NCBI GenBank assembly: GCA_021325235.1
Contig: JAJPHN010000031.1
Coordinates: 124,001 to 188,000 of the forward strand
DNA from: Terriglobia bacterium
GTDB taxonomy: Bacteria > Acidobacteriota > Terriglobia > Bryobacterales > Bryobacteraceae
Length of the DNA stretch: 64,000 bases
Direction of reading: 5' to 3'
The position numbers were made by a program, and so were the translations under genes. The notes under the pieces are model-generated. The model saw nothing but the letters and a program-made list of their open reading frames with translations, made no database searches and had not been told where the DNA came from. Positions within the stretch are counted from its first letter, which is position 1; every line of letters starts with the position of its first letter. Shown piece by piece: positions 1 to 64,000 of this stretch.

Positions 1-2606
1 CTGCGGCGAATGGCTTCTTCCAGATTTTCGGCTTCGCGCTCGTAGGTGGCGCGGTTCTGCTCGAAGCGGCGGTTGAGCGTGCCGAGCAGGCTGTCGAGGC
101 GCGGATCGCCGGGATAAGCGGACAGACCATCCTGCACGGCAGCAAGGGCGGCGGGCAGATTACCTTCCGATTGATGCCGGCGCGCCTGGGCCAGGACGGC
201 GGAGACTCGCTCCTCGCGCTTATGGTCGGCCACTTTGCGCTCTACTTCACGCAGGCCGGCGGTGTTGGGGTCGAGAGCGGCTGCTTCTCGGGCGAGTTGC
301 TCGGCGGCATCGGGGTCGGGGTCGACGCGGCGCTGCGCTTCGCGAAGAAAGATTTGGGCGATCCGCGAACTCAGGGCGGCATCGGTTGGATTCTCGGCGT
401 GCGCCTGTTTGAGAGCTGCGATGCCGGGCTGCAGTTCGCCTTGTTCACAGAGCCGGTCGCCGCGGACGAGCAGTTCCTCGCTCTTATTGCGACGGGCGCT
501 GCGCTGGGCAGCGAGCTTTTCGAGCTCGTCGAGTTCAGCATCACCGGGGAAACGCTGGCGGGCTTCGGCGATGAGACCGAGAGCGGCGCTGACACGGTCG
601 GCTTCGAGCTCGCGATCAATGCGGCGAACCCAGCGGGCTTTCTCTTCGGCTTCGCTATGCTGTTCGCTGCGCTTCTGGAGGCGCTGGATATTTTCGGCGA
701 GGCCGGGATGGGCGGGGTGAATGCCGCCGATCAGTTTCCACTGCTCGAGCGCGCCGTTCCATTCGTGAGCCTTCTCGAAATCGGCGGCGCGGCGCTCGAG
801 GCGGCGCACGAGATCGCGATGCTCACGAGCGCTGCTGAGCGCCTGGTGAAACTGCTGCTCGTCGGGATAGCGCGCCTCGGCTTCTTCGAGTAATTCGACG
901 CGGCGGTCGAGGTCGTTTTCAGCGGTAGCGCGCGCCTCGACATCGGCCAGATAGCGAGCGGACTGCTTGCGGCGCTGATCGAGAGCCGAGAGGCGGAGGG
1001 CTTCGAGGAGCGGCTGGGAAGGATACTTCTGCAGCCAGCCACGGCAGGCGGCGAGTGCTTCGCCGGCTTGTCCCTGCGCGAGAAGATCGCGAATTTCGGC
1101 GACCGCGCTATTGAGCTTTTCGACTTCCTGCTTCAGCTTGGCGTGACTTTCTTTGAGCTCGGCCGAGCCATTGTCGCCATCGAGCTGAAGCGCGCGTTCG
1201 AGGCGTTCGAGGGCAATGGCGAGATCGCCTTCGCGCCAAGCGTGGAGTGCGCTGCGATAGAGACGATCGCGCTCTTCGCAGCGATTGCGGTAATCGGCTT
1301 CTTCGATTTTGAGCTCGGCTGCGAGGCGTTTGGCGTCGGCATGAGCGGGACGAAGCTGGAGAACGCGGGTGAGATTTTCCTGGGCTCGCTCGTAATCGTG
1401 CGCTTCGCGGCTGCGGCGGGCGAATTCGAGCCACTGCTCGATGCGGCGCTCATCGCGCCGGTTCTCGATTTCGGCGCGCAGCTCCTGAGCGGCGTGATTC
1501 GTTTCGTCGAGCCGCAGGGCTTCGGTGACCTTCTCGAGCGCGAGGGAGTATTCGAGCTCGCCCAGACGGTGACGCGCTTCGGTAAGCAGGCGGTCGACAC
1601 GCGAGCGGCGCTTTTCGGCTTCGATTTTGCGGCGCAGACCGCCGACGCCGGCGTGCAGTGAACCCTCGTCTTCGAGCTCGGCGGTGATCTCTTCGGCGAA
1701 AGTGATGTCGCCGGCCGCGAGCGCACGCTCGGCGCGTTCGATGCGGGGCAGCAGCAGTTTTTCGTCGAACACGGTGAGCGATTTGTTCTGCAGAAAGGCG
1801 CGTTGCAGAGCGTCCGAAAATTCCTTGATGGTGCCGAAGCGATGGGAGGGCTTTTTGGCGAGCGCTTTGGCGATGACCTGACTAACGGCCAGACTGATGG
1901 CGGGATTCGCCTCGAAGACGGGCGCCGGAACGGTGTTCAGGATGGAACGCGCGATCTCGCGCGCCGAAGTGCCCGGGAATGGCAGCTTGCCGGCGAGCAG
2001 CTCATAGGCGACCACGGCCATGGAGAACTGGTCGGAGAGCGGAGATGCGCCGCCTTCCTCGATCTGCTCGGGCGCGATGTAGTGCGGGGTGCCCTTAGCG
2101 CCGAAGGTGGTGCCAGTTGTGAGCAGATGAGCGACGCCAAAATCGATGATTTTGACCGAATCGTCATCGAGGACGAAGATATTGCTGGGCTTGAGGTCGC
2201 GGTGAACGAGGCCGCTTTCATGGGCGGCGAAGAGTCCGCGGCAGGCCTGGCTGATGATATCGATCGACCGGCTCGGGGGCAGGCTGCCGTCGTGAGCGCG
2301 CATGAGCTGATCGAGCGTAGCGCCGCGCAGGAGCGGCATGACGAAGTAGGGCTTGGTAAAACCGTCGTCGGCGAACTCGCCGATATCAAACATTTCGACT
2401 ATATTGGGGTGGCTGAGGTCGGCGAGAACCTGGCCTTCACGCTGGAAAAGCTCGAGGGCGAGCGGATCGGGGATGTCGCGGATGGTCTTGACGGCGACGA
2501 GCCGGCGGACGACTCGGTCGTAGGCAGCATACACGACACCCATGCCGCCCTGGCCCAGTATTTCGCGGATTTCGTAACGTCCGCGAATCGTAGCCGGAGC
2601 GCTCAT
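1..2606 (-). CDS. Serine/threonine protein kinase with long helical-repeat tail (3' end outside window)
   Basis: A Hanks-type kinase that should phosphorylate Ser/Thr residues of unknown partners. The ATG at 2606 opens a frame with no stop down to base 1, so at least 868 residues are present and the C-terminus is missing. Visible kinase motifs are the glycine loop GQGGMGVVY (about residue 19), the AVK lysine, HRDLKPSN (about 134), DFG (about 152) and APE (about 177). After about residue 280 there is no obvious membrane segment; instead there is a long Glu/Arg/Ala-rich helical region with TPR-like and coiled-coil character, for example repeated units of the type ALxxx...P(G/A)D. Kinases with TPR tails are common in Acidobacteriota and Myxococcota. 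The substrate is not inferable. The kinase call is firm; the tail type is an inference from composition. Confidence 0.93.
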   Translation of the reverse strand, partial: MSAPATIRGRYEIREILGQGGMGVVYAAYDRVVRRLVAVKTIRDIPDPLALELFQREGQVLADLSHPNIVEMFDIGEFADDGFTKPYFVMPLLRGATLDQLMRAHDGSLPPSRSIDIISQACRGLFAAHESGLVHRDLKPSNIFVLDDDSVKIIDFGVAHLLTTGTTFGAKGTPHYIAPEQIEEGGASPLSDQFSMAVVAYELLAGKLPFPGTSAREIARSILNTVPAPVFEANPAISLAVSQVIAKALAKKPSHRFGTIKEFSDALQRAFLQNKSLTVFDEKLLLPRIERAERALAAGDITFAEEITAELEDEGSLHAGVGGLRRKIEAEKRRSRVDRLLTEARHRLGELEYSLALEKVTEALRLDETNHAAQELRAEIENRRDERRIEQWLEFARRSREAHDYERAQENLTRVLQLRPAHADAKRLAAELKIEEADYRNRCEERDRLYRSALHAWREGDLAIALERLERALQLDGDNGSAELKESHAKLKQEVEKLNSAVAEIRDLLAQGQAGEALAACRGWLQKYPSQPLLEALRLSALDQRRKQSARYLADVEARATAENDLDRRVELLEEAEARYPDEQQFHQALSSAREHRDLVRRLERRAADFEKAHEWNGALEQWKLIGGIHPAHPGLAENIQRLQKRSEQHSEAEEKARWVRRIDRELEADRVSAALGLIAEARQRFPGDAELDELEKLAAQRSARRNKSEELLVRGDRLCEQGELQPGIAALKQAHAENPTDAALSSRIAQIFLREAQRRVDPDPDAAEQLAREAAALDPNTAGLREVERKVADHKREERVSAVLAQARRHQSEGNLPAALAAVQDGLSAYPGDPRLDSLLGTLNRRFEQNRATYEREAENLEEAIRR

Positions 2607-2650
2607 TTCCGTACCTCAGTATACCGGCAGTAAGTGTCATCTAGTAGAAA

Positions 2651-2688
2651 CAGGGCGACGGGCGAGCCCTTAACATTACCTCGCCCTG
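2651..2688 (-). terminator. Possible terminator downstream of the sigma factor gene
   Basis: An 8-bp perfect inverted repeat, CAGGGCGA (2651-2658) and TCGCCCTG (2681-2688), surrounds a nested GGGCGAG/CTCGCCC pairing. Read on the minus strand the structure is followed by TTTC rather than a long T run, so it is a weak intrinsic terminator candidate. It lies in the 148-base gap between the sigma factor stop and the kinase start. Confidence 0.35.
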
Positions 2689-2754
2689 GGGCTTCGAAAA
2701 CCGGCGGGTGCGGGACGCACCTGTGGCGGACGTGAACGCCCGCTTGTTCGGTGA

Positions 2755-3516
2755 TTAAAACGCGGCGGCGGAGGCGATGCCGGCTCCGGCGAAGGCGGCC
2801 TGCATCTTCTCGAGCGCGGCTTTGTGGATCTGGGAAACGCGGCTCTCGTTGACGCCGAGCGCGGTGCCGATTTCCTTCATGGTCTTATCCTGCATGTAAT
2901 ACATCTTCACCACGACCTGATACTTTTCGGGCAAAGCGCTCATGGCGCTGCCGAGCTTGGAACGCAATTCAGCGCGGGCGAAGAGGCGCTCGGGGGAGTG
3001 CGCGGCAGAGTCGGGGATTTCGGGCGTGATCTGTTCTTCGTCTTCGTGCGCGTGGTTCTGAGTTGCCGCCGCATTCATGCTTCGGAAATCAACCATCAGC
3101 GACTGCCAGCGGCGTGTGGAAAGACCCATTTCGCCGGCGATCTCGGCTTCAGTGGGAGTGCGGCCGAGCTTGGTGGTGAGCTCGATGGTGACGGTTTCCA
3201 TCTGCTTGTAGCGCTTGCGGAGGTCGCGCGAAGCCCAGTCCTGCTGGCGGAGGCTGTCGATGATGGCGCCGCGGATCCGATGCTTGGCGTAGCTGGCGAA
3301 GGCAACTTCTTTATCGTCGCGATACTTGGTGGCGGCGTCGAAGAGGCCCATGGTGCCGGCGTGGATCAGATCGTCCAGCTCGATATGCACCGGAATCGAA
3401 CCCTGAACGTGGGCGGCGATGGCGGTCACCAGATGCAGATGTTCGGTGATCAGTGCATCGCGCTGGGCGTTCTGTTCGGTGGTGGGGGTCGAGGTCTTGA
3501 GCTGGGTGGCAGTCAC
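2755..3516 (-). CDS. FliA/WhiG-like alternative sigma factor
   Basis: A 253-residue sigma-70 family factor of the FliA/WhiG/SigB group, which directs RNA polymerase to a specialised promoter set. Region 2 is recognisable in ELDDLIHAGTMGLFDAATKY and the FASYAKHRIRGAIIDSLR stretch. Region 3 follows around GRTPTEAEIAGEMGLS. Region 4 ends in a helix-turn-helix MKEIGTALGVNESRVSQIHK. I start it at GTG 3516 because AGGAG (3526-3530) sits 9 bases upstream; the frame is open to a GTG at 3582, but that extra N-terminus is not sigma-like. No flagellar genes are in the window, so its regulon could be motility or stress. The upstream region carries two palindromes that may control it. Confidence 0.92.
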   Translation of the reverse strand: MTATQLKTSTPTTEQNAQRDALITEHLHLVTAIAAHVQGSIPVHIELDDLIHAGTMGLFDAATKYRDDKEVAFASYAKHRIRGAIIDSLRQQDWASRDLRKRYKQMETVTIELTTKLGRTPTEAEIAGEMGLSTRRWQSLMVDFRSMNAAATQNHAHEDEEQITPEIPDSAAHSPERLFARAELRSKLGSAMSALPEKYQVVVKMYYMQDKTMKEIGTALGVNESRVSQIHKAALEKMQAAFAGAGIASAAAF

Positions 3517-3586
3517 TTTTGATATCTCCTGGGGTTGCCTTGTCGGCTTCGCCAGGAATAAAAGCAACGGGCGCACCGTCACCGGA

Positions 3587-3613
3587 TTGACAGTGTCAAA
3601 CGATTGACGTCAA
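3587..3613. promoter_or_regulatory. Twin palindromes TTGAC(AGT)GTCAA and TTGACGTCAA upstream of the sigma gene
   Basis: TTGACAGTGTCAA (3587-3599) and TTGACGTCAA (3604-3613) are both perfect palindromes sharing the half-site TTGAC/GTCAA, with centres about 15 bp apart. They lie 71-97 bases upstream of the sigma factor start in a 290-base gap between it and the MoxR gene. Shared half-sites suggest a dimeric regulator; TTGAC is also a -35-like string, so they may overlap a promoter. Confidence 0.4.
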
Positions 3614-3806
3614 AAGATTTACGGCGAAATGCAGAGTTCTGGAGAGGGGCGGAAAAGCAGGTTTTGATTCGTTCTGAAACGCAACGGGTTGGAGGGGCGG
3701 TTCCGAAGTGAAACACGTGCTCCGGTTCGAAACAAAGCGGCGAAAGAGAGGCTGGCGGGCTTTAGGCCGGAAGGGATCAGATTATTCCGAGAGCAGCTGA
3801 AGCGGG

Positions 3807-4799
3807 CTAGCTTTGTGCGTTCTCAAGAATCTTCTGAAGAATGGACTCGGTGGTGTAGCCATCGGCATGCGCATCGAAGTTAAGAATGATGCGATGGCGC
3901 AGGACGGCGGGAGCGACGGCGGTGACATCGTCGAGGCTGAGATTGAGACGGCCGCGTATGAGGGCGAGGACGCGTCCGCATTCGATGAGAGCCTGGGCGC
4001 CGCGTGGAGAGCTGCCGTAGCGGATGTATTTGTTGGTGATCTCGGGCGAACCTTTGATGCCAGGCTGGGTGGCCATGATGAGCTCGATGGCGTAGTCCTG
4101 CACGTGAGGCGCGACGATCACCTGGCGCGAGATTGCTTTGAGCTCGGCGATCTGGGCACGATCGAGGACCTGGCGCAATTCGGTTTCGTCGCTCTTGGTG
4201 GTGAGGTCGACGATACGGCTCAGGTCGGCACGGGAAGGGAAGTTGACCAGGATCTTCATGAGAAAGCGATCGAGCTGGGCTTCTGGCAGCGGGTAGGTGC
4301 CTTCCATTTCGATCGGATTCTGGGTGGCCATGACGAGGAAGGGCGGTTCGAGTGTGTACGTGGTGGAGCCACTGGTAACGGTGCGCTCCTGCATGGCTTC
4401 GAGCAGAGCGGATTGCGTTTTGGGCGTAGCGCGATTGATTTCGTCGGCGAGTACCAGGTTGGCGAAGATCGGGCCGGGCTGGAAGCGAAAGGTTTTATGG
4501 CCGTGCTCGTCGTCCATGATGACGCTGCCGACGATGTCGCCGGGCATGAGATCGGGCGTGAACTGAATACGCGAATACTGGAGGGCGAGCACGCGCGCGA
4601 GGGTGCGCAGCAGGGTAGTCTTACCGAGGCCGGGGACGCCTTCGAGCAGGACGTGGCCGCCGGCAATGAGGCAGATGAGTACGCCTTCGATCACTTCGTC
4701 CTGGCCGACGATGACATGTGCGATCTCCTGGCGCACGCGCGCCAGATCGGCAGCAGCACGTTCGATCAGGGCGATTCCGGCGCTTAGTGTTTCGGCCAT
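3807..4799 (-). CDS. MoxR-family AAA+ ATPase
   Basis: A 330-residue MoxR-type AAA+ ATPase, a chaperone-like class thought to help mature metal- or VWA-domain protein complexes. Walker A GVPGLGKT is at residues 54-61 and Walker B LVLADEIN at about 115-122. Sensor-1 ATQNP follows, and the C-terminal lid carries YGSSPRGAQAL. Length matches the family. It starts at ATG 4799, only 3 bases after the CYTH gene stop, so the two are probably co-transcribed. MoxR genes usually precede DUF58 and VWA genes, but the downstream neighbour here is the sigma factor, so the usual partners are absent. Family identification is secure; the client is unknown. Confidence 0.93.
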   Translation of the reverse strand: MAETLSAGIALIERAAADLARVRQEIAHVIVGQDEVIEGVLICLIAGGHVLLEGVPGLGKTTLLRTLARVLALQYSRIQFTPDLMPGDIVGSVIMDDEHGHKTFRFQPGPIFANLVLADEINRATPKTQSALLEAMQERTVTSGSTTYTLEPPFLVMATQNPIEMEGTYPLPEAQLDRFLMKILVNFPSRADLSRIVDLTTKSDETELRQVLDRAQIAELKAISRQVIVAPHVQDYAIELIMATQPGIKGSPEITNKYIRYGSSPRGAQALIECGRVLALIRGRLNLSLDDVTAVAPAVLRHRIILNFDAHADGYTTESILQKILENAQS

Positions 4800-4802
4800 T
4801 GT

Positions 4803-5354
4803 TTATTGAGATGCGAAGACCATATTGCCGGGTTCCCGGCCGAGTTTGCGGCAGTAATCCAGGTACAGCTTGCCATAGCTGTCGAGAATGTAATCGGTGT
4901 GGGAGAAGCCGAGCTGGCGGGCGGTGGAGTCGATCCATTCGGCTTCGCCTTCGATTTCCATGAAATCGCCGATGGGTGTTTCATCGACGGTGACGACGGA
5001 GTGCTGGCGGCCGTTCTCATACTCGGTTCGATACTTCTCGTAGCGGAAGACGCGCTGATAACCAAGCTGCTCGAAGATCTGCCCGGCGGTTTCGGCCGAG
5101 CCGAGAGTGGTTTCGAGCTCCGGACGGCTCTTGTGCGGGCCGGCGACGCCAGGGCCTTTCCAGGTAATTTTCGACTGGCCGCCGATCTGGCGAAGGCGGA
5201 GGAGCATTTCGCGGCTGCGGAGCGAGCGGTCCGGGGTGTCGTAGAGATCGTTCGATTCGAACTGGCGCGGCGCGCTGATGCGGAAGCCTGAGCCGGCGAG
5301 GCGCTGCTCGAGAGCGTGACGATCGGCGAGGCGAATTTTGACCTCCGTTTCCAT
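4803..5354 (-). CDS. CYTH-domain protein (class IV adenylate cyclase / thiamine-triphosphatase fold)
   Basis: A 183-residue CYTH superfamily protein. The family signature ExExK appears at the very N-terminus as ETEVK (residues 2-6). Basic and acidic strands typical of the triphosphate tunnel follow (LLRLRQ, ITWKGP, RPELETTL, EKYRTEYE, VTVDETPIGDFMEIEGE). CyaB-type members convert ATP to cAMP, and others hydrolyse triphosphates or inorganic tripolyphosphate. The sequence fits the CyaB branch in layout, but the substrate cannot be decided from it. It is the first gene of a two-gene unit with the MoxR ATPase. The start ATG is adjacent to ExExK, which fixes the N-terminus. Confidence 0.88.
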   Translation of the reverse strand: METEVKIRLADRHALEQRLAGSGFRISAPRQFESNDLYDTPDRSLRSREMLLRLRQIGGQSKITWKGPGVAGPHKSRPELETTLGSAETAGQIFEQLGYQRVFRYEKYRTEYENGRQHSVVTVDETPIGDFMEIEGEAEWIDSTARQLGFSHTDYILDSYGKLYLDYCRKLGREPGNMVFASQ

Positions 5355-5400
5355 GCTGCGAAGCCCGCGAGCGGGACGCCTATCTGGATTTTCGCACCCT

Positions 5401-5406
5401 TATAAT
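5401..5406 (+). promoter_or_regulatory. TATAAT -10 element for tRNA-Arg
   Basis: A consensus TATAAT lies 46 bases upstream of the mature tRNA 5' end and would place transcription start near 5413. No good -35 is visible at 17 bp spacing. It lies between the CYTH gene start and the tRNA. Confidence 0.5.
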
Positions 5407-5452
5407 TGGAAGCACGCCGAGGCAGCCGCGGAGAGTGGTAGCTGGCGGATGC

Positions 5453-5529
5453 GCGCCCGTAGCTCAGTTGGATAGAGCGAATGACTTCGAATCATTAGGT
5501 CGGGAGTTCGAGCCTCTCCGGGCGCGCCA
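5453..5529 (+). tRNA. tRNA-Arg(TCG)
   Basis: A 77-base cloverleaf with encoded CCA. The acceptor stem GCGCCCG (5453-5459) pairs with CGGGCGC (5519-5525), followed by discriminator G and CCA (5527-5529). The D-arm contains AGCTCAGTTGGATAGAGC. The anticodon stem AATGA/TCATT closes the 7-base loop CTTCGAA, giving anticodon TCG, which reads CGN arginine codons. The T-arm carries GTTCGAGCC. No integrase or duplicated 3' end lies nearby, so there is no sign of an integrated element. Confidence 0.96.
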
Positions 5530-5563
5530 GTCACAGCTCGGCGGGTGGCCGGGAAGCGGTGTG

Positions 5564-7045
5564 TCAGTAGCTCGGGGCGGCTTGAGATTCGACGAGCTGA
5601 TAACGGCTTGCTTTTGCGGCTTCTTCCTGAGCGTTAATCTTTGCCTGGCCGAGGCGCTTCAGCAGCGCGCGAGATTGCTCGATGCGGCCGGCGGCTTTTT
5701 CGAGCTGACTGAGTTGATAGAGCGCGGTCTGGTCGTTGGGATTGGCCGCCAGAACCGATTCGAGTAGCTTGCGAGCTCGCTCCGGCTCACCGCTTTTGCG
5801 GTATAGAGTGGCGAGCAGGTTCTGCGCGACTGGAAAGTTCGGACGCAGACGTATGGCGTGCTCGGCGGCGTCGATGGCCTGTCGAATGGCGGGCGTTCCG
5901 GGTTCGACTCCTTTGCTATAGAGGGCCTGCGCTTTGAGGTAATACAGGAACGGATCGTTGGGTGTTTTGCGGATCTGCGCCTCGGTAGTTGCGAGTGCCT
6001 GATCGAAGTGCGCGCTCTGTAAATCACTCACGCCCTGGGCGAGCGAGCTGAAGCCCTGCCGCGGATCGAGCTGCTCGGCCTGGCGGAAATCGGCGTCGGC
6101 GTTGTCGTACTTGCCGAGTTGCGCCCACAGAATGCCGCGTGCGGCGTAGAGCTTGGCGGATCGGGGAAGGCGCTGAATTCCAGCCGTCACCATGTCGATG
6201 CCGGTCTGAAAAGAACGGTGGGTAAAGCAGAGATCGACGAAATGCAAATAGAGGAGCGCGTTATCGGGCTGAGCGACGATGGCGCGATGCAGAAGGTCGA
6301 CGGATTTGGGTGTGTCGCCGGATGCTTCGTAGGCAGCCGATGCGAGATCGAGGACGCGCGGCTCGGGGTTGGGATTTTGGAGCAGAGGCGCGAGCGTGCT
6401 GAGAGCGGCGGTGTGGTCACCGGCGAGGTACTGCGCGAGTGCGAGATTGTAGCGGGCGACGGGATCGCCGGCGCGAAGCTGGCTGGCTTGCTCGAGCGCT
6501 TCGATAGCCTCGCGAGTTTGATGATTTTCGAGAAGACACTGGGCGTATTGGGTGAGCGCCGCGGGCTCAGACCGAATCGCGTGCGGGGCGGCAGCGTAGT
6601 GCGTTCGCACGGCGGAGCAGTCGTGGCGACGAAAGGCAAGAGCGGCGAGCATGGCGTGGGCGGTTTCATCGGCTGGCTGCTGCGCGAGTATGCCCTCAAG
6701 AGTTTGCTGGGTGTCCGGGCTGCCCGTTCTATATTCGATGCCTGCTGCACCTTTGAGAGCGGGAATGTAGCGCGGGTTGGTTTTGAGAGCACCCCGGTAA
6801 TCGGCTAGGGCGCGGGTTGCGTCCCCGAGCTTCTCGTCGGCAATGCCAGCCAGGGTCCAGAGGCGAGGGTCGCCGGGCGATGTTTTCAGAGCGGCTGCGG
6901 CCAGATCGCGGGCTTGCGCAAATTGTCCGGTGCGAATGGCGGCGGTGATCTCGGCAACTGCTGAATCAGCGAGTGCAGGGAAGCTGAAGGGGAGCGCGAG
7001 AGCGAGGATGAAAACAACTCTCCCAACTCCCGCTCTGGTTACCAC
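5564..7045 (-). CDS. Exported tetratricopeptide-repeat protein
   Basis: A protein of about 493 residues built almost entirely from TPR units, with motifs such as GDPRLWTLAGIADEKLGD, NPRYIPALKGAAGIEYRTG and LRPNFPVAQNLLATLYRKSGE. A signal peptide is visible (hydrophobic FILALALPFSFPALA then a small-residue cleavage site), so it should act in the periplasm or outer envelope as a scaffold. The frame stays open upstream to 7645, but that part overlaps the alcohol dehydrogenase, so I place the start at GTG 7045 just before the signal peptide. No strong ribosome binding site is visible and the exact start is uncertain. It lies 20 bases downstream of the dehydrogenase on the same strand and may be the last gene of that unit. 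Confidence 0.8.
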   Translation of the reverse strand: MVTRAGVGRVVFILALALPFSFPALADSAVAEITAAIRTGQFAQARDLAAAALKTSPGDPRLWTLAGIADEKLGDATRALADYRGALKTNPRYIPALKGAAGIEYRTGSPDTQQTLEGILAQQPADETAHAMLAALAFRRHDCSAVRTHYAAAPHAIRSEPAALTQYAQCLLENHQTREAIEALEQASQLRAGDPVARYNLALAQYLAGDHTAALSTLAPLLQNPNPEPRVLDLASAAYEASGDTPKSVDLLHRAIVAQPDNALLYLHFVDLCFTHRSFQTGIDMVTAGIQRLPRSAKLYAARGILWAQLGKYDNADADFRQAEQLDPRQGFSSLAQGVSDLQSAHFDQALATTEAQIRKTPNDPFLYYLKAQALYSKGVEPGTPAIRQAIDAAEHAIRLRPNFPVAQNLLATLYRKSGEPERARKLLESVLAANPNDQTALYQLSQLEKAAGRIEQSRALLKRLGQAKINAQEEAAKASRYQLVESQAAPSY

Positions 7046-7065
7046 TCGAGTGAATGATAGCGTCT

Positions 7066-8124
7066 TTACTTTTGTTTGAGGGACGCCATATCGATGGAGA
7101 AGCGATATTTGACGTCCGATTTGAGCAGCCGGTCGTAGGCCTCGTTCACTTTCTGAATCGGAATGACCTCGACATCGGAGGTGATGTTGTGCTGCCCGCA
7201 AAAATCCAGCATCTCCTGTGTTTCGGGAATGCCACCAATGGCGGAACCGGAAACGCTGCGGCGTCCGAAGATCAGTCCCATAGCAGCGACGCGCAGGGGT
7301 TCGGGAGGCGCGCCCACGAGTGTGAGAGTGCCGTCGAGATCGAGCAGGTTGACGTAGGGACGGATGTCGTGATCGGCCGAAACAGCATCCAGGATGAAGT
7401 TGAAGCTTCCGGCGTGCTTTTTCATTTCGTCGGCATTGCGCGAGAGGACGACTTCGTCGGCACCGAGGCGCAGCGCATCTTCCTTCTTGCTGGGGGAGGT
7501 GGTGAAGACGACGACGTGCGCGCCCAGCGCGTGACCGAACTTGACGGCCATGTGTCCCAGACCGCCGAGCCCGATGACACCGACCTTCTTGCCCTCGGAC
7601 ACGCCCCAGTGCCGCATGGGCGAATAGGTGGTGATGCCGGCGCACAACAGCGGCGCGGCGCCAGCAAGATCGAGATTCTGCGGAACGCGCAACACGAAAT
7701 GCTCGTCGACGACGATGCTTTCCGAGTAGCCGCCGTAGGTGACGCCTCCGAGATGCTTATCGGGCGAGTTGTAGGTGAGGATCATGTTGGGGCAGAAGTT
7801 TTCGAGCCCGCGGCGGCAACGGGGACACGTGCGGTCGGAATCGACCATGCAGCCGACGGCACCGAGGTCGCCCGGTTTGAACTTCGTCACAGCTGAGCCC
7901 ACTTTGGTCACGCGGCCGACGATTTCGTGGCCGGGAACGATCGGATATTGAGTGGGCATGAACTCGTTCCACTCGTTGCGGACGGCGTGCAGATCGGAAT
8001 GGCAGATGCCGCAGAACAGGATTTCGAGCTGAACGTCGCGATCGGTAGGTTCGCGGCGTTGGATTTGGGTGGCAGCCAGCGGGGAGGTGGCGCTGGTTGC
8101 CGAGTATGCTTTCGCGTTCGCCAT
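7066..8124 (-). CDS. Zinc-dependent NAD(P) alcohol/aldehyde reductase, CAD/YahK type
   Basis: A 352-residue medium-chain dehydrogenase that should interconvert alcohols and aldehydes with NADP(H) in the cytoplasm. The catalytic zinc motif is CGICHSD with GHEIVG, and the nucleotide-binding motif is GLGGLGHMAVK. The layout matches the cinnamyl-alcohol dehydrogenase-like YahK group. One oddity: the structural zinc lobe normally has four cysteines, and here the first is aspartate (MVDSDRTCPRC...ENFC), leaving three. The gene sits 46 bases after the MetE-like gene on the same strand and may belong to the AhpD-selenoprotein-MetE run. Substrate is not predictable. Confidence 0.93.
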   Translation of the reverse strand: MANAKAYSATSATSPLAATQIQRREPTDRDVQLEILFCGICHSDLHAVRNEWNEFMPTQYPIVPGHEIVGRVTKVGSAVTKFKPGDLGAVGCMVDSDRTCPRCRRGLENFCPNMILTYNSPDKHLGGVTYGGYSESIVVDEHFVLRVPQNLDLAGAAPLLCAGITTYSPMRHWGVSEGKKVGVIGLGGLGHMAVKFGHALGAHVVVFTTSPSKKEDALRLGADEVVLSRNADEMKKHAGSFNFILDAVSADHDIRPYVNLLDLDGTLTLVGAPPEPLRVAAMGLIFGRRSVSGSAIGGIPETQEMLDFCGQHNITSDVEVIPIQKVNEAYDRLLKSDVKYRFSIDMASLKQK

Positions 8125-8170
8125 GACTTCACGATAGCGGGCGGAACGCGCGAGGTTGTTCCGGGCGGAT

Positions 8171-9235
8171 TTAATGAGACAGGCGTGCGGCGGCCAGCGC
8201 AGTACCTTTCACGCGTGCGGCGATTTTCGAAAAGGCCAGTTCGCGCGCAGTGGAGGTGTCGTCCAGGAACGGAGCGAAACCGCAGTCGTCGGTGGTGCCA
8301 AGCTGGCTCGGCGGGATGTGTTGGGCGGCCTGGAGGACGCGCGCGCAGACTTCATCGGGCGTTTCGAGGCTGGGGCTGATGGGATCGATCACGCCGACGA
8401 AGATTCGGTGATGCGGCTGCATCGTGCGGGCGATCAGGTTCAGGACGCGTTCACGATCGGGTTCGCTTGCCAGCTGAAGATAGAAATTTGTCACGTTGAG
8501 ACGAAAGAGGACAGGCAGAAGGCCGGCGTAGTCGACATCGGCGCTGTGTGTCGCGTCACGATCGCCTCCTGGGCAGGAATGAACACCGAGACGCAGCCGC
8601 TCCTCGGCGGAGAAGCGCTCGAGTACGCGATTGTTCAATGCCACAAATTGCGCCAGAAGTGCACCGGAGGGATCGAGCTTAAGCGCCAGCCGTCCTTCGG
8701 TGAAATCGATCTGCACCTTTTCGGCTCCTGCGTCTAAACATGCGCGGACGTCCTTTTCCGCTTCGTTCACCAGGTCCGCGAGAAACTGTTCCCGCGAGTA
8801 GTTGGGAATTCCTTCTGCGGGATAGAGCAGGCTGAGCGCAGAAGCGGAGATCACGGCCTGCTTGACGGGGAGTGCAGTGAGCTTACGGGGGGCGTTCAGA
8901 TACGAAACGGCGTAGGTGGAGTAACGAAACGGGCCCTCAGTCAGACGCGGCAGCTGGCGCGTGTGACCGTCTGCGAACGGAATCGTGACTCCGCCGGGTG
9001 CGATGTTCGCCGCGCCGTCGATGGGATACGTTGCAAAACTTGGTTTCGTCTGCTCGCCGTCGCTGATGACGGGAGAGCCGGTGGCTTCGAGACGCCGGAT
9101 GGTATCGCTCAAGGCGCGTGCGGAAACTTCTTCGAGATCAGCTCGCGAAAGCTGGCCCTGTTCCCATTTGTGGCGGGCGTCGATCAAGGCCTGCGGACGT
9201 GGAATGCTGCCAATCGGCTCGGTGGGAATGGTCAT
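8171..9235 (-). CDS. Short MetE-like cobalamin-independent methyltransferase (zinc methionine synthase C-domain family)
   Basis: A 354-residue protein matching the catalytic C-terminal half of cobalamin-independent methionine synthase; there is no N-terminal MetE half. It opens with the family-typical PTEPIGSIPRP. Zinc ligands are visible as His and Cys in GVHSCPGGD and a Cys in GTTDDCGFAPF. Short homologues in archaea and many bacteria transfer methyl groups to homocysteine from donors other than methyl-folate, or act in other thiol or selenol methyl transfer. The start ATG 9235 is 18 bases after the stop of the selenoprotein candidate, so co-transcription is likely. The methyl donor and acceptor are unknown. 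Confidence 0.88.
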   Translation of the reverse strand: MTIPTEPIGSIPRPQALIDARHKWEQGQLSRADLEEVSARALSDTIRRLEATGSPVISDGEQTKPSFATYPIDGAANIAPGGVTIPFADGHTRQLPRLTEGPFRYSTYAVSYLNAPRKLTALPVKQAVISASALSLLYPAEGIPNYSREQFLADLVNEAEKDVRACLDAGAEKVQIDFTEGRLALKLDPSGALLAQFVALNNRVLERFSAEERLRLGVHSCPGGDRDATHSADVDYAGLLPVLFRLNVTNFYLQLASEPDRERVLNLIARTMQPHHRIFVGVIDPISPSLETPDEVCARVLQAAQHIPPSQLGTTDDCGFAPFLDDTSTARELAFSKIAARVKGTALAAARLSH

Positions 9236-9253
9236 GAGTGCTATAGAAGTGGT

Positions 9254-9862
9254 CTATTTGCGAATGTAGCCGTGCTCGGCGGTTCTGATGCCAAACTGCC
9301 GGTGCGCCTCGTCGGACATCGGGTGGACCCCGGCGGCATCGATCCAGCGGTTGTAGAAGTTGAAAAGCGCGCAGACCGTAATGGCGTAATAAATGGCGTC
9401 GCCGCTCCAGCCGGCTGCGTGCAACTGCTCGATATCGGCGGGCGCGATGGTGGGTGACTCATGATTTACTTTGGCGATAAACCGGAACAGTGCTTTCTCC
9501 CGATCGGAGAGTGCGGAGTTTTCCAGATCGCGGAGCACGTCCCAGACCAGCTCTTCGGATCCCAATAATTCCGCTGCAACTGCAGCGTGGTACTTCGTTC
9601 AAAACGGACAGTCATTGTGGTACGACGTGAAGGCAGCGATCAACTCGCGAATTCCAGCGCTCAGAGGAGCTTCGCCGCGCATGATCTCCTGGGTAAACTT
9701 ACTCAGATGGTCCGTGGCGGCAGGCCGGAAAGCGAACAGGTGCCAGATCTGCGGATACTCTGCGCCGCTCGTTTGCATGCGCCGAATGAGATCGGTGTGC
9801 GGGCTCGGTTGCGGATTGTGCTCGACTTCGGAGAGAAGCATCGGTTTCATAGAGCCGGTCAT
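9254..9862 (-). CDS. Predicted AhpD-like selenoprotein (CxxU motif; in-frame TGA 9599-9601 read as selenocysteine)
   Basis: If TGA at 9599-9601 is decoded as selenocysteine, one 202-residue frame runs from ATG 9862 to TAG 9254. The residues around it read YHNDCPF-U-TKYHAAVAA, with Cys85 and Sec88. The two adjacent paralogues read NDCRYCQTAHGAIAA and NDCYFCQTVHGAVAA, so the TGA falls exactly on the second cysteine of the AhpD CxxC active site and the His four residues later is kept. Coding similarity to the paralogues continues on both sides (for example AIYYAITVCALFNFYNRWIDA against IHDTVLIAAAFCMYNRYVDG). The ATG overlaps the upstream stop as ATGA. AhpD-fold proteins are thiol peroxidases or reductants. 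The alternatives are a nonsense mutation or a sequencing error. Confidence 0.85.
9571..9601 (-). promoter_or_regulatory. SECIS-like hairpin immediately after the UGA codon
   Basis: On the coding (minus) strand the bases after the TGA include CGCTGC-AGTT-GCAGCG (9587 down to 9572), a perfect 6-bp GC-rich stem, 7 bp if the A-T pair closes. The loop G and U are 19-20 bases after the TGA, inside the spacing known for bacterial SECIS elements, which need an apical-loop G(U) for SelB binding. The two Cys paralogues have no such inverted repeat at the matching codons. Confidence 0.7.
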
Positions 9863-10452
9863 ACTTTCCAGGCGGTGGTGGACTTCGCGGTTTGCACTTG
9901 CGCCTGGATATCCGAAGGAATGCGATTGTATCCACCCTCGGCAACGGCTGCGGCGCGTGCGCGATAGCTGGCTGGGTCCGTCGGTGCCCACGTCGCGAGG
10001 CCGTCTACGTAGCGGTTGTACATACAAAACGCAGCGGCGATGAGCACGGTATCGTGAATCTCGTGATCGTTCGCTCCCGCCTGCCGCGCCCGGTTAACAT
10101 CAACGGCAGATACGTGCTGGCCGCCCTGCTGAACTTTGCCGGCAATGGCGAGCAGCGCCTTCAGTTTGTCGGAAATCGAAGCGGATAAGTAATCGCGCTT
10201 GACCTGAAGGACGATATCTTCGTTGCCATTCAGATGATGAGCCGCGATCGCGCCGTGAGCGGTTTGACAATAGCGGCAATCGTTGAGCGCTGATACGTAA
10301 GTGGCGATGAGCTCGCGGTCGGCGCGCGAAAGGGAACTCGATTGATGAAGGAGCACATCGGCTAAGCGGCACAGAGGCGCAGCTGTTTCGGGGCGGAAAT
10401 CGAACAGCGCACGGATACCGGGCAGCGTTTCGTTCAACGGAATGTGCGGCAT
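9859..10452 (-). CDS. AhpD-like / carboxymuconolactone decarboxylase-family peroxidase (CxxC, copy 1)
   Basis: A 197-residue AhpD-fold protein of the peroxidase-related CMD family. The redox motif is Cys59-Arg-Tyr-Cys62 followed by His66 (NDCRYCQTAHG). These proteins reduce peroxides or donors through the CxxC pair, and the family name reflects fold rather than proven decarboxylation. It begins MPHIPLNETLPGIRALFDFRPE, very close to the neighbour at 10467-11042, and the stop overlaps the start of the selenoprotein candidate. The ribosome binding site is weak, which fits coupling to the gene 14 bases upstream. It is a useful in-locus control for the CxxU copy. Confidence 0.9.
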   Translation of the reverse strand: MPHIPLNETLPGIRALFDFRPETAAPLCRLADVLLHQSSSLSRADRELIATYVSALNDCRYCQTAHGAIAAHHLNGNEDIVLQVKRDYLSASISDKLKALLAIAGKVQQGGQHVSAVDVNRARQAGANDHEIHDTVLIAAAFCMYNRYVDGLATWAPTDPASYRARAAAVAEGGYNRIPSDIQAQVQTAKSTTAWKV

Positions 10453-10466
10453 ATCGCTTGGGTGGT

Positions 10467-11042
10467 TTAATCGCCGTGGGCCGTAGCTGCGCCGGCGAGC
10501 CGATCGACGGAACCTGCGTAGCCTTCCGTAGCGAGGCGTGCTCCCTGCTGGCGGTATAGCTCGGGATCGTCAGGCGCCCAGGTGGCGAGGCCGTCGACAT
10601 AGCGGTTGTACATGCAGAAGGCAGCGGCGATCAGGACCGTGTCGTGAATCTCGAGGTCGGTTGCACCTTGCTTGCGGGCCGCTTCAATATCGGCAGCGCT
10701 GACATGCTTGCCGCCTTTCTGCACTTTGCCGGCGATTGCGAGAAGCGCCTTTAGCTTATCCGAAATCGGAGCTTTTTCGGGATTGCGTTTGGTGGTGAGG
10801 ACCAGCGCTTCATCGCCGCCGAGATGGTGTGCCGCGACCGCGCCGTGAACAGTCTGGCAGAAGTAGCAATCGTTCTGCGAGGAAACGTAAGTGGCGATCA
10901 GTTCGCGCTCGCCTGGTGATAACGTACTGGGTCCACGAAGCAGAATTTCGGCCAGTTCATTGAGCGGCTTCGCTGTTTCCGGGCGGAACAGCATAGGGCC
11001 GAGAATACCGGGGACGCCTTCGGTGAGAGCAATGTGTGGCAT
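10467..11042 (-). CDS. AhpD-like / carboxymuconolactone decarboxylase-family peroxidase (CxxC, copy 2)
   Basis: A 191-residue paralogue of the preceding gene, with Cys59-Tyr-Phe-Cys62 and His66 (NDCYFCQTVHG). It should be a cytoplasmic thiol-dependent peroxidase or related redox enzyme. The start ATG 11042 has GGAG about 8-9 bases upstream, the best ribosome binding site in the run, so this is probably the first gene of a transcript that continues through copy 1, the selenoprotein candidate and the MetE-like gene. The two CxxC copies share roughly two thirds of residues in the first 70 positions, which points to tandem duplication. The physiological reductant is unknown. Confidence 0.9.
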   Translation of the reverse strand: MPHIALTEGVPGILGPMLFRPETAKPLNELAEILLRGPSTLSPGERELIATYVSSQNDCYFCQTVHGAVAAHHLGGDEALVLTTKRNPEKAPISDKLKALLAIAGKVQKGGKHVSAADIEAARKQGATDLEIHDTVLIAAAFCMYNRYVDGLATWAPDDPELYRQQGARLATEGYAGSVDRLAGAATAHGD

Positions 11043-11145
11043 ATCGTTGCTCCTGCAAATGTAGTCGTTTTGAAGGCGCGGGTAAAGATGGAGATCGGCT
11101 TAGAACTTTCAGCGGATCAGGTCCGGCGGATGGTGCAGCGCCCGG

Positions 11146-11628
11146 TTATTTCAGGAGATTGATGGTGCCGCGGCAGCGTGCGGAGCCGCATTTACAGATG
11201 ACACGCTGCACATTCTTATCGAAACAGTAATCGACGGTCAACTCTTCGCCGCGGCGGATGGGGCGCACGCTGTAGTAAAGGATGTGGCCACGAATAATCC
11301 GCGAAGCCAGATTCGGTTCACAGGAGTGGTTGATATATTCTGCTCCCGAGCCGCCGACGGAGCCGTCGATGGTCCAGTAATCGTCGAGGGTGAAGAGATA
11401 GATCAGGTCGTTCGATTCGGCGCGGCGCTTGGTTTCGCGGCGGCTGATTTTTTCGCCGGTATATTCGATGACCTTGCGATTGGCCGGGATCGGCTCGGCG
11501 GCGTAGACACCCCAGCGATGAATATTCGATTTTGCGAGTTTCATGCGGAAATTCGCAAAACGCTCGTCAATTCGGGGCGCGGCCGCGGCCGGCGCGCGCT
11601 TTCGTCCCGCAGACTTCCGGGTGGCCAT
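11146..11628 (-). CDS. SET-domain protein lysine methyltransferase
   Basis: A 160-residue protein consisting of a short basic Ala/Lys/Arg-rich leader, a SET domain (about 24-136) and a post-SET cysteine cluster. Signature residues are YINHSCEPN (98-106), GEELTVDY (127-134) and CKCGSARCRG (145-154). Enzymes of this family transfer a methyl group from S-adenosylmethionine to protein lysines, and the complete NHxCxPN and ELxxDY motifs suggest activity. Bacterial SET proteins are often acquired from or exchanged with eukaryotes; the target here is unknown, and the basic tail could bind nucleic acid. It lies 20 bases after mdh on the same strand. Confidence 0.9.
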   Translation of the reverse strand: MATRKSAGRKRAPAAAAPRIDERFANFRMKLAKSNIHRWGVYAAEPIPANRKVIEYTGEKISRRETKRRAESNDLIYLFTLDDYWTIDGSVGGSGAEYINHSCEPNLASRIIRGHILYYSVRPIRRGEELTVDYCFDKNVQRVICKCGSARCRGTINLLK

Positions 11629-11648
11629 CGTTGCGATCGACCGCGCGC

Positions 11649-12611
<963 letters not shown>

Positions 12612-12670
12612 CTAGGAGCTGGTTTCGCTCTCTGATCAGGCGAAGAGAAGCGGGCTTTCCGCGCTTGATT

Positions 12671-12832
12671 TTATTCGCCCGAAGCGGAAAACTCCGGCTT
12701 TACGGGAGCGCACGCGTGCGCGGTTTGCTGTTCGCGATTTAAGGAATCAACCAGCCACTGCGGAAGCCGTTCTTCCGAGGCGCAAAGCTGTTCGCGTTCG
12801 CGCGCGATAGCATCTATCATCCACTGATCCAT
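12671..12832 (-). CDS. Possible 53-residue protein with an internal repeat
   Basis: A short frame from ATG 12832 to TAA 12671 fills the gap between mdh and the first PEP-CTERM gene. It encodes two similar segments, QWMIDAIAREREQ and QWLVDSLNREQQ, separated by about 10 residues. The internal similarity suggests a real coding sequence with two amphipathic helices. No membrane segment or signal peptide is seen, and the ribosome binding site is poor. I do not recognise a family. It starts 45 bases beyond the hairpin that follows the PEP-CTERM gene and could be transcribed from that side by readthrough. Confidence 0.4.
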   Translation of the reverse strand: MDQWMIDAIAREREQLCASEERLPQWLVDSLNREQQTAHACAPVKPEFSASGE

Positions 12833-12876
12833 ACGACTTTGCGATCTGCTCTCTTTCCTGCGATTCCTGCAACAGA

Positions 12877-12903
12877 CAGGCGCCGGAGATCTCCCGGCGC
12901 CTG
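12877..12903 (-). terminator. Strong hairpin after the first PEP-CTERM gene
   Basis: A 10-bp perfect inverted repeat, CAGGCGCCGG/CCGGCGCCTG, with a 7-base loop lies 25 bases after the stop. It has no T run, so it may act as a factor-assisted terminator or an mRNA-stabilising 3' structure. Confidence 0.5.
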
Positions 12904-12927
12904 ATCCTCCTCCCAGAACGTCGACTC

Positions 12928-13632
12928 TTACTTGCCCTGAGCGTTCTTTGTGCGGCGGCGCAGCAGCCCTGCGACACCGATCAGACCAGCGCCGATGAGG
13001 GCAAAGGACGCCGGCTCAGGTGTCGCGGTGGTTCCAAAGACCTGATCGACGAAGCTGAAGCCCGCGTTTCCGCCGAAGCTGGTGACGCCCATGTCTTTGA
13101 TGATGTAGAGATTGTTGTAAAGACCATGCAAGCTAAGCGTGTCGGTATCCTGGCAGCCGCCCCCGAAAGCCTGCCCGAAGCATCCCACCGACAACGAACC
13201 CAGATAGTGACCGTTGCCGTCGAAGACCATTTCATCCACGCCCGCCATGGACAAGCCCGTGGCATGGCCATCGAAATCGAGGCCGATCTGGTCAATGCCG
13301 GTGGTGGACTTCACGTCGAAGCTAACCGACAGGTCGGCGTAGGAGACGAAGTAAGGATCTTTTTTTGCGATGGCAGCCGGAACGTCGGCGATGAAGTCGC
13401 TCGAGAAGCGGATGCCATTGCCAAGACCGCTCACCGCTGCAACATCGATCCCCTTTTTGTTGGTGGGAGCCGCGTAGCCCTGATGGCTCACCTGCGCCTG
13501 GAAATTGTCGAAGGTCAGACCGCTGATCGACAGGCTGCCTCCCTTGGAAAGTTGATTTAACGGCGTGGCATGTCCCAGCAGCGGGAGCATGAGAGCCGCC
13601 GTCGAAAAGATGATGGCTTTAGAAAAATGCAT
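12928..13632 (-). CDS. PEP-CTERM sorted exoprotein (copy A)
   Basis: A 234-residue exported protein with a signal peptide (SKAIIFSTAALMLPLLGHA) and a C-terminal PEP-CTERM tripartite signal: PEPAS, a hydrophobic segment (FALIGAGLIGVAGLL) and RRR. Such proteins are processed by an exosortase and tend to accompany exopolysaccharide systems; no exosortase gene is in the window. The mature part contains GxDxxGLDFDGHATGLSM and a Gly/Cys segment, with no known enzymatic motif. I start at ATG 13632, immediately before the signal peptide, with GGAG 12 bases upstream, although the frame is open to 13716. It is paralogous to the next gene upstream. Confidence 0.85.
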   Translation of the reverse strand: MHFSKAIIFSTAALMLPLLGHATPLNQLSKGGSLSISGLTFDNFQAQVSHQGYAAPTNKKGIDVAAVSGLGNGIRFSSDFIADVPAAIAKKDPYFVSYADLSVSFDVKSTTGIDQIGLDFDGHATGLSMAGVDEMVFDGNGHYLGSLSVGCFGQAFGGGCQDTDTLSLHGLYNNLYIIKDMGVTSFGGNAGFSFVDQVFGTTATPEPASFALIGAGLIGVAGLLRRRTKNAQGK

Positions 13633-13712
13633 TTGCGAAAGAATCTCCGATAAAAAATGAGCCCGCTTTTCGGCGCGCATGAATCGAGTGTCGCTGCCGA
13701 TCTCATGCATGC

Positions 13713-13742
13713 GCAAGCTACAGCGGAACTAGACGTACCAGT
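13713..13742 (-). promoter_or_regulatory. Conserved leader block of PEP-CTERM copy A
   Basis: A 30-base block 81-110 bases upstream of ATG 13632 matches, at 23 of 30 positions, a block at the identical distance before copy B. Shared core strings are GCAAG, ACAG, GGA and CGTACC (plus-strand sense). It may be a promoter or regulator site. The gap 13633-14030 otherwise holds the second shared string GCATGAATCGAGT (13677-13689) and the terminator of copy B. Confidence 0.45.
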
Positions 13743-13960
13743 AAAATGCCTGCTGTTTTGGGCGGGTAGTTTGCTGTATTTGTCATGGTGTGGGATGAAT
13801 GGACTGGCTTTTAAATCACGCATTGCGAAATTCGTGCGGAAATTGTGCAGTTCGCGATGTTGGCCGGCTATTCCGTATCGCGGAGTACGGGTAACAGGCG
13901 ATTATTTCGCTCCAGTACAGAAGTTGAAACGAGCGGATTCATGGAAGTTTCGGATCGTGG

Positions 13961-13996
13961 AAAAAGAAACAGCCGCCGGATTTTTGGCCCGGCGGC
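13961..13996 (-). terminator. Intrinsic terminator of PEP-CTERM copy B
   Basis: On the minus strand GCCGCCGG pairs perfectly with CCGGCGGC (9-base loop), followed by TGTTTCTTTTT. It begins about 35 bases after the stop of the gene at 14031-14705 and is a textbook rho-independent terminator. Confidence 0.9.
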
Positions 13997-14030
13997 GTTC
14001 TTTACGGAGCCTGGAGGGATGGACTACGGT

Positions 14031-14705
14031 TTACGCTTTCACAGCGGCGCTCTTCACGCGGCGGCGCAGCAGACCGGCCACGCCGATGAGACCTGCACCG
14101 AGCATGGCGATCGAAGCCGGCTCAGGAGTGGGAACCGTTCCGAAGGTCTGGTCGATGTTGCTGGTCTGAGCGTAACCAATGAAGAAGCTGCTCGTGTTGA
14201 TGTCCTTCTGGATATACAGATCGCTGTAGTTGCCGTTCAGCGTGATGGTATCGGTCCGACTGCAGCCAGCGAGGTCGCAGGCAACCTTGGCGTAGCCGAC
14301 CATATCACCCTTGCTGTCGAAAACGCTTTCGGTAACCGAAGAAATGGCGAGGCCTTGGAACCATCCGTCGAACGATAACCCTACTTTGTTGATGTAAGAG
14401 CCCGAGGCACTCACGTGGTAATCGATCGTTGAGTCATCGGCGGACGGCGGGGAGAAGAGCGAACCCGCTGCCCAGGTGCTGGAGAACTGAATACCAGTTG
14501 CCGGATGGGTGATGGTCTGCACCCCGATACCGCCACACGTGGTCGGCATCGCGCCCGGACCCTGTTGCGTGGAGATGCAGGAAAAATTGTTAAAGGTCAG
14601 GCCACCGACCATCAGCGTAGGATCTGAAGAAACGGTGTCGGCCTGGCCGAGAAGAGGCAGCATCAGACTGGCTGCCCCGATAAGAATAGCTTTAGAAAAA
14701 CGCAT
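14031..14705 (-). CDS. PEP-CTERM sorted exoprotein (copy B)
   Basis: A 224-residue exported protein with signal peptide (SKAILIGAASLMLPLLGQA) and the C-terminal PEP-CTERM signal PTPEPASIAMLGAGLIGVAGLLRRR. The middle parallels copy A (GLTFNNF against GLTFDNF; GLSFDGWFQGLAIS against GLDFDGHATGLSM; both end IDQ/VDQ-x-FGT), so the pair arose by duplication. It carries four cysteines (CISTQQ, TTCGG, ACDLAGC) that could form disulfides. It should be exported, sorted by an exosortase and anchored or released at the surface. GGAGG lies 12 bases before ATG 14705. The C-terminal signal is nearly identical in the two copies, which fits a shared processing enzyme. Confidence 0.87.
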   Translation of the reverse strand: MRFSKAILIGAASLMLPLLGQADTVSSDPTLMVGGLTFNNFSCISTQQGPGAMPTTCGGIGVQTITHPATGIQFSSTWAAGSLFSPPSADDSTIDYHVSASGSYINKVGLSFDGWFQGLAISSVTESVFDSKGDMVGYAKVACDLAGCSRTDTITLNGNYSDLYIQKDINTSSFFIGYAQTSNIDQTFGTVPTPEPASIAMLGAGLIGVAGLLRRRVKSAAVKA

Positions 14706-14785
14706 TTGCGTACTAGCCTCCGAAAGAAATTCAGCACGCTTGTTTGCCGTGCATGAATCGAGTTTGGGGTCAGAACGCGAATGCT

Positions 14786-14815
14786 GCAAGGCACAGGGGA
14801 GCTAACCGTACCGGT
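14786..14815 (-). promoter_or_regulatory. Conserved leader block of PEP-CTERM copy B
   Basis: This block matches the one at 13713-13742 and lies at the same 81-110 base distance from its start codon. The string GCATGAATCGAGT recurs at 14751-14763. The rest of the 290-base gap up to 14995 shows nothing I can name. Confidence 0.45.
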
Positions 14816-14995
14816 GCAATTGCGGCGCATTTTACGGCGGAAACTATAAGGAATTTCCGGAATTTAAACCAGGCGGCATCGCGATTTGGTTAGCTGCGAC
14901 GCAGAATGAAGCAAATAGCGCATTTTAGTGTCGTATGCACTCTTACCGCCCCTCTGCGAGTAAGGGCAACAAATTGTCAACTTTGGTTCAGTACT

Positions 14996-16885
14996 TCACG
15001 GTTGAGGCAGGACCAGAACTTCGACTCCGCTGGCGGCATTCGCTCCTCGATATACGCGTTCGGTGGCTGGTTTGAAATCCTCGGGCCGCGCATGCGGGAT
15101 ATCAGTGAAGGTCTGCGGATTGCGGTCTACGAGCGGGAACCAGGAGCTCTGGATCTCCACCATGATGCGGTGTCCTTTACGAAACGTGTGGTGGAGATCG
15201 GGCATTTCGAAATCGACCTCGGTCACTTTGCCGGGCACGAGCGGCTCCGGCTTCTCCCAGGAGTTGCGAAATTTGGCGCGCATGGGTTCGCCCCGCAGGA
15301 GTTGCTCATAACCGCCCATGTGAAGCGGCGGCTGACCCAAGATGCGCTTGTTGCCGGAGCTGGTTTCGGGCGCGTCGGGGAAGTCTTCGGGATAGACGTC
15401 GATGAGCTTTACGACAAAATCGGAATCCGTGCCGGTGGAAGAGACTTTGAGTTTGGGCGAGACGGGTCCGGCGATCGTGACGTCTTCGGTGAGAGGATCG
15501 GTTTCGTAGGTCAGCACGTCACTGCGCCGGGCGGCCCAGCGCTGATCATCGACCATGTAGCGCTGCGGCACGGTGTCGGTGGTGTAGGAGGTAAACGGCA
15601 CGGGATGGGCCGGATCGCTCACGTACTGATCGAATGCCTGCGCATCGGCTTTAGGCGCTTCGAAGGATAGCTTGCCGCCGGGCTGCAGATAGAGCATTTT
15701 AGGCTCAGCACCTTTCGGCGGCCATTGATCATATCTGCGCCAGACGTTGGTTCCGGTCTCGAACATGAGGGCCTCGGGCGGGACCGCGCCTTTGCCCTTC
15801 AGATAGAACTCGAAGAAGGGCAGCTGGACTTCCTTGCGGAACCACTCGGCGGTTTTGGCATTGAACTCGACATCGCCCAGACGGTCGCCCGTGCTGCGCG
15901 CCCACCCGCCATGTACCCATGGTCCTTCCACGATGGTGTTCGGCGTTCCGGGATTGTTTTTTTCGATGGCGCGCCAGGTGCGCCAGGGTCCGGCCAGATC
16001 CTCTGCATCGAACCAGCCGCCGACGGTCATCACCGCGCATTTCACATTTTTCATGTGCTGTGAAAGGTCGCGGGCCTGCCAATAGGAGTCGAAGGTGTCG
16101 TGGTTCATCTGGTCGAGATACAGCGGATTCGAGCCTTTGAGATATTTTTTCTCCATGTCGGCGAGCGAGCCGGCTTTCAAATAGAAGGCGTAGGCATCGG
16201 GCGTGCCCATTTCGAACTCCGATTCGTGGCGCTTCGGTTGGGCCGGCTCTGCGAAAGGCTTGAAAGACGTGTAGAAGCCGAAGTTGGCGGCGAGCATGAA
16301 GGCTCCGCCGTGATAGGCGTCGTCGCCCTCGAAGAGGTTGGTCATGGGTGCCTGCGGGCTGGCGGCTTTGATTGCCGGGTGCGAGTCGATGATGCTGGCG
16401 GAGGTATAAAAGCCGGGATACGAAATGCCCCAGATGCCCACTTTGCCGTTGTTGTTCGGCACATGCTTGAGCAGATACTCGATGGTGTCGTAAGTATCGC
16501 TTGAATCGTCGACATCGTGGGGACCAGTTTTGTGATCGATGTGCGGGGTCATCTCGAGAAACTTGCCTTCCGACATGTAGCGGCCACGGACGTCCTGATA
16601 GACGAAGATGTAACCGGCCTTTTCGAATTCGTCACTGGGCCCGAGTTCCTTCTTGTACTGATCCTCTCCGTAGGGGGCGACCGAGTAGGGCGTACGGTCC
16701 ATCAGGAACGGCCAGGAATGCGACTGATCTTTGGGCACGTAGACGCTTGTGAAGAGACGGACGCCATCGCGCATCGGAATGCGAAATTCGTATTTGGTGT
16801 AGTGCGCCTTGACGTAATTCTCGTCGGATTGCGCGAAAAGCACGGTTGCCGAGCAGACAGCAAGCAGGCTCAGATAGAGTCGCAT
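14996..16885 (-). CDS. CocE/NonD-family (X-Pro dipeptidyl peptidase S15-like) secreted hydrolase
   Basis: A 629-residue alpha/beta hydrolase with a signal peptide (LSLLAVCSATVLFAQS). The nucleophile is in GISYPG (Ser155), a probable catalytic Asp is in GGWFDAED and the His in EGPWVHGGW. The C-terminal jelly-roll typical of CocE/X-Pro peptidases follows (DVTIAGPVSPKLKVSSTGTDSDFVVKL). Members cleave beta-lactam side chains, alpha-amino-acid esters or X-Pro dipeptides. The family assignment is secure and the substrate is not. The gene stands alone between the PEP-CTERM pair and the epimerase, and export suggests a scavenging role. Confidence 0.92.
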   Translation of the reverse strand: MRLYLSLLAVCSATVLFAQSDENYVKAHYTKYEFRIPMRDGVRLFTSVYVPKDQSHSWPFLMDRTPYSVAPYGEDQYKKELGPSDEFEKAGYIFVYQDVRGRYMSEGKFLEMTPHIDHKTGPHDVDDSSDTYDTIEYLLKHVPNNNGKVGIWGISYPGFYTSASIIDSHPAIKAASPQAPMTNLFEGDDAYHGGAFMLAANFGFYTSFKPFAEPAQPKRHESEFEMGTPDAYAFYLKAGSLADMEKKYLKGSNPLYLDQMNHDTFDSYWQARDLSQHMKNVKCAVMTVGGWFDAEDLAGPWRTWRAIEKNNPGTPNTIVEGPWVHGGWARSTGDRLGDVEFNAKTAEWFRKEVQLPFFEFYLKGKGAVPPEALMFETGTNVWRRYDQWPPKGAEPKMLYLQPGGKLSFEAPKADAQAFDQYVSDPAHPVPFTSYTTDTVPQRYMVDDQRWAARRSDVLTYETDPLTEDVTIAGPVSPKLKVSSTGTDSDFVVKLIDVYPEDFPDAPETSSGNKRILGQPPLHMGGYEQLLRGEPMRAKFRNSWEKPEPLVPGKVTEVDFEMPDLHHTFRKGHRIMVEIQSSWFPLVDRNPQTFTDIPHARPEDFKPATERVYRGANAASGVEVLVLPQP

Positions 16886-16961
16886 TTCACCAACAATAGC
16901 AATGCTGTTTCAGGCCGCAGGAGCGAGGCGGGGCTATGCGTTCGGCAGGCGCGTCGGTATC

Positions 16962-17939
16962 TTATTCAATCGAGTTCAAGGCGCGCCAGCGGGCTACCAG
17001 ATCCTGACACGCGCCGCGCCAGTTGGGGAAGTGGAAATCGAAACCCGCTTCGCACAGGCGGCGCGGCTTGACGTAGCGGCTCTTGAGCACCAGCTCGGTT
17101 TCGGTGCGAAGCAGGAGGGCTCCGATGGGGAGAGCCCAGGCGGGCGTGGGGATGGCGAAATAGCTGGTGCACCAGGCCGCGCGAAGGCAGCTCATGAAGC
17201 GCCGATTGGTGAGGGGGCTGGGCGAGGTTACATTCACAGGACCGGCGAGTTCTTCGTGCTCGATCAGGAACTCGACGGCGCGCGTGAGGTCGACGTCGTG
17301 GATCCAGGAGATGTACTGCCAGCCGGAAGCCATCCTGCCGCCGAGACCCCAGCGGACCAGACGCAGAAAGGTATCGAAGGCTCCGCCGGGATCGGGACTC
17401 ATGACCATGCCAGTGCGCATGGCGATGCGGCGGGTATGAGGGAGTTCCGGAGCGAACAACGCGGCTTCCCAGGCTTGGGCGACTTCGACGCTGAAACGCC
17501 AGCGGCTGGGCGCATCGGGCTCGTGGCCACCGATCTCGCCGGTGACATCGTCCATCGCGCCATCGAGGCTGTGCCTGTAGATAGTTGCCGTACTCGCGTT
17601 GAGCCAGAGCCGTGGAGGTTTGGCGGCACGGGCAATCGCCTGTCCGACGAGACCGGTGGTGATGGTGCGAGAGTGGCGGATTTCGCGCTGATGAGCGGGC
17701 GTGTAGCGGCAATTGACGCTGCGTCCGGCGAGATTGATGACCACGTCGGCGCCGTCGATTTCTGAAGCCCAGTCGCCCAGCTCAAATCCATTCCACGGAA
17801 CGACAGGCCACTCGGCTTGTGTCACGTGCCGGGCGATCACGCTGACACGATGGCCCTGCTCATGAAAGTGCCGCGCCAGTATGCGGCCAAGCTGCCCGGT
17901 TCCTCCCGGTATCACGATCTTCAGCGGGCGCAGGGACAA
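16962..17939 (-). CDS. TIGR01777-type NAD-dependent epimerase/dehydratase (SDR)
   Basis: A 325-residue extended SDR protein. The nucleotide-binding motif GGTGQLG is near the N-terminus, then DVVINLAGRSVNCRY and a late DUF1731-like C-terminal domain (GALLLRTETELVLKSRYVKPRRLCEAGF). This group is widespread and annotated as nucleoside-diphosphate-sugar epimerase-like, but its substrate has not been generally established. Here the catalytic Tyr position reads TATIYRHS, fitting the YxxxK-poor variants of this subfamily. No operon partner lies within 60 bases on the same strand. Confidence 0.9.
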   Translation of the reverse strand: MSLRPLKIVIPGGTGQLGRILARHFHEQGHRVSVIARHVTQAEWPVVPWNGFELGDWASEIDGADVVINLAGRSVNCRYTPAHQREIRHSRTITTGLVGQAIARAAKPPRLWLNASTATIYRHSLDGAMDDVTGEIGGHEPDAPSRWRFSVEVAQAWEAALFAPELPHTRRIAMRTGMVMSPDPGGAFDTFLRLVRWGLGGRMASGWQYISWIHDVDLTRAVEFLIEHEELAGPVNVTSPSPLTNRRFMSCLRAAWCTSYFAIPTPAWALPIGALLLRTETELVLKSRYVKPRRLCEAGFDFHFPNWRGACQDLVARWRALNSIE

Positions 17940-18005
17940 TCTGCCACAGATTGTCCCACGAGGTCATCCGATGACACAGATTCGGACAAGCGGCAGAAGC
18001 TGAGC

Positions 18006-18638
18006 TTAATGCGAAACGAAACTCCAGCCTACCGATGCACCGTATTCCGGCACCCAGTTACTTCCGAACTGGTAAAAGTTATTTACCCAATGCGCGTCGA
18101 TCTGCGGCCGGATGAAGATATGGTGCGTAACGTAGAAGCGCACGCCTGCCGCCATGTGCAGCTGGAAGTGATTGGAGCTCTCGATGTACTGATTGCTGGT
18201 CGAGCAGCCGGCAAATGCATCGCAATAGGAGCTGGAGTAGTAGAACTTGATACTCGCTCCACCCAGACCGCCTTCGAGCTCAGGTACGACGCGTTTCAAG
18301 CGGTCGCCAAACGGGAGCCAGACACCATTGAAATCGTAGAAGATGGGGCGGTAATTCAACCCGGCATAAGCGCCCTGCTTGAAGCGGAAATCGGTTTCGG
18401 CATTTATACCGAAGTGGGGAGTGATCAGAATATCGCCGCCGACTTTGCCAAAGGTGCCGGCCATCTTGGGTGTGCTGAAGAGATTACCGTCCTGGAACGT
18501 GTCGATCAGCGAGTTACTCGAGGGAGCGGTAGCCGTTCCTACTCCGAAGAACACATCTAAGTCGGATTGCGCACTGGCACAAGTGACAGTAACTCCGGCA
18601 ATACAGCCGAGTAACAGAAAGTTACGAAGGAAACTCAT
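18006..18638 (-). CDS. Outer-membrane beta-barrel protein
   Basis: A 210-residue protein with a signal peptide (FLLLGCIAGVTVTCASAQ) and alternating beta strands ending in an aromatic C-terminal strand (GASVGWSFVSH), as in small OmpA/OmpX-like barrels. Internal strands such as FGINAETDFRFK, LNYRPIFYDFNGVWLPFG and FQLHMAAGVRFYV support an 8-strand barrel. Two nearby cysteines (YCDAFAGC) may form a loop disulfide. Function is unknown. No terminator or promoter is obvious in the 118-base gap upstream. Confidence 0.82.
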   Translation of the reverse strand: MSFLRNFLLLGCIAGVTVTCASAQSDLDVFFGVGTATAPSSNSLIDTFQDGNLFSTPKMAGTFGKVGGDILITPHFGINAETDFRFKQGAYAGLNYRPIFYDFNGVWLPFGDRLKRVVPELEGGLGGASIKFYYSSSYCDAFAGCSTSNQYIESSNHFQLHMAAGVRFYVTHHIFIRPQIDAHWVNNFYQFGSNWVPEYGASVGWSFVSH

Positions 18639-18756
18639 TCTAGTGTTTTCGACGCACGATCTATTGCGCTCGGTTACGAGCGAAAGGTGATCTACCGCAT
18701 CAACACTAGGTAGACAGTGTTGTGATGCGGGCTGAGCAGGTTCGTAACTCTAATAG

Positions 18757-19155
18757 CTAGCTTCGCGGCTCATAGCGCATGGCCACTGCTCCGGAGTCCG
18801 AGATCTGCCGATTTACAAGTCTCAAATCGACGTGTTTCGATGACCCGGCAAACAAGGCTGGGCCGTGACCGGCGAGGCGAGGGTGCACAACGAACTCGTA
18901 CTCGTCGATCAACCGCAGCTCCGCTAATGCGAGCGGTAGCTTTACGCCTCCCGTGAGCAATCCTTTACCCGGCTCTCGCTTGAGCTGCCGAACAGCTTTC
19001 TCCAGATTGCCGCGCACGAGTTCGGCGTGAGCAGGGCATCGGCCCGTCGGGAGGTTCTCAACCGCATGGCGATGCAATTCCTCGTCGGCCGGAATTGCGC
19101 GGTGATCGCAGCACCCGTCCAGAGTCAGGCGGATGGAATCACGAAGGGGCCGCAC
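18757..19155 (-). pseudogene. Dihydrofolate-reductase-like (RibD C-domain family) gene with internal deletion
   Basis: The 132-codon frame from GTG 19155 contains the start (PLRDSIRLTLDGCCDHRAIPADEELHRHA) and the end (LVHPRLAGHG-type: EFVVHPRLAGHGPALFAG) of a COG0262-like protein that is normally about 190 residues. The middle third is missing. At the junction the reading VENLPTGRCPAHAELVRG replaces the usual family segment, and in the +1 frame the bases still encode RADALL-like codons, which suggests a one-base insertion plus a large deletion that restored frame. The product lacks much of the nucleotide-binding fold, so it is probably non-functional. The comparison rests on my memory of the family. 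Confidence 0.65.
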
Positions 19156-19190
19156 TGGGGAAGGGTACCGCGTTGAGCGAGTGGTTGTTA

Positions 19191-19508
19191 TCAGGGCCGC
19201 GAGACGCGAAGGAAGAAATTCCAGCCGAAGGCTTCGAGCACGATTGCACCCGTCAGCGAGAACAGGATGCAGAGGAGCAGCACGCCGATGTATTGAAGCG
19301 CGGTCCAGATCCGGTGTGCGGGTCTGGGAAACAGGCGCTGAACGTAGGCGGCGGCGATCAGCTGAGCGAGGAAAAAGAAGACGAGCATGACGGCGGCCCA
19401 CCGGTTCAGGACGGCGGACTGGGCGCGCGGCATGGGCGTTTCGCTGGCTGTGACGCCCAAAACGATTCTCATATAAAGAAGTGCAGCCGGGAGGCAGATG
19501 GCCAGCAT
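19191..19508 (-). CDS. Small membrane protein with about three transmembrane segments
   Basis: A 105-residue hydrophobic protein starting at ATG 19508. Three hydrophobic stretches are visible: MLAICLPAALLYMRIVL, WAAVMLVFFFLAQLIAAAYV and LQYIGVLLLCILFSLTGAIVL, with positive residues between them (QRLFPRPAHR) and an RVSRP tail. I do not recognise a family. It is divergent from the ABC exporter (57-base gap) and lies 35 bases upstream of the DHFR-like remnant on the same strand. The longer open frame upstream to 20315 overlaps the exporter and is not coding. Confidence 0.6.
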   Translation of the reverse strand: MLAICLPAALLYMRIVLGVTASETPMPRAQSAVLNRWAAVMLVFFFLAQLIAAAYVQRLFPRPAHRIWTALQYIGVLLLCILFSLTGAIVLEAFGWNFFLRVSRP

Positions 19509-19565
19509 CAAAGAAAGAAGCTGCTTACCCTGGTATCTGGCCCGGTGCGAGGCGGCGCGAATTCT

Positions 19566-21326
19566 ATGGCTCTCCTGCTCTTCTATCTCAGGCGGCATTG
19601 GACACTGGTCGTGCTGGCCCTGCTGCTCGCTGCGGTCAACCAAATCTTTTCGCTCCTCGATCCGCTTATCTTCCGGCATATCATCGACAATTACGCCACC
19701 AGATTCCATCAATACACGACCGCGCAATTTATTCGCGGCGTGAGCCTGCTGCTGGGAGCGGCGGTTGGGGTGGCGTTTGTGTCGCGCGTGGCGAAAAATT
19801 TTCAAGATTACTATGTGAACGTCGTTGTGCAGCGCACGGGCGCGCAGCTGTATGCCGATGGCGTGGAGCGCTCGCTGTCGCTGCCGTACATGGTGTTTGA
19901 GGACCAGCGCAGCGGCGAAACGCTCGGGAAGCTGCAGAAAGTCCGGAACGACGTCGAGCGCTTCATTACGGCCTTCGTGAACATACTCTTCACGGCAGCA
20001 GTGGGTGTCGTTTTCGTGACGATTTATGCGATTCGCGTCTGCTGGATCATCGCGCCGGCGTTTCTGCTGACGGTGCCCGTGCTGGCTATCCTCAGCTCCA
20101 CTCTCAGCCGGCGCATCAAGGCGATTCAAAAGACGATCGTTGCCGAGACCACGGCGCTGGCTGGAGCAACCACGGAATCGCTGCGCAATATCGAGCTGGT
20201 GAAGACGCTGGGCCTCGCGACCCAGGAAATCGGACGGCTGAACAACACGACCGACAAAATACTGAAACTCGAGCTCAAAAAAGTCCGCTATCTGCGCAGC
20301 CTGAGCTTTCTGCAAGGCACATGCGTGAATCTGCTGCGCACCGGCATTCTGTTCCTGATGCTGTACCTGATTTTCACGCAGCGCATCACGGTCGGCGAGT
20401 TCTTCTCGCTATTCATTTATTCGTTCTTCATTTTCGGTCCGCTGCAGGAGATGGGAAACATTATCAACATCTATCGCGAGACGGAAGCGTCGCTAAACAA
20501 CCTGCAGGAGATTCTGGAGATTCCGCCGGAGCCGAAGCCGCGCACGCCGGTTCCGCTCGGGAAAGTAGAGACGTTGGAGTTTGAGAACGTCACCTTTCAG
20601 CACCGGTCTGCGAACCGGCCCGCCGTGCGCGGCGTAAATTTCGAGATGCGGCGCGGGGAGACGGTTGCGTTCGTTGGGCCGTCGGGCGCGGGCAAGACCA
20701 CTTTCGTGAAACTGCTTGTCGGGCTCTATGCACCGGCGGAAGGCTTGATTCGTTATAACGGGATTCCGTCGGATCGCATCGATCCCGACGAACTGCGGGC
20801 GCAGATCGGCTTCGTTACGCAGGACACGCAACTCTTCTCCGGTACCATACGCGAGAATCTGCTTTTCGTGAGGCCTGATGCCACCGACGCCGAGTGCCTG
20901 GACGTGCTGCACCGGGCGGCTGCCGATTCGCTGCTGGCGCGCGCCGACAAAGGTCTGGATACGCTTATTGGTGAAGGCGGCGTGAAGGTTTCGGGCGGCG
21001 AGAAGCAGCGGCTTTCAATTGCGCGCGCACTACTGCGCAACCCGCGCCTGCTGGTTTTCGATGAAGCTACTTCGTCGCTCGACTCCATCACTGAAGAAGA
21101 GATAACACGTACGATCCGCTCGGTGGGAGAGCGAGCCGATGTGATGACCATACTTATTGCGCACCGGCTTTCGACGGTGATGCATGCGGATCGGATTTAC
21201 GTGCTCGAGAAAGGCCGGATCGTGGAGCAGGGTACGCACGAGCAGCTGGTCGCACGAACGGGCTTGTATTACGCACTCTGGCGGCAGCAGATCGGCGAGA
21301 GCGCAGCCGAGATGATCACGGCCTGA
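19566..21326 (+). CDS. ABC exporter half-transporter (MsbA/MDR type)
   Basis: A 586-residue fused membrane/ATPase subunit that should dimerise in the inner membrane and export a lipid or hydrophobic compound. The N-terminal half has six predicted membrane spans (for example WTLVVLALLLAAVNQIF and NILFTAAVGVVFVTI). The ATPase half has Walker A GPSGAGKT (about 370), the Q-loop FVTQDTQ, signature VSGGEKQR (about 474), Walker B LLVFDEATSSLD (about 494) and the H-loop IAHRLST. I start at ATG 19566, just before the first membrane segment; the frame is open for 157 more codons upstream, which are Gly/Asp/Glu-rich and not transporter-like. It is monocistronic and convergent with kdpC. Confidence 0.93.
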   Translation: MALLLFYLRRHWTLVVLALLLAAVNQIFSLLDPLIFRHIIDNYATRFHQYTTAQFIRGVSLLLGAAVGVAFVSRVAKNFQDYYVNVVVQRTGAQLYADGVERSLSLPYMVFEDQRSGETLGKLQKVRNDVERFITAFVNILFTAAVGVVFVTIYAIRVCWIIAPAFLLTVPVLAILSSTLSRRIKAIQKTIVAETTALAGATTESLRNIELVKTLGLATQEIGRLNNTTDKILKLELKKVRYLRSLSFLQGTCVNLLRTGILFLMLYLIFTQRITVGEFFSLFIYSFFIFGPLQEMGNIINIYRETEASLNNLQEILEIPPEPKPRTPVPLGKVETLEFENVTFQHRSANRPAVRGVNFEMRRGETVAFVGPSGAGKTTFVKLLVGLYAPAEGLIRYNGIPSDRIDPDELRAQIGFVTQDTQLFSGTIRENLLFVRPDATDAECLDVLHRAAADSLLARADKGLDTLIGEGGVKVSGGEKQRLSIARALLRNPRLLVFDEATSSLDSITEEEITRTIRSVGERADVMTILIAHRLSTVMHADRIYVLEKGRIVEQGTHEQLVARTGLYYALWRQQIGESAAEMITA

Positions 21327-21342
21327 GTTATTTCACGCTGAG

Positions 21343-21939
21343 TTACTTTACCTGGACCGGCTCGGCCGGAAACTGTCGATCGAGAGCGAGATTGGCTTCG
21401 AGCACGTTGAGGCGCGGTTCGCCCAAAAAGCCGAGATCGCGGCCTTTGCTATTGCTTTCGATGAGATAAGCAATCGCACTTGCGGGAACGTTGCGAGCCC
21501 GTGCGATACGGGCGGCTTGCGCCTGAGCGTTTGCCAGGCTGATATCAGGATCGAGGCCGCTGCCGGATGCCGTGAGCGCGTCGGCGGGGATGGTCCCGAG
21601 GTATTCCGGATTTTCTTTGCGGAATTGTTCCGCGGCCGTCTTCATACGATCGAAGAGTTTCTGGCTGGTGGGACCGAGATTGGAACCGCTGGAAGCAGTC
21701 GCATCATAGCCGTCGTTACCTGCCGCCGATGGGCGCGGATGAAAGTACTCGGGTTTGGCGAAGTTTTGCCCGAGGAGTGCCGAGCCGATGACTTTTCCAT
21801 TTCTCGCCAGCAGACTACCGTCGGCCTGCTTCTTGAAAAGAACCTGGCAGATGCCGGTGACAACTCCGGGGTAAATGAGACCGGTGAGTACGGTCAGCAG
21901 CACGGTCATGCGAAGCGCGGGCATGAATTGTCGGAACAT
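21343..21939 (-). CDS. kdpC: Potassium-transporting ATPase subunit C
   Basis: A 198-residue KdpC, the single-span accessory subunit that stabilises the KdpFABC high-affinity potassium pump. An N-terminal membrane segment (LRMTVLLTVLTGLIYPGVVTG) is followed by the periplasmic-type domain with family motifs GSALLGQNF, YFHPRPSAAG and SGSGLDPDIS. It is the last gene of the kdp operon, 18 bases after kdpB. Length and order (F-A-B-C) are canonical. The next gene is convergent. Confidence 0.97.
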   Translation of the reverse strand: MFRQFMPALRMTVLLTVLTGLIYPGVVTGICQVLFKKQADGSLLARNGKVIGSALLGQNFAKPEYFHPRPSAAGNDGYDATASSGSNLGPTSQKLFDRMKTAAEQFRKENPEYLGTIPADALTASGSGLDPDISLANAQAQAARIARARNVPASAIAYLIESNSKGRDLGFLGEPRLNVLEANLALDRQFPAEPVQVK

Positions 21940-21957
21940 TTTCGTTGTCTCCTTGCG

Positions 21958-24084
21958 TTAGGCGAGATGCAGCATGGCGAGCAGCTGATCGATGAGCCAG
22001 ATACCGGGAAAAGGAACGATGATGCCGCCTATCCCGTAGATGAGCACATTGCGCCGCAACAGCGCGGCGGCACCGACAGGACGATATTTCACGCCGCGCA
22101 GCGCCAGCGGCACGAGCGCAATGATGATGAGCGCGTTGAAGATGACGGCGGCGAGCACGGCGCTTTGCGGCGTGTGCAGGCCCATGATGTTGAAGCGGGC
22201 GAGGGCCGGATAGGTCGCCATAAACATGGCCGGAATGATGGCGAAGTATTTGGCTACGTCGTTAGCGATGGAGAACGTGGTGAGCGCGCCGCGGGTGATG
22301 AGCAGCTGTTTGCCGATGGCGACGATTTCGATGAGCTTGGTTGGATTGCTATCGAGGTCGACCATATTGCCGGCTTCCTTGGCGGCCATGGTGCCAGTGT
22401 TCATGGCGACCCCGACATCGGCCTGCGCCAGAGCGGGAGCGTCGTTGGTGCCATCGCCGGTCATGGCGACCAGGCGGCCTTCGCCTTGTTCACGCTTGAT
22501 GTACTCGAGCTTGTCGGCGGGCGTGGCCTGCGCAAGGAAATCGTCCACCCCGGCTTCGCTCGCGATGGCGGCGGCGGTCAGCGGATTATCGCCGGTGATC
22601 ATGACCGAGCGGATGCCCATGCGCCGAAGCTGTCCGATGCGCTCCTTCATGCCGCCTTTAACGATGTCTTTGAGATGAATGATGCCGAGGGCACGGGGTC
22701 CATCAGCGACGGCCAGCGGTGTGCCTCCGGTGCGCGAAATGCGGTCTGAAACCTGTTCGAAACTGGCGGGCAGAGTGCCGCCGAGCTCCTGGACGAATTT
22801 CGCGATAGCTCCGCTTGCGCCTTTACGTAAGAGACGGCCGTCGATATCGACACCGCTCATTCGGCTGTAAGCCGAAAACGGGATGAAATGGGCTTCGTGC
22901 TCGGCCACTTCGCGTCCCCGCAGCCCGTATTTTTCTTTGGCGAGCACGACGATAGAGCGGCCCTCAGGGGTTTCATCGGCGAGACTCGAGAGCTGCGCCG
23001 CGTCGGCCAGTTCCTGTTCGGTGACACCGGAGAAGGCGATGAATTCGACGGCCTGGCGATTGCCGAGCGTGATGGTGCCGGTCTTGTCGAGCAGGAGAGT
23101 GTTGACGTCGCCCGAGGCTTCCACTGCCTTTCCGCTCATCGCGAGCACGTTGTGCTGCATGACGCGATCCATGCCGGCGATGCCGATGGCGGAGAGCAGC
23201 CCGCCGATGGTGGTCGGGATCAGGCAGACGAGCAAAGAGACCAGCACGGCGATGGTGGGCACCATTCCCGAACCGGCAGAGGAGACGGCGTAAACGGCGA
23301 AAGGATGGAGCGTTGCTACGGCCAGCAGAAAGATGAGCGTGAGACCGGCAATCAGAATGTTGAGTGCGATCTCGTTGGGTGTTTTCTGGCGCTCGGCGCC
23401 TTCCACAAGCGCAATCATCTTGTCGAGAAACGTCTCGCCGGGATTGGAGGTGATGCGGATCTTGATCTGATCGGAGAGCACACGGGTGCCGCCGGTAACA
23501 GCGCTGCGATCGCCGCCCGACTCGCGGATGACGGGCGCGCTTTCGCCGGTGATGACGGATTCGTCAACCGTGGCGATGCCTTCGATCACTTCGCCATCGC
23601 CCGCGATGATGTCGCCTGCTTCGGCGATCACGATATCGCCGGCGCGCAGTTTCGAGCCCGAGATGGTTTCCACTTTGCCGCTCGAGAGAAGGCGTTTGGC
23701 AATCGAATCGGTTTTGGTTTTGCGTAGCGTGTCGGCCTGCGCCTTGCCGCGCGCCTCCGCCATGGCCTCGGCGAAATTGGCAAACAGAACGGTGAACCAA
23801 AGCCACAGCGAAATTTGAAGCTCGAAAGCGAGCGAGCCCTGCGCTTTGCTGAAGGCGTCGCGCAGCAGAAACAGAGTAACGAGCGCCGCACCGACTTCGA
23901 CCACGAACATCACGGGATTTTTGGCAAGCGTGAACGGGTTGAGCTTGCGGAAGGAATCGAGGATCGCGCGGCGGACGATCTCGGGATCGAACAGCGGCCG
24001 GGAACGCGCCAGCTTATTCGGCAAGAGCGAAGTCGAATCCTGATTGGACAGGCGAGGAGGAGGTGCACTAGCTACGCTTGACAT
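21958..24084 (-). CDS. kdpB: Potassium-transporting ATPase ATP-binding subunit B
   Basis: A 708-residue P-type ATPase, the energy-coupling subunit of the Kdp pump. Visible elements are the TGES actuator motif (VITGESAPV), the phosphorylation site DKTGT in [10 protein letters not shown] and the hinge [21 protein letters not shown]. Membrane helices occur at both ends. The first about 20 residues ([15 protein letters not shown]) are extra to the core. It follows kdpA with 3 bases between stop and start, so translation is probably coupled. All catalytic motifs are intact. Confidence 0.97.
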
Positions 24085-24087
24085 ACA

Positions 24088-25914
24088 TCAGCTCCAGATC
24101 GGAAAGACGGCGAAGGCGAAGAGCTTGCCGCCCAACATGAGGTAATGCTCCACAATCGGTCCTAGCGCGAGCGCCGGGAAGAAGGTCAGTGCTCCGACCA
24201 GCAGCACTGTCCCGACCAGCAGGCCGACAAAAAGCGGCCCGTGTGTTGGCAAAGTTCCGAGCGTCTCGGCGACTTTTTTCTTCGCGGCCAGGCTGCCAGC
24301 AGCGGCGAGCAGCGGAATCAGGAAAAAGAAGCGTCCCATAAGCATCGCCAGACCGAGCGTCAGGTTGTACCAAGGCGTGTTGGCGTTGAGGCCGGCGAAG
24401 GCGCTGCCGTTATTGGCGGTGCCGCTGGTGTAGGCGTAGAGATTTTCGGTAAAGCCGTGCGCGCCGGAGTTGTTCAGGTTGGCTGTGGCGGCGCCGGGCG
24501 GATTCCAGTAACTGTGGGCGACGGCCTGCCCCTTAGCATCCTTGGTGGGCGAGGGGAACGAAATGACCGACGACATGGCGGCCAGCACAAGAATGCTGAA
24601 AGCGGTGGCAATCATGGCGAGCATCGCCATTTTGACTTCTTTGCCTTCGATCTTCTTGCCGACATATTCGGGCGTGCGGCCGACCATGAGGCCGGCGATG
24701 AAGACCGCCAGAATGGCGTAGAGCAGAATGCCGTACAAGCCGGCACCGACCCCGCCGAAGATAACTTCGCCGGTCTGCATATTGAAGAGCGGCACGAGTC
24801 CGCCGAGCGGAGTGAGACTGTCGTGCGCATTGTTTACGGCGCCGCAGCTTGCATCGGTGGTGACCGTGGTGAAGAGCGCGGAGGCGGCGATACCGAAGCG
24901 CGTCTCTTTGCCCTCCATGTTGCCGCCGGACTGTCCGGCTGTGACGCGCGTCTCAACGCCGAGCTTGGAGAAGTTCGGATTACCTTTTTGCTCAGCCCAG
25001 TAGCAGGCGAGCGCACCGGCGAGAAACATAACGGAGAAGGCGGTGAAGATGGTCCAGCCCTGGCGGCGGTCGCCCACCATGCAGCCGAAGGTATAAGCCA
25101 GCGCTGCGGGAATCGCGAAAATCATCACCATCTGCAGGAGATTTGTGAACGGTGTGGGATTTTCGAAGGGATGCGCAGAGTTAGCGTTGAAGAAACCGCC
25201 GCCGTTGGTGCCGAGCATTTTAATTGCTTCCTGTGAGGCGACGGGACCCTGCGCGATCACCTGCTTTGCGCCCTCCAGGGTTTGAGCGGTGGTGTACGGA
25301 TGGAGGTTCTGCACGACGCCCTGCGAGCAGAGAACGAGGGCGCACAGGAGCGAGAGCGGCAGCAGAATGTATACAGTCGCGCGTGTCAGATCGACCCAGA
25401 AATTGCCAACGGTCTTGGCCTGCTGCCGGGCGAAACCGCGCGTGAGAGCGATGGCCACGGCGATGCCGGCGGCGGCCGAGGCAAAGTTCTGAACGGTGAG
25501 CGCCGCCATCTGCACCAGGTAACTCAGAGTCGATTCGCCCGAGTACGACTGCCAGTTGGTGTTGGTCACGAAACTGACAGCGGTGTTGAAGGCCAGGTCC
25601 GGCGAGACGTTACCGGCGTTGAAGCCTTGCGGATTCAGCGGCAGCACTCCTTGCAGGCGCTGGAGCCCATACACGAACAAGAAGCTGAAGATGCTGAAGG
25701 CAATCAGCGAGGCGGTGTATTGCGTCCAGCGCTGCTCCTGCGCTTCGTTGATGCCGATCAATTTGTAAGTCAGCGTTTCGAATGGGCGCAACAGCGGATG
25801 CAGGAATGTGCGCTTGCCCTCAAAAAGGCGGGCCATGAAAGTGCCGAGCGGTTTTGCGAGAGCCAGAATGATCAGGAAGAAGACCGCGATCTGAACGATA
25901 CCGTTGGCCGTCAT
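24088..25914 (-). CDS. kdpA: Potassium-transporting ATPase potassium-binding subunit A
   Basis: A 608-residue integral membrane protein related to potassium channels, which binds and translocates K+. Pore-like segments are recognisable: [40 protein letters not shown] and the later [22 protein letters not shown]. About ten membrane helices are evident. The length is slightly above the usual 550-560 residues, with a longer central loop. The start ATG 25914 lies directly beside the kdpF stop (25916). Confidence 0.97.
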
Positions 25915-25915
25915 A

Positions 25916-25999
25916 TCAGAATTTCTCCGGTTTGAGCAGCGCGTAAATCAGGTACGCGAAAAGCAGAATGGTGGCGATGCCGCCGATGATGTAGTCCAT
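25916..25999 (-). CDS. kdpF: Potassium-transporting ATPase small subunit F
   Basis: A 27-residue single-span peptide, [16 protein letters not shown] followed by [11 protein letters not shown], matching KdpF in size, hydrophobicity and the C-terminal charged LxxPExF end. KdpF stabilises the KdpABC complex. It starts at ATG 25999 and stops one base before kdpA begins. It is too short for ordinary gene callers but its position and sequence are characteristic. Confidence 0.93.
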
Positions 26000-26015
26000 G
26001 GGAACGAGCCTCGTG

Positions 26016-26102
26016 TCAGAGCCGGTCGCAGGCTCGCGTCAGAGCCCAGCACAACGCGAAAAAGATCAGCGCAACGGCGATATAAAAAAGATCCAGCAAC
26101 AT
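26016..26102 (-). CDS. 28-residue membrane peptide upstream of kdpF
   Basis: A frame from ATG 26102 to TGA 26016 encodes MLLDLFYIAVALIFFA followed by LCWALTRACDRL, a single hydrophobic helix with a conserved-looking CW...CDRL end. Similar tiny peptides ending in C(D/E)RL occur before kdpF in other bacteria, from my recollection of kdp operons; their function is unknown. It lies 16 bases before kdpF and 6 bases after the USP-like gene, so it is within the operon. It may be an additional small subunit or assembly factor of the pump. Confidence 0.7.
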   Translation of the reverse strand: MLLDLFYIAVALIFFALCWALTRACDRL

Positions 26103-26108
26103 AGATTT

Positions 26109-26609
26109 CTATCGGTTCGAAATTAGGATGACCTGATGCCCGCTCTGCCGCAGGCTGCGAGCGAGCGATCGTTCACGCCCGAGCCAGGAACACGCGCGGC
26201 AGCCCATGACAACGAGCGAGCCCGGCCTGAGCGCGCCCGCAACCGCGGCTTCGAGATCGCGGCAGAGATGCACTTCAATGCGCACCGAAATGCTGGGATC
26301 GAAGAGCGAGCCGCATAATTGCCGGACGCGGAATGCGGGGTCAACGGCAGGACGGTCGAGCGGCAGAGTGTACGGAACAACCTGGGGCATGAGAATGCGC
26401 ATCTGTGCGCCAAGGCCGCGAGCCAGCTGGTGCGCCTCTTCCAGCGCCGGCAAAGTTGCTTCGATGGTTGTGAAGAGAACCGTAATGGGAAGTGGTTCTT
26501 CGCTCGAATTTTCCTCGAATGCGGGTTCTTTTTCCGATAGCGCAGGAACGATTTGCTCGTTCTCGCGCGCCCTCGTAATCACGACTTCCACAGCGTCCTC
26601 TACCTTCAC
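26109..26609 (-). CDS. USP-like protein leading the kdp operon
   Basis: A protein of up to 166 residues whose C-terminal 110 residues resemble a universal stress protein fold: PITVLFTTIEATLPALEEAHQLARGLGAQMRIL, then SLVVMGCRA and GHQVILISNR. The full ATP-binding G-x2-G-x9-G(S/T) motif is not clear. The first 40 residues are Glu-rich, and no good ribosome binding site precedes the GTG at 26609, so the true start may lie further in. It is the first gene of the kdpFABC transcript and lies next to the candidate KdpE operator. USP domains are also part of KdpD, which suggests a role in potassium sensing. Confidence 0.7.
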   Translation of the reverse strand: MKVEDAVEVVITRARENEQIVPALSEKEPAFEENSSEEPLPITVLFTTIEATLPALEEAHQLARGLGAQMRILMPQVVPYTLPLDRPAVDPAFRVRQLCGSLFDPSISVRIEVHLCRDLEAAVAGALRPGSLVVMGCRACSWLGRERSLARSLRQSGHQVILISNR

Positions 26610-26627
26610 CAGCCTAGGGAAGGAACG

Positions 26628-26667
26628 CTTAGGATGTCCTTAAGCGCTACTAAGGATTCACTAAAGG
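26628..26667 (-). promoter_or_regulatory. Four 11-bp-spaced CTWARG repeats before the kdp operon (candidate KdpE operator)
   Basis: Read on the plus strand, CTTAGGA (26628), CTTAAGC (26639), CTAAGGA (26650) and CTAAAGG (26661) start at exactly 11-base intervals. They span the last codons of kdpE and the 40-base gap before the USP-like gene. A nested imperfect palindrome, GCTTAGGATGTCCTTAAGC, lies at 26627-26645. OmpR-family regulators bind tandem direct repeats at this pitch. The same repeat array occurs at 28845-28884. Confidence 0.65.
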
Positions 26668-27354
26668 CGGGGCTGCAAAACGGTATCCGACGCGCGGCTC
26701 GGTGATTAAGAAGCGCGGTTTACTCGGATTTTCTTCGATTTTCTTACGGATCTGGTTAATGAAAACGTGCAGATACTCGACCTCATTGCCATAATCGGGG
26801 CCCCATATGGTCTGCAGCAGTTTGCCGTGCGTGATGGCGGTGTTGGCGTTGGAAGCGAGGTAATAGAGAAGATCGAATTCTTTCGGCGTGAGCCGCACGG
26901 CACGGCCGCCTACCAACACCTGGCGGGAAGCGGGATTGATTTCGAGCTGATCGAAGACGAGCACCTGTGTGTTGGTAGCCGAAGCTAACGGTACGCGGCG
27001 CAGATTGGCGCGGATCCGCGCCCAGAGCTCGGGCATGCTGAACGGCTTGGTGACGTAGTCGTCGGCTCCGGCATCGAGTGCGGCGATTTTATCGTTTTCG
27101 CTGTTGCGGACGGTCAGCATGATGATGGCGACATCGGAAACGGCGCGGATTTCGCGGCACGTCTCCAGGCCGCTCATGCCGGGCATGTTTACGTCGAGCA
27201 GCACGAGATCGAAACGGGCCTGGCGAAGTTTTCCGAGAGCTTCGTCGCCGGACTTGGCATCATCGATGAAGTAGCCCTGCGCGGTGAGCCCGGTGCGCAT
27301 CACGCGCCGGATCTGAGGCTCATCATCGACCACAAGAATTCTGGCGTTATTCAT
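26650..27354 (-). CDS. kdpE: Potassium operon response regulator KdpE
   Basis: A 234-residue OmpR-type regulator. The receiver domain (1-120) has acidic DDEP, phosphoacceptor Asp in LVLLDVNMPG, Thr in MLTVR and Lys in VTKPF. The winged-helix C-terminus has RLTPKEFDLLYYLASN and HVFINQIRKKIEENP followed by RVGYRF. Phosphorylated KdpE activates kdp transcription. It overlaps the kinase gene by 4 bases (ATGA type), and its 3' end carries half of the repeat array that faces the kdp operon. Confidence 0.94.
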   Translation of the reverse strand: MNNARILVVDDEPQIRRVMRTGLTAQGYFIDDAKSGDEALGKLRQARFDLVLLDVNMPGMSGLETCREIRAVSDVAIIMLTVRNSENDKIAALDAGADDYVTKPFSMPELWARIRANLRRVPLASATNTQVLVFDQLEINPASRQVLVGGRAVRLTPKEFDLLYYLASNANTAITHGKLLQTIWGPDYGNEVEYLHVFINQIRKKIEENPSKPRFLITEPRVGYRFAAPPLVNP

Positions 27355-28793
27355 GCCGGTGTCACGGGTAGCGTCATGGAAAAGCGTACACCGAGGCCGG
27401 GAGCGCTCTCGACCCAGACTCGGCCGCCGTGCGCCTGTACGATTTCGCGGGTGATGGTCAGGCCCATCCCGGTGCCTGGAATGCGATCGCGAACCGAGCG
27501 CGAGCGGTAAAACTTTTCAAAAATCGCCTCCTGTTCGGAAAGTGGAATGCCGGGACCGTCGTTGGCAACGTGCAGAACCACAAATTGCTCGTCTTTTCTC
27601 TCGGCTGAAATGCGAATCGCGGAGGACGGCGGCGCATATTTGAGCGCGTTCTCAATGAGCTGGCGGAGAGCGAGTTCGCCGAGTTCTTCATCGATGTCGA
27701 TGTCAGGCAGGTTGGCCTGCATATTCATTTGTACATTGCGCAGGTCGTCCATCGCGCGGAGTTTGTCGAGTGAAGCATAAACCAGCTCGGAAACCGGGCA
27801 AGGCTGGCGATGGAGCTTGAGCTCGCCTGCTTCGATACGAGCGACTTTGAGCGCCTCATTGACGAGGCGGGTGAGCCGGTCTGCTTCTTCATCGGCCACA
27901 GTGAGCAATTCGCGGTCCGCGTCCTGGCGCGCAGCCTGCGAAAGCATGGTGCTGATCGCGGCCTTAATCGAAGTGAGCGGCGTTTTGAGCTCATGAGCCA
28001 AAGCGTCGAGCAGGGTTGCCTTGAGCTGTTCGTTCTGACGCGCGGCTTCCATGCGGTTGGCGATCTCCTGCTCGCGGGCGCGCTCGATGGCGATGGCGGC
28101 GAGCTGGGCTACAGCGGAAAGAGCTGCATCGGAGAGCTGCGCGCCGGTCCAGCCGAAGCTGCCGAGCGTGCGCCCGCCGAGACGGACCGGAGCGACCGCG
28201 ATGCGGCCGGCAGCCGAGTGCCAGTCCTTGCCCGTCCGCGCCACTTCTTTGAGCAGATCGTCGGTGAGCGCGCTATCAGCGCTGCCGCCACGGCTGATCG
28301 TGTCGCTCTCGGTTTCGTAAAACGCTGCATCGCGCAGATCGAAGAGCTCGGTCGCGACCTGCGCGATGCGATTGGGAAGCGGCCGCTCGCTGCCGATCAT
28401 GAGGGCGCGGCTGAATTCGTAGAGCCGCTCCATTTCGCGCCGCCGCGCGCTGGCTTCATCGGCACGCTTCTGCGCACTCGCGGAGAGATGGCTCGCCGTA
28501 ATGGCCGTGATCAGGAAGACAAATAAGGCCACCCAGTTCTGCGGATCGGCAATAGTCAGAGTTCCGATTGGCGGCAGAAAGTAGAAGTTATAGCCGAACA
28601 TGCTGGCTACGGAGGCTGCCACCGAGGCATCGAGCCCGGCACGCGTGGCGATTCCGAGAATCAGCAGGAGATACGAAAGCGCGGCGGTAGAGCTATTAAC
28701 GTGGAGCAGCCAGTGGTCGACGGCGGTGACCAGCGCAACCAGTGCGATTGCCCCAAGTATGCGCAAGAGGCGCAAGGAGTTCGAGCCTGCCAA
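27351..28793 (-). CDS. kdpD: KdpD C-terminal-type sensor histidine kinase lacking the KdpD sensor domain
   Basis: A 480-residue kinase equivalent to only the second half of KdpD. It opens with four membrane segments of the DUF4118 type (AIALVALVTAVDHWLL, ALSYLLLILGIATRAG and others), then a GAF-like part, the HisKA box ALAHELKTPLTSI and the HATPase motifs NALKYA, DGPGIP and GTGMGLTI. A typical KdpD has about 890 residues; the missing N-terminal sensor and USP domains are encoded by the two divergent genes at 28939-31189. The start is TTG 28793 with GGTGA upstream. It is co-transcribed with kdpE. Confidence 0.92.
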   Translation of the reverse strand: MAGSNSLRLLRILGAIALVALVTAVDHWLLHVNSSTAALSYLLLILGIATRAGLDASVAASVASMFGYNFYFLPPIGTLTIADPQNWVALFVFLITAITASHLSASAQKRADEASARRREMERLYEFSRALMIGSERPLPNRIAQVATELFDLRDAAFYETESDTISRGGSADSALTDDLLKEVARTGKDWHSAAGRIAVAPVRLGGRTLGSFGWTGAQLSDAALSAVAQLAAIAIERAREQEIANRMEAARQNEQLKATLLDALAHELKTPLTSIKAAISTMLSQAARQDADRELLTVADEEADRLTRLVNEALKVARIEAGELKLHRQPCPVSELVYASLDKLRAMDDLRNVQMNMQANLPDIDIDEELGELALRQLIENALKYAPPSSAIRISAERKDEQFVVLHVANDGPGIPLSEQEAIFEKFYRSRSVRDRIPGTGMGLTITREIVQAHGGRVWVESAPGLGVRFSMTLPVTPA

Positions 28794-28844
28794 TCACCAG
28801 TGTAGAGATGGACGTTTGTTGCAGGAGGGAGTCATTGGAAACCC

Positions 28845-28884
28845 CTAAAGGTTGTCTCAGGGCGATCTAAAGGCAGGCTAAGGA
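28845..28884. promoter_or_regulatory. Four 11-bp-spaced CTWARG-like repeats in the kdpD divergent promoter (candidate KdpE operator)
   Basis: CTAAAGG (28845), CTCAGGG (28856), CTAAAGG (28867) and CTAAGGA (28878) start at exactly 11-base intervals in the 145-base gap between the kinase and the stand-alone sensor genes. The array repeats the one before the kdp operon in motif, number and pitch. A TTGCGG string follows at 28885. Confidence 0.65.
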
Positions 28885-28938
28885 TTGCGGCAGGCGGGTG
28901 CGTTTCGCCGTTAGACTGAGAGCTGCGAAGGGGATCGA

Positions 28939-30036
28939 TTGGGTACTCCGGCCACCAGACCGACACCGGAACAACTGCTTCGGCAGGTTGAGGCGCAGGA
29001 AGAATATGCGCAGACCGGGCGGCTGAAAGTCTTTCTCGGCTACGCTTCGGGGGTTGGGAAAAGCTATCAGATGCTGGACGAAGGCCGGCGGCGGAGGGAA
29101 CGCGGCCAGGACGTGGTGGTCGGCGCGATCCAGCCGGAAATTTCACCCGAGCTGATGAAACTGCTGGCGCATCTCGAGATCATTCCACTGAAGATGATCG
29201 AGGGCAATCCGGTGATGGATGTGGATGCCATACTCCGGCGGCATCCGCAGGTGTGCCTGGTCGACGGCCTCGCCTATGACAATCCGTACGGCAGCCGGAA
29301 CGCGCATCGCTGGCAGGATGTCGAGCAGTTGCTCGCGGCCGGTATTTCGGTCATCACAACCATCAATCTGCAGTACGTAGACGAGCGCCGGGCGCAGGTG
29401 GAAACGATTCGTGGAAAGCGCGTGAACGTCAGCGTACCGGAAGCGTTTCTACGCAGTGCCGATGAGATTGTGGTGGTGGATGCTCCGGCCGAGTTCCCGC
29501 TGGCCCGCAGTCACGAGCCCGATGCGCAGCCCAATGCGGCGACGCAGCAGCACAAGCTTTCGCAACTCCGTGAGATCGCGCTTTTGCTTGCCGCCGACGT
29601 GGTTGACCGGCAGCTGGAATCGTATCTGGAGCGCAATGGCGCGACACAGTCGTGGGGCACGCAGGAGCGGATTCTTGTATGTATCAGCCCGAAAGTGAAC
29701 GCCGAGCGGATGATCCGGCGGGCGCAGCTGGTACGGGACCGTTTTCACGGCGAGCTGTTTGTGGTTTATGTCGGAGAGGAAAATCTTTCCGCGGAAGATC
29801 AGAGCGCGCTCGAGCGCAACCTGGAGATTGCGCGGCGCGAAGGCATTCCGGTCGAGCTGCTGGATGCGGAAGACACGGTGGAAGAGATTATCGGCTTCGC
29901 GCATCGACACGGAATCACGCAGATTTTCATCGGCCACAGCCTTTCGGGCAGCTGGCGCGCACGCCTGACGAAGACAACGGTAGACCGGCTGATTCGGGCA
30001 GCTGAAGGAATGGATGTCAAGCTCTTTCCGCACTGA
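28939..30036 (+). CDS. Stand-alone KdpD sensor domain with USP domain (copy 1, degenerate Walker B)
   Basis: A 365-residue cytoplasmic protein equal to the N-terminal half of KdpD: sensor domain (about 27-235) and USP domain (about 245-365). Walker A is GYASGVGKS (34-42). The second conserved box, VDELAHTN in typical KdpD, reads VDGLAYDN here, so the Glu and the His-Thr are lost, while RWQDVEQLL is kept. The start is TTG 28939 with AAGGGGA 8 bases upstream. It overlaps copy 2 by 23 bases. It has no kinase domain and presumably signals to the separate kinase at 27351-28793. USP domains of KdpD bind nucleotides such as c-di-AMP in some species; that is not shown here. Confidence 0.9.
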   Translation: MGTPATRPTPEQLLRQVEAQEEYAQTGRLKVFLGYASGVGKSYQMLDEGRRRRERGQDVVVGAIQPEISPELMKLLAHLEIIPLKMIEGNPVMDVDAILRRHPQVCLVDGLAYDNPYGSRNAHRWQDVEQLLAAGISVITTINLQYVDERRAQVETIRGKRVNVSVPEAFLRSADEIVVVDAPAEFPLARSHEPDAQPNAATQQHKLSQLREIALLLAADVVDRQLESYLERNGATQSWGTQERILVCISPKVNAERMIRRAQLVRDRFHGELFVVYVGEENLSAEDQSALERNLEIARREGIPVELLDAEDTVEEIIGFAHRHGITQIFIGHSLSGSWRARLTKTTVDRLIRAAEGMDVKLFPH

Positions 30037-31189
30037 ACCGGAGCCGGCCGATTCCGATGCGATTTCCGGCGAGAAGGCGACCCGCACGGGCAAGCTGAAG
30101 ATCTTTCTCGGCTACGCGGCGGGGGTCGGGAAAACATTTCAGATGCTTACCGAGGCGCAGCAGCTAAGGCGGGAAGGCGTGGACGTGGTGGTGGGATATT
30201 TTGAGCCACACGCCCGTCCCGACACGATTGCGCTGCTCGAAGGCCTGGAAGTCGTGCCGCGGCGCGTGATCGAGTATCGCGGGGCGCGCTTCGAAGAGAT
30301 GGACACGGAGGCGATCGTGCGCCGCCGACCGACGGTCTGCGTGGTGGATGAGTTCGCGCATACCAACGTGCCTGGTTCCGAGCGCGGTAAGCGCTGGCAG
30401 GATGTGATGCTGCTGCTTGAAGCCGGGATTGACGTGCTCACGACGGTGAACATCCAGCATCTGGAGAGTCTGAATGACCAGGTCTATTGCATGACGGGTA
30501 TCCGGGTGCGCGAGACGGTGCCGGACTGGGTGGTGCAGCAGGCGGCTGAAGTGGTGATGGTCGATCTCACGCCACGGGCGTTGCTTAACAGGCTTGATCG
30601 CGGCGCCGTCTACCAGGGCGAAAAGGTGGAGCGCGCCAAGCAGAATTTTTTCAAGGAATCGACGCTGGTGGCTCTGCGCGAGCTGGCATTGCGCGAAACC
30701 GCTTTCGAGGTGGAATCGCGCCAGGCTCTCGCCGCAGAAGAGAAGCCTTTGTCGCCTGCGGCGCCCGAGACAGAGCCGCCGCAGCGCTCAACCGAACGCG
30801 TGCTGGTCTATGTAACGCCTGAGCCTTCTGCGGCCGCGCTGATTCGGCGGGGGAAGCGAGTGGCCGATCATCTGAAAGGCGAGTGCATTGCGGTTGCGGT
30901 CTGCGGCAAGGAGCTGGCCGAATTATCGCCGCGGCAGCGCGCCGCGCTTGAAAAAAACATGAATTTCGCCCGGAACCTGCATGTTCCCACGCATGTGATC
31001 AAAGCGGAAAACGTCGCTGAAGGATTGATCGACTTCGCGCGCCAGCAGAGGGTGACGCAGATTTACCTGTTGCGGCCGGCGGTCTCGCGCTGGCGTTTGC
31101 CATTCCGGAGAAATTTTGTCGAACAGCTCGCGAGGTTGGGACGCGACATGGAGATTACGTTTGTAGCCGAGCGCGCTCCTCTGTCCTGA
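30014..31189 (+). CDS. Stand-alone KdpD sensor domain with USP domain (copy 2)
   Basis: A 391-residue paralogue with canonical motifs: Walker A GYAAGVGKT (33-41), VDEFAHTNVPGS and KRWQDVMLLLEAGIDV. A USP-like domain follows (RVLVYVTPEPSAAALIRRGKRVADHL onward) and a basic C-terminal end. Like copy 1 it lacks membrane and kinase domains. Its ATG lies inside the last codons of copy 1, so the two are translationally coupled. Two sensors feeding one kinase imply a two-input or hetero-oligomeric potassium/turgor sensor. The gene is convergent with smpB. Confidence 0.92.
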   Translation: MSSSFRTEPEPADSDAISGEKATRTGKLKIFLGYAAGVGKTFQMLTEAQQLRREGVDVVVGYFEPHARPDTIALLEGLEVVPRRVIEYRGARFEEMDTEAIVRRRPTVCVVDEFAHTNVPGSERGKRWQDVMLLLEAGIDVLTTVNIQHLESLNDQVYCMTGIRVRETVPDWVVQQAAEVVMVDLTPRALLNRLDRGAVYQGEKVERAKQNFFKESTLVALRELALRETAFEVESRQALAAEEKPLSPAAPETEPPQRSTERVLVYVTPEPSAAALIRRGKRVADHLKGECIAVAVCGKELAELSPRQRAALEKNMNFARNLHVPTHVIKAENVAEGLIDFARQQRVTQIYLLRPAVSRWRLPFRRNFVEQLARLGRDMEITFVAERAPLS

Positions 31190-31195
31190 GCCGCG

Positions 31196-31663
31196 CTACT
31201 GCCGATTGCGGCGCGCCATGGCCGCTTTGGCTTCGGCCTGCATCTCTTTGGCCCGAATCGCCTCGCGCTTATCGTGGAATTTTTTGCCTTTGCCGATTGC
31301 GATCTCCACCTTGATCCGCCCGTCTTTGAGGTAGAGGCGAGTGGGGACGATGGTCAGTCCTTTCTCGCGCGTCTCCGAGCGCAGTTTTTCGATCTCGGAG
31401 CGATGCAGGAGCAGCTTGCGTTTTCGCACGGGCGGATGGTTCATCTGGTTACCGTGCGAGTATTCGCTGATGTGCGCGTTCATCAGCCAGGCTTCGTTTT
31501 CACTGACCTCGGCGTAGCTTTCTTTTAGCTGGATTTTGCCGGTCTTGGCAGCCTTGACTTCGGTGCCGGTCAGCACCAGCCCGGCCTCGTAGCGCTCGAG
31601 CAGATGGTAGTTGTGTCCCGCAGAACGGTTGTCGCTCAGGATCTTGATGGGTGTGTCTGCCAT
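31196..31663 (-). CDS. smpB: SsrA (tmRNA)-binding protein SmpB
   Basis: A 155-residue SmpB, which delivers tmRNA to stalled ribosomes. Family motifs are [38 protein letters not shown] and the basic C-terminal tail [23 protein letters not shown]. The length is normal. No tmRNA gene is recognised near it. The 266-base gap to the secretin contains nothing I can identify beyond GC-rich inverted strings. Confidence 0.97.
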
Positions 31664-31929
31664 GATTTTGCTGTCCCGGCTAGGGCCTGAGACAATAGAG
31701 GTTCGCCATTTCTATTGTGGACTCTGGCTACCGGTACTCTGCACGCACGGGGCGCTCGGAGCGTCTAGAATTCGAACCGCGAGAGTAAATCGTCAGGGCG
31801 GGAACAGTCTTTCCAGGAGGAGTCTGTCCTCGCGAGGGCGGCAAAACCTGGGGTGGGCGAAGAGTTTGGAAATCGTTGCGCATTGGGGGCGCGGCGAAGA
31901 TTTGTGAGCAGGAGCTGGATACCTGTAAG

Positions 31930-34038
31930 GTGAAGTATTTACGGACGCTACGGCTGGTTGCGGCGGTTGCCGCGGCATTATTGGTAGGGCTCACGCCCGC
32001 TTCGGCGCACAATCGCAAGGGTGACAAATTCTTCAAAGAAGCACAGAAAGCAGAGGCCCAAAAGGACTGGGACAGCGCGCTGGCGCTCTATGACCAGGCG
32101 GTAGCGGCCGACCCGAAGGATCCCAATTACCTCCTCTACGATCAGCGGATCCACGTCAAAGCAGGGCAGGAGCGGATTGCGGCCGGACGAGAGCTGCTCA
32201 AAGCGCAGAAACTCGATCAGGCACTACTTCAGTTTCAGAAGGCGTACTTAGCGGATCCGGGCTCGCAGATTGCGCTGCAGGAGATTCGTACTACCACGGC
32301 CATGCTGAAGGAGCGCGCCAAGGCGCCGGCCGGCACGCCGATTTATACGCCGGCCGAACGCGCCCGCATGGAAATCGAAAAGCGGATCAATTCGCTGCAG
32401 GGTCCGCCACAGCTCGAACCGATTACGGCTCAGATCAGCAGTCTGAAGGTGAACAACCAGCCGGCGCGCGTGCTGTACGAGAGCGTCTGCAAACTGGCTG
32501 GGCTGAACCTTCTGCTCGATCCCGCCGGACTCAATCCAAGCGGCGGCACCGGCACTCCGTTCAATCTCGATCTGAACAACGTCACGATCGAGGAAGCGCT
32601 CAACTACGTTGCGCTGATTACGCACACGTTCTGGAAGCCGATCAGCCGGAATACGATCTTTGTGACGCAGGAGGGCGAGCAGAAGCGGCAGGAGTATCAG
32701 GACGAAGTTGTCAAGGTCTTCTACATCCAGAACGCCAGCACGCCGGCGGAATTTCAAGAGATCTTCAACGGCGTGCGAGTGGGCGCGAAGATGCAGTCGA
32801 ACGTCTTTCAGGTGACTTCGCAGAACGCGATCATCGCGCGCGGTTCGCCCGATACGATCGCACTGGTCGAAAAGCTGGTGCACGATCTGGATCGTCCGAA
32901 ACCCGAAGTGATGATGGACGTGATCGTGATGGCGGTGAACAAGGAAGTGGACCGGACGCTGGGCGCGGCACTGCTCGGGCAAGGCGGATTAAGTATGCCG
33001 CTTAATTTCACGCCGCGTAGTCCGACGCCGACAGGCCAGACCGGCAGCAGCAGTTCGAGCTCGAGCTCGAGTTCCACTTCAGGCTCCACGACGACCACGC
33101 CCCAGGTCACGATCTCTCAGCTGGGGCGCTTCTCGAGCGCGGATTATTCAACGACACTGCCGAGCACGGTGGTGCAAGCCTTGCTGAACGACGCTCGCAC
33201 CAATATTCTGCAGCGCCCTCAGCTGCGCGCCATTGATGGAGGCAAGGCATCGCTCAAAATCGGGCAAAAGATTCCTTACGTATCGGGCTCTTTGAACTCC
33301 GCTGTCGCCACACCCGGCTCGGTTCCCTACGCCACGACGCAATTCCAGCAGCTGGAAATCGGTACGCTGATCGATTTCCAGCCACACGTCAGCGGTCCGG
33401 ACGACATCTTCATGCACGTGCGCGTCGAGCTCTCAAATGAAGTCAATACCGTGACGATCGCGGGAATCAGCGAACCGGTTGTGGGACAGCAGATCGATGA
33501 AGCGGAAATTCGCATGAAGGAAGGCGAAGTGAGTATCCTGGGCGGCCTGTCGGATCAGGAGTATCAAAATACTCTGAGCGGCGTGCCGGGGTTCACCAAT
33601 CTGCCCCTGCTGAACTACATCTTTGGTTCCAGGGCAACCAAGAAGGTCGATAACCAGATTCTGATTGCGGTGATTCCGCACATTATTCGCGCTCCGGATT
33701 ACGGCGATATGGCCAACACCGGCGTATACGCGGGTACAGAGCGTGTGCCGCGCGTGGAGCGCAGTGCGCAGCCTTCACAGCAGCCACCGCAAACGGCGCT
33801 GCCCACCCCGAGCGGGCCGGCGAGCGGCATTCCACATGCGGCTAATCCGAACGAAATCCGGCCGCTGTTCCCGGTTCCGGGGACGCAGCCGGCCACTACG
33901 TCCGCTGTACCCGCAACATCGGTCGCGCCGTTCCCATCACCCGGGCCTGCCCAGCCGGCACCCGTGAACCCGAACCCTGTTCAGCCGGCACCGGCTCAGC
34001 CGCAACCGGCCCAGCCGCAACCGGCCCAGCCGCATTAG
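31930..34038 (+). CDS. Secretin (GspD/PilQ family) with N-terminal TPR region and proline-rich tail
   Basis: A 702-residue outer-membrane secretin. A signal peptide (LRLVAAVAAALLVGLTPASA) follows the likely GTG start at 31930. Next comes a short helical repeat region (about 30-115), N-domains (SSLKVNNQPARVLYESVCKLAGLN; FYIQNASTPAEFQEIFNGV) and the secretin core (VVQALLNDARTNILQRPQLR, VSILGGLSDQEYQNT, IAVIPHIIR). Between N-domains and core is a serine run encoded by AGCTCG-type repeats near 33050. The last about 90 residues are Pro/Ala/Gln-rich with repeated PAQPQ. Secretins form the export pore for type II secretion or type IV pili. The two pseudopilins directly downstream fit a type II-like apparatus, though the ATPase and platform genes are elsewhere. 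Confidence 0.9.
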   Translation: MKYLRTLRLVAAVAAALLVGLTPASAHNRKGDKFFKEAQKAEAQKDWDSALALYDQAVAADPKDPNYLLYDQRIHVKAGQERIAAGRELLKAQKLDQALLQFQKAYLADPGSQIALQEIRTTTAMLKERAKAPAGTPIYTPAERARMEIEKRINSLQGPPQLEPITAQISSLKVNNQPARVLYESVCKLAGLNLLLDPAGLNPSGGTGTPFNLDLNNVTIEEALNYVALITHTFWKPISRNTIFVTQEGEQKRQEYQDEVVKVFYIQNASTPAEFQEIFNGVRVGAKMQSNVFQVTSQNAIIARGSPDTIALVEKLVHDLDRPKPEVMMDVIVMAVNKEVDRTLGAALLGQGGLSMPLNFTPRSPTPTGQTGSSSSSSSSSSTSGSTTTTPQVTISQLGRFSSADYSTTLPSTVVQALLNDARTNILQRPQLRAIDGGKASLKIGQKIPYVSGSLNSAVATPGSVPYATTQFQQLEIGTLIDFQPHVSGPDDIFMHVRVELSNEVNTVTIAGISEPVVGQQIDEAEIRMKEGEVSILGGLSDQEYQNTLSGVPGFTNLPLLNYIFGSRATKKVDNQILIAVIPHIIRAPDYGDMANTGVYAGTERVPRVERSAQPSQQPPQTALPTPSGPASGIPHAANPNEIRPLFPVPGTQPATTSAVPATSVAPFPSPGPAQPAPVNPNPVQPAPAQPQPAQPQPAQPH

Positions 34039-34059
34039 AAGTGAGTAAGTTGGAAGTAG

Positions 34060-34572
34060 ATGTCGATTCGTAGTACAGAGGCGGCGCTTAGGGGACGCCG
34101 CAGGTCGCAAGCCGGTCTGACGCTGGTTGAACTGATCGTCGCGTTTACGATTTTGACCGTGCTGACCAGCATGGCCGTGCCGATGGCTCGCTACCAGGTG
34201 AGGCGCCAGCGCGAGAAGATGCTGCTGCGCGATCTGGATGAAATGCGGACCGCTATCGACAAGTACAAAGACATGTGCGACGCCAACAAAATTCAGTCTT
34301 CCGGACCGGATGCCTATTGCTATCCGCCGTCGCTCGAGGTGCTTGTCGAGGGCGTGAAACTGAATAACGTGATCAGTACCGGCAAGGACACGGGCAAAGT
34401 ACGATTTCTGCGGCGCATCCCCAAAGACCCGATGACGGGCGAAACCGACTGGGGCAAGCGCAGCATGCAGGATGAGCCCGAATCGGATTCCTGGGGCGGC
34501 CAGAATGTCTTCGATGTCTATTCGAAGACGACCGATAAAGCGAGCGACGGAACGCCGTATTCGGAGTGGTGA
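34060..34572 (+). CDS. Type II secretion/type IV pilus-like pseudopilin (GspG-like, first copy)
   Basis: A 170-residue prepilin-like protein. A basic leader ends in Gly19, followed by LTLVELIVAFTILTVL with Glu at +5 of the mature protein, the prepilin peptidase and assembly signature. The C-terminal domain contains the GspG-like PKDPMTGETDWGK and SDSWGGQNVFDVYS, and ends GTPYSEW. It lies 21 bases after the secretin, and its stop overlaps the next gene. It should be a pilus-like subunit of the system that uses the secretin. Confidence 0.9.
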   Translation: MSIRSTEAALRGRRRSQAGLTLVELIVAFTILTVLTSMAVPMARYQVRRQREKMLLRDLDEMRTAIDKYKDMCDANKIQSSGPDAYCYPPSLEVLVEGVKLNNVISTGKDTGKVRFLRRIPKDPMTGETDWGKRSMQDEPESDSWGGQNVFDVYSKTTDKASDGTPYSEW

Positions 34573-34991
34573 CGGTGGTGCGCGACGTGAAGCAAATACT
34601 CAGGAAGGCACAGCGCGGCTTCACGCTGATCGAGCTGATGGTCGTGATGGCGATCATATCGGTGCTGCTCGCCATTGCGCTGCCGATTTATCAGAAATCG
34701 ATTACGCGCGCGAAAGAGAGCGTGCTGCGCAACAACCTGTTCACCTTGCGCAGCATGATTGACGAGTACACGATCGACAAGCAGAAGGCGCCGGAGTCGC
34801 TCTCGGATCTGGTGACGGAAGGCTATCTCCGGCAGATACCGCAAGATCCTATGACAGGCTCGGACGGGACGTGGCGGATCGTGATGGAAGATACGCCGGT
34901 GGGCGGCAGCAGCAATCCACCCGGCATTTTCGACGTACACAGCGGGTCCGACAAAACGTCACTCGAGGGCACGCCTTATTCGGAATGGTGA
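34566..34991 (+). CDS. Type II secretion/type IV pilus-like pseudopilin (GspG-like, second copy)
   Basis: A prepilin-like protein of up to 141 residues with leader Gly18 and FTLIELMVVMAIISVLLAIALP, Glu at +5. The C-terminal part has IPQDPMTGSDGTWRIVMED and ends in the same GTPYSEW as its neighbour. GTG 34566 overlaps the upstream stop; GTG 34575 or 34578 are alternatives in the same frame. It forms one unit with the secretin and first pseudopilin and precedes tRNA-Gln. Confidence 0.88.
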   Translation: MVTVVRDVKQILRKAQRGFTLIELMVVMAIISVLLAIALPIYQKSITRAKESVLRNNLFTLRSMIDEYTIDKQKAPESLSDLVTEGYLRQIPQDPMTGSDGTWRIVMEDTPVGGSSNPPGIFDVHSGSDKTSLEGTPYSEW

Positions 34992-35054
34992 CGGGACTGA
35001 CTGCTTGCTAAACTGAAGATCGTCGCTAGCCGCCGGTCTGCGGCGCTCACCTCT

Positions 35055-35128
35055 TCCCCGATCGTCTAACGGTAGGACAGCGGCCTTTGGAGCCGTTAAT
35101 CGTGGTTCGAATCCATGTCGGGGAGCCA
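35055..35128 (+). tRNA. tRNA-Gln(TTG)
   Basis: A 74-base tRNA with encoded CCA. The acceptor stem TCCCCGA (35055-35061) pairs with TCGGGGA (35118-35124); G is the discriminator and CCA is 35126-35128. The D-arm is GTCTAACGGTAGGAC. The anticodon stem GCGGC/GCCGT closes the loop CTTTGGA, giving anticodon TTG. The T-arm holds GTTCGAATCC. It is convergent with the HDAC-like gene, and no integrase is nearby. Confidence 0.95.
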
Positions 35129-35139
35129 GCCTTATCAAG

Positions 35140-36120
35140 CTACGCTATGCCCAATCTTTTGAGCTCAGGCCCAAAATGGCTACCCGTGAGCGCGCGGACG
35201 TGAGTGGCAGCGGCCTGTGCGAGACCTTCGAGATTGTAACCGCCCTCGAGAAGGGAGATGATCCGGTTCTGCGAGTGGCGGGATGCGAGGTCGCAGACAA
35301 GATTCGTCAACTCGCGAAAGTCGTCGTCGGTCAGCAGAAACTGCCCGAGCGGATCGCCTACGCGAGAATCGAAGCCGGCGGAAAGAAAAATTGCATCGGG
35401 ACGGAAAGCCTCGGCTGCGGGCAGCAACTTGTCGCGGAAAGCCTGGAAGATAGCTGCTGAACCGGTGCCGGCCGGTAACGGGCAATTGATGGTCGCACCG
35501 GCGCCCGGACCTTCACCCGTTTCCGATTCTGCGCCGGTGCCCGGATACCAGGGCGACTGATGCGTGCTGAAGAACAGCACCGAGCCATCGCGATAGAAAA
35601 TATCCTGGGTGCTGTTGCCGTGGTGCACGTCCCAATCAACGATGAGAACACGCTCGGCACCATGCCGCTGCTGAGCGTAGCGCGTTGCGATTGCGATGTT
35701 ATTGAACAGGCAGAACCCCATGCCGCGGGCGCTGCTGGCGTGATGCCCGGGAGGCCGCACCAGGCAGAAAGCGTTTTGCGCGTGTCCATCGAACACCGCG
35801 TCGACGGCATTGAGCACGGATCCGGCGGCCAGGCGCGCTGCTTCGGAGGATTGCGCGTTGAGCTGCGTGTCGCCGGTGCTCAGTTCGGTCCGATGCGCGG
35901 CAACTTCGGCCTCAACCAGCGCGATGTAATCGCGTGTATGCACGAGCGCGAGTTCATCGTCCGTGGCGCGCCGGCTGGCAAGAAGATGTAAGCGCTGCAT
36001 CAACCCACCGGACTTTAGCTGATTGAGAACGGCATCGAAGCGCGCGGGCTGCTCGGGATGGCCGGATCCCGGGTTGTGCTGTTTAACGCCGGAATCGGCG
36101 GCCAGCGCAGTGGGAGGCAT
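35140..36120 (-). CDS. Histone-deacetylase-family amidohydrolase
   Basis: A 326-residue zinc amidohydrolase of the class II HDAC / acetylpolyamine / AcuC-like superfamily, which removes acetyl groups from lysine side chains or polyamines. Active-site elements are intact: RPPGHHA, the zinc-binding DWDVHHGN and a later Asp in SAGFDSR; the glycine-rich EGGYNLEGLA follows. The length is typical. Its ATG is directly adjacent to the stop of the radical SAM gene, so the two are co-transcribed. Whether the target is protein or a small amine is not decided by the sequence. Confidence 0.94.
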   Translation of the reverse strand: MPPTALAADSGVKQHNPGSGHPEQPARFDAVLNQLKSGGLMQRLHLLASRRATDDELALVHTRDYIALVEAEVAAHRTELSTGDTQLNAQSSEAARLAAGSVLNAVDAVFDGHAQNAFCLVRPPGHHASSARGMGFCLFNNIAIATRYAQQRHGAERVLIVDWDVHHGNSTQDIFYRDGSVLFFSTHQSPWYPGTGAESETGEGPGAGATINCPLPAGTGSAAIFQAFRDKLLPAAEAFRPDAIFLSAGFDSRVGDPLGQFLLTDDDFRELTNLVCDLASRHSQNRIISLLEGGYNLEGLAQAAATHVRALTGSHFGPELKRLGIA

Positions 36121-37152
36121 TCAGGCTCGCGCGGCTTTGATGTGAACCAGTTGCTCTTCGGGTACAGGCTCGACGATCCGAGTCTGCTCGCCGCGGAAGA
36201 AATCGAAGTATGAAATCTGATGCACGCAGGAGATGGTGCAGAAGGGCGCGCAGGATTTCTGGGTTACGTACTCGCGGCGAATGTCTTCAACGGTATAGTC
36301 TTCAAGCGGCTTGGCGGGGAAGCCGCGTTGCTGCGAGCAGTAATGAACCAAGCCATCCTCGCAGATGTAGAGATAGCGCGCACCCGCCCGGCAGCGCCAG
36401 TTACTCGGCTGGCCGTTGGCGATGCTCTCCTGGAAATAATTGATACGCGAGAAATGCCGCTTCTCGAACGTCTTCATCTCCAGAAAGACTTCGCGTTCGC
36501 GCGGCGCAAGCGGGCGCAACTGGCCGTCCCCGTCGTGAATGATGCCGACGGTGGAAGTGAAGCCAAGCTCCATCGCGCGCTTGCCTACCGTGAGCGCATC
36601 TTCCGGGTTGCGGATGCCGCCGCCGAGTACGGAGTTGATATTGACGTGGAAATCGGCGTGCTCGGCCAGAACCTGGAGCTTTTTGTCCAGCACCTTGAGG
36701 CTCTTCTTCGAAACGTCGTCGGGCATGACGTTATCGATGCTGATTTGCAGGTAATCGAGCCCGGCATCGTTGAGGCGTTTGACACGCTCGGCAGTGAGCA
36801 GATAGCCGTTCGTGATCAGGCCGGCCAGAGTGGCATTGCGGCGAATACCGCGGATAATATCGTCGAGCTCGGGATGGAGCAGCGGTTCGCCGCCGCTGAG
36901 CGTGATCACGCCAGTTTTCAGATTGCCGAGCAGTTCCAGGCGGTGCAGCATAGTGGAAAGCGGCACCGGCTTGGAGAAATTGTCGTACTCGTTACAGTAA
37001 GTGCAGGAAAGATTGCAGCGCCGGATCGGGATGATGTGCGCCATGATGGGATGGTCGGTTGAGACCGCTCCCCGCATGAGCAGTTTGGCTTCGCGCACAC
37101 GCCGATCGAAGGTACGGCGTCGCCGCTCGCTGTTCGTCTTCTGTTCCACCAT
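36121..37152 (-). CDS. Radical SAM protein with C-terminal auxiliary cysteine cluster
   Basis: A 343-residue radical S-adenosylmethionine enzyme. The [4Fe-4S] motif CNLSCTYC follows HIIPIRRCN near residue 46, with SGGEPLLHP and LITNGYLL downstream. The C-terminus has several further cysteines (WRCRAGARYLYICEDG, HYCSQQ, KSCAPFCTISCVHQ), as in SPASM/twitch-type auxiliary cluster domains. Such enzymes act on peptides, sugars or lipids. The architecture recalls HpnH and peptide-modifying enzymes, but I cannot assign a substrate. It is coupled to the HDAC-like gene; the start codon is ATG 37152. Confidence 0.9.
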   Translation of the reverse strand: MVEQKTNSERRRRTFDRRVREAKLLMRGAVSTDHPIMAHIIPIRRCNLSCTYCNEYDNFSKPVPLSTMLHRLELLGNLKTGVITLSGGEPLLHPELDDIIRGIRRNATLAGLITNGYLLTAERVKRLNDAGLDYLQISIDNVMPDDVSKKSLKVLDKKLQVLAEHADFHVNINSVLGGGIRNPEDALTVGKRAMELGFTSTVGIIHDGDGQLRPLAPREREVFLEMKTFEKRHFSRINYFQESIANGQPSNWRCRAGARYLYICEDGLVHYCSQQRGFPAKPLEDYTVEDIRREYVTQKSCAPFCTISCVHQISYFDFFRGEQTRIVEPVPEEQLVHIKAARA

Positions 37153-37361
37153 TCAAACGAGACACTTTTATTACAGCATAAGAGCTAGCGCCGACCACCT
37201 CTTCCCAGCCGAGAAGCGCATTTAGACTGCTGAAATTTTCTGTTGCGCATTCGAATGGATTCAGCTCGGGCTATGCTATCCTCTGACCTATCAATGTTGG
37301 TCTCATTAGGGGTGAGACTAGCGCCGGATGCCAGGCAAATTCCTGTTAAAACGAGTGAGAA

Positions 37362-37739
37362 ATGTTACGTTTCGGTGAAAGGGTAGGGGTTTTCGTCGTA
37401 CGCCCCTTCTATCGCGCCGTGGTCGCGCGGCCTTTATGGTGGTTTATATCCCGAGTCAAGGCGTATTTCCTGGCGGAAATCGGCCCGCAGCTCGAGAGTA
37501 TCGGGCGGCAGCTCGAGCACGAGCGCCATCTGCTCGCGACGATCGAGGGCCGGCTGCACAGCATTGAGGACCGGCTGCACGGCATTGAGAATGGGAATAA
37601 TGCCCAGTGGGATGCGCTCGAGCAGTTGCTCTTAGCGCTTTACCGCCAGCCGGAAGTAAAGCTGACCGAGCCGAACCCGCAAGCTGCCTGGGGCAACAAC
37701 GATCAAAGCAGAACGCATGCAGCCGGTCATATACGCTGA
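37362..37739 (+). CDS. Coiled-coil protein heading the glycosyltransferase operon
   Basis: A 125-residue protein with a hydrophobic/aromatic start (VFVVRPFYRAVVARPLWWFI) that may lie in the membrane interface, followed by a coiled coil with a tandem repeat, LHSIEDRLHGIEN. Similar short coiled-coil proteins occur beside glycan synthesis genes, but I know no function. Its last 23 bases overlap the double glycosyltransferase. The 209-base gap upstream, which separates it from the divergent radical SAM gene, holds a 6-bp hairpin GTCTCA/TGAGAC (37300-37318). Confidence 0.75.
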   Translation: MLRFGERVGVFVVRPFYRAVVARPLWWFISRVKAYFLAEIGPQLESIGRQLEHERHLLATIEGRLHSIEDRLHGIENGNNAQWDALEQLLLALYRQPEVKLTEPNPQAAWGNNDQSRTHAAGHIR

Positions 37740-40080
37740 TTTTCGACCGTTACAGGACCAGAATTTCCAGGGGCGGGGAATTGGATTTCACACGGCGGCG
37801 CTGTTACGGGCGCTGCGTGCGAGTTCGCTGGGCGGATGCAGAGTTGTCGGGCTGGCGGATGCGGGACTATCGGCCGTACCCGAATCCTTCCGTTCGCTGG
37901 CGGATGAAATCGTCTTGCATACGAATGTGAAACTGGGCGCGGCTCCGGCCATTTATTTCGACGGCTCGCCCATGACCCACGACACTCGTTTCGGGCTGCG
38001 TTTCCAAAACCATCCTTCCGTCTTCAACGCGGCCGTATTGCACGACTTCATTCCCTACGACTGGCCCGGTTACTTACCCACTCCCGCCACGCGCATCGAC
38101 TACATGGCCAAACTGGCGCGGCTGAAGAAGTTCGATCTGCTGCTGCCAGTTTCGCGTTACACAGCAGCGCGAGCGACGGAGCTGCTGAACCTTGGGCCCG
38201 AACAGTTCCGGGTGACGGGCTCTTGCGTGCGGCGTTCGCTTTACGACATCAGCGCGGCGCGAAGCGAGTGGCCGGATCCGTATGCGCAGCGGGAACCGTA
38301 TTTCGTTACTTTCGGCGGGGATGACCGGCGCAAAAACACCGATGCGGCCGTGCGCGCCGTCCGGCTGCTGAATCTGATTCATGGGCGGCGCATCCCGCTT
38401 AAGGTGCTCGGGTTCTACAGCGGCCCCTATCGCGATGAACTGCTTGAGGCCGCGGGCCACGAGTACGGCAAGGGCTTTGTCGAGTTTTATCCGAACACAC
38501 TCGAAGAAGAAGTTCATACCAAAGAAGGCCTGTGGCATCGCCCAAGCGTGCCGGATGAGGAGATCGTCAGCCTGCACGCGGGCGCGATTGCGTCCATTGC
38601 TCCTTCCCACATCGAAGGCTTTTCGCTGCCGGTAGTGGAATCGCTTGTCGCGCGCTGTCCCGTGATCGCCTCCACCTGCGCCGCGCACATGGAGCTTATT
38701 CAACAGGAAGAAGCGCTCTTTCGGTCAGACGACGTGGACGAGCTTTATGCGCGCCTGGAGCCGCTGCTTGGCAACCCCAGTTTACGAGCGTCGCTACTCG
38801 AACGCCAGGCCTATCTGGCGCCCAAGTATCACGAATCCGAAGTCGGGGGGCGGGCTTGGCAGGCCATTGCGGAGCGCTTCGAGAAATCGGAAAAGGTAGC
38901 TCCCGCGACGCATGGGCGCAAGTGCCGCATTGCGATCCTGAGTGCTTATCCCCCCGATATCTCGGAAGCCGCACTCTACACAAGAGGGGCGCTGGAGGCG
39001 GCGAACGGCACCTTCCAGGCGAGCCTTTATACGAACGAGGAGCAGCCGGCTGACATCCAAGCGGCGGACGTGTTTGAAGCCAAGGCAAGCCCTGAGCCGC
39101 TGCTCGATGCGAATCTGGACGCGGTCGTCTCGGTGCTGGACGGCACATGCGCGCACCTGCGTGTTTATCGTTTCTTCCATCGTTATGGCGGTCCGTGCAT
39201 TCTGCATGATTTTCGCCTGTCACGGCTGCTGCTGGCGCACATGGGTGAGCACCGTTTCCTCGAATTGCTTCCCAAACTGCTTGGGCGCAGCGTTGGGATC
39301 GGCGAAGTCCACGCCTGGCTAGAGGAGCGAGAGCGCGAGCCGCTGCTGCTGAAGCCGGTAATCGACCGGGCCGCCCCGCTGATCGTGAATTCGAAAGTAC
39401 AACAGCGGCTCCTGCGTGATCGCTACGGCGTCGAGGCTCCGGTTACGAACTGCGCCCCTACTCTGGACTTCAGATGTGGCGAGCTAACGCCGGATGCCAA
39501 AGCGGCGTTGCGCCAGAAATATGGCATTGCGGAAGACTGTTTCGCGATTGCCGCTTTCGGCAAGGTAAAGCGCTCGAATGGCCGCGATGCTGCCTTGCTT
39601 GCGATTGATCTGCTCAGAAGCTGGAACATACCGGCAGAGCTTTATTTCATCGGCGATGCGACGGACTCCGAACTGGAAATTAATCGCATCGCAAAGCTCT
39701 ACGGAGTCGCCTCTTATATTCATTACGGCGAAGAGCTGGCAACGGATGAGGCTGAGCGCGATTTCTTCGTCGCGGCCGATGCCGGTCTCGTATTGCGCAG
39801 TTACGCTTGTGGACGAGTTTCGGTACCGGTTGCCAACTGTGTCAGCGCCGGGCTGCCTTGTACAACCACCATCGATACCGCCGAGGCAAATGAAACTCCT
39901 GACTTCGTGCGGACTGTACCGGACGCTTTTTCTCCTTTGCATATCGCAGAAGAACTTGCTCCGTTTCGAGAAGATCCGCTGACTGACAAAGATCTGCTCG
40001 ACGCGCGCGCTGCCTGGCTCGAAACGCACAATTTCGAAGTCTATTCGCGGCGCTTAAGAGAGATTCTGCAGAGCGCATGA
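37717..40080 (+). CDS. Double glycosyltransferase (two GT-B/GT4-like halves)
   Basis: A 787-residue protein built from two glycosyltransferase-like halves. The first (about 1-390) has GRGIGFHTAALLRAL, FVTFGGDDRRKN and the family-4 EX7E region HIEGFSLPVVESL. The second (about 395-787) begins KCRIAILSAYPPDISEAALYTR and has the donor-domain string FAIAAFGKVKRSNG, but its late EX7E-like region is replaced by GRVSVPVANCVSAGLP, so it may be degenerate. It should add sugars to a lipid-linked glycan in the cytoplasm. It overlaps both neighbours, indicating tight coupling. Donor and acceptor are unknown. Confidence 0.88.
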   Translation: MQPVIYADFRPLQDQNFQGRGIGFHTAALLRALRASSLGGCRVVGLADAGLSAVPESFRSLADEIVLHTNVKLGAAPAIYFDGSPMTHDTRFGLRFQNHPSVFNAAVLHDFIPYDWPGYLPTPATRIDYMAKLARLKKFDLLLPVSRYTAARATELLNLGPEQFRVTGSCVRRSLYDISAARSEWPDPYAQREPYFVTFGGDDRRKNTDAAVRAVRLLNLIHGRRIPLKVLGFYSGPYRDELLEAAGHEYGKGFVEFYPNTLEEEVHTKEGLWHRPSVPDEEIVSLHAGAIASIAPSHIEGFSLPVVESLVARCPVIASTCAAHMELIQQEEALFRSDDVDELYARLEPLLGNPSLRASLLERQAYLAPKYHESEVGGRAWQAIAERFEKSEKVAPATHGRKCRIAILSAYPPDISEAALYTRGALEAANGTFQASLYTNEEQPADIQAADVFEAKASPEPLLDANLDAVVSVLDGTCAHLRVYRFFHRYGGPCILHDFRLSRLLLAHMGEHRFLELLPKLLGRSVGIGEVHAWLEEREREPLLLKPVIDRAAPLIVNSKVQQRLLRDRYGVEAPVTNCAPTLDFRCGELTPDAKAALRQKYGIAEDCFAIAAFGKVKRSNGRDAALLAIDLLRSWNIPAELYFIGDATDSELEINRIAKLYGVASYIHYGEELATDEAERDFFVAADAGLVLRSYACGRVSVPVANCVSAGLPCTTTIDTAEANETPDFVRTVPDAFSPLHIAEELAPFREDPLTDKDLLDARAAWLETHNFEVYSRRLREILQSA

Positions 40081-41219
40081 GTCTGCACATCGACCTTACT
40101 GAATTCCTTGGCAATCCAATAACAACCGGCATTCAGCGAGTTTTGGGGGAGATCTGCAGACACGCACCGGCCGGATGGGTGGTTCCTGTCCGGCTGGAGA
40201 GAGACGGTTACCGCGAGCTGCCAATCGCGCTGATGGATGCGATCAAACGACTTTTTATTCGGGGCAGCGGTGCAGCGGCGGAGGAAATCCGACAGCTCGG
40301 CAGACCGGAAAATGGCAAACCGATCACACTTTCCGGCGATGACAACGTGCTCGTTCCTGAGGTATTCGATACGCCGTACCGGGTTGCGTTCTTCAACCGA
40401 ATGAGAGAGGACGAGCTGCGCCGGGTTCGATTCATTGTCTACGATTTGCTGCCGCTGACACGTCCCGAGTACTTCATTGCGGCCAGCGCTGTGGATGCTT
40501 ATGGATATTTCCGGATGCTGACGCGTGCGACAGATTGCGGGTTTATCTCCGAAGAGACGCGGGACGATTATTTCCAGCGGCTCAAGCGCACGGATGCGAC
40601 GAGCGGCGTGGTTTTGCCACTCGGCTCCGATTCGCTTGGTCCTCGCACGCCGCCCGTCCGGAATCGGCCGCTCAAATTCGTCGTGGTCGGGACGATTGAA
40701 CCGCGAAAAAACCATCGACTAATTCTCGATGCGTTCCGGCCGCTGCTTGGCAAAGTTCCGGGACTGCAGCTTACTTTTCTGGGCAGGATTGGCTGGGTAG
40801 AACCGGATCTGGCGGCCGAGATCACTTCGCTTGCGACGGACGCGAACTCATCCTTTGAACACATTCCGGCCCCGAGTGACGGGTTGGTTCGAGAGCACAT
40901 TTCAAGTGCGCGCGCGACTATTTACGTGAGTACGGCAGAGGGCTATGGTCTTCCACCCGTTGAGAGCCTCTGGCTGGGAACACCCGTGATCGCGTCGCGA
41001 GCGATCCCAAGTCTCAAGCGATTACCGCGCAAAGGTATTGAATACACGCAAGAACTCGATCCGGATTGTCTGCGCGAAATTGTCCAGCGTTTCAGAGACG
41101 ACAATTTCGCTAATCGCAAAATTGAGGAAACAGCGCAATTAGACCTGCCCACCTGGCGCTCGTTTGCGAACGAAGTTCTGCGCTGGTGCGGTGTGTCGAA
41201 GGGGAGCGATCCACAATGA
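40077..41219 (+). CDS. GT4-family glycosyltransferase (tandem paralogue 1)
   Basis: A 380-residue GT-B glycosyltransferase. The C-terminal donor domain has FVVVGTIEPRKNHRLILDAF and the EX7E motif EGYGLPPVESLWLGTPVIAS. The N-terminus LTEFLGNPITTGIQRVLGEIC is shared with the next gene, so the two are a tandem duplication (about half the residues match by eye). ATG 40077 overlaps the previous stop by 4 bases. It should act in the same glycan assembly as its neighbours. Confidence 0.92.
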   Translation: MSLHIDLTEFLGNPITTGIQRVLGEICRHAPAGWVVPVRLERDGYRELPIALMDAIKRLFIRGSGAAAEEIRQLGRPENGKPITLSGDDNVLVPEVFDTPYRVAFFNRMREDELRRVRFIVYDLLPLTRPEYFIAASAVDAYGYFRMLTRATDCGFISEETRDDYFQRLKRTDATSGVVLPLGSDSLGPRTPPVRNRPLKFVVVGTIEPRKNHRLILDAFRPLLGKVPGLQLTFLGRIGWVEPDLAAEITSLATDANSSFEHIPAPSDGLVREHISSARATIYVSTAEGYGLPPVESLWLGTPVIASRAIPSLKRLPRKGIEYTQELDPDCLREIVQRFRDDNFANRKIEETAQLDLPTWRSFANEVLRWCGVSKGSDPQ

Positions 41220-42379
41220 GTTTGTACATTGAGCTGACGGAGTTTCTGAAGAACCCGATCACGACGGGCATTCAGCGCGTTGAAGGAGAGCTGTGCAAAT
41301 TCCTGCCGCGTGGCGCTGTTACTCCGGTTGTGCTCGGCGAAGACGGATACTACACACTCCCGGGGGAACTGATGCAGGCCATCGGGAAACATTTCCGGGA
41401 TCCCAGTGATGAGGGTGTTAGAGAAATCCGGCGAATCGCCGCTATTCGCGAGAAGACGCCGATAAAGCTATCCACTCGCGACGTCATGCTCGTTCCGGAG
41501 GTCATCACGGAGCCGCGCCGGTTGGTGTATCTGGAAAGTTTGAGCTCGGAAGAGTTGGAACGGCATCGGTTTATCATCCACGACCTGCTGCCGATCACTC
41601 ATCCTGAGCTTTTTTCGACCGATTGGCTGATCGAGATATGTTCGTATTACCGGGTGCTCCGGCGCGCGCCACACTGTGCGTTTGTATCGGAAGCAACGCG
41701 CGAAGTTTATTACGGCCGTCTGAAGAGAACGAAAGAACGCGGCGGATTCGTGTTTTCCCCGGGCAGCGACGGACTAGGTCCGCGGCATAGGAAGGATTCC
41801 GGCAGTAAATTGCCGATGAACTTCACTGTGCTCGGCACAATTGAGCCGCGAAAGAACCATCGGTTCATCCTGGACGCCTTCGAACCGCTGCTGCGCGGTA
41901 TCCGGGGCCTGACGCTCTCTTTCGTGGGGAAAATTGGTTGGGTGGATGGAACGTTCGCCGAGCGAGTGCGCAAGATGGCAGCGGATAAGAACTCGGGACT
42001 TCGCTTCGTCTCGAGCCCGGATGATGACACGGTGCGCCGCGAGCTGGAAAATGCGCGTGCGACTGTGTATTTGAGTGTGGCTGAGGGTTACGGATTGCCG
42101 CCGATGGAAAGTCTCTGGCTCGGAACCCCGGTTATTGCCTCGCTTGCAGTGCCCAGTCTGCAACGGCTGGGTAGCGCGGGTGTTCATTATGTGGACCCGC
42201 TACGGCCGGAAGTTCTGCGGCGCGCGGTGCTTGATTTCCTGGAGGACCGTTATGCCGCGAAGAAGGCGGCTGAGGCGGCGGAAGTGGAACTGCCCACCTG
42301 GAGCGGATTCGCGGAGCAGGTGTTCGAGTGGTGCACGGAGCCTGCCGTGAGAAGCAACCTGGCCGCAGCGGCAAGCTGA
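41216..42379 (+). CDS. GT4-family glycosyltransferase (tandem paralogue 2)
   Basis: A 387-residue paralogue of the preceding gene: LTEFLKNPITTGIQRVEGELC at the start, FTVLGTIEPRKNHRFILDAF and EGYGLPPMESLWLGTPVIAS in the donor domain. I start it at ATG 41216, which overlaps the upstream TGA (ATGA); an in-frame start 30 bases earlier lies inside the upstream gene. Two nearly identical acceptor domains suggest successive additions of similar sugars. It ends the plus-strand unit that began at 37362. Confidence 0.92.
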   Translation: MSLYIELTEFLKNPITTGIQRVEGELCKFLPRGAVTPVVLGEDGYYTLPGELMQAIGKHFRDPSDEGVREIRRIAAIREKTPIKLSTRDVMLVPEVITEPRRLVYLESLSSEELERHRFIIHDLLPITHPELFSTDWLIEICSYYRVLRRAPHCAFVSEATREVYYGRLKRTKERGGFVFSPGSDGLGPRHRKDSGSKLPMNFTVLGTIEPRKNHRFILDAFEPLLRGIRGLTLSFVGKIGWVDGTFAERVRKMAADKNSGLRFVSSPDDDTVRRELENARATVYLSVAEGYGLPPMESLWLGTPVIASLAVPSLQRLGSAGVHYVDPLRPEVLRRAVLDFLEDRYAAKKAAEAAEVELPTWSGFAEQVFEWCTEPAVRSNLAAAAS

Positions 42380-42410
42380 TCGGCACAGCTGGCGCGTAGG
42401 CCTGAACAGC

Positions 42411-43388
42411 TCAAAGACCACCGCTGAGCTTTTGCTTTGCAGCTAATTCCTGAGAAAGGCGCCCAACCCACAGGCGCATCTTCGCCAGCTCTTCTTCCAG
42501 ATGATTTACATACTTACGACTGGCGTCGATCTCCGAAGTCTGGCGATGCGCGAGATCCTCGAGTTCCGCCAGACGGGTGCGCAAGCTTTCAAGTTCGGTC
42601 TGTTGCGCCGCTGTCTTCTCCTCGAATTGGCTCTGCCGCTGCTCGAATTGGCTCTGTTGCGCCGCTGTCTGCTGCTCGAGTTCAGCCAAACGCGCTTTGG
42701 CGCGTACCTCCGAGTAGGTCTGGAACTCGTCCAGAACATTGGGAGGGTGATCAAAACAGGCGCGGAGTTCGGGTCGCTCCTTCGGTATATAGAACCGATT
42801 TATGCCGTCAAAATAGACGAAGTGATAACCAGCCGTTCCAAGAAGAAACGGCTCCCAGTCATCCCAGGACGGCACCGTGCTAAGCGGCTCGGTGGCTTCG
42901 ACAAGCAGCACGGTGGGCCGGAAGCGCTCCCAATCGGCACCTCGCAGCACGAATTTCTCCCAACCTTCGCAATCCACTTTCAGGAAATCGATGGGCCTTC
43001 GAACATGCTCGGCGCAAACGGCAGCGAGTGTCGTAATTTGGACCGGCTCCTCTTTGTACGAAAACCCGCGCTCGACAAAGCGGTCCCGATGTCCCTGGTC
43101 GAAAGTTGAGATGCCGTACTCCCCGAAGACATACAGCGGCCGCTCACCCTTATGCTCGCCAAGCGCCACGCTCAAATTGATGTCGCGCGGACGTTCACGT
43201 ACCAATTTGTCGTAAAACAATTGATTCGGCTCGATGTTCACGCCGGACCAACCCTCATCATAGAAAAACTTGGTAACCGACTCCAGAACCGGATCCATAG
43301 CGCCCACGTCCATGTAGAATCCATCGCGGCGCTCGGGGAAGACCCGGCGCAGCATAACATCTTCAAAGTTTTGTGCAAAAGAAATCAT
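42411..43388 (-). CDS. FkbM-family methyltransferase with glutamine-rich coiled-coil tail
   Basis: A 325-residue SAM-dependent methyltransferase. The FkbM domain (about 1-215) has SFAQNFEDVMLRRVF, DVGAMDP, NIEPNQLFYDKL and DFLKVDCEGWEKFVLRG. The C-terminal about 100 residues form a coiled coil with two copies of a LAELExxTAAQQ-type unit and QSQFEQRQSQFEEK repeats. FkbM enzymes O-methylate sugars or polyketides, so in this setting it probably caps or decorates a glycan. It converges on the GT operon, with 31 bases between stops. Confidence 0.9.
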   Translation of the reverse strand: MISFAQNFEDVMLRRVFPERRDGFYMDVGAMDPVLESVTKFFYDEGWSGVNIEPNQLFYDKLVRERPRDINLSVALGEHKGERPLYVFGEYGISTFDQGHRDRFVERGFSYKEEPVQITTLAAVCAEHVRRPIDFLKVDCEGWEKFVLRGADWERFRPTVLLVEATEPLSTVPSWDDWEPFLLGTAGYHFVYFDGINRFYIPKERPELRACFDHPPNVLDEFQTYSEVRAKARLAELEQQTAAQQSQFEQRQSQFEEKTAAQQTELESLRTRLAELEDLAHRQTSEIDASRKYVNHLEEELAKMRLWVGRLSQELAAKQKLSGGL

Positions 43389-43611
43389 TCAGGAAGTACG
43401 AAAGCGAGAAACTCCATTTTACGAATCGGTTAAACCGAGGGGATAGCTCAGCACTCCGCGCCCGCCGCCAGAATCTTTAGCTCGTTGTGAGGCAGCTGGT
43501 TGGCGATGCGGTCGGGCGCACGCGGTGGAACCTGCCCAGGCCGAAAAGGTTTCGCCTAGTTTAGCTGAGCCGCTCGTGACATACGCGCGGGCATGCTAGA
43601 TTTTGTTCTTT

Positions 43612-44625
43612 ATGGCACGCAGGGCGTTGATCACAGGGATTACAGGACAGGATGGCTCCTATCTGGCTGAATTGCTGGTTTCCAAAGGCTACGAGGTGCA
43701 CGGTATTGTGCGCCGCGTGGCACTCGAGGATCCCGAGCACCGGCTCGCGCGCCTTGGAGCCGTGCGCGATCGCATCACGTTGCATGCCGCCTCACTGGAA
43801 AGCTACGCGAGCATCTACCAGGTGGTCTCGCAGGTTGCACCGCACGAGTGCTACCACCTGGCAGCGCAAAGTTTCGTGAGTTATTCGTTCGACGACGAAT
43901 TCTCGACATTGAACGCGAATATCAACGGCACCCATTTTCTGCTGGCATCGGTGAAAAACGTAGCGCCGCACTGCCGGTTCTATTTTGCGGGATCGAGCGA
44001 GATGTTCGGCAAAGCGGAAGAAGTGCCGCAGACGGAGCGGACTCGCTTTCATCCGCGCTCGAGCTACGGCATCAGTAAAGTCTGCGGCTTTGAACTGACG
44101 CGCAATTATCGAGAGGCGTATGGGATGCACGCGAGTAACGGCATTCTGTTCAATCACGAATCGCCGCGGCGCGGATACGAATTTGTAACGCGCAAGATTA
44201 CTTCCGCCCTGGCGCGGATTCTCGCTGGTAAGCAGGATCAGCTGCGGCTCGGCAACCTGGACGCCAAGCGCGACTGGGGGCATGCGCGCGAGTATGTGGA
44301 GGCGATGTGGCTTATGCTTCAGCAGCATGAGCCGGACGACTACGTGATCGCCACCGGCGAGACGCATTCGGTCGAGGAATTTGTGGAAACGGCCTTTTCG
44401 TACGCCGGGCTCGACTGGCGAAAGTACGTTATAACAGATCCCGATCTTTTCCGGCCGGCAGAGGTGAACATACTTCTTGGGGACGCGAGGAAAGCTGTCG
44501 ACAAGCTCGGCTGGCGCGTAAAGACAACATTCCGCGAGCTGGTGCACGAAATGGTGGATGCCGATTGCCGCGCGCTGGGTGTAGCGCCGCCCGCTGCCGC
44601 CATGGCTGCTTCGGTAAAAGAATAG
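43612..44625 (+). CDS. gmd: GDP-mannose 4,6-dehydratase
   Basis: A 337-residue extended SDR enzyme that converts GDP-mannose to GDP-4-keto-6-deoxymannose, the precursor of GDP-fucose and GDP-rhamnose. Motifs are GITGQDGSYLAELL, HLAAQSFVSYSF, the catalytic YGISK and NHESPRRGYEFVTRK, which is diagnostic for GMD. The start ATG 43612 is preceded by an in-frame TTG at 43603. The 223-base gap upstream has no feature I can name. It supplies a deoxysugar nucleotide for the surrounding glycosyltransferases. Confidence 0.95.
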   Translation: MARRALITGITGQDGSYLAELLVSKGYEVHGIVRRVALEDPEHRLARLGAVRDRITLHAASLESYASIYQVVSQVAPHECYHLAAQSFVSYSFDDEFSTLNANINGTHFLLASVKNVAPHCRFYFAGSSEMFGKAEEVPQTERTRFHPRSSYGISKVCGFELTRNYREAYGMHASNGILFNHESPRRGYEFVTRKITSALARILAGKQDQLRLGNLDAKRDWGHAREYVEAMWLMLQQHEPDDYVIATGETHSVEEFVETAFSYAGLDWRKYVITDPDLFRPAEVNILLGDARKAVDKLGWRVKTTFRELVHEMVDADCRALGVAPPAAAMAASVKE

Positions 44626-44631
44626 CCGGAG

Positions 44632-46614
44632 TCAACGGGCCGGCACGAATCGGACGGCGTACCCTCCACCGGGCGCGAGCTTCAGGTCCAGATGGCTGTT
44701 GCGATCTACGATTTTTTTCTGAATGCTGACGCTTTTCGGATACTGGCCGGCATCGGGCGCATCGGCGTAGACTTCAGCGGTGTAGCGGCCAGTGCCCAGA
44801 AATGTCAGAGGCACGGTCAGCTCGCGCCCGCTCCAATTCGTCATGCTGCCGAGAAACCATTCCTCACCTTTGCGACGAGCCATGGTGATGTATTCGCCCG
44901 GATAGCCGTTTAGCACTTTCGTTTCGTCCCAGCTGGTAGGGGCGTGTTCGATGAACGCGAAGGCGGGCTGGTCTTCGTAAGCTTTGGGCGTGTCGGAGAC
45001 CATCTGAAACGGTGCCTCGTAGACGACGTACATGGCGAGCTGCGCCGCACGCGTACCCATCACCATGGGCCGCAGACTGCGCGATTCGAATTGCTGCGGG
45101 GTGACATTTTCAAAACCGCCCGGCGTGTAGTCCATGCGTCCGGCAAGCATTCGAGTAAAGGGCAGAGTAACCCGGTGCTCGGGCGTGTCGCGCGCGTTCG
45201 CTTTGTTCTGCTCCATCCCGAGGACTGCTTCGTAGCCGAGAATGTTCGGGAACGTGCGCTCCACGCCGGTTGGCTTGGTCGCGCCATGAAAATCGACCAT
45301 CAGGTGATGCTCCGCCGCGAGCTTCGCTGCGCGGTAGTAAAACTCGATACCGCGCTGATCATCGCGTTCGACAAAATCGATCTTCAACCCGGCGACACCC
45401 CATTGTTCATATAGCGGAAAAGCCTGCTCCATCTGAGCGTCGACCTCGCGATAATGCAGCCAGATCCAGACCTTGACGTTTTTCCCGGCCGCATACTGAA
45501 CCACCGCGGGCACATCGACCTTTCCGTTCATTCTCGTGATGTCACCCGGAACGGACCAGCCGGCGTCGATGAGCATGTACGGGAAATGCGAACGCGCCGC
45601 GAAATCGACGTAGTATTTCATTGTGTCGGTCGAGAATGAAGGCTTTCCATCGGCGCCGACGCTGCCGCTCCACCAATCCCAGGCGGTCAGCCCGGGATGA
45701 ATCCAGGACGTATCGTGAATTTCACTTGGAGGATTGAGGCTGGTAATTATATTCGATTCGATCAATTGCCCCGGTTCATCGCCAACCAGCAGCACGCGCC
45801 AGCCTGAATGATGCGGCAGTGTGCCTTCGACAACAACATCGGGGTCGTCCCCCGGTGCAAGTTTAGAAACGAAGTCAGCACCTCCCCAGCCTTGCGAACT
45901 GTTCACCAGGTACATGGAACTGTAGCCATGCAGATCGGCCTCCGTAACTGCGAGCCAGGCGACACCCGGCACATGCAACAGATACGGCAGACCGATCAAG
46001 GCATTGCTTCTGCTGAGTCCGTTTGGTCCAGCAAACGCAGAGGCGGGAAGCTTCAGAAACTCGGCTTCATACATGGTGCGGAAATGTGGAAGAATCAGCG
46101 CATAGCTTTCGGCATCCTTGCTGATGCGGAATTCGGTGTTCTCATTTTTCAGCCGGAATTCTCGAAAGGCGGTCTGATCGGGCACAACGTAGCGAAAGGC
46201 GATGCCATCGTCGTAGGCGCGCGCCTCGATCATGAGCTTGCGAGGGATACCGCGATCGTCGCTCAATTCTATGCGCACGGCGTTGTAGTGATCGCGTACG
46301 CGGCTGACTTTACCGGTGACGAGTTCGTAGCTGTCGTCAACGCTGGAGGGGGTTGCGTTCACGATGCGAACCGCGCTTCCGAGCGGACGCTGACCTTGCA
46401 AATCGAGCGATAAGCCCGAGCGCTCGATGAGCGGTTTGCCTGCGACAGTAACGGAGTACACCAGCCGCCCGGGAGCGGCTGGTGCGTTATCACTGAGGGT
46501 CTCGAATTTGGCCCCTAAGCGATGATCGGGAGACTCAAGCGTGACAACATTCGACTGCGCGTGCAGGAGGTGAGCAAACGGGCCGAGTAACAACACCAGC
46601 AGAGCAAAGCGCAT
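44632..46614 (-). CDS. GH97-family glycoside hydrolase
   Basis: A 660-residue secreted glycosidase with a signal peptide (LLVLLLGPFAHLLHAQ). The N-terminal beta-sandwich is followed by a TIM barrel with WDWWSGSVG, MLIDAGWS, WIWLHYREVD and GLKIDFVERDDQ, and a C-terminal beta domain. In GH97 the Asp of KxDF is the nucleophile position of the retaining alpha-galactosidase subgroup, so alpha-galactosidase is more likely than the inverting alpha-glucosidase, as far as I can judge. It is convergent with gmd, 6 bases apart, and stands alone on its strand. Confidence 0.92.
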   Translation of the reverse strand: MRFALLVLLLGPFAHLLHAQSNVVTLESPDHRLGAKFETLSDNAPAAPGRLVYSVTVAGKPLIERSGLSLDLQGQRPLGSAVRIVNATPSSVDDSYELVTGKVSRVRDHYNAVRIELSDDRGIPRKLMIEARAYDDGIAFRYVVPDQTAFREFRLKNENTEFRISKDAESYALILPHFRTMYEAEFLKLPASAFAGPNGLSRSNALIGLPYLLHVPGVAWLAVTEADLHGYSSMYLVNSSQGWGGADFVSKLAPGDDPDVVVEGTLPHHSGWRVLLVGDEPGQLIESNIITSLNPPSEIHDTSWIHPGLTAWDWWSGSVGADGKPSFSTDTMKYYVDFAARSHFPYMLIDAGWSVPGDITRMNGKVDVPAVVQYAAGKNVKVWIWLHYREVDAQMEQAFPLYEQWGVAGLKIDFVERDDQRGIEFYYRAAKLAAEHHLMVDFHGATKPTGVERTFPNILGYEAVLGMEQNKANARDTPEHRVTLPFTRMLAGRMDYTPGGFENVTPQQFESRSLRPMVMGTRAAQLAMYVVYEAPFQMVSDTPKAYEDQPAFAFIEHAPTSWDETKVLNGYPGEYITMARRKGEEWFLGSMTNWSGRELTVPLTFLGTGRYTAEVYADAPDAGQYPKSVSIQKKIVDRNSHLDLKLAPGGGYAVRFVPAR

Positions 46615-46629
46615 GTCTGCAAATATACG

Positions 46630-47037
46630 TCATCGACCCGCGGGCGCTTCCTGGCGTTCCAGTGTCTCGGAAGGACCCGCGATCACTGTCACGATTTCCG
46701 CCACGATGTCCGCCATGCCACGCCAGAACAGCAATCTCCTGACGGGCGCAAGCACACGGAAAAGCTCACCGTTTGCGTAGACCATTGCGATCTCAGTTTC
46801 GCTTGTTTCGACGCATGTGAAGTAACGGCTAACGAGCTCGGGATGCTCGCGAACGAGATAATCCGCCCAGACACTCCGGAAAACGAGTTTGCGCGCGTCG
46901 TGCCGCTCGGCTTCGATGGTATGGCACGGCAGGATTCCGACGCGATACTCGCCCGGCATGAGGATGCGGTCGAACTGGCCATCCCGAAGTAGCAAAAGGC
47001 GTTCAAAATTTTCGACAACAATACGCTTCCATAACAT
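46630..47037 (-). CDS. Short slipin-like protein (N-terminal part of the SPFH/slipin family)
   Basis: A 135-residue protein whose sequence resembles the beginning of slipins: LWKRIVVENFERLLLLRDGQF, ILMPGEYRVGIL, KLVFRSVWADYLV, VYANGELFRVLAPVRRLLFWRG. Full slipins are about 250-370 residues and include a membrane hairpin and the SPFH domain, which are absent here. ATG 47037 has GAGG about 6 bases upstream, better than the in-frame 47079. It may be a natural short form or a truncated gene. It lies 15 bases upstream of the GH97 gene and may share a transcript. Confidence 0.6.
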   Translation of the reverse strand: MLWKRIVVENFERLLLLRDGQFDRILMPGEYRVGILPCHTIEAERHDARKLVFRSVWADYLVREHPELVSRYFTCVETSETEIAMVYANGELFRVLAPVRRLLFWRGMADIVAEIVTVIAGPSETLERQEAPAGR

Positions 47038-47292
47038 AGGAACCTCGTTCCAAAAGGGAAAAGGAAAGAACGAACCCACGCGCGCGTATAGCGTGCGAGC
47101 ACAGGCTCAGAGCTTATTACTGCTGATTAGCCGAGGCAGGTGGTAAGCGACCGCATCTCGACTACTGATGCAGCGATGGTGCCGTACCAGTCATGCGATT
47201 GTTTCGCGAGAGATGTGGTCCTCATAAGAGACAAACCTTGGAGATTCAAGTCTAACGGAAAAGGCCGAGTCGAGTCAATAGAAAATTGGGTT

Positions 47293-48264
47293 GTGAACTT
47301 AGCATCTGCCCCGCCGCGGACGCCAGCCTTCGCATTCGCCGCACTGCTGGGTGCGCTTTTGCTGATTTTTCTGCTAGTGGCGCGCACTTACTCCGTCAAA
47401 CATTCGCTTGGGCCGGAGGCAGCAGCCGCGATCTACCTGAGCTTTGGACTGCTTCTGGGCCTCGCACTCGCTCCCGCGTTCTTTTCGGTTCGGTTTCGGA
47501 TGATGGGGCTGCTCTGTTGCGCGCCATATGTGGTTTATGGGATCGGAACCCGCGATTTCCACGTGCTCGCGCTGCTAAGACTGGCTGCTGTGCCGTTGTT
47601 CTTAATCGCTCTTTACGCATGGCGAGCGCCCAAAGACTTGAATCGCTTTTGCTGGCAGGATTGTCTGGCTGCGATTCTGCTGATTTCCGTTGTGCTGTCG
47701 GGATTTTTGCGCGACATCTGGCGTATTCCCGTAAACCTCGACTTTATGAGCCGGCTGTTCTTGATTGGGGTTGCCGCATGGACCTGGACAACCGTACGGC
47801 CCGTTCCGGAACTCGGATATAAGCTGCGTCTCTCGGCGAAGATACTCCGGGAGGCCGCGCTCAACTTCCTCTATTTCGCCGTGATTGCCATTCCGCTGAG
47901 CCTTTGGCTGCACTTCACGCGCTGGAATCCGCGCTTCAGCGGGCTGCTTGCCTTCGGCGGGAACTATATTCAGATTTTCATATTCATTGCGCTGCTCGAA
48001 GAGCTTTTCTTTCGCGGCTTTCTGCAGTCGCTGCTCGCAGCAAGCTGGCGGAACTGGCGTTGGGCACAACTGGCGGTCTCGTGCCTGTTCGGCCTGTTTC
48101 ATATCCTGCATGCACCTTTTCCCAACTGGCGCTATGTTGTGCTTGCAAGCATTGCAGGCTGGTTCTACGGCTCGGCTTTTCGCAAAACGGGCAGTATTAC
48201 GGCATCGGCACTTGTACACGCAGCAGTAGATACTACCTGGCGAATCTGGCTCTCTGCGCGCTGA
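47293..48264 (+). CDS. CPBP-family intramembrane metalloprotease
   Basis: A polytopic membrane protein of about 323 residues (eight or more hydrophobic segments) with the CPBP/Abi signature: EELFFRGFLQS, FGLFHILHAPFP and SALVHAAVD, which together form the predicted metal site. Relatives include CAAX prenyl proteases and bacteriocin immunity proteins. The start is uncertain: GTG 47293 directly precedes the first hydrophobic segment, and the frame is open to 47140, although the upstream residues look non-coding. No ribosome binding site is clear. It is followed 28 bases later by the ArsC-like gene. Confidence 0.85.
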   Translation: MNLASAPPRTPAFAFAALLGALLLIFLLVARTYSVKHSLGPEAAAAIYLSFGLLLGLALAPAFFSVRFRMMGLLCCAPYVVYGIGTRDFHVLALLRLAAVPLFLIALYAWRAPKDLNRFCWQDCLAAILLISVVLSGFLRDIWRIPVNLDFMSRLFLIGVAAWTWTTVRPVPELGYKLRLSAKILREAALNFLYFAVIAIPLSLWLHFTRWNPRFSGLLAFGGNYIQIFIFIALLEELFFRGFLQSLLAASWRNWRWAQLAVSCLFGLFHILHAPFPNWRYVVLASIAGWFYGSAFRKTGSITASALVHAAVDTTWRIWLSAR

Positions 48265-48292
48265 TTCGTTCGCACGTAACAATAAGAGCAGC

Positions 48293-48643
48293 GTGCCAAA
48301 TATTCAGATCTTTGGAGTAAGGAACTCTCAGGAGACGCGTGCAGCCGAGCGGTTTTTCAAGGAGCGCGGCGTCAAGTTTCATTTCGTCGACCTCAAGGTT
48401 CGGCCGATGGCACCGGGTGAGATACACCGGTTTACGGAATACTTCGGGTTAGATTCGTTGCTTGACAAGGAAAGTGCTGGATACGCGGACGCCGGGCTGA
48501 AGTATCTGAAAACGAACGAGAGCGAGTTACTCGCGCGCATCGAACGCCAGCCTAAGTTACTAAAGCTGCCACTTATACGATCCGGCAATAAGCTCAGTAT
48601 TGGACGCAATGAAGAAGCGTGGAAACAAATGCTCGAAGACTGA
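48293..48643 (+). CDS. ArsC/Spx-like protein lacking the catalytic cysteine
   Basis: A 116-residue thioredoxin-fold protein of the ArsC/Spx group. The start is GTG 48293. The usual catalytic loop GxxxC reads GVRNSQET, so the nucleophilic Cys is Ser. The helix ERFFKERGVKFHFVDL and the cis-Pro region KLPLIRSGNKLSIG are conserved. Without the Cys it is unlikely to reduce arsenate and may be a binding or regulatory protein, as Spx proteins are. It is close behind the CPBP gene and converges on the Fpg-like gene. Confidence 0.82.
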   Translation: MPNIQIFGVRNSQETRAAERFFKERGVKFHFVDLKVRPMAPGEIHRFTEYFGLDSLLDKESAGYADAGLKYLKTNESELLARIERQPKLLKLPLIRSGNKLSIGRNEEAWKQMLED

Positions 48644-48654
48644 GCAGGGAGGCT

Positions 48655-49551
48655 CTAATGGCGCTTCAGCTCTTCCAGTTCTTCGAGTGAGCGCGGCCAA
48701 TCCGAGCCCAGCAGACGCGATAGGCCGCGGTCCGCGAGTACCTTTCCGCCCGTTTGACAACGAGCGCAGTAGTTTGTCTCGTTATCGGCGTACCGGATGC
48801 GAAGAATCGGGTCGCCACAGCGCGGGCATGGCTCGCCGTAACGGCCGTGCACAGCCATGTCTTTACGGAAGGCAGTTACTTTCTCCGGGAATTTGTCGTG
48901 CGCCTCTGATTGGAGCCGGTTGATCCAGAGATCAAGAGTGCTTCGAGCGGCGCTGTACAGGCGCTGCCACTCTCCTTCGGTGAGGTTGCGCGTTTGTGCG
49001 ACGGGCGAGAGTTGGGCAGCGTGGAGGATTTCATCGGAATACGCATTGCCGATTCCACTCACAACTCTCGGGTCGGTCAGCGCGCGCTTCAGCGTGTGAT
49101 TCTCCCGAGTCAACGCATCGCGAAACGCCGCCGCGTTGGCCTGGAAGATTTCAATCCCTCCCGGATCGACTTTGTCCAGATCGCCGCCACGCAACACATA
49201 GAGGGCGGCGCGGTGCCTGGAACCGGCCTCAGTCAGAGTAAGCGAGCCGTTTTCGAAATCGAAAGCGGCCAGATTCTGACGGCCCTTGAGCGGTGTGCCC
49301 GGAGGCCGCCAGTGGAGCCGTCCAGCAATCATGAGATGAAGCACGAGCCACAGATCGTTATCGAGCCCAAATGCAATGCGCTTGCCGATCCGGCGCAATT
49401 GTCGAAGGACTCGCCCTTCGACCGCCGCGAGAGGTGGATCAACTGTCCGGAGCAGGAAGGGGCTCGCCAGGCGTACTCGAAGGAGGGTTCGATTGTGGAT
49501 GCGCGGCTCTAAAGCGCTGATATAAGCAGCAATGTCGGGCAGTTCGGGCAT
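48655..49551 (-). CDS. Formamidopyrimidine-DNA glycosylase family (Fpg/Nei) DNA repair enzyme
   Basis: A 298-residue base-excision repair glycosylase. It begins MPELPDI, giving after Met removal the catalytic Pro1 and Glu2. A helix-two-turn-helix lies around DPRVVSGIGNAYSDEILHAA, and a zinc finger CPRCG...CARC ends the protein. Fpg removes oxidised purines such as 8-oxoguanine and Nei removes oxidised pyrimidines; this sequence has the HGRYGEPCPRCGDPI finger more like Fpg, but the exact subgroup is open. It lies 4 bases after the PIG-L gene. Confidence 0.92.
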   Translation of the reverse strand: MPELPDIAAYISALEPRIHNRTLLRVRLASPFLLRTVDPPLAAVEGRVLRQLRRIGKRIAFGLDNDLWLVLHLMIAGRLHWRPPGTPLKGRQNLAAFDFENGSLTLTEAGSRHRAALYVLRGGDLDKVDPGGIEIFQANAAAFRDALTRENHTLKRALTDPRVVSGIGNAYSDEILHAAQLSPVAQTRNLTEGEWQRLYSAARSTLDLWINRLQSEAHDKFPEKVTAFRKDMAVHGRYGEPCPRCGDPILRIRYADNETNYCARCQTGGKVLADRGLSRLLGSDWPRSLEELEELKRH

Positions 49552-49554
49552 TGT

Positions 49555-52260
49555 TCAGCGCCGTGGATTCTTGGCGAGACTGGCCAGGTTTGCCATCAAC
49601 CGGAACGCTCCCGGTACACCTTCGGGCAGTTCGCGATAGAGAGCGTAAGCATTGTAGATATAAACTCCTTTGCCGTACTTGGCGTACAGTAAACCACCGC
49701 GCTGCGGCGCCTGCCCGGGATCATGTGTCTCGAGCAGGGCTTCATAATGCGGATCCCAACTGGTCAGGAACTTAGAGCCGCGTTCTTCGATCCAATCCTG
49801 GAAATCGGATTCGGTAATCTTGTTCGGCCACTGGAACAAAGGGTTCTGCGGATTCAGCAGCACGACTTTGCTATTTTCGTCGGTAACTTCCTCCGGCTCC
49901 TCGCCCATTTTGTACGGATACGGTCCGAAGTTATGGTCGAATTCGGGCGTATTGTATTGCACGATCAGAATGCCTCCGTTTCTTACATACTCGAGGAGAC
50001 GTTGATTAACGGCCGCGAGTTCCGGGTGTGCGGCATAGGCACGAACACCGAGAAGGATGGCATCATATTGTGCGAGATCGCTGGCTGCGAGATCGCTGAC
50101 GGACAAGTTGTGGACGTTGAGGTTCAGTTCGGTGAGCGCCTGCGGTATCTCATCGCCCGTCCCCATAAGGTAAGCGAGGCGCAAACCTGGTGCAATTCTG
50201 ACATCTGCGCCTGAAACATAATAGGTCGCGTCACGGTATAAGTAATAGGGCAACACATCTGGATATCCGGTTACGACATAGCCGGCTTGATATTGTTTCC
50301 CCGCATAGTCCGCCAATGCCTGCACTTCATATTGGCGAGTAGACAGATGCGCGGGAGTGACTTGGAAGTTGATGGACTGATCTTCGCCATCCTTTGAGGT
50401 CTGAAATATCGCGGTCGCCGGCTTACTTTTCCAACCGGGAGGCAATCGCAGCTGAAGGGTTCCTTGTGCCGGGCCCTTTGTGTTGCTGTGAAGAGTTACA
50501 GAGAGATTGAACGAGTTTGCGCCTAAGGGTACAATTCCGCGCTGCGGCCGGACCTGCACGGAAATTGCGGGAGCGATGGCGAGCGGCTCATAAACTACGC
50601 CGCGACCCGTCAGGTGCTGCACTGTTTGCACGACCTGCGCTAATTTGACGGGTACTCCCTGGTACTCGAACTCCACGCAGGCGGACAGCGGATACGGCGC
50701 AAACGAGCGTCCGAAAGTCTGTGGATCGACGAGATCGTAGTATGGTTGTTCGATAGAAGGCCGGCGGAAGTAAGGCTGAGTAAATGGGGCGGAATCCGAA
50801 ACGCGGACAACAAATAACTGCGAGATGCTCTTGTTGGGCTGAAGCTTCTGCGACGTTGTCTCTACGGCGGGTAGTTCGAAGGCATGCGGATCGGGCGATT
50901 CCAGATAAGCTCGCTTAAGTACGACTTCCGCCTGACTGGCAATACTGACCTGAATCTGGAATTGCTGGGCCCGTATAGCGATTCGAAACGTATCGGGATC
51001 GCCCATGAAGAAGGCAAATAGCGGGTTGCTCGGGCCCCCGGAATGAACATTGGCGCGCATGCTGAGGCCAAGCGCTTCTACTAACGCGTTGTTGAATTGA
51101 GCCTTCTTGATCTGCAGCTCGTGTATAACGTCGTACTTAGCTTCATCGCCGAGATTACTATGGATTACCTGACGAATCAGCTGCTCAGTGCGATGCAGAC
51201 CTTGCGCAAGTGCGGGAGCACAACGCTCCGGCTGCTGAGTCGAGTAAGTTACGGTTGCTTGCTCGACCGCGCGAGTAATGTCCTGCAGGCCATCTGAAAG
51301 AAAGGCTTGATCGGTTTGGCCGGCCAGGTCCGCGATTCCAATCAGACTTGTATCGATACCATCGAAGAACGACTGTTCCTGATCGGCTGTCCGAACCCGG
51401 CTGGCGAAGCGATGATAAGGAGACGGGATCTCACCAGCACGCGGAATGAATGGGCCGCCGTTCTGCGTTTTCTGTTCACCCAAGCCTCTGCGCGATAACT
51501 GTACGAAGCTTTCGGCCAAAAGCGGAGCATAGGTTCCTTCCGGGATTGTGACGTTCGAGCTCAGTTCGCGCGCGGCCTTTGCGTCGAATGGCACGCGGGC
51601 GTAGTATTTGAGTGGCGTCCAGGGATGCAGTCCTGCTTTGATCTGGTCGGGAAATCGTTTGGGATCTCCGGCCGCTTCGAAAACTTTCCTGGCCATGAGA
51701 CCTGCCATTTGATGGTTGCCGTGGCCATCGCTCGGACCGCCTACAAAGACCGAGGTTACAACCAAAGGGCGGGTCATGCGAACGATGCGTACCGCTTCGC
51801 CCAGGACGCGCTCCTCGGTCCATTTCTGCTCTGCCTCCTCGAGAGTTTTGGAGAAGCCGTAATCGCAGACGGTCGTGAAATACTGCTCGACGCCATAGTA
51901 GTTATCGGCGGCGAGTAGTTCCTGGGTGCGAACGAGTCCGAGGGCATCCCAGTAGTCAGAAGACATCTCGTTCGCGCCACCTTCGCCGCGATTCAGGGTG
52001 AGTAGCGCAACACGCGCTCCAAGCCCACGGGATTCAAAGGCAAGCATGCCGCCATCTTCGTCATCAGGATGGGCCGTGATCATGATGAGACTGGCGCGAG
52101 TCCGAAGCTTCTGGAGACTTTGCCACAATGCGGCCGCACCACGATTGGCCGGGATATCGAGAGCCGTGAGGTCCGGCTCGATGCTCGACGTGTAGGGTTT
52201 GGCAGCCCATACAGCGGCGGCCAGGATTGCGCTCAAAGCGAGTGCGCAGGCGAGCTTCAT
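49555..52260 (-). CDS. Large secreted PIG-L family deacetylase
   Basis: A 901-residue protein with a signal peptide (LACALALSAILAAAVWA). The N-terminal domain (about 55-250) has the PIG-L zinc motif AHPDDED and GHGNHQMAG, typical of N-acetylglucosaminyl deacetylases. A beta-sandwich region follows (RPQRGIVPLGANSF, LPPGWKS), and the C-terminus resembles a glutamine-amidotransferase-like domain (YDAILLGVRAYAAHPEL, VRNGGILIVQYN). This composite form is common in Acidobacteriota. It probably removes acetyl groups from extracytoplasmic amino sugars. I start at ATG 52260; an upstream in-frame start lies within the promoter of the divergent GT. Confidence 0.9.
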   Translation of the reverse strand: MKLACALALSAILAAAVWAAKPYTSSIEPDLTALDIPANRGAAALWQSLQKLRTRASLIMITAHPDDEDGGMLAFESRGLGARVALLTLNRGEGGANEMSSDYWDALGLVRTQELLAADNYYGVEQYFTTVCDYGFSKTLEEAEQKWTEERVLGEAVRIVRMTRPLVVTSVFVGGPSDGHGNHQMAGLMARKVFEAAGDPKRFPDQIKAGLHPWTPLKYYARVPFDAKAARELSSNVTIPEGTYAPLLAESFVQLSRRGLGEQKTQNGGPFIPRAGEIPSPYHRFASRVRTADQEQSFFDGIDTSLIGIADLAGQTDQAFLSDGLQDITRAVEQATVTYSTQQPERCAPALAQGLHRTEQLIRQVIHSNLGDEAKYDVIHELQIKKAQFNNALVEALGLSMRANVHSGGPSNPLFAFFMGDPDTFRIAIRAQQFQIQVSIASQAEVVLKRAYLESPDPHAFELPAVETTSQKLQPNKSISQLFVVRVSDSAPFTQPYFRRPSIEQPYYDLVDPQTFGRSFAPYPLSACVEFEYQGVPVKLAQVVQTVQHLTGRGVVYEPLAIAPAISVQVRPQRGIVPLGANSFNLSVTLHSNTKGPAQGTLQLRLPPGWKSKPATAIFQTSKDGEDQSINFQVTPAHLSTRQYEVQALADYAGKQYQAGYVVTGYPDVLPYYLYRDATYYVSGADVRIAPGLRLAYLMGTGDEIPQALTELNLNVHNLSVSDLAASDLAQYDAILLGVRAYAAHPELAAVNQRLLEYVRNGGILIVQYNTPEFDHNFGPYPYKMGEEPEEVTDENSKVVLLNPQNPLFQWPNKITESDFQDWIEERGSKFLTSWDPHYEALLETHDPGQAPQRGGLLYAKYGKGVYIYNAYALYRELPEGVPGAFRLMANLASLAKNPRR

Positions 52261-52307
52261 GCATTCCAGCGTAAGACAGCGCTTCTCGGGAACGGTATTG
52301 TGGAACC

Positions 52308-53294
52308 GTGCGCGTAACGGCCGTGATCCCAACCTGGAACCGGGCAGATCTCGTGCGCTCCGTTATTCGGAACCTGCAGGCACAGATACAGCCGCCCAAT
52401 CGCATTCTCGTCGTGGATAACGGTAGCACCGATTCGACGCGCGAAGTTACAGACGAGCTTGGAGCCGACTATCTTCGACTCGACAAAAATCGGGGATTTG
52501 CCGTTGCCGTAAATGCCGGGATCGGCGCGGCCGAGAGTGAATGGGTTCTCATCCTCAATAACGATGTAATTCTGCGGCCGGACTGGATAAGGAACATCGT
52601 TACCGCGCTCGGCGAGACGAGCGCGTGGTTTGCCGTAGGAAAGCTGCTGCAATCGGGAACGGAAGATCGGCTGGATGGCAGCTGGGATCTTGTATCGCGC
52701 GCCGGATACGCATGGCGCTGCGGCTATGAGCGCCCAGATGGACGGGTATGGTCGGAGCGCCGGCGAATTGCTCTCGCGCCGATGACGGCCGTCATGTTTC
52801 ATCGCGATGTCTTTACGAAAGTCGGTCTGCTCGAAACGCGTTTTGAATCTTACTACGAGGACGTGGATTTTGGAATTCGTTGCGCGCTAGCCGGCATCGG
52901 TGGTGTCTATGAGCCTTCTGCCGTCGCTGTGCATTTGGGAAAAGCGACTTACGGCAAGAGAGCGAAGCGCGTATACTTCCTGAGCACCCGAAATCAGCTT
53001 CTCTTGATTGCCAAACACTATCCCGGCCGAATCCTGCGCCGCTGGTGGTGGGAGGTGCTCGCAGGTCAGACACTGGCTCTGCTGGCAGCCGCTAAGCAGG
53101 GGCACTTGCTGGCTGGAATTCGCGGTAAATGGCAGGCCTTGCGGCTATGGCGATCTTTTCGGAAGAGCTTACCGGATTCCGCAGCTGTCGAAGCAGTTAT
53201 GGATGCCAGCGAGCGCGAGATATACGCGTTACAAAGCGCGATCGGATTCGATTCCTATTGGCGGCTGTACTTTGCACTCGTGAGGAGTAGATGA
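52308..53294 (+). CDS. GT2-family glycosyltransferase (1)
   Basis: A 328-residue GT-A enzyme starting at GTG 52308. It has VTAVIPTWNR, the nucleotide-binding VVDNGSTDST, LNNDV, and the DxD-like ESYYEDVDFGIR, the pattern of rhamnosyl/galactosyl GT2 proteins. The last 100 residues carry aromatic and basic segments that may sit at the membrane. It overlaps the next gene by 4 bases and begins a unit of sugar-transfer genes running to 55380. It is divergent from the PIG-L gene, with 47 bases between starts. Confidence 0.93.
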   Translation: MRVTAVIPTWNRADLVRSVIRNLQAQIQPPNRILVVDNGSTDSTREVTDELGADYLRLDKNRGFAVAVNAGIGAAESEWVLILNNDVILRPDWIRNIVTALGETSAWFAVGKLLQSGTEDRLDGSWDLVSRAGYAWRCGYERPDGRVWSERRRIALAPMTAVMFHRDVFTKVGLLETRFESYYEDVDFGIRCALAGIGGVYEPSAVAVHLGKATYGKRAKRVYFLSTRNQLLLIAKHYPGRILRRWWWEVLAGQTLALLAAAKQGHLLAGIRGKWQALRLWRSFRKSLPDSAAVEAVMDASEREIYALQSAIGFDSYWRLYFALVRSR

Positions 53295-54277
53295 GCGGCG
53301 CTCGTGTTGCTATAACGATCGTCACTTACAACAGTGCGCAATATATAAGTGGATGTCTCGAGCAGGCGCTTCAACAGGAGCACGCGCCCCTGGAAGTAAT
53401 CGTCATCGACAATGCTTCTTGCGACGACACGGTTTCGCTTTTACGGCCATTCGAAAAGCATGTCCGGGTTATCTGTAATCAGAGGAATACAGGATTTGCA
53501 GCGGCACAGAATCAGGCGATCTCCGCGGCCCGTTTGCCCGATTGGGTACTTACGCTGAATCCTGACGTCCGTCTGCGCGGAGATTTTGTGGGCACCTTAT
53601 TGGCGGCGGCAGCGTCCGATGATGCGATCGGCAGCGTGTGCGGAAAATTGCTTTCTGCTTCGTGTGATTTCACGCTCGGTTCGCCGCCCTTGCTCGATTC
53701 CACGGGCATTTACTTTACGCCGAGCTTCCGCCATCTGGATCGAGGCAATGGCGAGCAGGATCGCGGTCAATATGACAGGCCAGAGTATGTCTTTGGAGGC
53801 ACGGGCGCTGCCTGCCTGTACCGTAAGACTATGATCGATGACGTCTCGATCGCGGGAGAATTTTTTGATCCGGATTTCTTCGCCTATCGCGAAGATGCCG
53901 ATGTAGCGTGGCGCGCGCAGTTATTCGGATGGCGATGCCTGTACGCTCCCAGCGCGGTCGGCCTTCATGTACGCGCAGTGGTGCCGGAGAAGAGGGGCAA
54001 ACTTTCTCCGCTCATCAATATGCATTCAGTGAAAAATCGCTGGCTGATGCGCATCAAGAACACGACACCTGATCTCTATCGACGCTACTGGCTGCCCGTT
54101 ACGGCGCGGGATTTTGTGGTAGTGGGCGGTTGTCTGCTCGGCGAATGGAGTTCGTTGCCGGCGTTTTGGCGGATCTTGCAGATAAGAAAGAGCGCACTCG
54201 AGAAGCGCCGCGAAATCATGCGGCGAAGACGTGCAACCGACGACTACATAGCCGCCTGGTTTCGGGGAGAGCGCTAG
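53291..54277 (+). CDS. GT2-family glycosyltransferase (2)
   Basis: A 328-residue GT-A enzyme with ITIVTYNSAQYI, VIDNASCDDT, LNPDVRL and DPDFFAYREDADVAWR. Like its neighbour it belongs to the GT2 rhamnosyltransferase-like group. It shares the same fold and length but only modest identity, so it probably adds a different residue. The gene overlaps the previous stop by 4 bases (ATGA). A basic C-terminus (RREIMRRRRATDD) may touch the membrane. Confidence 0.93.
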   Translation: MSGARVAITIVTYNSAQYISGCLEQALQQEHAPLEVIVIDNASCDDTVSLLRPFEKHVRVICNQRNTGFAAAQNQAISAARLPDWVLTLNPDVRLRGDFVGTLLAAAASDDAIGSVCGKLLSASCDFTLGSPPLLDSTGIYFTPSFRHLDRGNGEQDRGQYDRPEYVFGGTGAACLYRKTMIDDVSIAGEFFDPDFFAYREDADVAWRAQLFGWRCLYAPSAVGLHVRAVVPEKRGKLSPLINMHSVKNRWLMRIKNTTPDLYRRYWLPVTARDFVVVGGCLLGEWSSLPAFWRILQIRKSALEKRREIMRRRRATDDYIAAWFRGER

Positions 54278-54288
54278 AAGCGGCTTGA

Positions 54289-55380
54289 ATGCGGATTGCA
54301 CTTGTCGGGACTCGAGGGATTCCGGCGAACTACGGAGGATTTGAGACTTTCGCCGAAGAAGTTTCGACTCGCCTCGCCGAGCGCGGCCACGACGTCACCG
54401 TGTACTGCCGCGAACGCTACGCCGAGTTGGTCTACCGCGGGGTGAACTTGCGTTATCTCCCGACGATTCGCCACAAGTATCTCGACACCATTGCGCATAC
54501 CGCGCTCTCGACTGCTGATCTTTTCCTCCGTAAGTACGATGTCGTGCTGTATTGCAATGCCGCCAATGCAATTTTCACCCTCTGGCCCCGATTTTTCGGC
54601 AAACCGACAGCGCTGAATGTAGATGGAATTGAAAGGCGGCGCAAGAAGTGGAACCGGTTGGCGCGCGCGTGGTACCTCGTTTCGGAATGGCTTGCGACCT
54701 GGTGCGCTTCGGCGATCGTGAGCGATGCCGAAACAATACGGGCGTATTATCTGGAGCGATTTGGTAAGAATTCGACCTTTATTCCTTATGGCGCAGATGT
54801 TGGGAAAATTCCAGCAAGCGATCGAGTGGAAGCGCTCGGGCTCACGCCGGGTCGATACGTGCTGTATGTCAGCCGCATGGAACCGGAAAACAATGCGCTT
54901 CTTGTGCGCCGAGCCTTCGAGAGAGTCAAGACGGAGTACAAACTCGCGCTGGTTGGAGATGCACCCTACGCAGAAAGCTATATAGCCGAGGTGAGGAATA
55001 CCAGGGATCCGAGGATCGTGTTCCCCGGTGCGGTTTACGGCGAAGGATACCGCCAGCTGCAGTCGCACTGTGCTGCTTATGTGCAGGCAACGGAGGTTGG
55101 CGGCACGCATCCGGCGCTGATCGAAGCAATGGGGCGAGGCGCCCTGGTGCTTTACCTCAACGTGCCGGAGAGCACCGAAGTAGCTGGAGGTGTCGCCGTC
55201 GCTTTTGAGCCTTCTGAAGATGATCTCACGGAAAAGTTACAGTGGGCGCTGGATCTTGCTCCAGGTGACCGCGAAGCGATGGGAAGCCGCGCGATGGAGC
55301 GAATCCGGGAACGCTATTCTTGGGACAGCGTAACTCAGCAATACGAGTCACTTCTTTCCACTCTGGTGCGCAGAAAATGA
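54289..55380 (+). CDS. GT4-family glycosyltransferase of the DUF1972 type
   Basis: A 363-residue GT-B enzyme. The start IALVGTRGIPANYGGFETFAEE is the DUF1972 signature, followed by the donor domain with YVSRMEPENN and the GT4 EX7E-like region EVGGTHPALIEAMGRG. Members add rhamnose or similar sugars in O-antigen and exopolysaccharide synthesis. ATG 54289 lies 11 bases after the previous stop. The end overlaps the alanine racemase start. Confidence 0.92.
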   Translation: MRIALVGTRGIPANYGGFETFAEEVSTRLAERGHDVTVYCRERYAELVYRGVNLRYLPTIRHKYLDTIAHTALSTADLFLRKYDVVLYCNAANAIFTLWPRFFGKPTALNVDGIERRRKKWNRLARAWYLVSEWLATWCASAIVSDAETIRAYYLERFGKNSTFIPYGADVGKIPASDRVEALGLTPGRYVLYVSRMEPENNALLVRRAFERVKTEYKLALVGDAPYAESYIAEVRNTRDPRIVFPGAVYGEGYRQLQSHCAAYVQATEVGGTHPALIEAMGRGALVLYLNVPESTEVAGGVAVAFEPSEDDLTEKLQWALDLAPGDREAMGSRAMERIRERYSWDSVTQQYESLLSTLVRRK

Positions 55381-56558
55381 AGCATCCGGCATCGACCGCC
55401 GTAGAAGATCGCAGCCCACCCTACTCGCCGCCAACGGCGATGCCATATCGATCGTGGGTGGAAGTTTCGCGCGCGCAGATTGCAGCGAATTTCGAAGCAA
55501 TCCGGAGCGCGGTCGGACCTTCCGTCGAGGTGATGCCTGTAGTGAAGGCGGATGCATACCGGCATGGAGCAGTGGAGGTTTCGCGGGTTCTCGAAGCGAA
55601 AGGCGCTCGCTGGCTGGCGGTCAGCAACACGGAAGAAGGAATCGCGCTGCGTGATGCCGGTATCCAGGCGCGGATTCTGGTGATGGCTGACTTTCTACCG
55701 TTCACGCGCGAGGCAATGCTGGCTTATGATCTGACGCCGGTGATTCACTCGCTCGCCGATCTGGCGGAGTTGAACCGGCTGGCTGTGACGCGCAGTGTGC
55801 GCTATCGCTGCCATCTGAAGATTGACAGCGGAATGGGACGGCTCGGGGTCCGCAACAACGCCAGCGAGATTGCGGCCTCGATTCGCGAGGCGAGCGAAGT
55901 GGAAGTGGAAGGGCTGATGACGCATTTCGCCTCGTCCGCCAATTACACTTCTGAACAAACAGACGAGCAGCTGGAGTATTTTGAACAGCTGGCCGCTGAG
56001 CTACGATCGGCGAATCTGTGCCCGTCCGTGCTGCATGCCTCGAGCACTATTCCCATCGCATATGGACGCACTCCCGCTTGGAAGCAGATGGTGCGGCCGG
56101 GTCACGCGATTTACGGCTACATTTCGCCAGCACGCGGACACGCCCCGCCAAAGATTTTGCAAGTGAAGCCGGCGCTCAGCTGGCGTGCAACTGTGCTTTC
56201 GCTAAAAGACGTGCCGGCGGGTGTTCTGGTGGGTTACGGCGGAATGTTTCGAACGGAGCGGCTGACTCGCCTGGCGGTGCTTGCTGCCGGTTATGCCGAC
56301 GGCATTCCACATCGCCTGGGCAATCGCGGAAGCGTGATCGTGCGCGGTAAGCTGGCTCCGATTGTGGGCGCGGTCAGCATGGATTTGACGACGGTTGATG
56401 TCACGGGCAGCGAGATTAAAGTAGGGGAAGCGGTAACGCTGCTCGGGCGCGAAGGAAATACGAGCATCGATGCGCAGCAGATTGCGCGCTGGGCCGGCAC
56501 CATTTCCTACAGCGTTCTTTGCGGCATCCACGCGCGCGTGAAACGCATCTACATCTGA
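55377..56558 (+). CDS. alr: Alanine racemase
   Basis: A 393-residue PLP-dependent racemase that makes D-alanine for peptidoglycan. The PLP lysine is in PVVKADAYRHGA, the second catalytic Tyr in VGYGGMFR, and LKIDSGMGRLG and SMDLTTVDV are conserved. ATG 55377 overlaps the previous stop; the first about 25 residues (HPASTAVEDRSPPYSPP) are an extension. Its place in the glycan run is unusual and may reflect D-alanine use in a surface polymer as well as peptidoglycan. Confidence 0.94.
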   Translation: MKHPASTAVEDRSPPYSPPTAMPYRSWVEVSRAQIAANFEAIRSAVGPSVEVMPVVKADAYRHGAVEVSRVLEAKGARWLAVSNTEEGIALRDAGIQARILVMADFLPFTREAMLAYDLTPVIHSLADLAELNRLAVTRSVRYRCHLKIDSGMGRLGVRNNASEIAASIREASEVEVEGLMTHFASSANYTSEQTDEQLEYFEQLAAELRSANLCPSVLHASSTIPIAYGRTPAWKQMVRPGHAIYGYISPARGHAPPKILQVKPALSWRATVLSLKDVPAGVLVGYGGMFRTERLTRLAVLAAGYADGIPHRLGNRGSVIVRGKLAPIVGAVSMDLTTVDVTGSEIKVGEAVTLLGREGNTSIDAQQIARWAGTISYSVLCGIHARVKRIYI

Positions 56559-56631
56559 GGCAGGCGGAATCGAACAGGTTCAAACGACTGCCGCAGGCAC
56601 CTGCGAGAATAGAAAAAGCTTTTCGTTACGC

Positions 56632-58374
56632 GTGACGATTACCGAATCCCTCGCGATCCTGCGCGCCGCCCAGGATCTGCCGAACCCATTTCAAATTCAG
56701 CTCGCCTGTAGCTTCACCCCGCTGCATCTGAAAACGCTTCTTGCGGCGCATCAGCAGCAGCGCATGCCCCAGAGACGCGCAATCGTAGTAGAAGGAGTTT
56801 TCGGCGACCTCATAGGTTCGATCGCAAGTGCTTCCAATCCGGCAGCCATTGCAGTTGTGATCGAATGGCAGGACCTTGATCCGCGGTTGCGCTATCGCGA
56901 AGGAGCAGCCTGGGGACGAACGCTGGCGGCCGATCTGATCGACACCGCCCGTATGATGCTTGGACGCATCGAGCAGGCAATCGGACAACTGCCGCCGCAT
57001 GTGGCCGTTGCGGTTTCCTTGCCAACTTTACCGCTGGTTCCGATTTTTCATCCGTCCACATGGCAGGCGGGTCAGCTGGAACTACTGCTCGAGCGGGAAC
57101 TTTCGGACTTTGCGAGCCGAGTGGCAGGTAGAAAATTGCTGAATGTCGTCAACCGGCGCTGGCTGGATGAACATTCGCCGGCCAGCAACCGCTTCGATCT
57201 GAAATCGGACCTGCTGATCGGTTTCCCCTACACAATCGCGCACGCGGATCAGCTGGCGGATGTGCTGGCTTTGAATCTTGCGCCCCGGCAACCTCTCAAG
57301 GGTGTGATTACGGATCTGGACAACACCTTCTGGAACGGTCTGGTCGGCGAAATTGGGACGGATGCTGTGCGTTGGGACCCGGCGAGCCGATATTATCTGC
57401 ACGGGCTCTATCAAAAGTTGCTGGCCGCGCTGGCTGACGAAGGCATTCTGGTTGGGATTGCCAGTAAGAACGATCCGAACGTGGTCGGCGAAGCGCTCAA
57501 GCGCAACGATCTCTTGTGCGCGCAGGAAAAGATTTTCCCGGTGGAAGTACATTGGTCGCCTAAGTCGGAGTCGGTCGGGCGTATTTTGAAGGCGTGGAAT
57601 ATAGGGGCCGATGCTGTTGCGTTTATAGACGATACGCCGCTGGAGCTGGCCGAAGTGGCAGCAGCGCACCCGGGGATTACGTGTCTGCAATTCCCGGTGG
57701 GAGATTACCAGGGCGTTTGGAATCTACTGCGGAACCTGCGCGATCTCTGCGGAAAGCCGCGGCTCAGCGAAGAAGATGCGCTACGGCTCGAGAGCATCCG
57801 GCGAGGCGCCGAGTTTCAGCAGCAGGCGGAATCAGGTGCGGCGCAGAGTGATGATTTTTTGAAAACGATTGATGCTGTTTTAACCTTCGATTTCGAAACC
57901 GCAGCCACGAGTGCCCGCACGCTCGAGCTCATCAACAAGACAAATCAGTTCAATCTCAACGGAGTTCGCCTGACCGAAGCCGACTGGCAGCAGAAGCTTG
58001 TCCAGCCGGGAGCGTTTGTGCTTGGCGTGAAATACGAAGACAAATTCGGAGCGCTTGGCACGATTGCGGCCGTGCAGGGGCGCCAGAACGTAAACAGGCT
58101 TGAAATTTCCGCATGGGTGATGAGCTGCCGGGCATTCAGCCGGCGAATCGAGCACCAGACACTCAAGCGGCTGTTCGATCGCTTCGGAGTGGATCGGATC
58201 GAGTTTAAGTTTGCTCCGACGGCGAAAAACGGACCGACCCAGGAGTTTTTCGGAACCATGCTCGGCCATTTGCCGGACAATGATTTTGGAATTGATCGTG
58301 CGCAGTTTGAGAGCGTTTGTCCAGCGCTGTATCATCGCGTAGAAGAAATAAGTGGAGTCACTCTGAATGGATGA
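56632..58374 (+). CDS. FkbH-like HAD-superfamily protein
   Basis: A 580-residue FkbH-type protein. The central HAD domain has GVITDLDNTFWNGLVGE and IASKNDPN, with AFIDDTPLELAEV; the C-terminal GNAT-like part has LELINKTNQFNLNGVR. FkbH proteins take 1,3-bisphosphoglycerate, dephosphorylate it and load a glyceryl (C3) unit on an acyl carrier protein. The ACP gene overlaps its end by 8 bases, which fits. It starts at GTG 56632, 73 bases after alr. Outside a polyketide cluster this is likely to build a glyceryl or related acyl modification. Confidence 0.92.
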   Translation: MTITESLAILRAAQDLPNPFQIQLACSFTPLHLKTLLAAHQQQRMPQRRAIVVEGVFGDLIGSIASASNPAAIAVVIEWQDLDPRLRYREGAAWGRTLAADLIDTARMMLGRIEQAIGQLPPHVAVAVSLPTLPLVPIFHPSTWQAGQLELLLERELSDFASRVAGRKLLNVVNRRWLDEHSPASNRFDLKSDLLIGFPYTIAHADQLADVLALNLAPRQPLKGVITDLDNTFWNGLVGEIGTDAVRWDPASRYYLHGLYQKLLAALADEGILVGIASKNDPNVVGEALKRNDLLCAQEKIFPVEVHWSPKSESVGRILKAWNIGADAVAFIDDTPLELAEVAAAHPGITCLQFPVGDYQGVWNLLRNLRDLCGKPRLSEEDALRLESIRRGAEFQQQAESGAAQSDDFLKTIDAVLTFDFETAATSARTLELINKTNQFNLNGVRLTEADWQQKLVQPGAFVLGVKYEDKFGALGTIAAVQGRQNVNRLEISAWVMSCRAFSRRIEHQTLKRLFDRFGVDRIEFKFAPTAKNGPTQEFFGTMLGHLPDNDFGIDRAQFESVCPALYHRVEEISGVTLNG

Positions 58375-58609
58375 GATTAGAACACGACTGATCAAGTGTT
58401 TCGAAACGGTTTTCCCCGATTTGCCGGCTGAGCAGATTCCGAACGCAAGCCAGAGTTCGGTCGCAAACTGGGATTCAATTGCGGCAATCACTCTGATCAA
58501 CGTGATTGAAGAAGAATTTCAGATCACGATGGATCTCGAGATGGCTGGTGAGCTCGACTCGTTTCCGAAGATCCTCGAGTACCTGAAAACGACGGCTGTG
58601 AATGCCTGA
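58367..58609 (+). CDS. Acyl carrier protein partner of FkbH
   Basis: An 80-residue acyl carrier protein. The phosphopantetheine Ser is in NWDSIAAI (the DSL-type motif), followed by the acidic helix VIEEEFQIT. It overlaps both neighbours (8 bases each), so it is translated together with FkbH and the VOC protein. It should carry the glyceryl unit made by FkbH. It is distinct from a housekeeping AcpP, which is more acidic and has DSLDTVE. Confidence 0.93.
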   Translation: MDEIRTRLIKCFETVFPDLPAEQIPNASQSSVANWDSIAAITLINVIEEEFQITMDLEMAGELDSFPKILEYLKTTAVNA

Positions 58610-59066
58610 GACGCCTGAGCACGAACCGCTCGGGTTCCCGATGCGGCTGCATCACGTTGGTTACGTCGTCGGAAATATGGAAGCTTCCATTCGAGGCTTT
58701 ATGCATTCGCTCGGAATGACCTGGGACGGACAGATCTTCCATGACCCAACGCAGCGAGTGCGCGTCACGTTCCTCGCGACGGGCCCGAACTGCGCACAGA
58801 TCGAACTCGTGGAACCGGCTGGTGAGAATTCACCGGTGGCCGTATTTCTGAAGACGCGCGGGGGCGGCCAGCATCATCTCTGTTACGAGGTTGGAGACAT
58901 CGAGCACGCCCTCGATGTTTTCAAATCGCGCAAAGCAGCCATCGTGCAGCGCCCCTGTCCTGCCGTAGCATTCGACGGACGCCGCATCGCATGGTTTATA
59001 ACACGCGAAAAGCTGGTGGTGGAATTGCTCGAAACGGGCAAAAGGCCTGCTGGCAATGAGCATTAA
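58602..59066 (+). CDS. VOC-superfamily (methylmalonyl-CoA epimerase-like) protein
   Basis: A 154-residue glyoxalase/VOC-fold metalloprotein. The metal ligands are visible as His in LHHVGYVV, His in QHHLCYEV and Glu in VVELLET, the pattern of methylmalonyl-CoA epimerases and related enzymes. Overlap with the ACP gene suggests that it acts on the ACP-bound or released product. True epimerases act on CoA thioesters; here an acyl-ACP epimerase or isomerase role is an inference. The unit ends here. Confidence 0.88.
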   Translation: MPETPEHEPLGFPMRLHHVGYVVGNMEASIRGFMHSLGMTWDGQIFHDPTQRVRVTFLATGPNCAQIELVEPAGENSPVAVFLKTRGGGQHHLCYEVGDIEHALDVFKSRKAAIVQRPCPAVAFDGRRIAWFITREKLVVELLETGKRPAGNEH

Positions 59067-59115
59067 ATTCCGCTGATCAGAACCAGAAACAAAGCCGCGT
59101 CATTCTAGGAACAGG

Positions 59116-59889
59116 ATGACCATGTCTTTGAACGATGCCACCGCAGCTGTTCCTTTGATCGAGTCTGATGTGGAGATCCGAACGCCGGACGGATCAGCAG
59201 ACGCCTGTTTTGCGCGTCCGGCGAAAGGCAGCGCACCGGGCGTTTTGATGTGGCCCGATATCTTCGGATTACGACCTGCCTTTCGAGAGATGGCGAAGCG
59301 GCTGGCGCGGGCGGGGTATGCGGTAATCGTGGTCAATCCGTTTTATCGGATGAAGAAGGCGCCGACGGCCGAGCAGGGCAGCGCAACCCCAACGGAACAA
59401 CTTCGGCCTCTTGCACGCGCTTTGAATGCAGAGACGCACACGGCCGATGCGAAGGCTTTTGTCGAGTGGCTCGACAGGCAGGATGCGGTGGCGAAGGACT
59501 GGCGGATGGGCACACTGGGGTACTGCATGGGCGGAGCGATCGCCTTTCGCACTGCTGCAGCCGCTCCGGATCGAGTAGGCGCGGTTGCATCGTTTCACGG
59601 CGCGGGGCTGGTGACGGATAAGCCGAATAGTCCGCATCTGGAGGCTGCGAAGGCCAGTGCAGAGTTCCTGGTTGCGATTGCAGAAAACGATGACGAACGC
59701 GCGCCGAAGGACAAGTATGTGCTGCGCGAAACCTTTGCGAAAGCCGAGCTGCCAGCCGAGATCGAAGTATATCCGGCAGCGCACGGTTGGTGTCCGCGGG
59801 ATTCACGAGTCTACGACGAAGCGCAGGCGGAGAAAGCCTGGAGCCGTTTGCTCGCGCTTTTTAGCAGAGCTCTGTCCGAGCGCCGATAA
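59116..59889 (+). CDS. Dienelactone hydrolase family protein
   Basis: A 257-residue alpha/beta hydrolase. The Cys nucleophile is in GYCMGG, the Asp in AENDDERAP and the His in AAHGWC, the complete dienelactone hydrolase triad. It starts at ATG 59116. The substrate may be a dienelactone from aromatic degradation or another lactone; no pathway genes accompany it. It follows the VOC gene after 49 bases and converges on the sensor kinase gene, so it could be a separate transcript. Confidence 0.9.
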   Translation: MTMSLNDATAAVPLIESDVEIRTPDGSADACFARPAKGSAPGVLMWPDIFGLRPAFREMAKRLARAGYAVIVVNPFYRMKKAPTAEQGSATPTEQLRPLARALNAETHTADAKAFVEWLDRQDAVAKDWRMGTLGYCMGGAIAFRTAAAAPDRVGAVASFHGAGLVTDKPNSPHLEAAKASAEFLVAIAENDDERAPKDKYVLRETFAKAELPAEIEVYPAAHGWCPRDSRVYDEAQAEKAWSRLLALFSRALSERR

Positions 59890-59897
59890 CGCGTGCG

Positions 59898-61268
59898 TTA
59901 AGGAGTCCGCGATCTTTCCCGACTGACGGCGCTGTGTTCGGCATTCGTATTCGCGGCGCCAGCGCAGGGCAATGTAAGTTGCACTGTAAGCCCTCCCTGC
60001 GGACGGTTGAAGGCTCGTATCGAACCGCCGTGGAGCTCGATAGCGCGATCCGCAATAGCGAGGCCCACGCCGAAGCCGCCCGTCGTGCTTTGCCGGGCCG
60101 AATCCACGCGATAGAAGGGCCGAAAGATCGCGTGAAGGCTCTCCTCGGGCACCCCCGGCCCCGTATCGGAGACGCGCAGAACACTGTTGCTTTCCTCCTG
60201 CTGCGTTTCGATAGTGACTTCCGCGCCCGACTGTGAATAGCGGATCGCGTTGCGGATGACATTCTCGAGGGCACGGCGCAGCAGATCCTCGCTGCCCATG
60301 ACGAAGCAGGCGCCGAAGTTGTGGTGGTTGATCTTGCAGCCGCGCACTTCGGCTTCAAAGGTGAGATCGGGCATCAACTCGTCCACCAGGTCGGCGAGCG
60401 AAATGCGTTTCTGGGTTGGAAGGTTGTGGAGAGCTTCCATGGAAGATAGCGAGAGTAACTCGCCGATCAGCGCATTCAGCCGGCTCGATTCCAGCTCAGC
60501 GCGATCGAGCGAAGTCTTTGCGTCAGGAGCTTCCTCGCGCGCCAGTTCGAGCGCGACGTTCAAGCGAGCCAGCGGCGATCGCAGTTCGTGAGAGACATCG
60601 CGCAGCAGCGTTCGATGCGCTTCAATGAGCGCTTGAATGCGATCCGCCATTTCGTTGAAATCGATCATGAGCGTTCGAATGTCGGCGCCTCCCAAATCGC
60701 GCAGCGCGCTTCGGGACACCGGTAGTCGCACGCTCATGTCACCGCTCGCGAAGCGCCGGAAGGCAGCGCGCAGGGCTCGAACCGGGCCGGTTAACAGATA
60801 AGCGAGTACAAACGTGACCAGCACCGAAACGGGTAACACCCAGGGCGGGAAGTGAGGGAACCAGGAGCGCGGAGGAGCAGGCGTAATCAGGACAGCGATG
60901 TACGTTTTCCCATTGGCGCGAAAGGGTTGCGCGGTAATCGAGCGACGACCGGACGTCACGTACTCAGCCTGCTGGCGCTGCTGAGCATCCGCGGCCAGCT
61001 GCTGAGCTGGTTTTGGCAAACTACCCTGGCAAACCGGGCGCTGGTGCTCATCCAAAACAATCAGGGTCGCGTCTTGCGGGCCGCGGCAGGCGACATTGCC
61101 TGCAAAGACTTGCAGGCGCCCCAGTTCGACCAGCGAGGTTTCCAGAGCAATCACGTTTGCTTCATAGGATCCATGGAAGCGGCTCGGGAAAATCATTGCC
61201 GCGAGTACGAAGGTGATCAGCGTACTGATCCAGAACGACAAGAAAAGCTGGACGAAGAAGCTTCGCAT
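59898..61268 (-). CDS. Sensor histidine kinase (CpxA/EnvZ class)
   Basis: A 456-residue inner-membrane kinase: TM1 (VQLFLSFWISTLITFVLAAMIF), a periplasmic loop with two cysteines (ACRGPQD, VCQGS), TM2 (WVLPVSVLVTFVLAYLL), a HAMP region (GPVRALRAAFRRFASGDMSVRLP), the HisKA box DVSHELRSPLARLNV and HATPase motifs NVIRNAIRYS, DTGPGVP and GFGVGLAI. It should sense envelope stress or a toxic compound and phosphorylate the adjacent regulator, whose gene ends 3 bases before it starts. Confidence 0.94.
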   Translation of the reverse strand: MRSFFVQLFLSFWISTLITFVLAAMIFPSRFHGSYEANVIALETSLVELGRLQVFAGNVACRGPQDATLIVLDEHQRPVCQGSLPKPAQQLAADAQQRQQAEYVTSGRRSITAQPFRANGKTYIAVLITPAPPRSWFPHFPPWVLPVSVLVTFVLAYLLTGPVRALRAAFRRFASGDMSVRLPVSRSALRDLGGADIRTLMIDFNEMADRIQALIEAHRTLLRDVSHELRSPLARLNVALELAREEAPDAKTSLDRAELESSRLNALIGELLSLSSMEALHNLPTQKRISLADLVDELMPDLTFEAEVRGCKINHHNFGACFVMGSEDLLRRALENVIRNAIRYSQSGAEVTIETQQEESNSVLRVSDTGPGVPEESLHAIFRPFYRVDSARQSTTGGFGVGLAIADRAIELHGGSIRAFNRPQGGLTVQLTLPCAGAANTNAEHSAVSRERSRTP

Positions 61269-61271
61269 GGG

Positions 61272-62006
61272 TCAGGCGCGCTCTTCGCCGTTGAGTGTAA
61301 ACATATAACCCGAATTGCGAATGCCTCGAATGCTGCCGTGAAAAGTTCGGAGCGCTTCCAGCTTGCGGCGGAGACGGCTGACATGCATATCGATGCTGCG
61401 ATCCAACGGCCGGAAAGGCCGCTCCAGCACGTCTTCGGTGAGCTCTTCGCGCGAAACCACTTCGTATGGCCGCTGCAGCAGTTTGCTCAACAGCAGGAAC
61501 TCGATATCCGTGAGGTCGAGGGGCTGGTCGCGAAAACTGATCCGGCGGCGGTTGTTATCGACTGAGAACCCGGCCGCTGCACGGGATGAAGCCGTTTGAT
61601 CGAGTTGAGAACCGCGCCGGCTGATGGCACGCATGCGGGCGACGAGTTCGCGTGGATTGAAGGGCTTTGGAAGATAATCGTCTGCGCCTAACTCAAGCCC
61701 GACAATGCGGTCCACATCATCTCCGCGAGCGGTCAGAAGCAGGACGTGAATGGCGGATTGTGCACGCAGTCTGCGGAGTACTTCGAAACCGTCGATATCG
61801 GGAAGCATTACGTCGAGAAGAATGATGCCGTACGTATCCTCAAGCGCGCTTTTGAGCCCGGCCTGACCGCTGTGCCGCGCCGTCACTTTCCAGCCGTGAC
61901 GCCCCAGGTAGTCCTGCAGCATGGAGCATAACTCGGTATCGTCGTCGATGAGCAGAACCGTTTCGCTACTGCTTTTTTCGTGGCTTTGCTCATCGTTCGG
62001 CACCAT
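61272..62006 (-). CDS. OmpR/CpxR-type response regulator
   Basis: A 244-residue regulator. The receiver has acidic IDDDTE, phosphoacceptor Asp in ILLDVMLPD, LLTARG and LPKPF; the winged helix has LDLTDIEFLLLSKLL and HVSRLRRKLEALR. It begins with a short polar extension (VPNDEQSHEKSS). It is divergent from an RND pump, with four CGTKAC repeats in the shared promoter, so it very likely controls the pump and itself. Confidence 0.94.
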   Translation of the reverse strand: MVPNDEQSHEKSSSETVLLIDDDTELCSMLQDYLGRHGWKVTARHSGQAGLKSALEDTYGIILLDVMLPDIDGFEVLRRLRAQSAIHVLLLTARGDDVDRIVGLELGADDYLPKPFNPRELVARMRAISRRGSQLDQTASSRAAAGFSVDNNRRRISFRDQPLDLTDIEFLLLSKLLQRPYEVVSREELTEDVLERPFRPLDRSIDMHVSRLRRKLEALRTFHGSIRGIRNSGYMFTLNGEERA

Positions 62007-62047
62007 TTCTGCTTCATTTTAAGAACTATTTCAGCCGTGTACGCGAT

Positions 62048-62087
62048 CGTTACAGATCGTTACAAATCGTGACTGCGCGTTACCGAG
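62048..62087. promoter_or_regulatory. Four 10-bp tandem CGTKAC repeats in the divergent regulator/efflux promoter
   Basis: CGTTAC (62048), CGTTAC (62058), CGTGAC (62068) and CGTTAC (62078) start at exactly 10-base intervals, 42 bases before the regulator ATG and 57 bases before the pump ATG. This pitch places the units on one face of the helix, as OmpR-family regulators require. Confidence 0.65.
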
Positions 62088-62139
62088 TTTCATCGTGCAA
62101 TGAGATTGTGAATCCCTCCGTCATGAAGCTGATCACGCT

Positions 62140-63498
62140 ATGAGCGAGCCGATAGAGCAAACAAACCGAACGCTGGTCGAAGAAAAGTCGCGGCAAGTCA
62201 CGCAGCCAAAGAGACGGGCGTGGCTCGCGGCTGTGCTGGTCCTGCTGATCACGGCGGCTCTCCTCGTGCCGTTATGGCTACGGCAGAAACAGGGTCCGGC
62301 GGCGCCCGGATTTGCTGGTCCCGGCGGACCTCCTGGAGCAGGTTTGGGCGGACCGAATGCCGCTACACCCATCGAAACGGCAACCGTTCAAACCGAGCCA
62401 ATGAGTGTTTTCATCGATGCGATTGGGACGGTTACACCCGAACGTACGGCGAGCATCTACAGCCAGGTGAGCGGGCAGTTGCTCGCCGTGAACTACACCG
62501 AAGGCCAGATCGTGAAGCAGGGTCAGTCACTGATCGAAGTGGACCCGAGACCCTATCAGGCGCTGCTGGACCAGGCGCGCGGAGCGCTCGCTCGCGACCG
62601 CTCGCTGCTGCATCAGGCGCAGGTCAACGCCAAACGCTATGAAGACGCACTGAAGCGAAATGCAATCGCGCAGCAAACGCTTTTCGACCAGCAGGCCACA
62701 GTAGAGCAGTATCAGGGCACCATCCAGAACGACGAAGGATCGGTAAAGTACTACGAGGTGCAGCTTGGGTATTGCCACATTGTGGCACCCTTCACGGGCC
62801 GCATCGGGCTGCGCTTGGTCGATCCCGGAAACACAATATTTTCAGGCGCCTCGAACACGCTCGCGGTGATTACGCAGCTTGATCCGATCACGGTTGTGTT
62901 CTCTATTCCGGAAGACGATGTGCAGCGTGTGCAGAATCAGCTGCGGCGCGCGCACACCATGAAAGTGAATCTGTTCGATCGCGCGCAGAATCACGAAATC
63001 GCCGCTGGCTCGCTACTGGCCTTCGATAACCAGATCGATACCACGACCGGCACCGTCAAGTTTCGAGCGCGCTTCCGCAATCCGAACGGCTCGCTGTTCC
63101 CAAATCAGTTTGTCAATGCGCGCCTGCTCGTGGATACGCTGCCGGCGGCGCAGGTTCTGCCTACATCGGTGATTCAGTACAACGGTCAGCAGGCGTTTGT
63201 GTACGTTGTCGACCGCGCCAGCAACACGGTTCATCTGCAGAACGTCACGGTAACCAACGAAGCCAATGACGAATCGGCCGTGCAGGGACTCGCTCAGGGC
63301 ACGCTGGTCGCTTCGAGCAACTTCGACCGCCTGCAGGACGGAGCAAAGGTGATGCTTGCCGGACGCGGCACTCCTCCCTTTGGACCAGGAGGATCGGGAC
63401 CTGGCGGACCGCCGGCCGCGGGCGGCAAGCCGGCCGGTCCAGGCGAGCCTCCGCCTACTAACCGCAAGCCCGGAAACCTCACGGGAGCTTCGCGTTGA
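62140..63498 (+). CDS. RND efflux periplasmic adaptor subunit (MdtA-like)
   Basis: A 452-residue membrane fusion protein. A cytoplasmic tail and one membrane segment ([18 protein letters not shown]) are followed by a flexible Gly/Pro linker, the lipoyl half-motif [20 protein letters not shown] and barrel domains ([27 protein letters not shown]). The C-terminus is another Gly/Pro-rich tail ([16 protein letters not shown]). It links an inner-membrane RND pump to an outer-membrane channel. Its stop overlaps the pump start (TTGA). Confidence 0.94.
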
Positions 63499-64000
63499 GC
63501 CCATCGCGCTTATTCATCTTGCGGCCCGTGGCGACGGCGCTGCTTATGGCTGCCATCCTGCTCGTGGGATTCGTAGCCTATCTGCAGCTTCCCGTTTCCG
63601 CGTTGCCGGAGGTCAACTATCCGACCATTCAGGTGCAGACACTCTATCCGGGTGCAAGCGCCGAGGTCATGTCTTCGACCGTGACAGGTCCCCTGGAAAA
63701 ACAGTTTGGCCAGATTCAGGGTCTCTCGCAGATGACGTCGACCAGTTCCGGCGGTGCGTCGGTCGTCGTTCTGCAGTTTGCGCTCAACATCAATATCGAC
63801 GTCGCCGAGCAGGAAGTGCAGGCCGCCATCAACGCAGCCCAAAGCTATCTGCCGAATGATTTGCCTGTGCCACCGGTTTACAGCAAGACCAACCCGGCTG
63901 ATGCACCCGTACTGACGCTGGCGCTGACCTCGAAGAGCATGTCCCTCGATCGAGTGGAAGATCTCGCGGACACCCGGTTTGCTCCCAAAATTTCGCAGGT
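63495..64000 (+). CDS. RND efflux inner-membrane pump (MdtB/AcrB-like), 3' end outside window
   Basis: The first 168 residues of a large RND transporter. It starts at TTG 63495 overlapping the adaptor stop. Family features are the N-terminal cytoplasmic [16 protein letters not shown] membrane helix and the periplasmic [30 protein letters not shown] and [17 protein letters not shown]. This is the hydrophobe/amphiphile-efflux subgroup used for drugs and bile salts. The rest of the pump and probably an outer-membrane factor lie beyond the window. Confidence 0.94.

Follow-up and report, generated by a model that had tools for sequence, protein, structure and literature searches.

AhpD-like proteins with a CxxU active site have already been predicted in several bacterial data sets. 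They were described in the Sargasso Sea set (PMC1088965), and CxxU forms appear in the GOS set (PMC2398784); AhpD-like selenoproteins were also predicted in bacterial genomes (PMC1794560). The available part of a 2026 review lists an AhpD-like selenoprotein with CxxU under the model TIGR01926 (PMC13188914). For Acidobacteria, three selenoprotein families and four selenoproteins were counted, their names not being found in the part of the source at hand (PMC1794560). The deep-Sep paper names one Acidobacteriota genome, and its accessible part does not contain the term AhpD (PMC12013277). In the AhpD of Mycobacterium tuberculosis, Glu118, Cys130, His132, Cys133 and His137 are named in the portion of the source consulted, with Glu118, Cys130, Cys133 and His137 as proton-relay residues (PMC3141380).

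The gene described here lies in a 64,000-nucleotide stretch of a Terriglobia bacterium draft genome (contig JAJPHN010000031.1), hereafter the window. Its product is very probably an AhpD/CMD-superfamily selenoprotein (TIGR01926), in which UGA 84 is decoded as selenocysteine (Sec) by SelB via a hairpin in the mRNA.

The gene, its active site and its relatives

The gene is a single minus-strand frame, running from 9254 to 9850 (or 9862), with the predicted Sec codon as its sole interruption (Table 1) and a TAG stop at 9254-9256. An earlier in-frame ATG (9860-9862) is a possible alternative start, which would give 202 aa, and shares bases with the TGA at which the upstream gene stops (ATGA, 9859-9862). 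Met is found at the position of the 9850 start in 14 of the 16 rows of our first alignment (A1).

Table 1. Features of the selenoprotein locus, in window coordinates.
Feature	Position	Strand	Basis
MetE-like protein (Meth_synt_2), downstream of the selenoprotein gene	8171..9235	-	profile match
AhpD-like selenoprotein gene (predicted), 198 aa, CPFU active site	9254..9850	-	TIGR01926 match and alignment
SECIS-type hairpin: 6-bp stem CGCUGC/GCAGCG, loop AGUU	9572..9587	-	-9.3 kcal/mol
His88, matching the His conserved in AhpD-like active sites	9587..9589	-	
UGA codon, predicted Sec, codon 84 of 198 counted from the ATG at 9850	9599..9601	-	
Cys81, first residue of CxxU	9608..9610	-	alignment
Glu69, matching the Glu conserved in AhpD-like active sites	9644..9646	-	
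Paralogue, 197 aa, CRYC, ends at TGA (9859-9861)	9859..10452	-	
Paralogue, 191 aa, CYFC	10467..11042	-	

An earlier note on this DNA, which gave no strand for the gene, had ended it at 9862, placed an in-frame TGA at the second Cys of a CxxC motif, described neighbours with CRYC and CYFC, and seen similarity continue on both sides of the TGA. The gene end is defensible given the ATG there, and the other observations are borne out. The codon occupies the second CxxC position of the CPFU active-site motif, the two paralogues are as described, and the protein is conserved both upstream and, strongly so, downstream of the UGA in A1 and in a second alignment of 22 rows (A2). Glu69, Cys81, residue 84 and His88 are invariant in both alignments.

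With Cys substituted for Sec in scoring, the protein belongs to TIGR01926 (peroxidase-related; 99.8 bits for a curated cut-off of 81.8), and it also matches Pfam CMD (30.8 bits, cut-off 23). By sequence, the solved structures nearest to it are 2pfx, 3c1l, 6k40, 2oyo and 2prr, which were all five hits. The same structures are the nearest by fold. We predicted the structure from 22 sequences with Cys replacing Sec (best of five models, pLDDT 89.1, pTM 0.87), and in a PDB search with this model their chains are found in the first 16 ranks, with 3c1l, 6k40 and 2pfx nearest. All five have Cys, whereas the window protein is predicted to have Sec; in 2pfx and 3c1l the Glu, the two Cys and the His line up with those of the window protein in two alignments. 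Relative to M. tuberculosis AhpD, as far as its residues are given in the accessible part of PMC3141380, Glu69, Cys81, residue 84 and His88 have the spacing of Glu118, Cys130, Cys133 and His137. The window protein shares with it the conserved Glu, the CxxC/CxxU and the His in the pattern Glu-x11-Cys-x2-Cys-x3-His, with Sec as the second of the pair. However, Phe83 sits where AhpD has His132, and the fold match between the two is weak (1gu9, E 0.21).

Conservation of the UGA codon and of the hairpin

We searched 150 genomes of the family for homologues and found matches in 91. Together with the window's own genome they provided 134 distinct stretches, 132 of which were aligned (two were too short). 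Several weaker family matches (e.g. G090:C196, G124:C37:5896, G039:C638, G030:C372 and G062:C624) and one from the own genome (G000:C37:112284) were left out of the alignment. Exactly one in-frame TGA is present in 87 of the 132 aligned stretches, every time in the Sec column; at this column the other 45 have Cys (43), Ser (1) or a gap (1). This alignment of CxxC and CxxU homologues, which the earlier note had suggested as a check, places an in-frame UGA where homologues have Cys, the pattern by which selenoproteins are recognised. The clustering of the TGA in one column in all 87 TGA-bearing stretches is far beyond chance, in agreement with the note's view that a random nonsense mutation at precisely this codon is unlikely.

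A scan of named genomes, which overlaps the family set and from which the best 80 of 305 relatives were kept, found UGA at this codon in 79 of the 80 loci. These loci hold 80 UGA motif matches, 36 of them new with respect to the family set; one is a second match within the same locus (L182) and lacks the hairpin. According to the assembly labels, for which mis-binning is possible, the best 80 of 305 comprise 74 Acidobacteriota (Bryobacteraceae, Solibacteraceae, Acidobacteriaceae or family blank), three Gemmatimonadota, and one each of Verrucomicrobiota, Cyanobacteriota and Pseudomonadota. The complete plasmid 2 of Gemmatirosa kalamazoonensis KBS708 encodes a homologue with 60.5% identity, UGA at codon 84 and the full hairpin; it is the only one of 155 plasmid records with a homologue of at least 60% identity. 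In a sample of 396 genomes of the phylum, 14 had matches at E 1e-40, of which 10 (own genome included) had one internal TGA and four none, counted anywhere inside the match and not by column. Relatives on phage contigs are distant (30-34% identity, six loci). Among the relatives with an orthologue, some seem to be cultured, for example KBS708, Bryobacterales bacterium F-183 and strain KBS 96.

Could the UGA be a nonsense mutation or a base-calling error, in a gene that is a pseudogene or an intact Cys gene? The window comes from a draft assembly whose reads are not viewable, and one of the best 80 of 305 named relatives (L211) does have TGC at this codon. However, a mutation or an error would have to recur in the 87 aligned stretches and in the 79 loci, whose labels name four phyla besides Acidobacteriota, as well as in a complete plasmid sequence, and this in a protein conserved on both sides of the codon. 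Since the same TGA is present in many independent assemblies, among them the KBS708 plasmid, a base error is very unlikely, and we regard this explanation as a whole as extremely improbable. A genome-wide reassignment of UGA to a sense codon is more improbable still, to the point of being negligible: we found no point in its support, and homologues bear the TGA at one column only. Moreover, the adjacent paralogue ends at TGA (one of seven window genes whose stop was read), so that UGA is not simply reassigned.

Termination competes with Sec insertion at Sec codons in general. The codon might accordingly serve mostly as a regulatory stop, with a truncated peptide made without selenium and a minor, selenium-sensing read-through, and the adjoining Cys paralogues could cover for the loss. 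Yet conservation is strong among the residues after the UGA, which fits a functional full-length protein, and many UGA-bearing copies have no Cys paralogue found in their flanks. We consider such a role very unlikely, and favour decoding of the UGA as Sec.

Two other genes deserve mention. One is another UGA-bearing AhpD-like gene of the own genome, on a different contig (G000:C60:13263-13856, minus strand; L062), which has 65% identity and a complete SECIS-type hairpin. It lies immediately after a TonB-dependent-receptor-like gene and clusters with copies from three genomes of the same genus. The exception among the named loci, L211 (JASHOS010000225.1), has CPFC; its hairpin lacks one pair and has the loop GGUA, and the locus looks like a recent Sec-to-Cys change.

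Sec insertion by SelB depends on the hairpin in the reading proposed here. The rules for bacterial SECIS elements, as given in the available part of PMC13188914, are a loop of 3-9 nt, a stem of 4-16 bp, a G in the first two loop positions, a distance of 16-37 nt from the UGA and an MFE of at most -7.5. The window hairpin conforms to them: its 6-bp stem begins 11 nt past the UGA, its 4-nt loop lies 17 nt past the UGA and has the G within its first two positions, flanked by A and U, and its energy is -9.3 kcal/mol. Taken alone, it is not significant (z -1.14; 23 of 200 shuffles fold as well). We therefore compared homologues, and the case for a SECIS element is a comparative one. Of 84 Sec forms, 77 have the full 6-bp stem, and of 43 Cys forms none does. 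A hairpin following the bacterial rules (in our own coding, wherever it lies) occurs in 80 of the 84 Sec forms, with four missing them, versus 3 of the 43 Cys forms; these counts leave out three UGA-bearing stretches scoring under 110 bits.

When codons were shuffled within amino acids, the mean pairing was 5.841, versus 5.905 observed, a value that none of 5,000 shuffles reached; the effect is small because the peptide is conserved. In slid controls, 4.9 of 6 pairs are retained at -3 and 4.25 at +3, because Ala codons repeat, and the full stem is found in at most 3 of 84. The codons next to the loop are the most informative. In the 72 Sec forms (of 84) with GU at its loop place, the flanking Ala and Val codons are GCG-GTC in 44 and GCA-GTT in 28, with no mixed combination; the 12 forms without this GU are left out of the count. 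On the tree, both flanking synonymous sites change 13 times, and nine of nine independent pairs go together (p 0.0039). Over all 84 Sec forms, the two sites make a standard pair in 78. These third-position changes leave the protein sequence as it is, and so the constraint acts on the RNA; the synonymous covariation in 72 of 72 sequences is a clean evolutionary footprint of a bacterial SECIS loop.

Selenocysteine machinery and tRNAs

The absence of Sec machinery had been named beforehand, in the earlier note, as an outcome that would refute the proposal. The own genome carries all four components: selA (501.9 bits), selB (377.2 bits, nearly full length), two matches to selD (362 and 357.9 bits), and selC as one tRNA-Sec (73.1 bits) with anticodon TCA according to ARAGORN. 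The tRNA-Sec starts with GGAAGCTA and ends with TAGCTTCC-G-CCA, termini that we read as an 8-bp acceptor with G as the discriminator base. This genome is a draft with an estimated contamination of 4.77%. It also has a partial second SelB (G000:C36:150-1004, minus strand; L010) at the end of a 9.7-kb contig. By eye, the surroundings of this SelB resemble those of the full-length selB, and the contig is possibly a contaminant.

In the 150 family genomes, selB is over the cut-off in 128 and tRNA-Sec, scored with stricter filters that lose weak matches, is found in 122. Genomes without machinery are here those where none was detected at these limits in draft genomes. The UGA form is present in 81 genomes (counting G090, with unconfirmed TGA position, and G088, with a distant match), and 80 of them have selB over the cut-off or tRNA-Sec, 64 having both. 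The remaining one (G006, 80% complete) is the sole UGA-form genome among the 11 without detected selB or tRNA-Sec. Among the 69 genomes lacking the UGA form, machinery is found in 59 and none is detected in 10 (Fisher p 0.003 over the 150 genomes, relatedness ignored). Two genomes with Cys (G119) and Ser (G104) at the Sec codon of the orthologue are both among these 11; G104 has two SelB-like matches, both below the cut-off.

Alternatively, the UGA could be read as Cys or Ser by an opal suppressor, in the manner of a selC* tRNA-Cys or an allo-tRNA. Genes for allo-tRNAs have been reported in Acidobacteria (PMC7609411, in the part available), some relatives have a second tRNA-Sec-like gene together with shortened SelB-like proteins, and one can conceive of an odd tRNA beyond these models or in the missing part of the draft. 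However, ARAGORN scans covering each of the 42 tRNA matches in the draft revealed the TCA anticodon in the tRNA-Sec alone. The discriminator of the tRNA-Sec is read as G, as opposed to the U73 named for selC* tRNA-Cys in the text at hand, and selA and selD are present. Suppression is, on balance, highly improbable as the explanation of the UGA.

The shortened SelB-like proteins of relatives (e.g. G099, G144, G100, G145, G082 and G104) score around 200 bits and match SelB 1-263, with several relatives carrying two of them, and the second tRNA-Sec-like genes found in several relatives (e.g. G099 and G144) score around 50 bits. Neither was seen in the own genome. Both are possibly linked to the allo-tRNAs reported in Acidobacteria.

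Taken as sequence evidence, the data strongly support selenocysteine at UGA 84. SelB with Sec-tRNA would bind the hairpin just downstream and decode the codon as Sec, resulting in an active site Glu-x11-Cys-Pro-Phe-Sec-x3-His. By analogy with AhpD, Sec and Cys would form a selenenylsulfide during the turnover of peroxide or another oxidant, to be reopened by a cellular thiol reductant, and the two co-encoded Cys paralogues would do similar chemistry with a disulfide. We infer the actual incorporation of Sec and these roles of the paralogues; judging the substrate and the reductant from the family only, the most likely work of the enzyme would be thiol/selenol-based reduction of peroxides or a related oxidant.

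Paralogues, neighbourhood and known systems

The tree of 131 rows has an orthologue clade of 98 (84 Sec, 13 Cys and 1 Ser) and a separate clade of 31 with the neighbouring paralogues (30 Cys and 1 UGA-bearing); the Sec, Cys and Ser labels need six changes on it. The Ser form (G104) keeps the first Cys, and two near-identical copies of G039 have Thr instead of the first Cys and Cys at residue 84. The UGA-bearing member of the paralogue clade (L119; G094:C37, around 2982 of the reverse strand) has CFFU with the UGA at the same codon. Its hairpin is poor and Sec is uncertain; we do not claim it as a Sec form. The L119 locus also holds a MetE-like gene.

In two relatives, too (G035 and G094), a Sec copy lies next to a Cys paralogue, and the window copy groups with their clustered UGA-bearing copies in the tree. 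Six clustered copies in other genomes have Cys. The nine clustered copies may represent one lineage or two: the free tree separates them, and a constraint keeping them as one group increased the likelihood by 3.89 (p-AU 0.573). Of the six genomes in which the clustered copy has Cys, five possess both selB and tRNA-Sec and the other, G062, possesses selB; three of the six (G014, G030 and G062) also carry a Sec copy elsewhere. Since Cys copies are also found in genomes that keep the machinery, its loss may explain some of the replacements but not all.

The MetE-like gene downstream of the selenoprotein gene is an uncertain member of its unit; an alcohol dehydrogenase-like gene also lies downstream in the window. 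Homologues of the MetE-like protein (65-68% identity) were found in 5 of 164 fetched loci (L119, L182, L140, L130 and L128), all with AhpD-like genes, and those of the window ADH, SET and MDH in none of the 164. In a survey of the neighbourhoods of 94 anchor genes, receptor-like frames were present in 32 loci at varied positions (of 36 such frames, 21 lay upstream in the same orientation), MFS genes downstream in 13 and gamma-glutamyltranspeptidase genes upstream in 6. Some Sec copies lie behind TonB-dependent-receptor-like or gamma-glutamyltranspeptidase genes and others before MFS genes, and no single recurrent partner emerged over the 94 anchor genes. A first neighbourhood cluster was rejected, as it looks like an artefact of antisense frames. 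Elsewhere in the window, two proteins (12928-13716 and 14031-14789, both on the minus strand) have C-terminal ends that resemble PEP-CTERM sorting signals.

The Sec enzyme, the two Cys paralogues and the MetE-like protein might form one pathway in which Sec is needed for a hard step. This idea draws on the AhpD-like debrominase Bmp8, which the fold search returned among its weaker matches (E 5.7e-4 to 1.1e-3), and on the MetE-like genes recurring beside AhpD-like genes in the five fetched loci; we hold it to be very unlikely. If true, the hard step could be, for example, reductive halogen removal or organic peroxide reduction, and the enzyme would be an AhpD-fold counterpart of Sec deiodinases.

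The analysis recovers a gene that would probably be taken for a broken or truncated one in routine annotation, and reveals an AhpD-like selenoprotein that is widespread in a family of soil bacteria. Its clade includes several natural Sec-to-Cys replacements and one Ser form, with the machinery undetected in some genomes and kept in others. Together with the Sec/Cys/Cys tandem cluster, these forms offer a natural panel for asking what an AhpD-type enzyme gains from Sec.

How does this protein compare with those already described? The AhpD-like selenoprotein in the available part of PMC13188914 has, like ours, a match to TIGR01926 and a CxxU with Sec second, but it is another protein, likened to the window protein by model and motif only. 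NF041238 (AhpD_rel_CFYUT) is, by its name and by the table in that part of the review, also a CxxU (seleno)protein with an AhpD-like domain. The window protein is not a member of it, with 32.8 bits for a cut-off of 175 and a match covering only positions 215-335 of the 357 of the profile. The Acidobacteriota clade, the tandem Cys paralogues and the CPFU motif were not seen in the accessible parts of PMC13188914, PMC1088965 and PMC2398784, and the open-access literature, with subscription papers mostly outside its scope, yielded no paper on this Acidobacteriota group. The earlier note had called the replacement of Cys by Sec a known kind of substitution, which the CxxU forms in the consulted parts of these three sources confirm. 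It had also found the Cys-Cys-Sec trio notable: the cluster is real, but adjacent Sec and Cys paralogues do not amount to a new principle. The window gene very probably encodes an AhpD-like CxxU selenoprotein, of a type already predicted in other bacteria and not a new kind. To these the analysis adds a large Acidobacteriota clade in which most members have Sec and Cys occurs repeatedly, as well as a tandem cluster where one Sec member stands with two Cys members.
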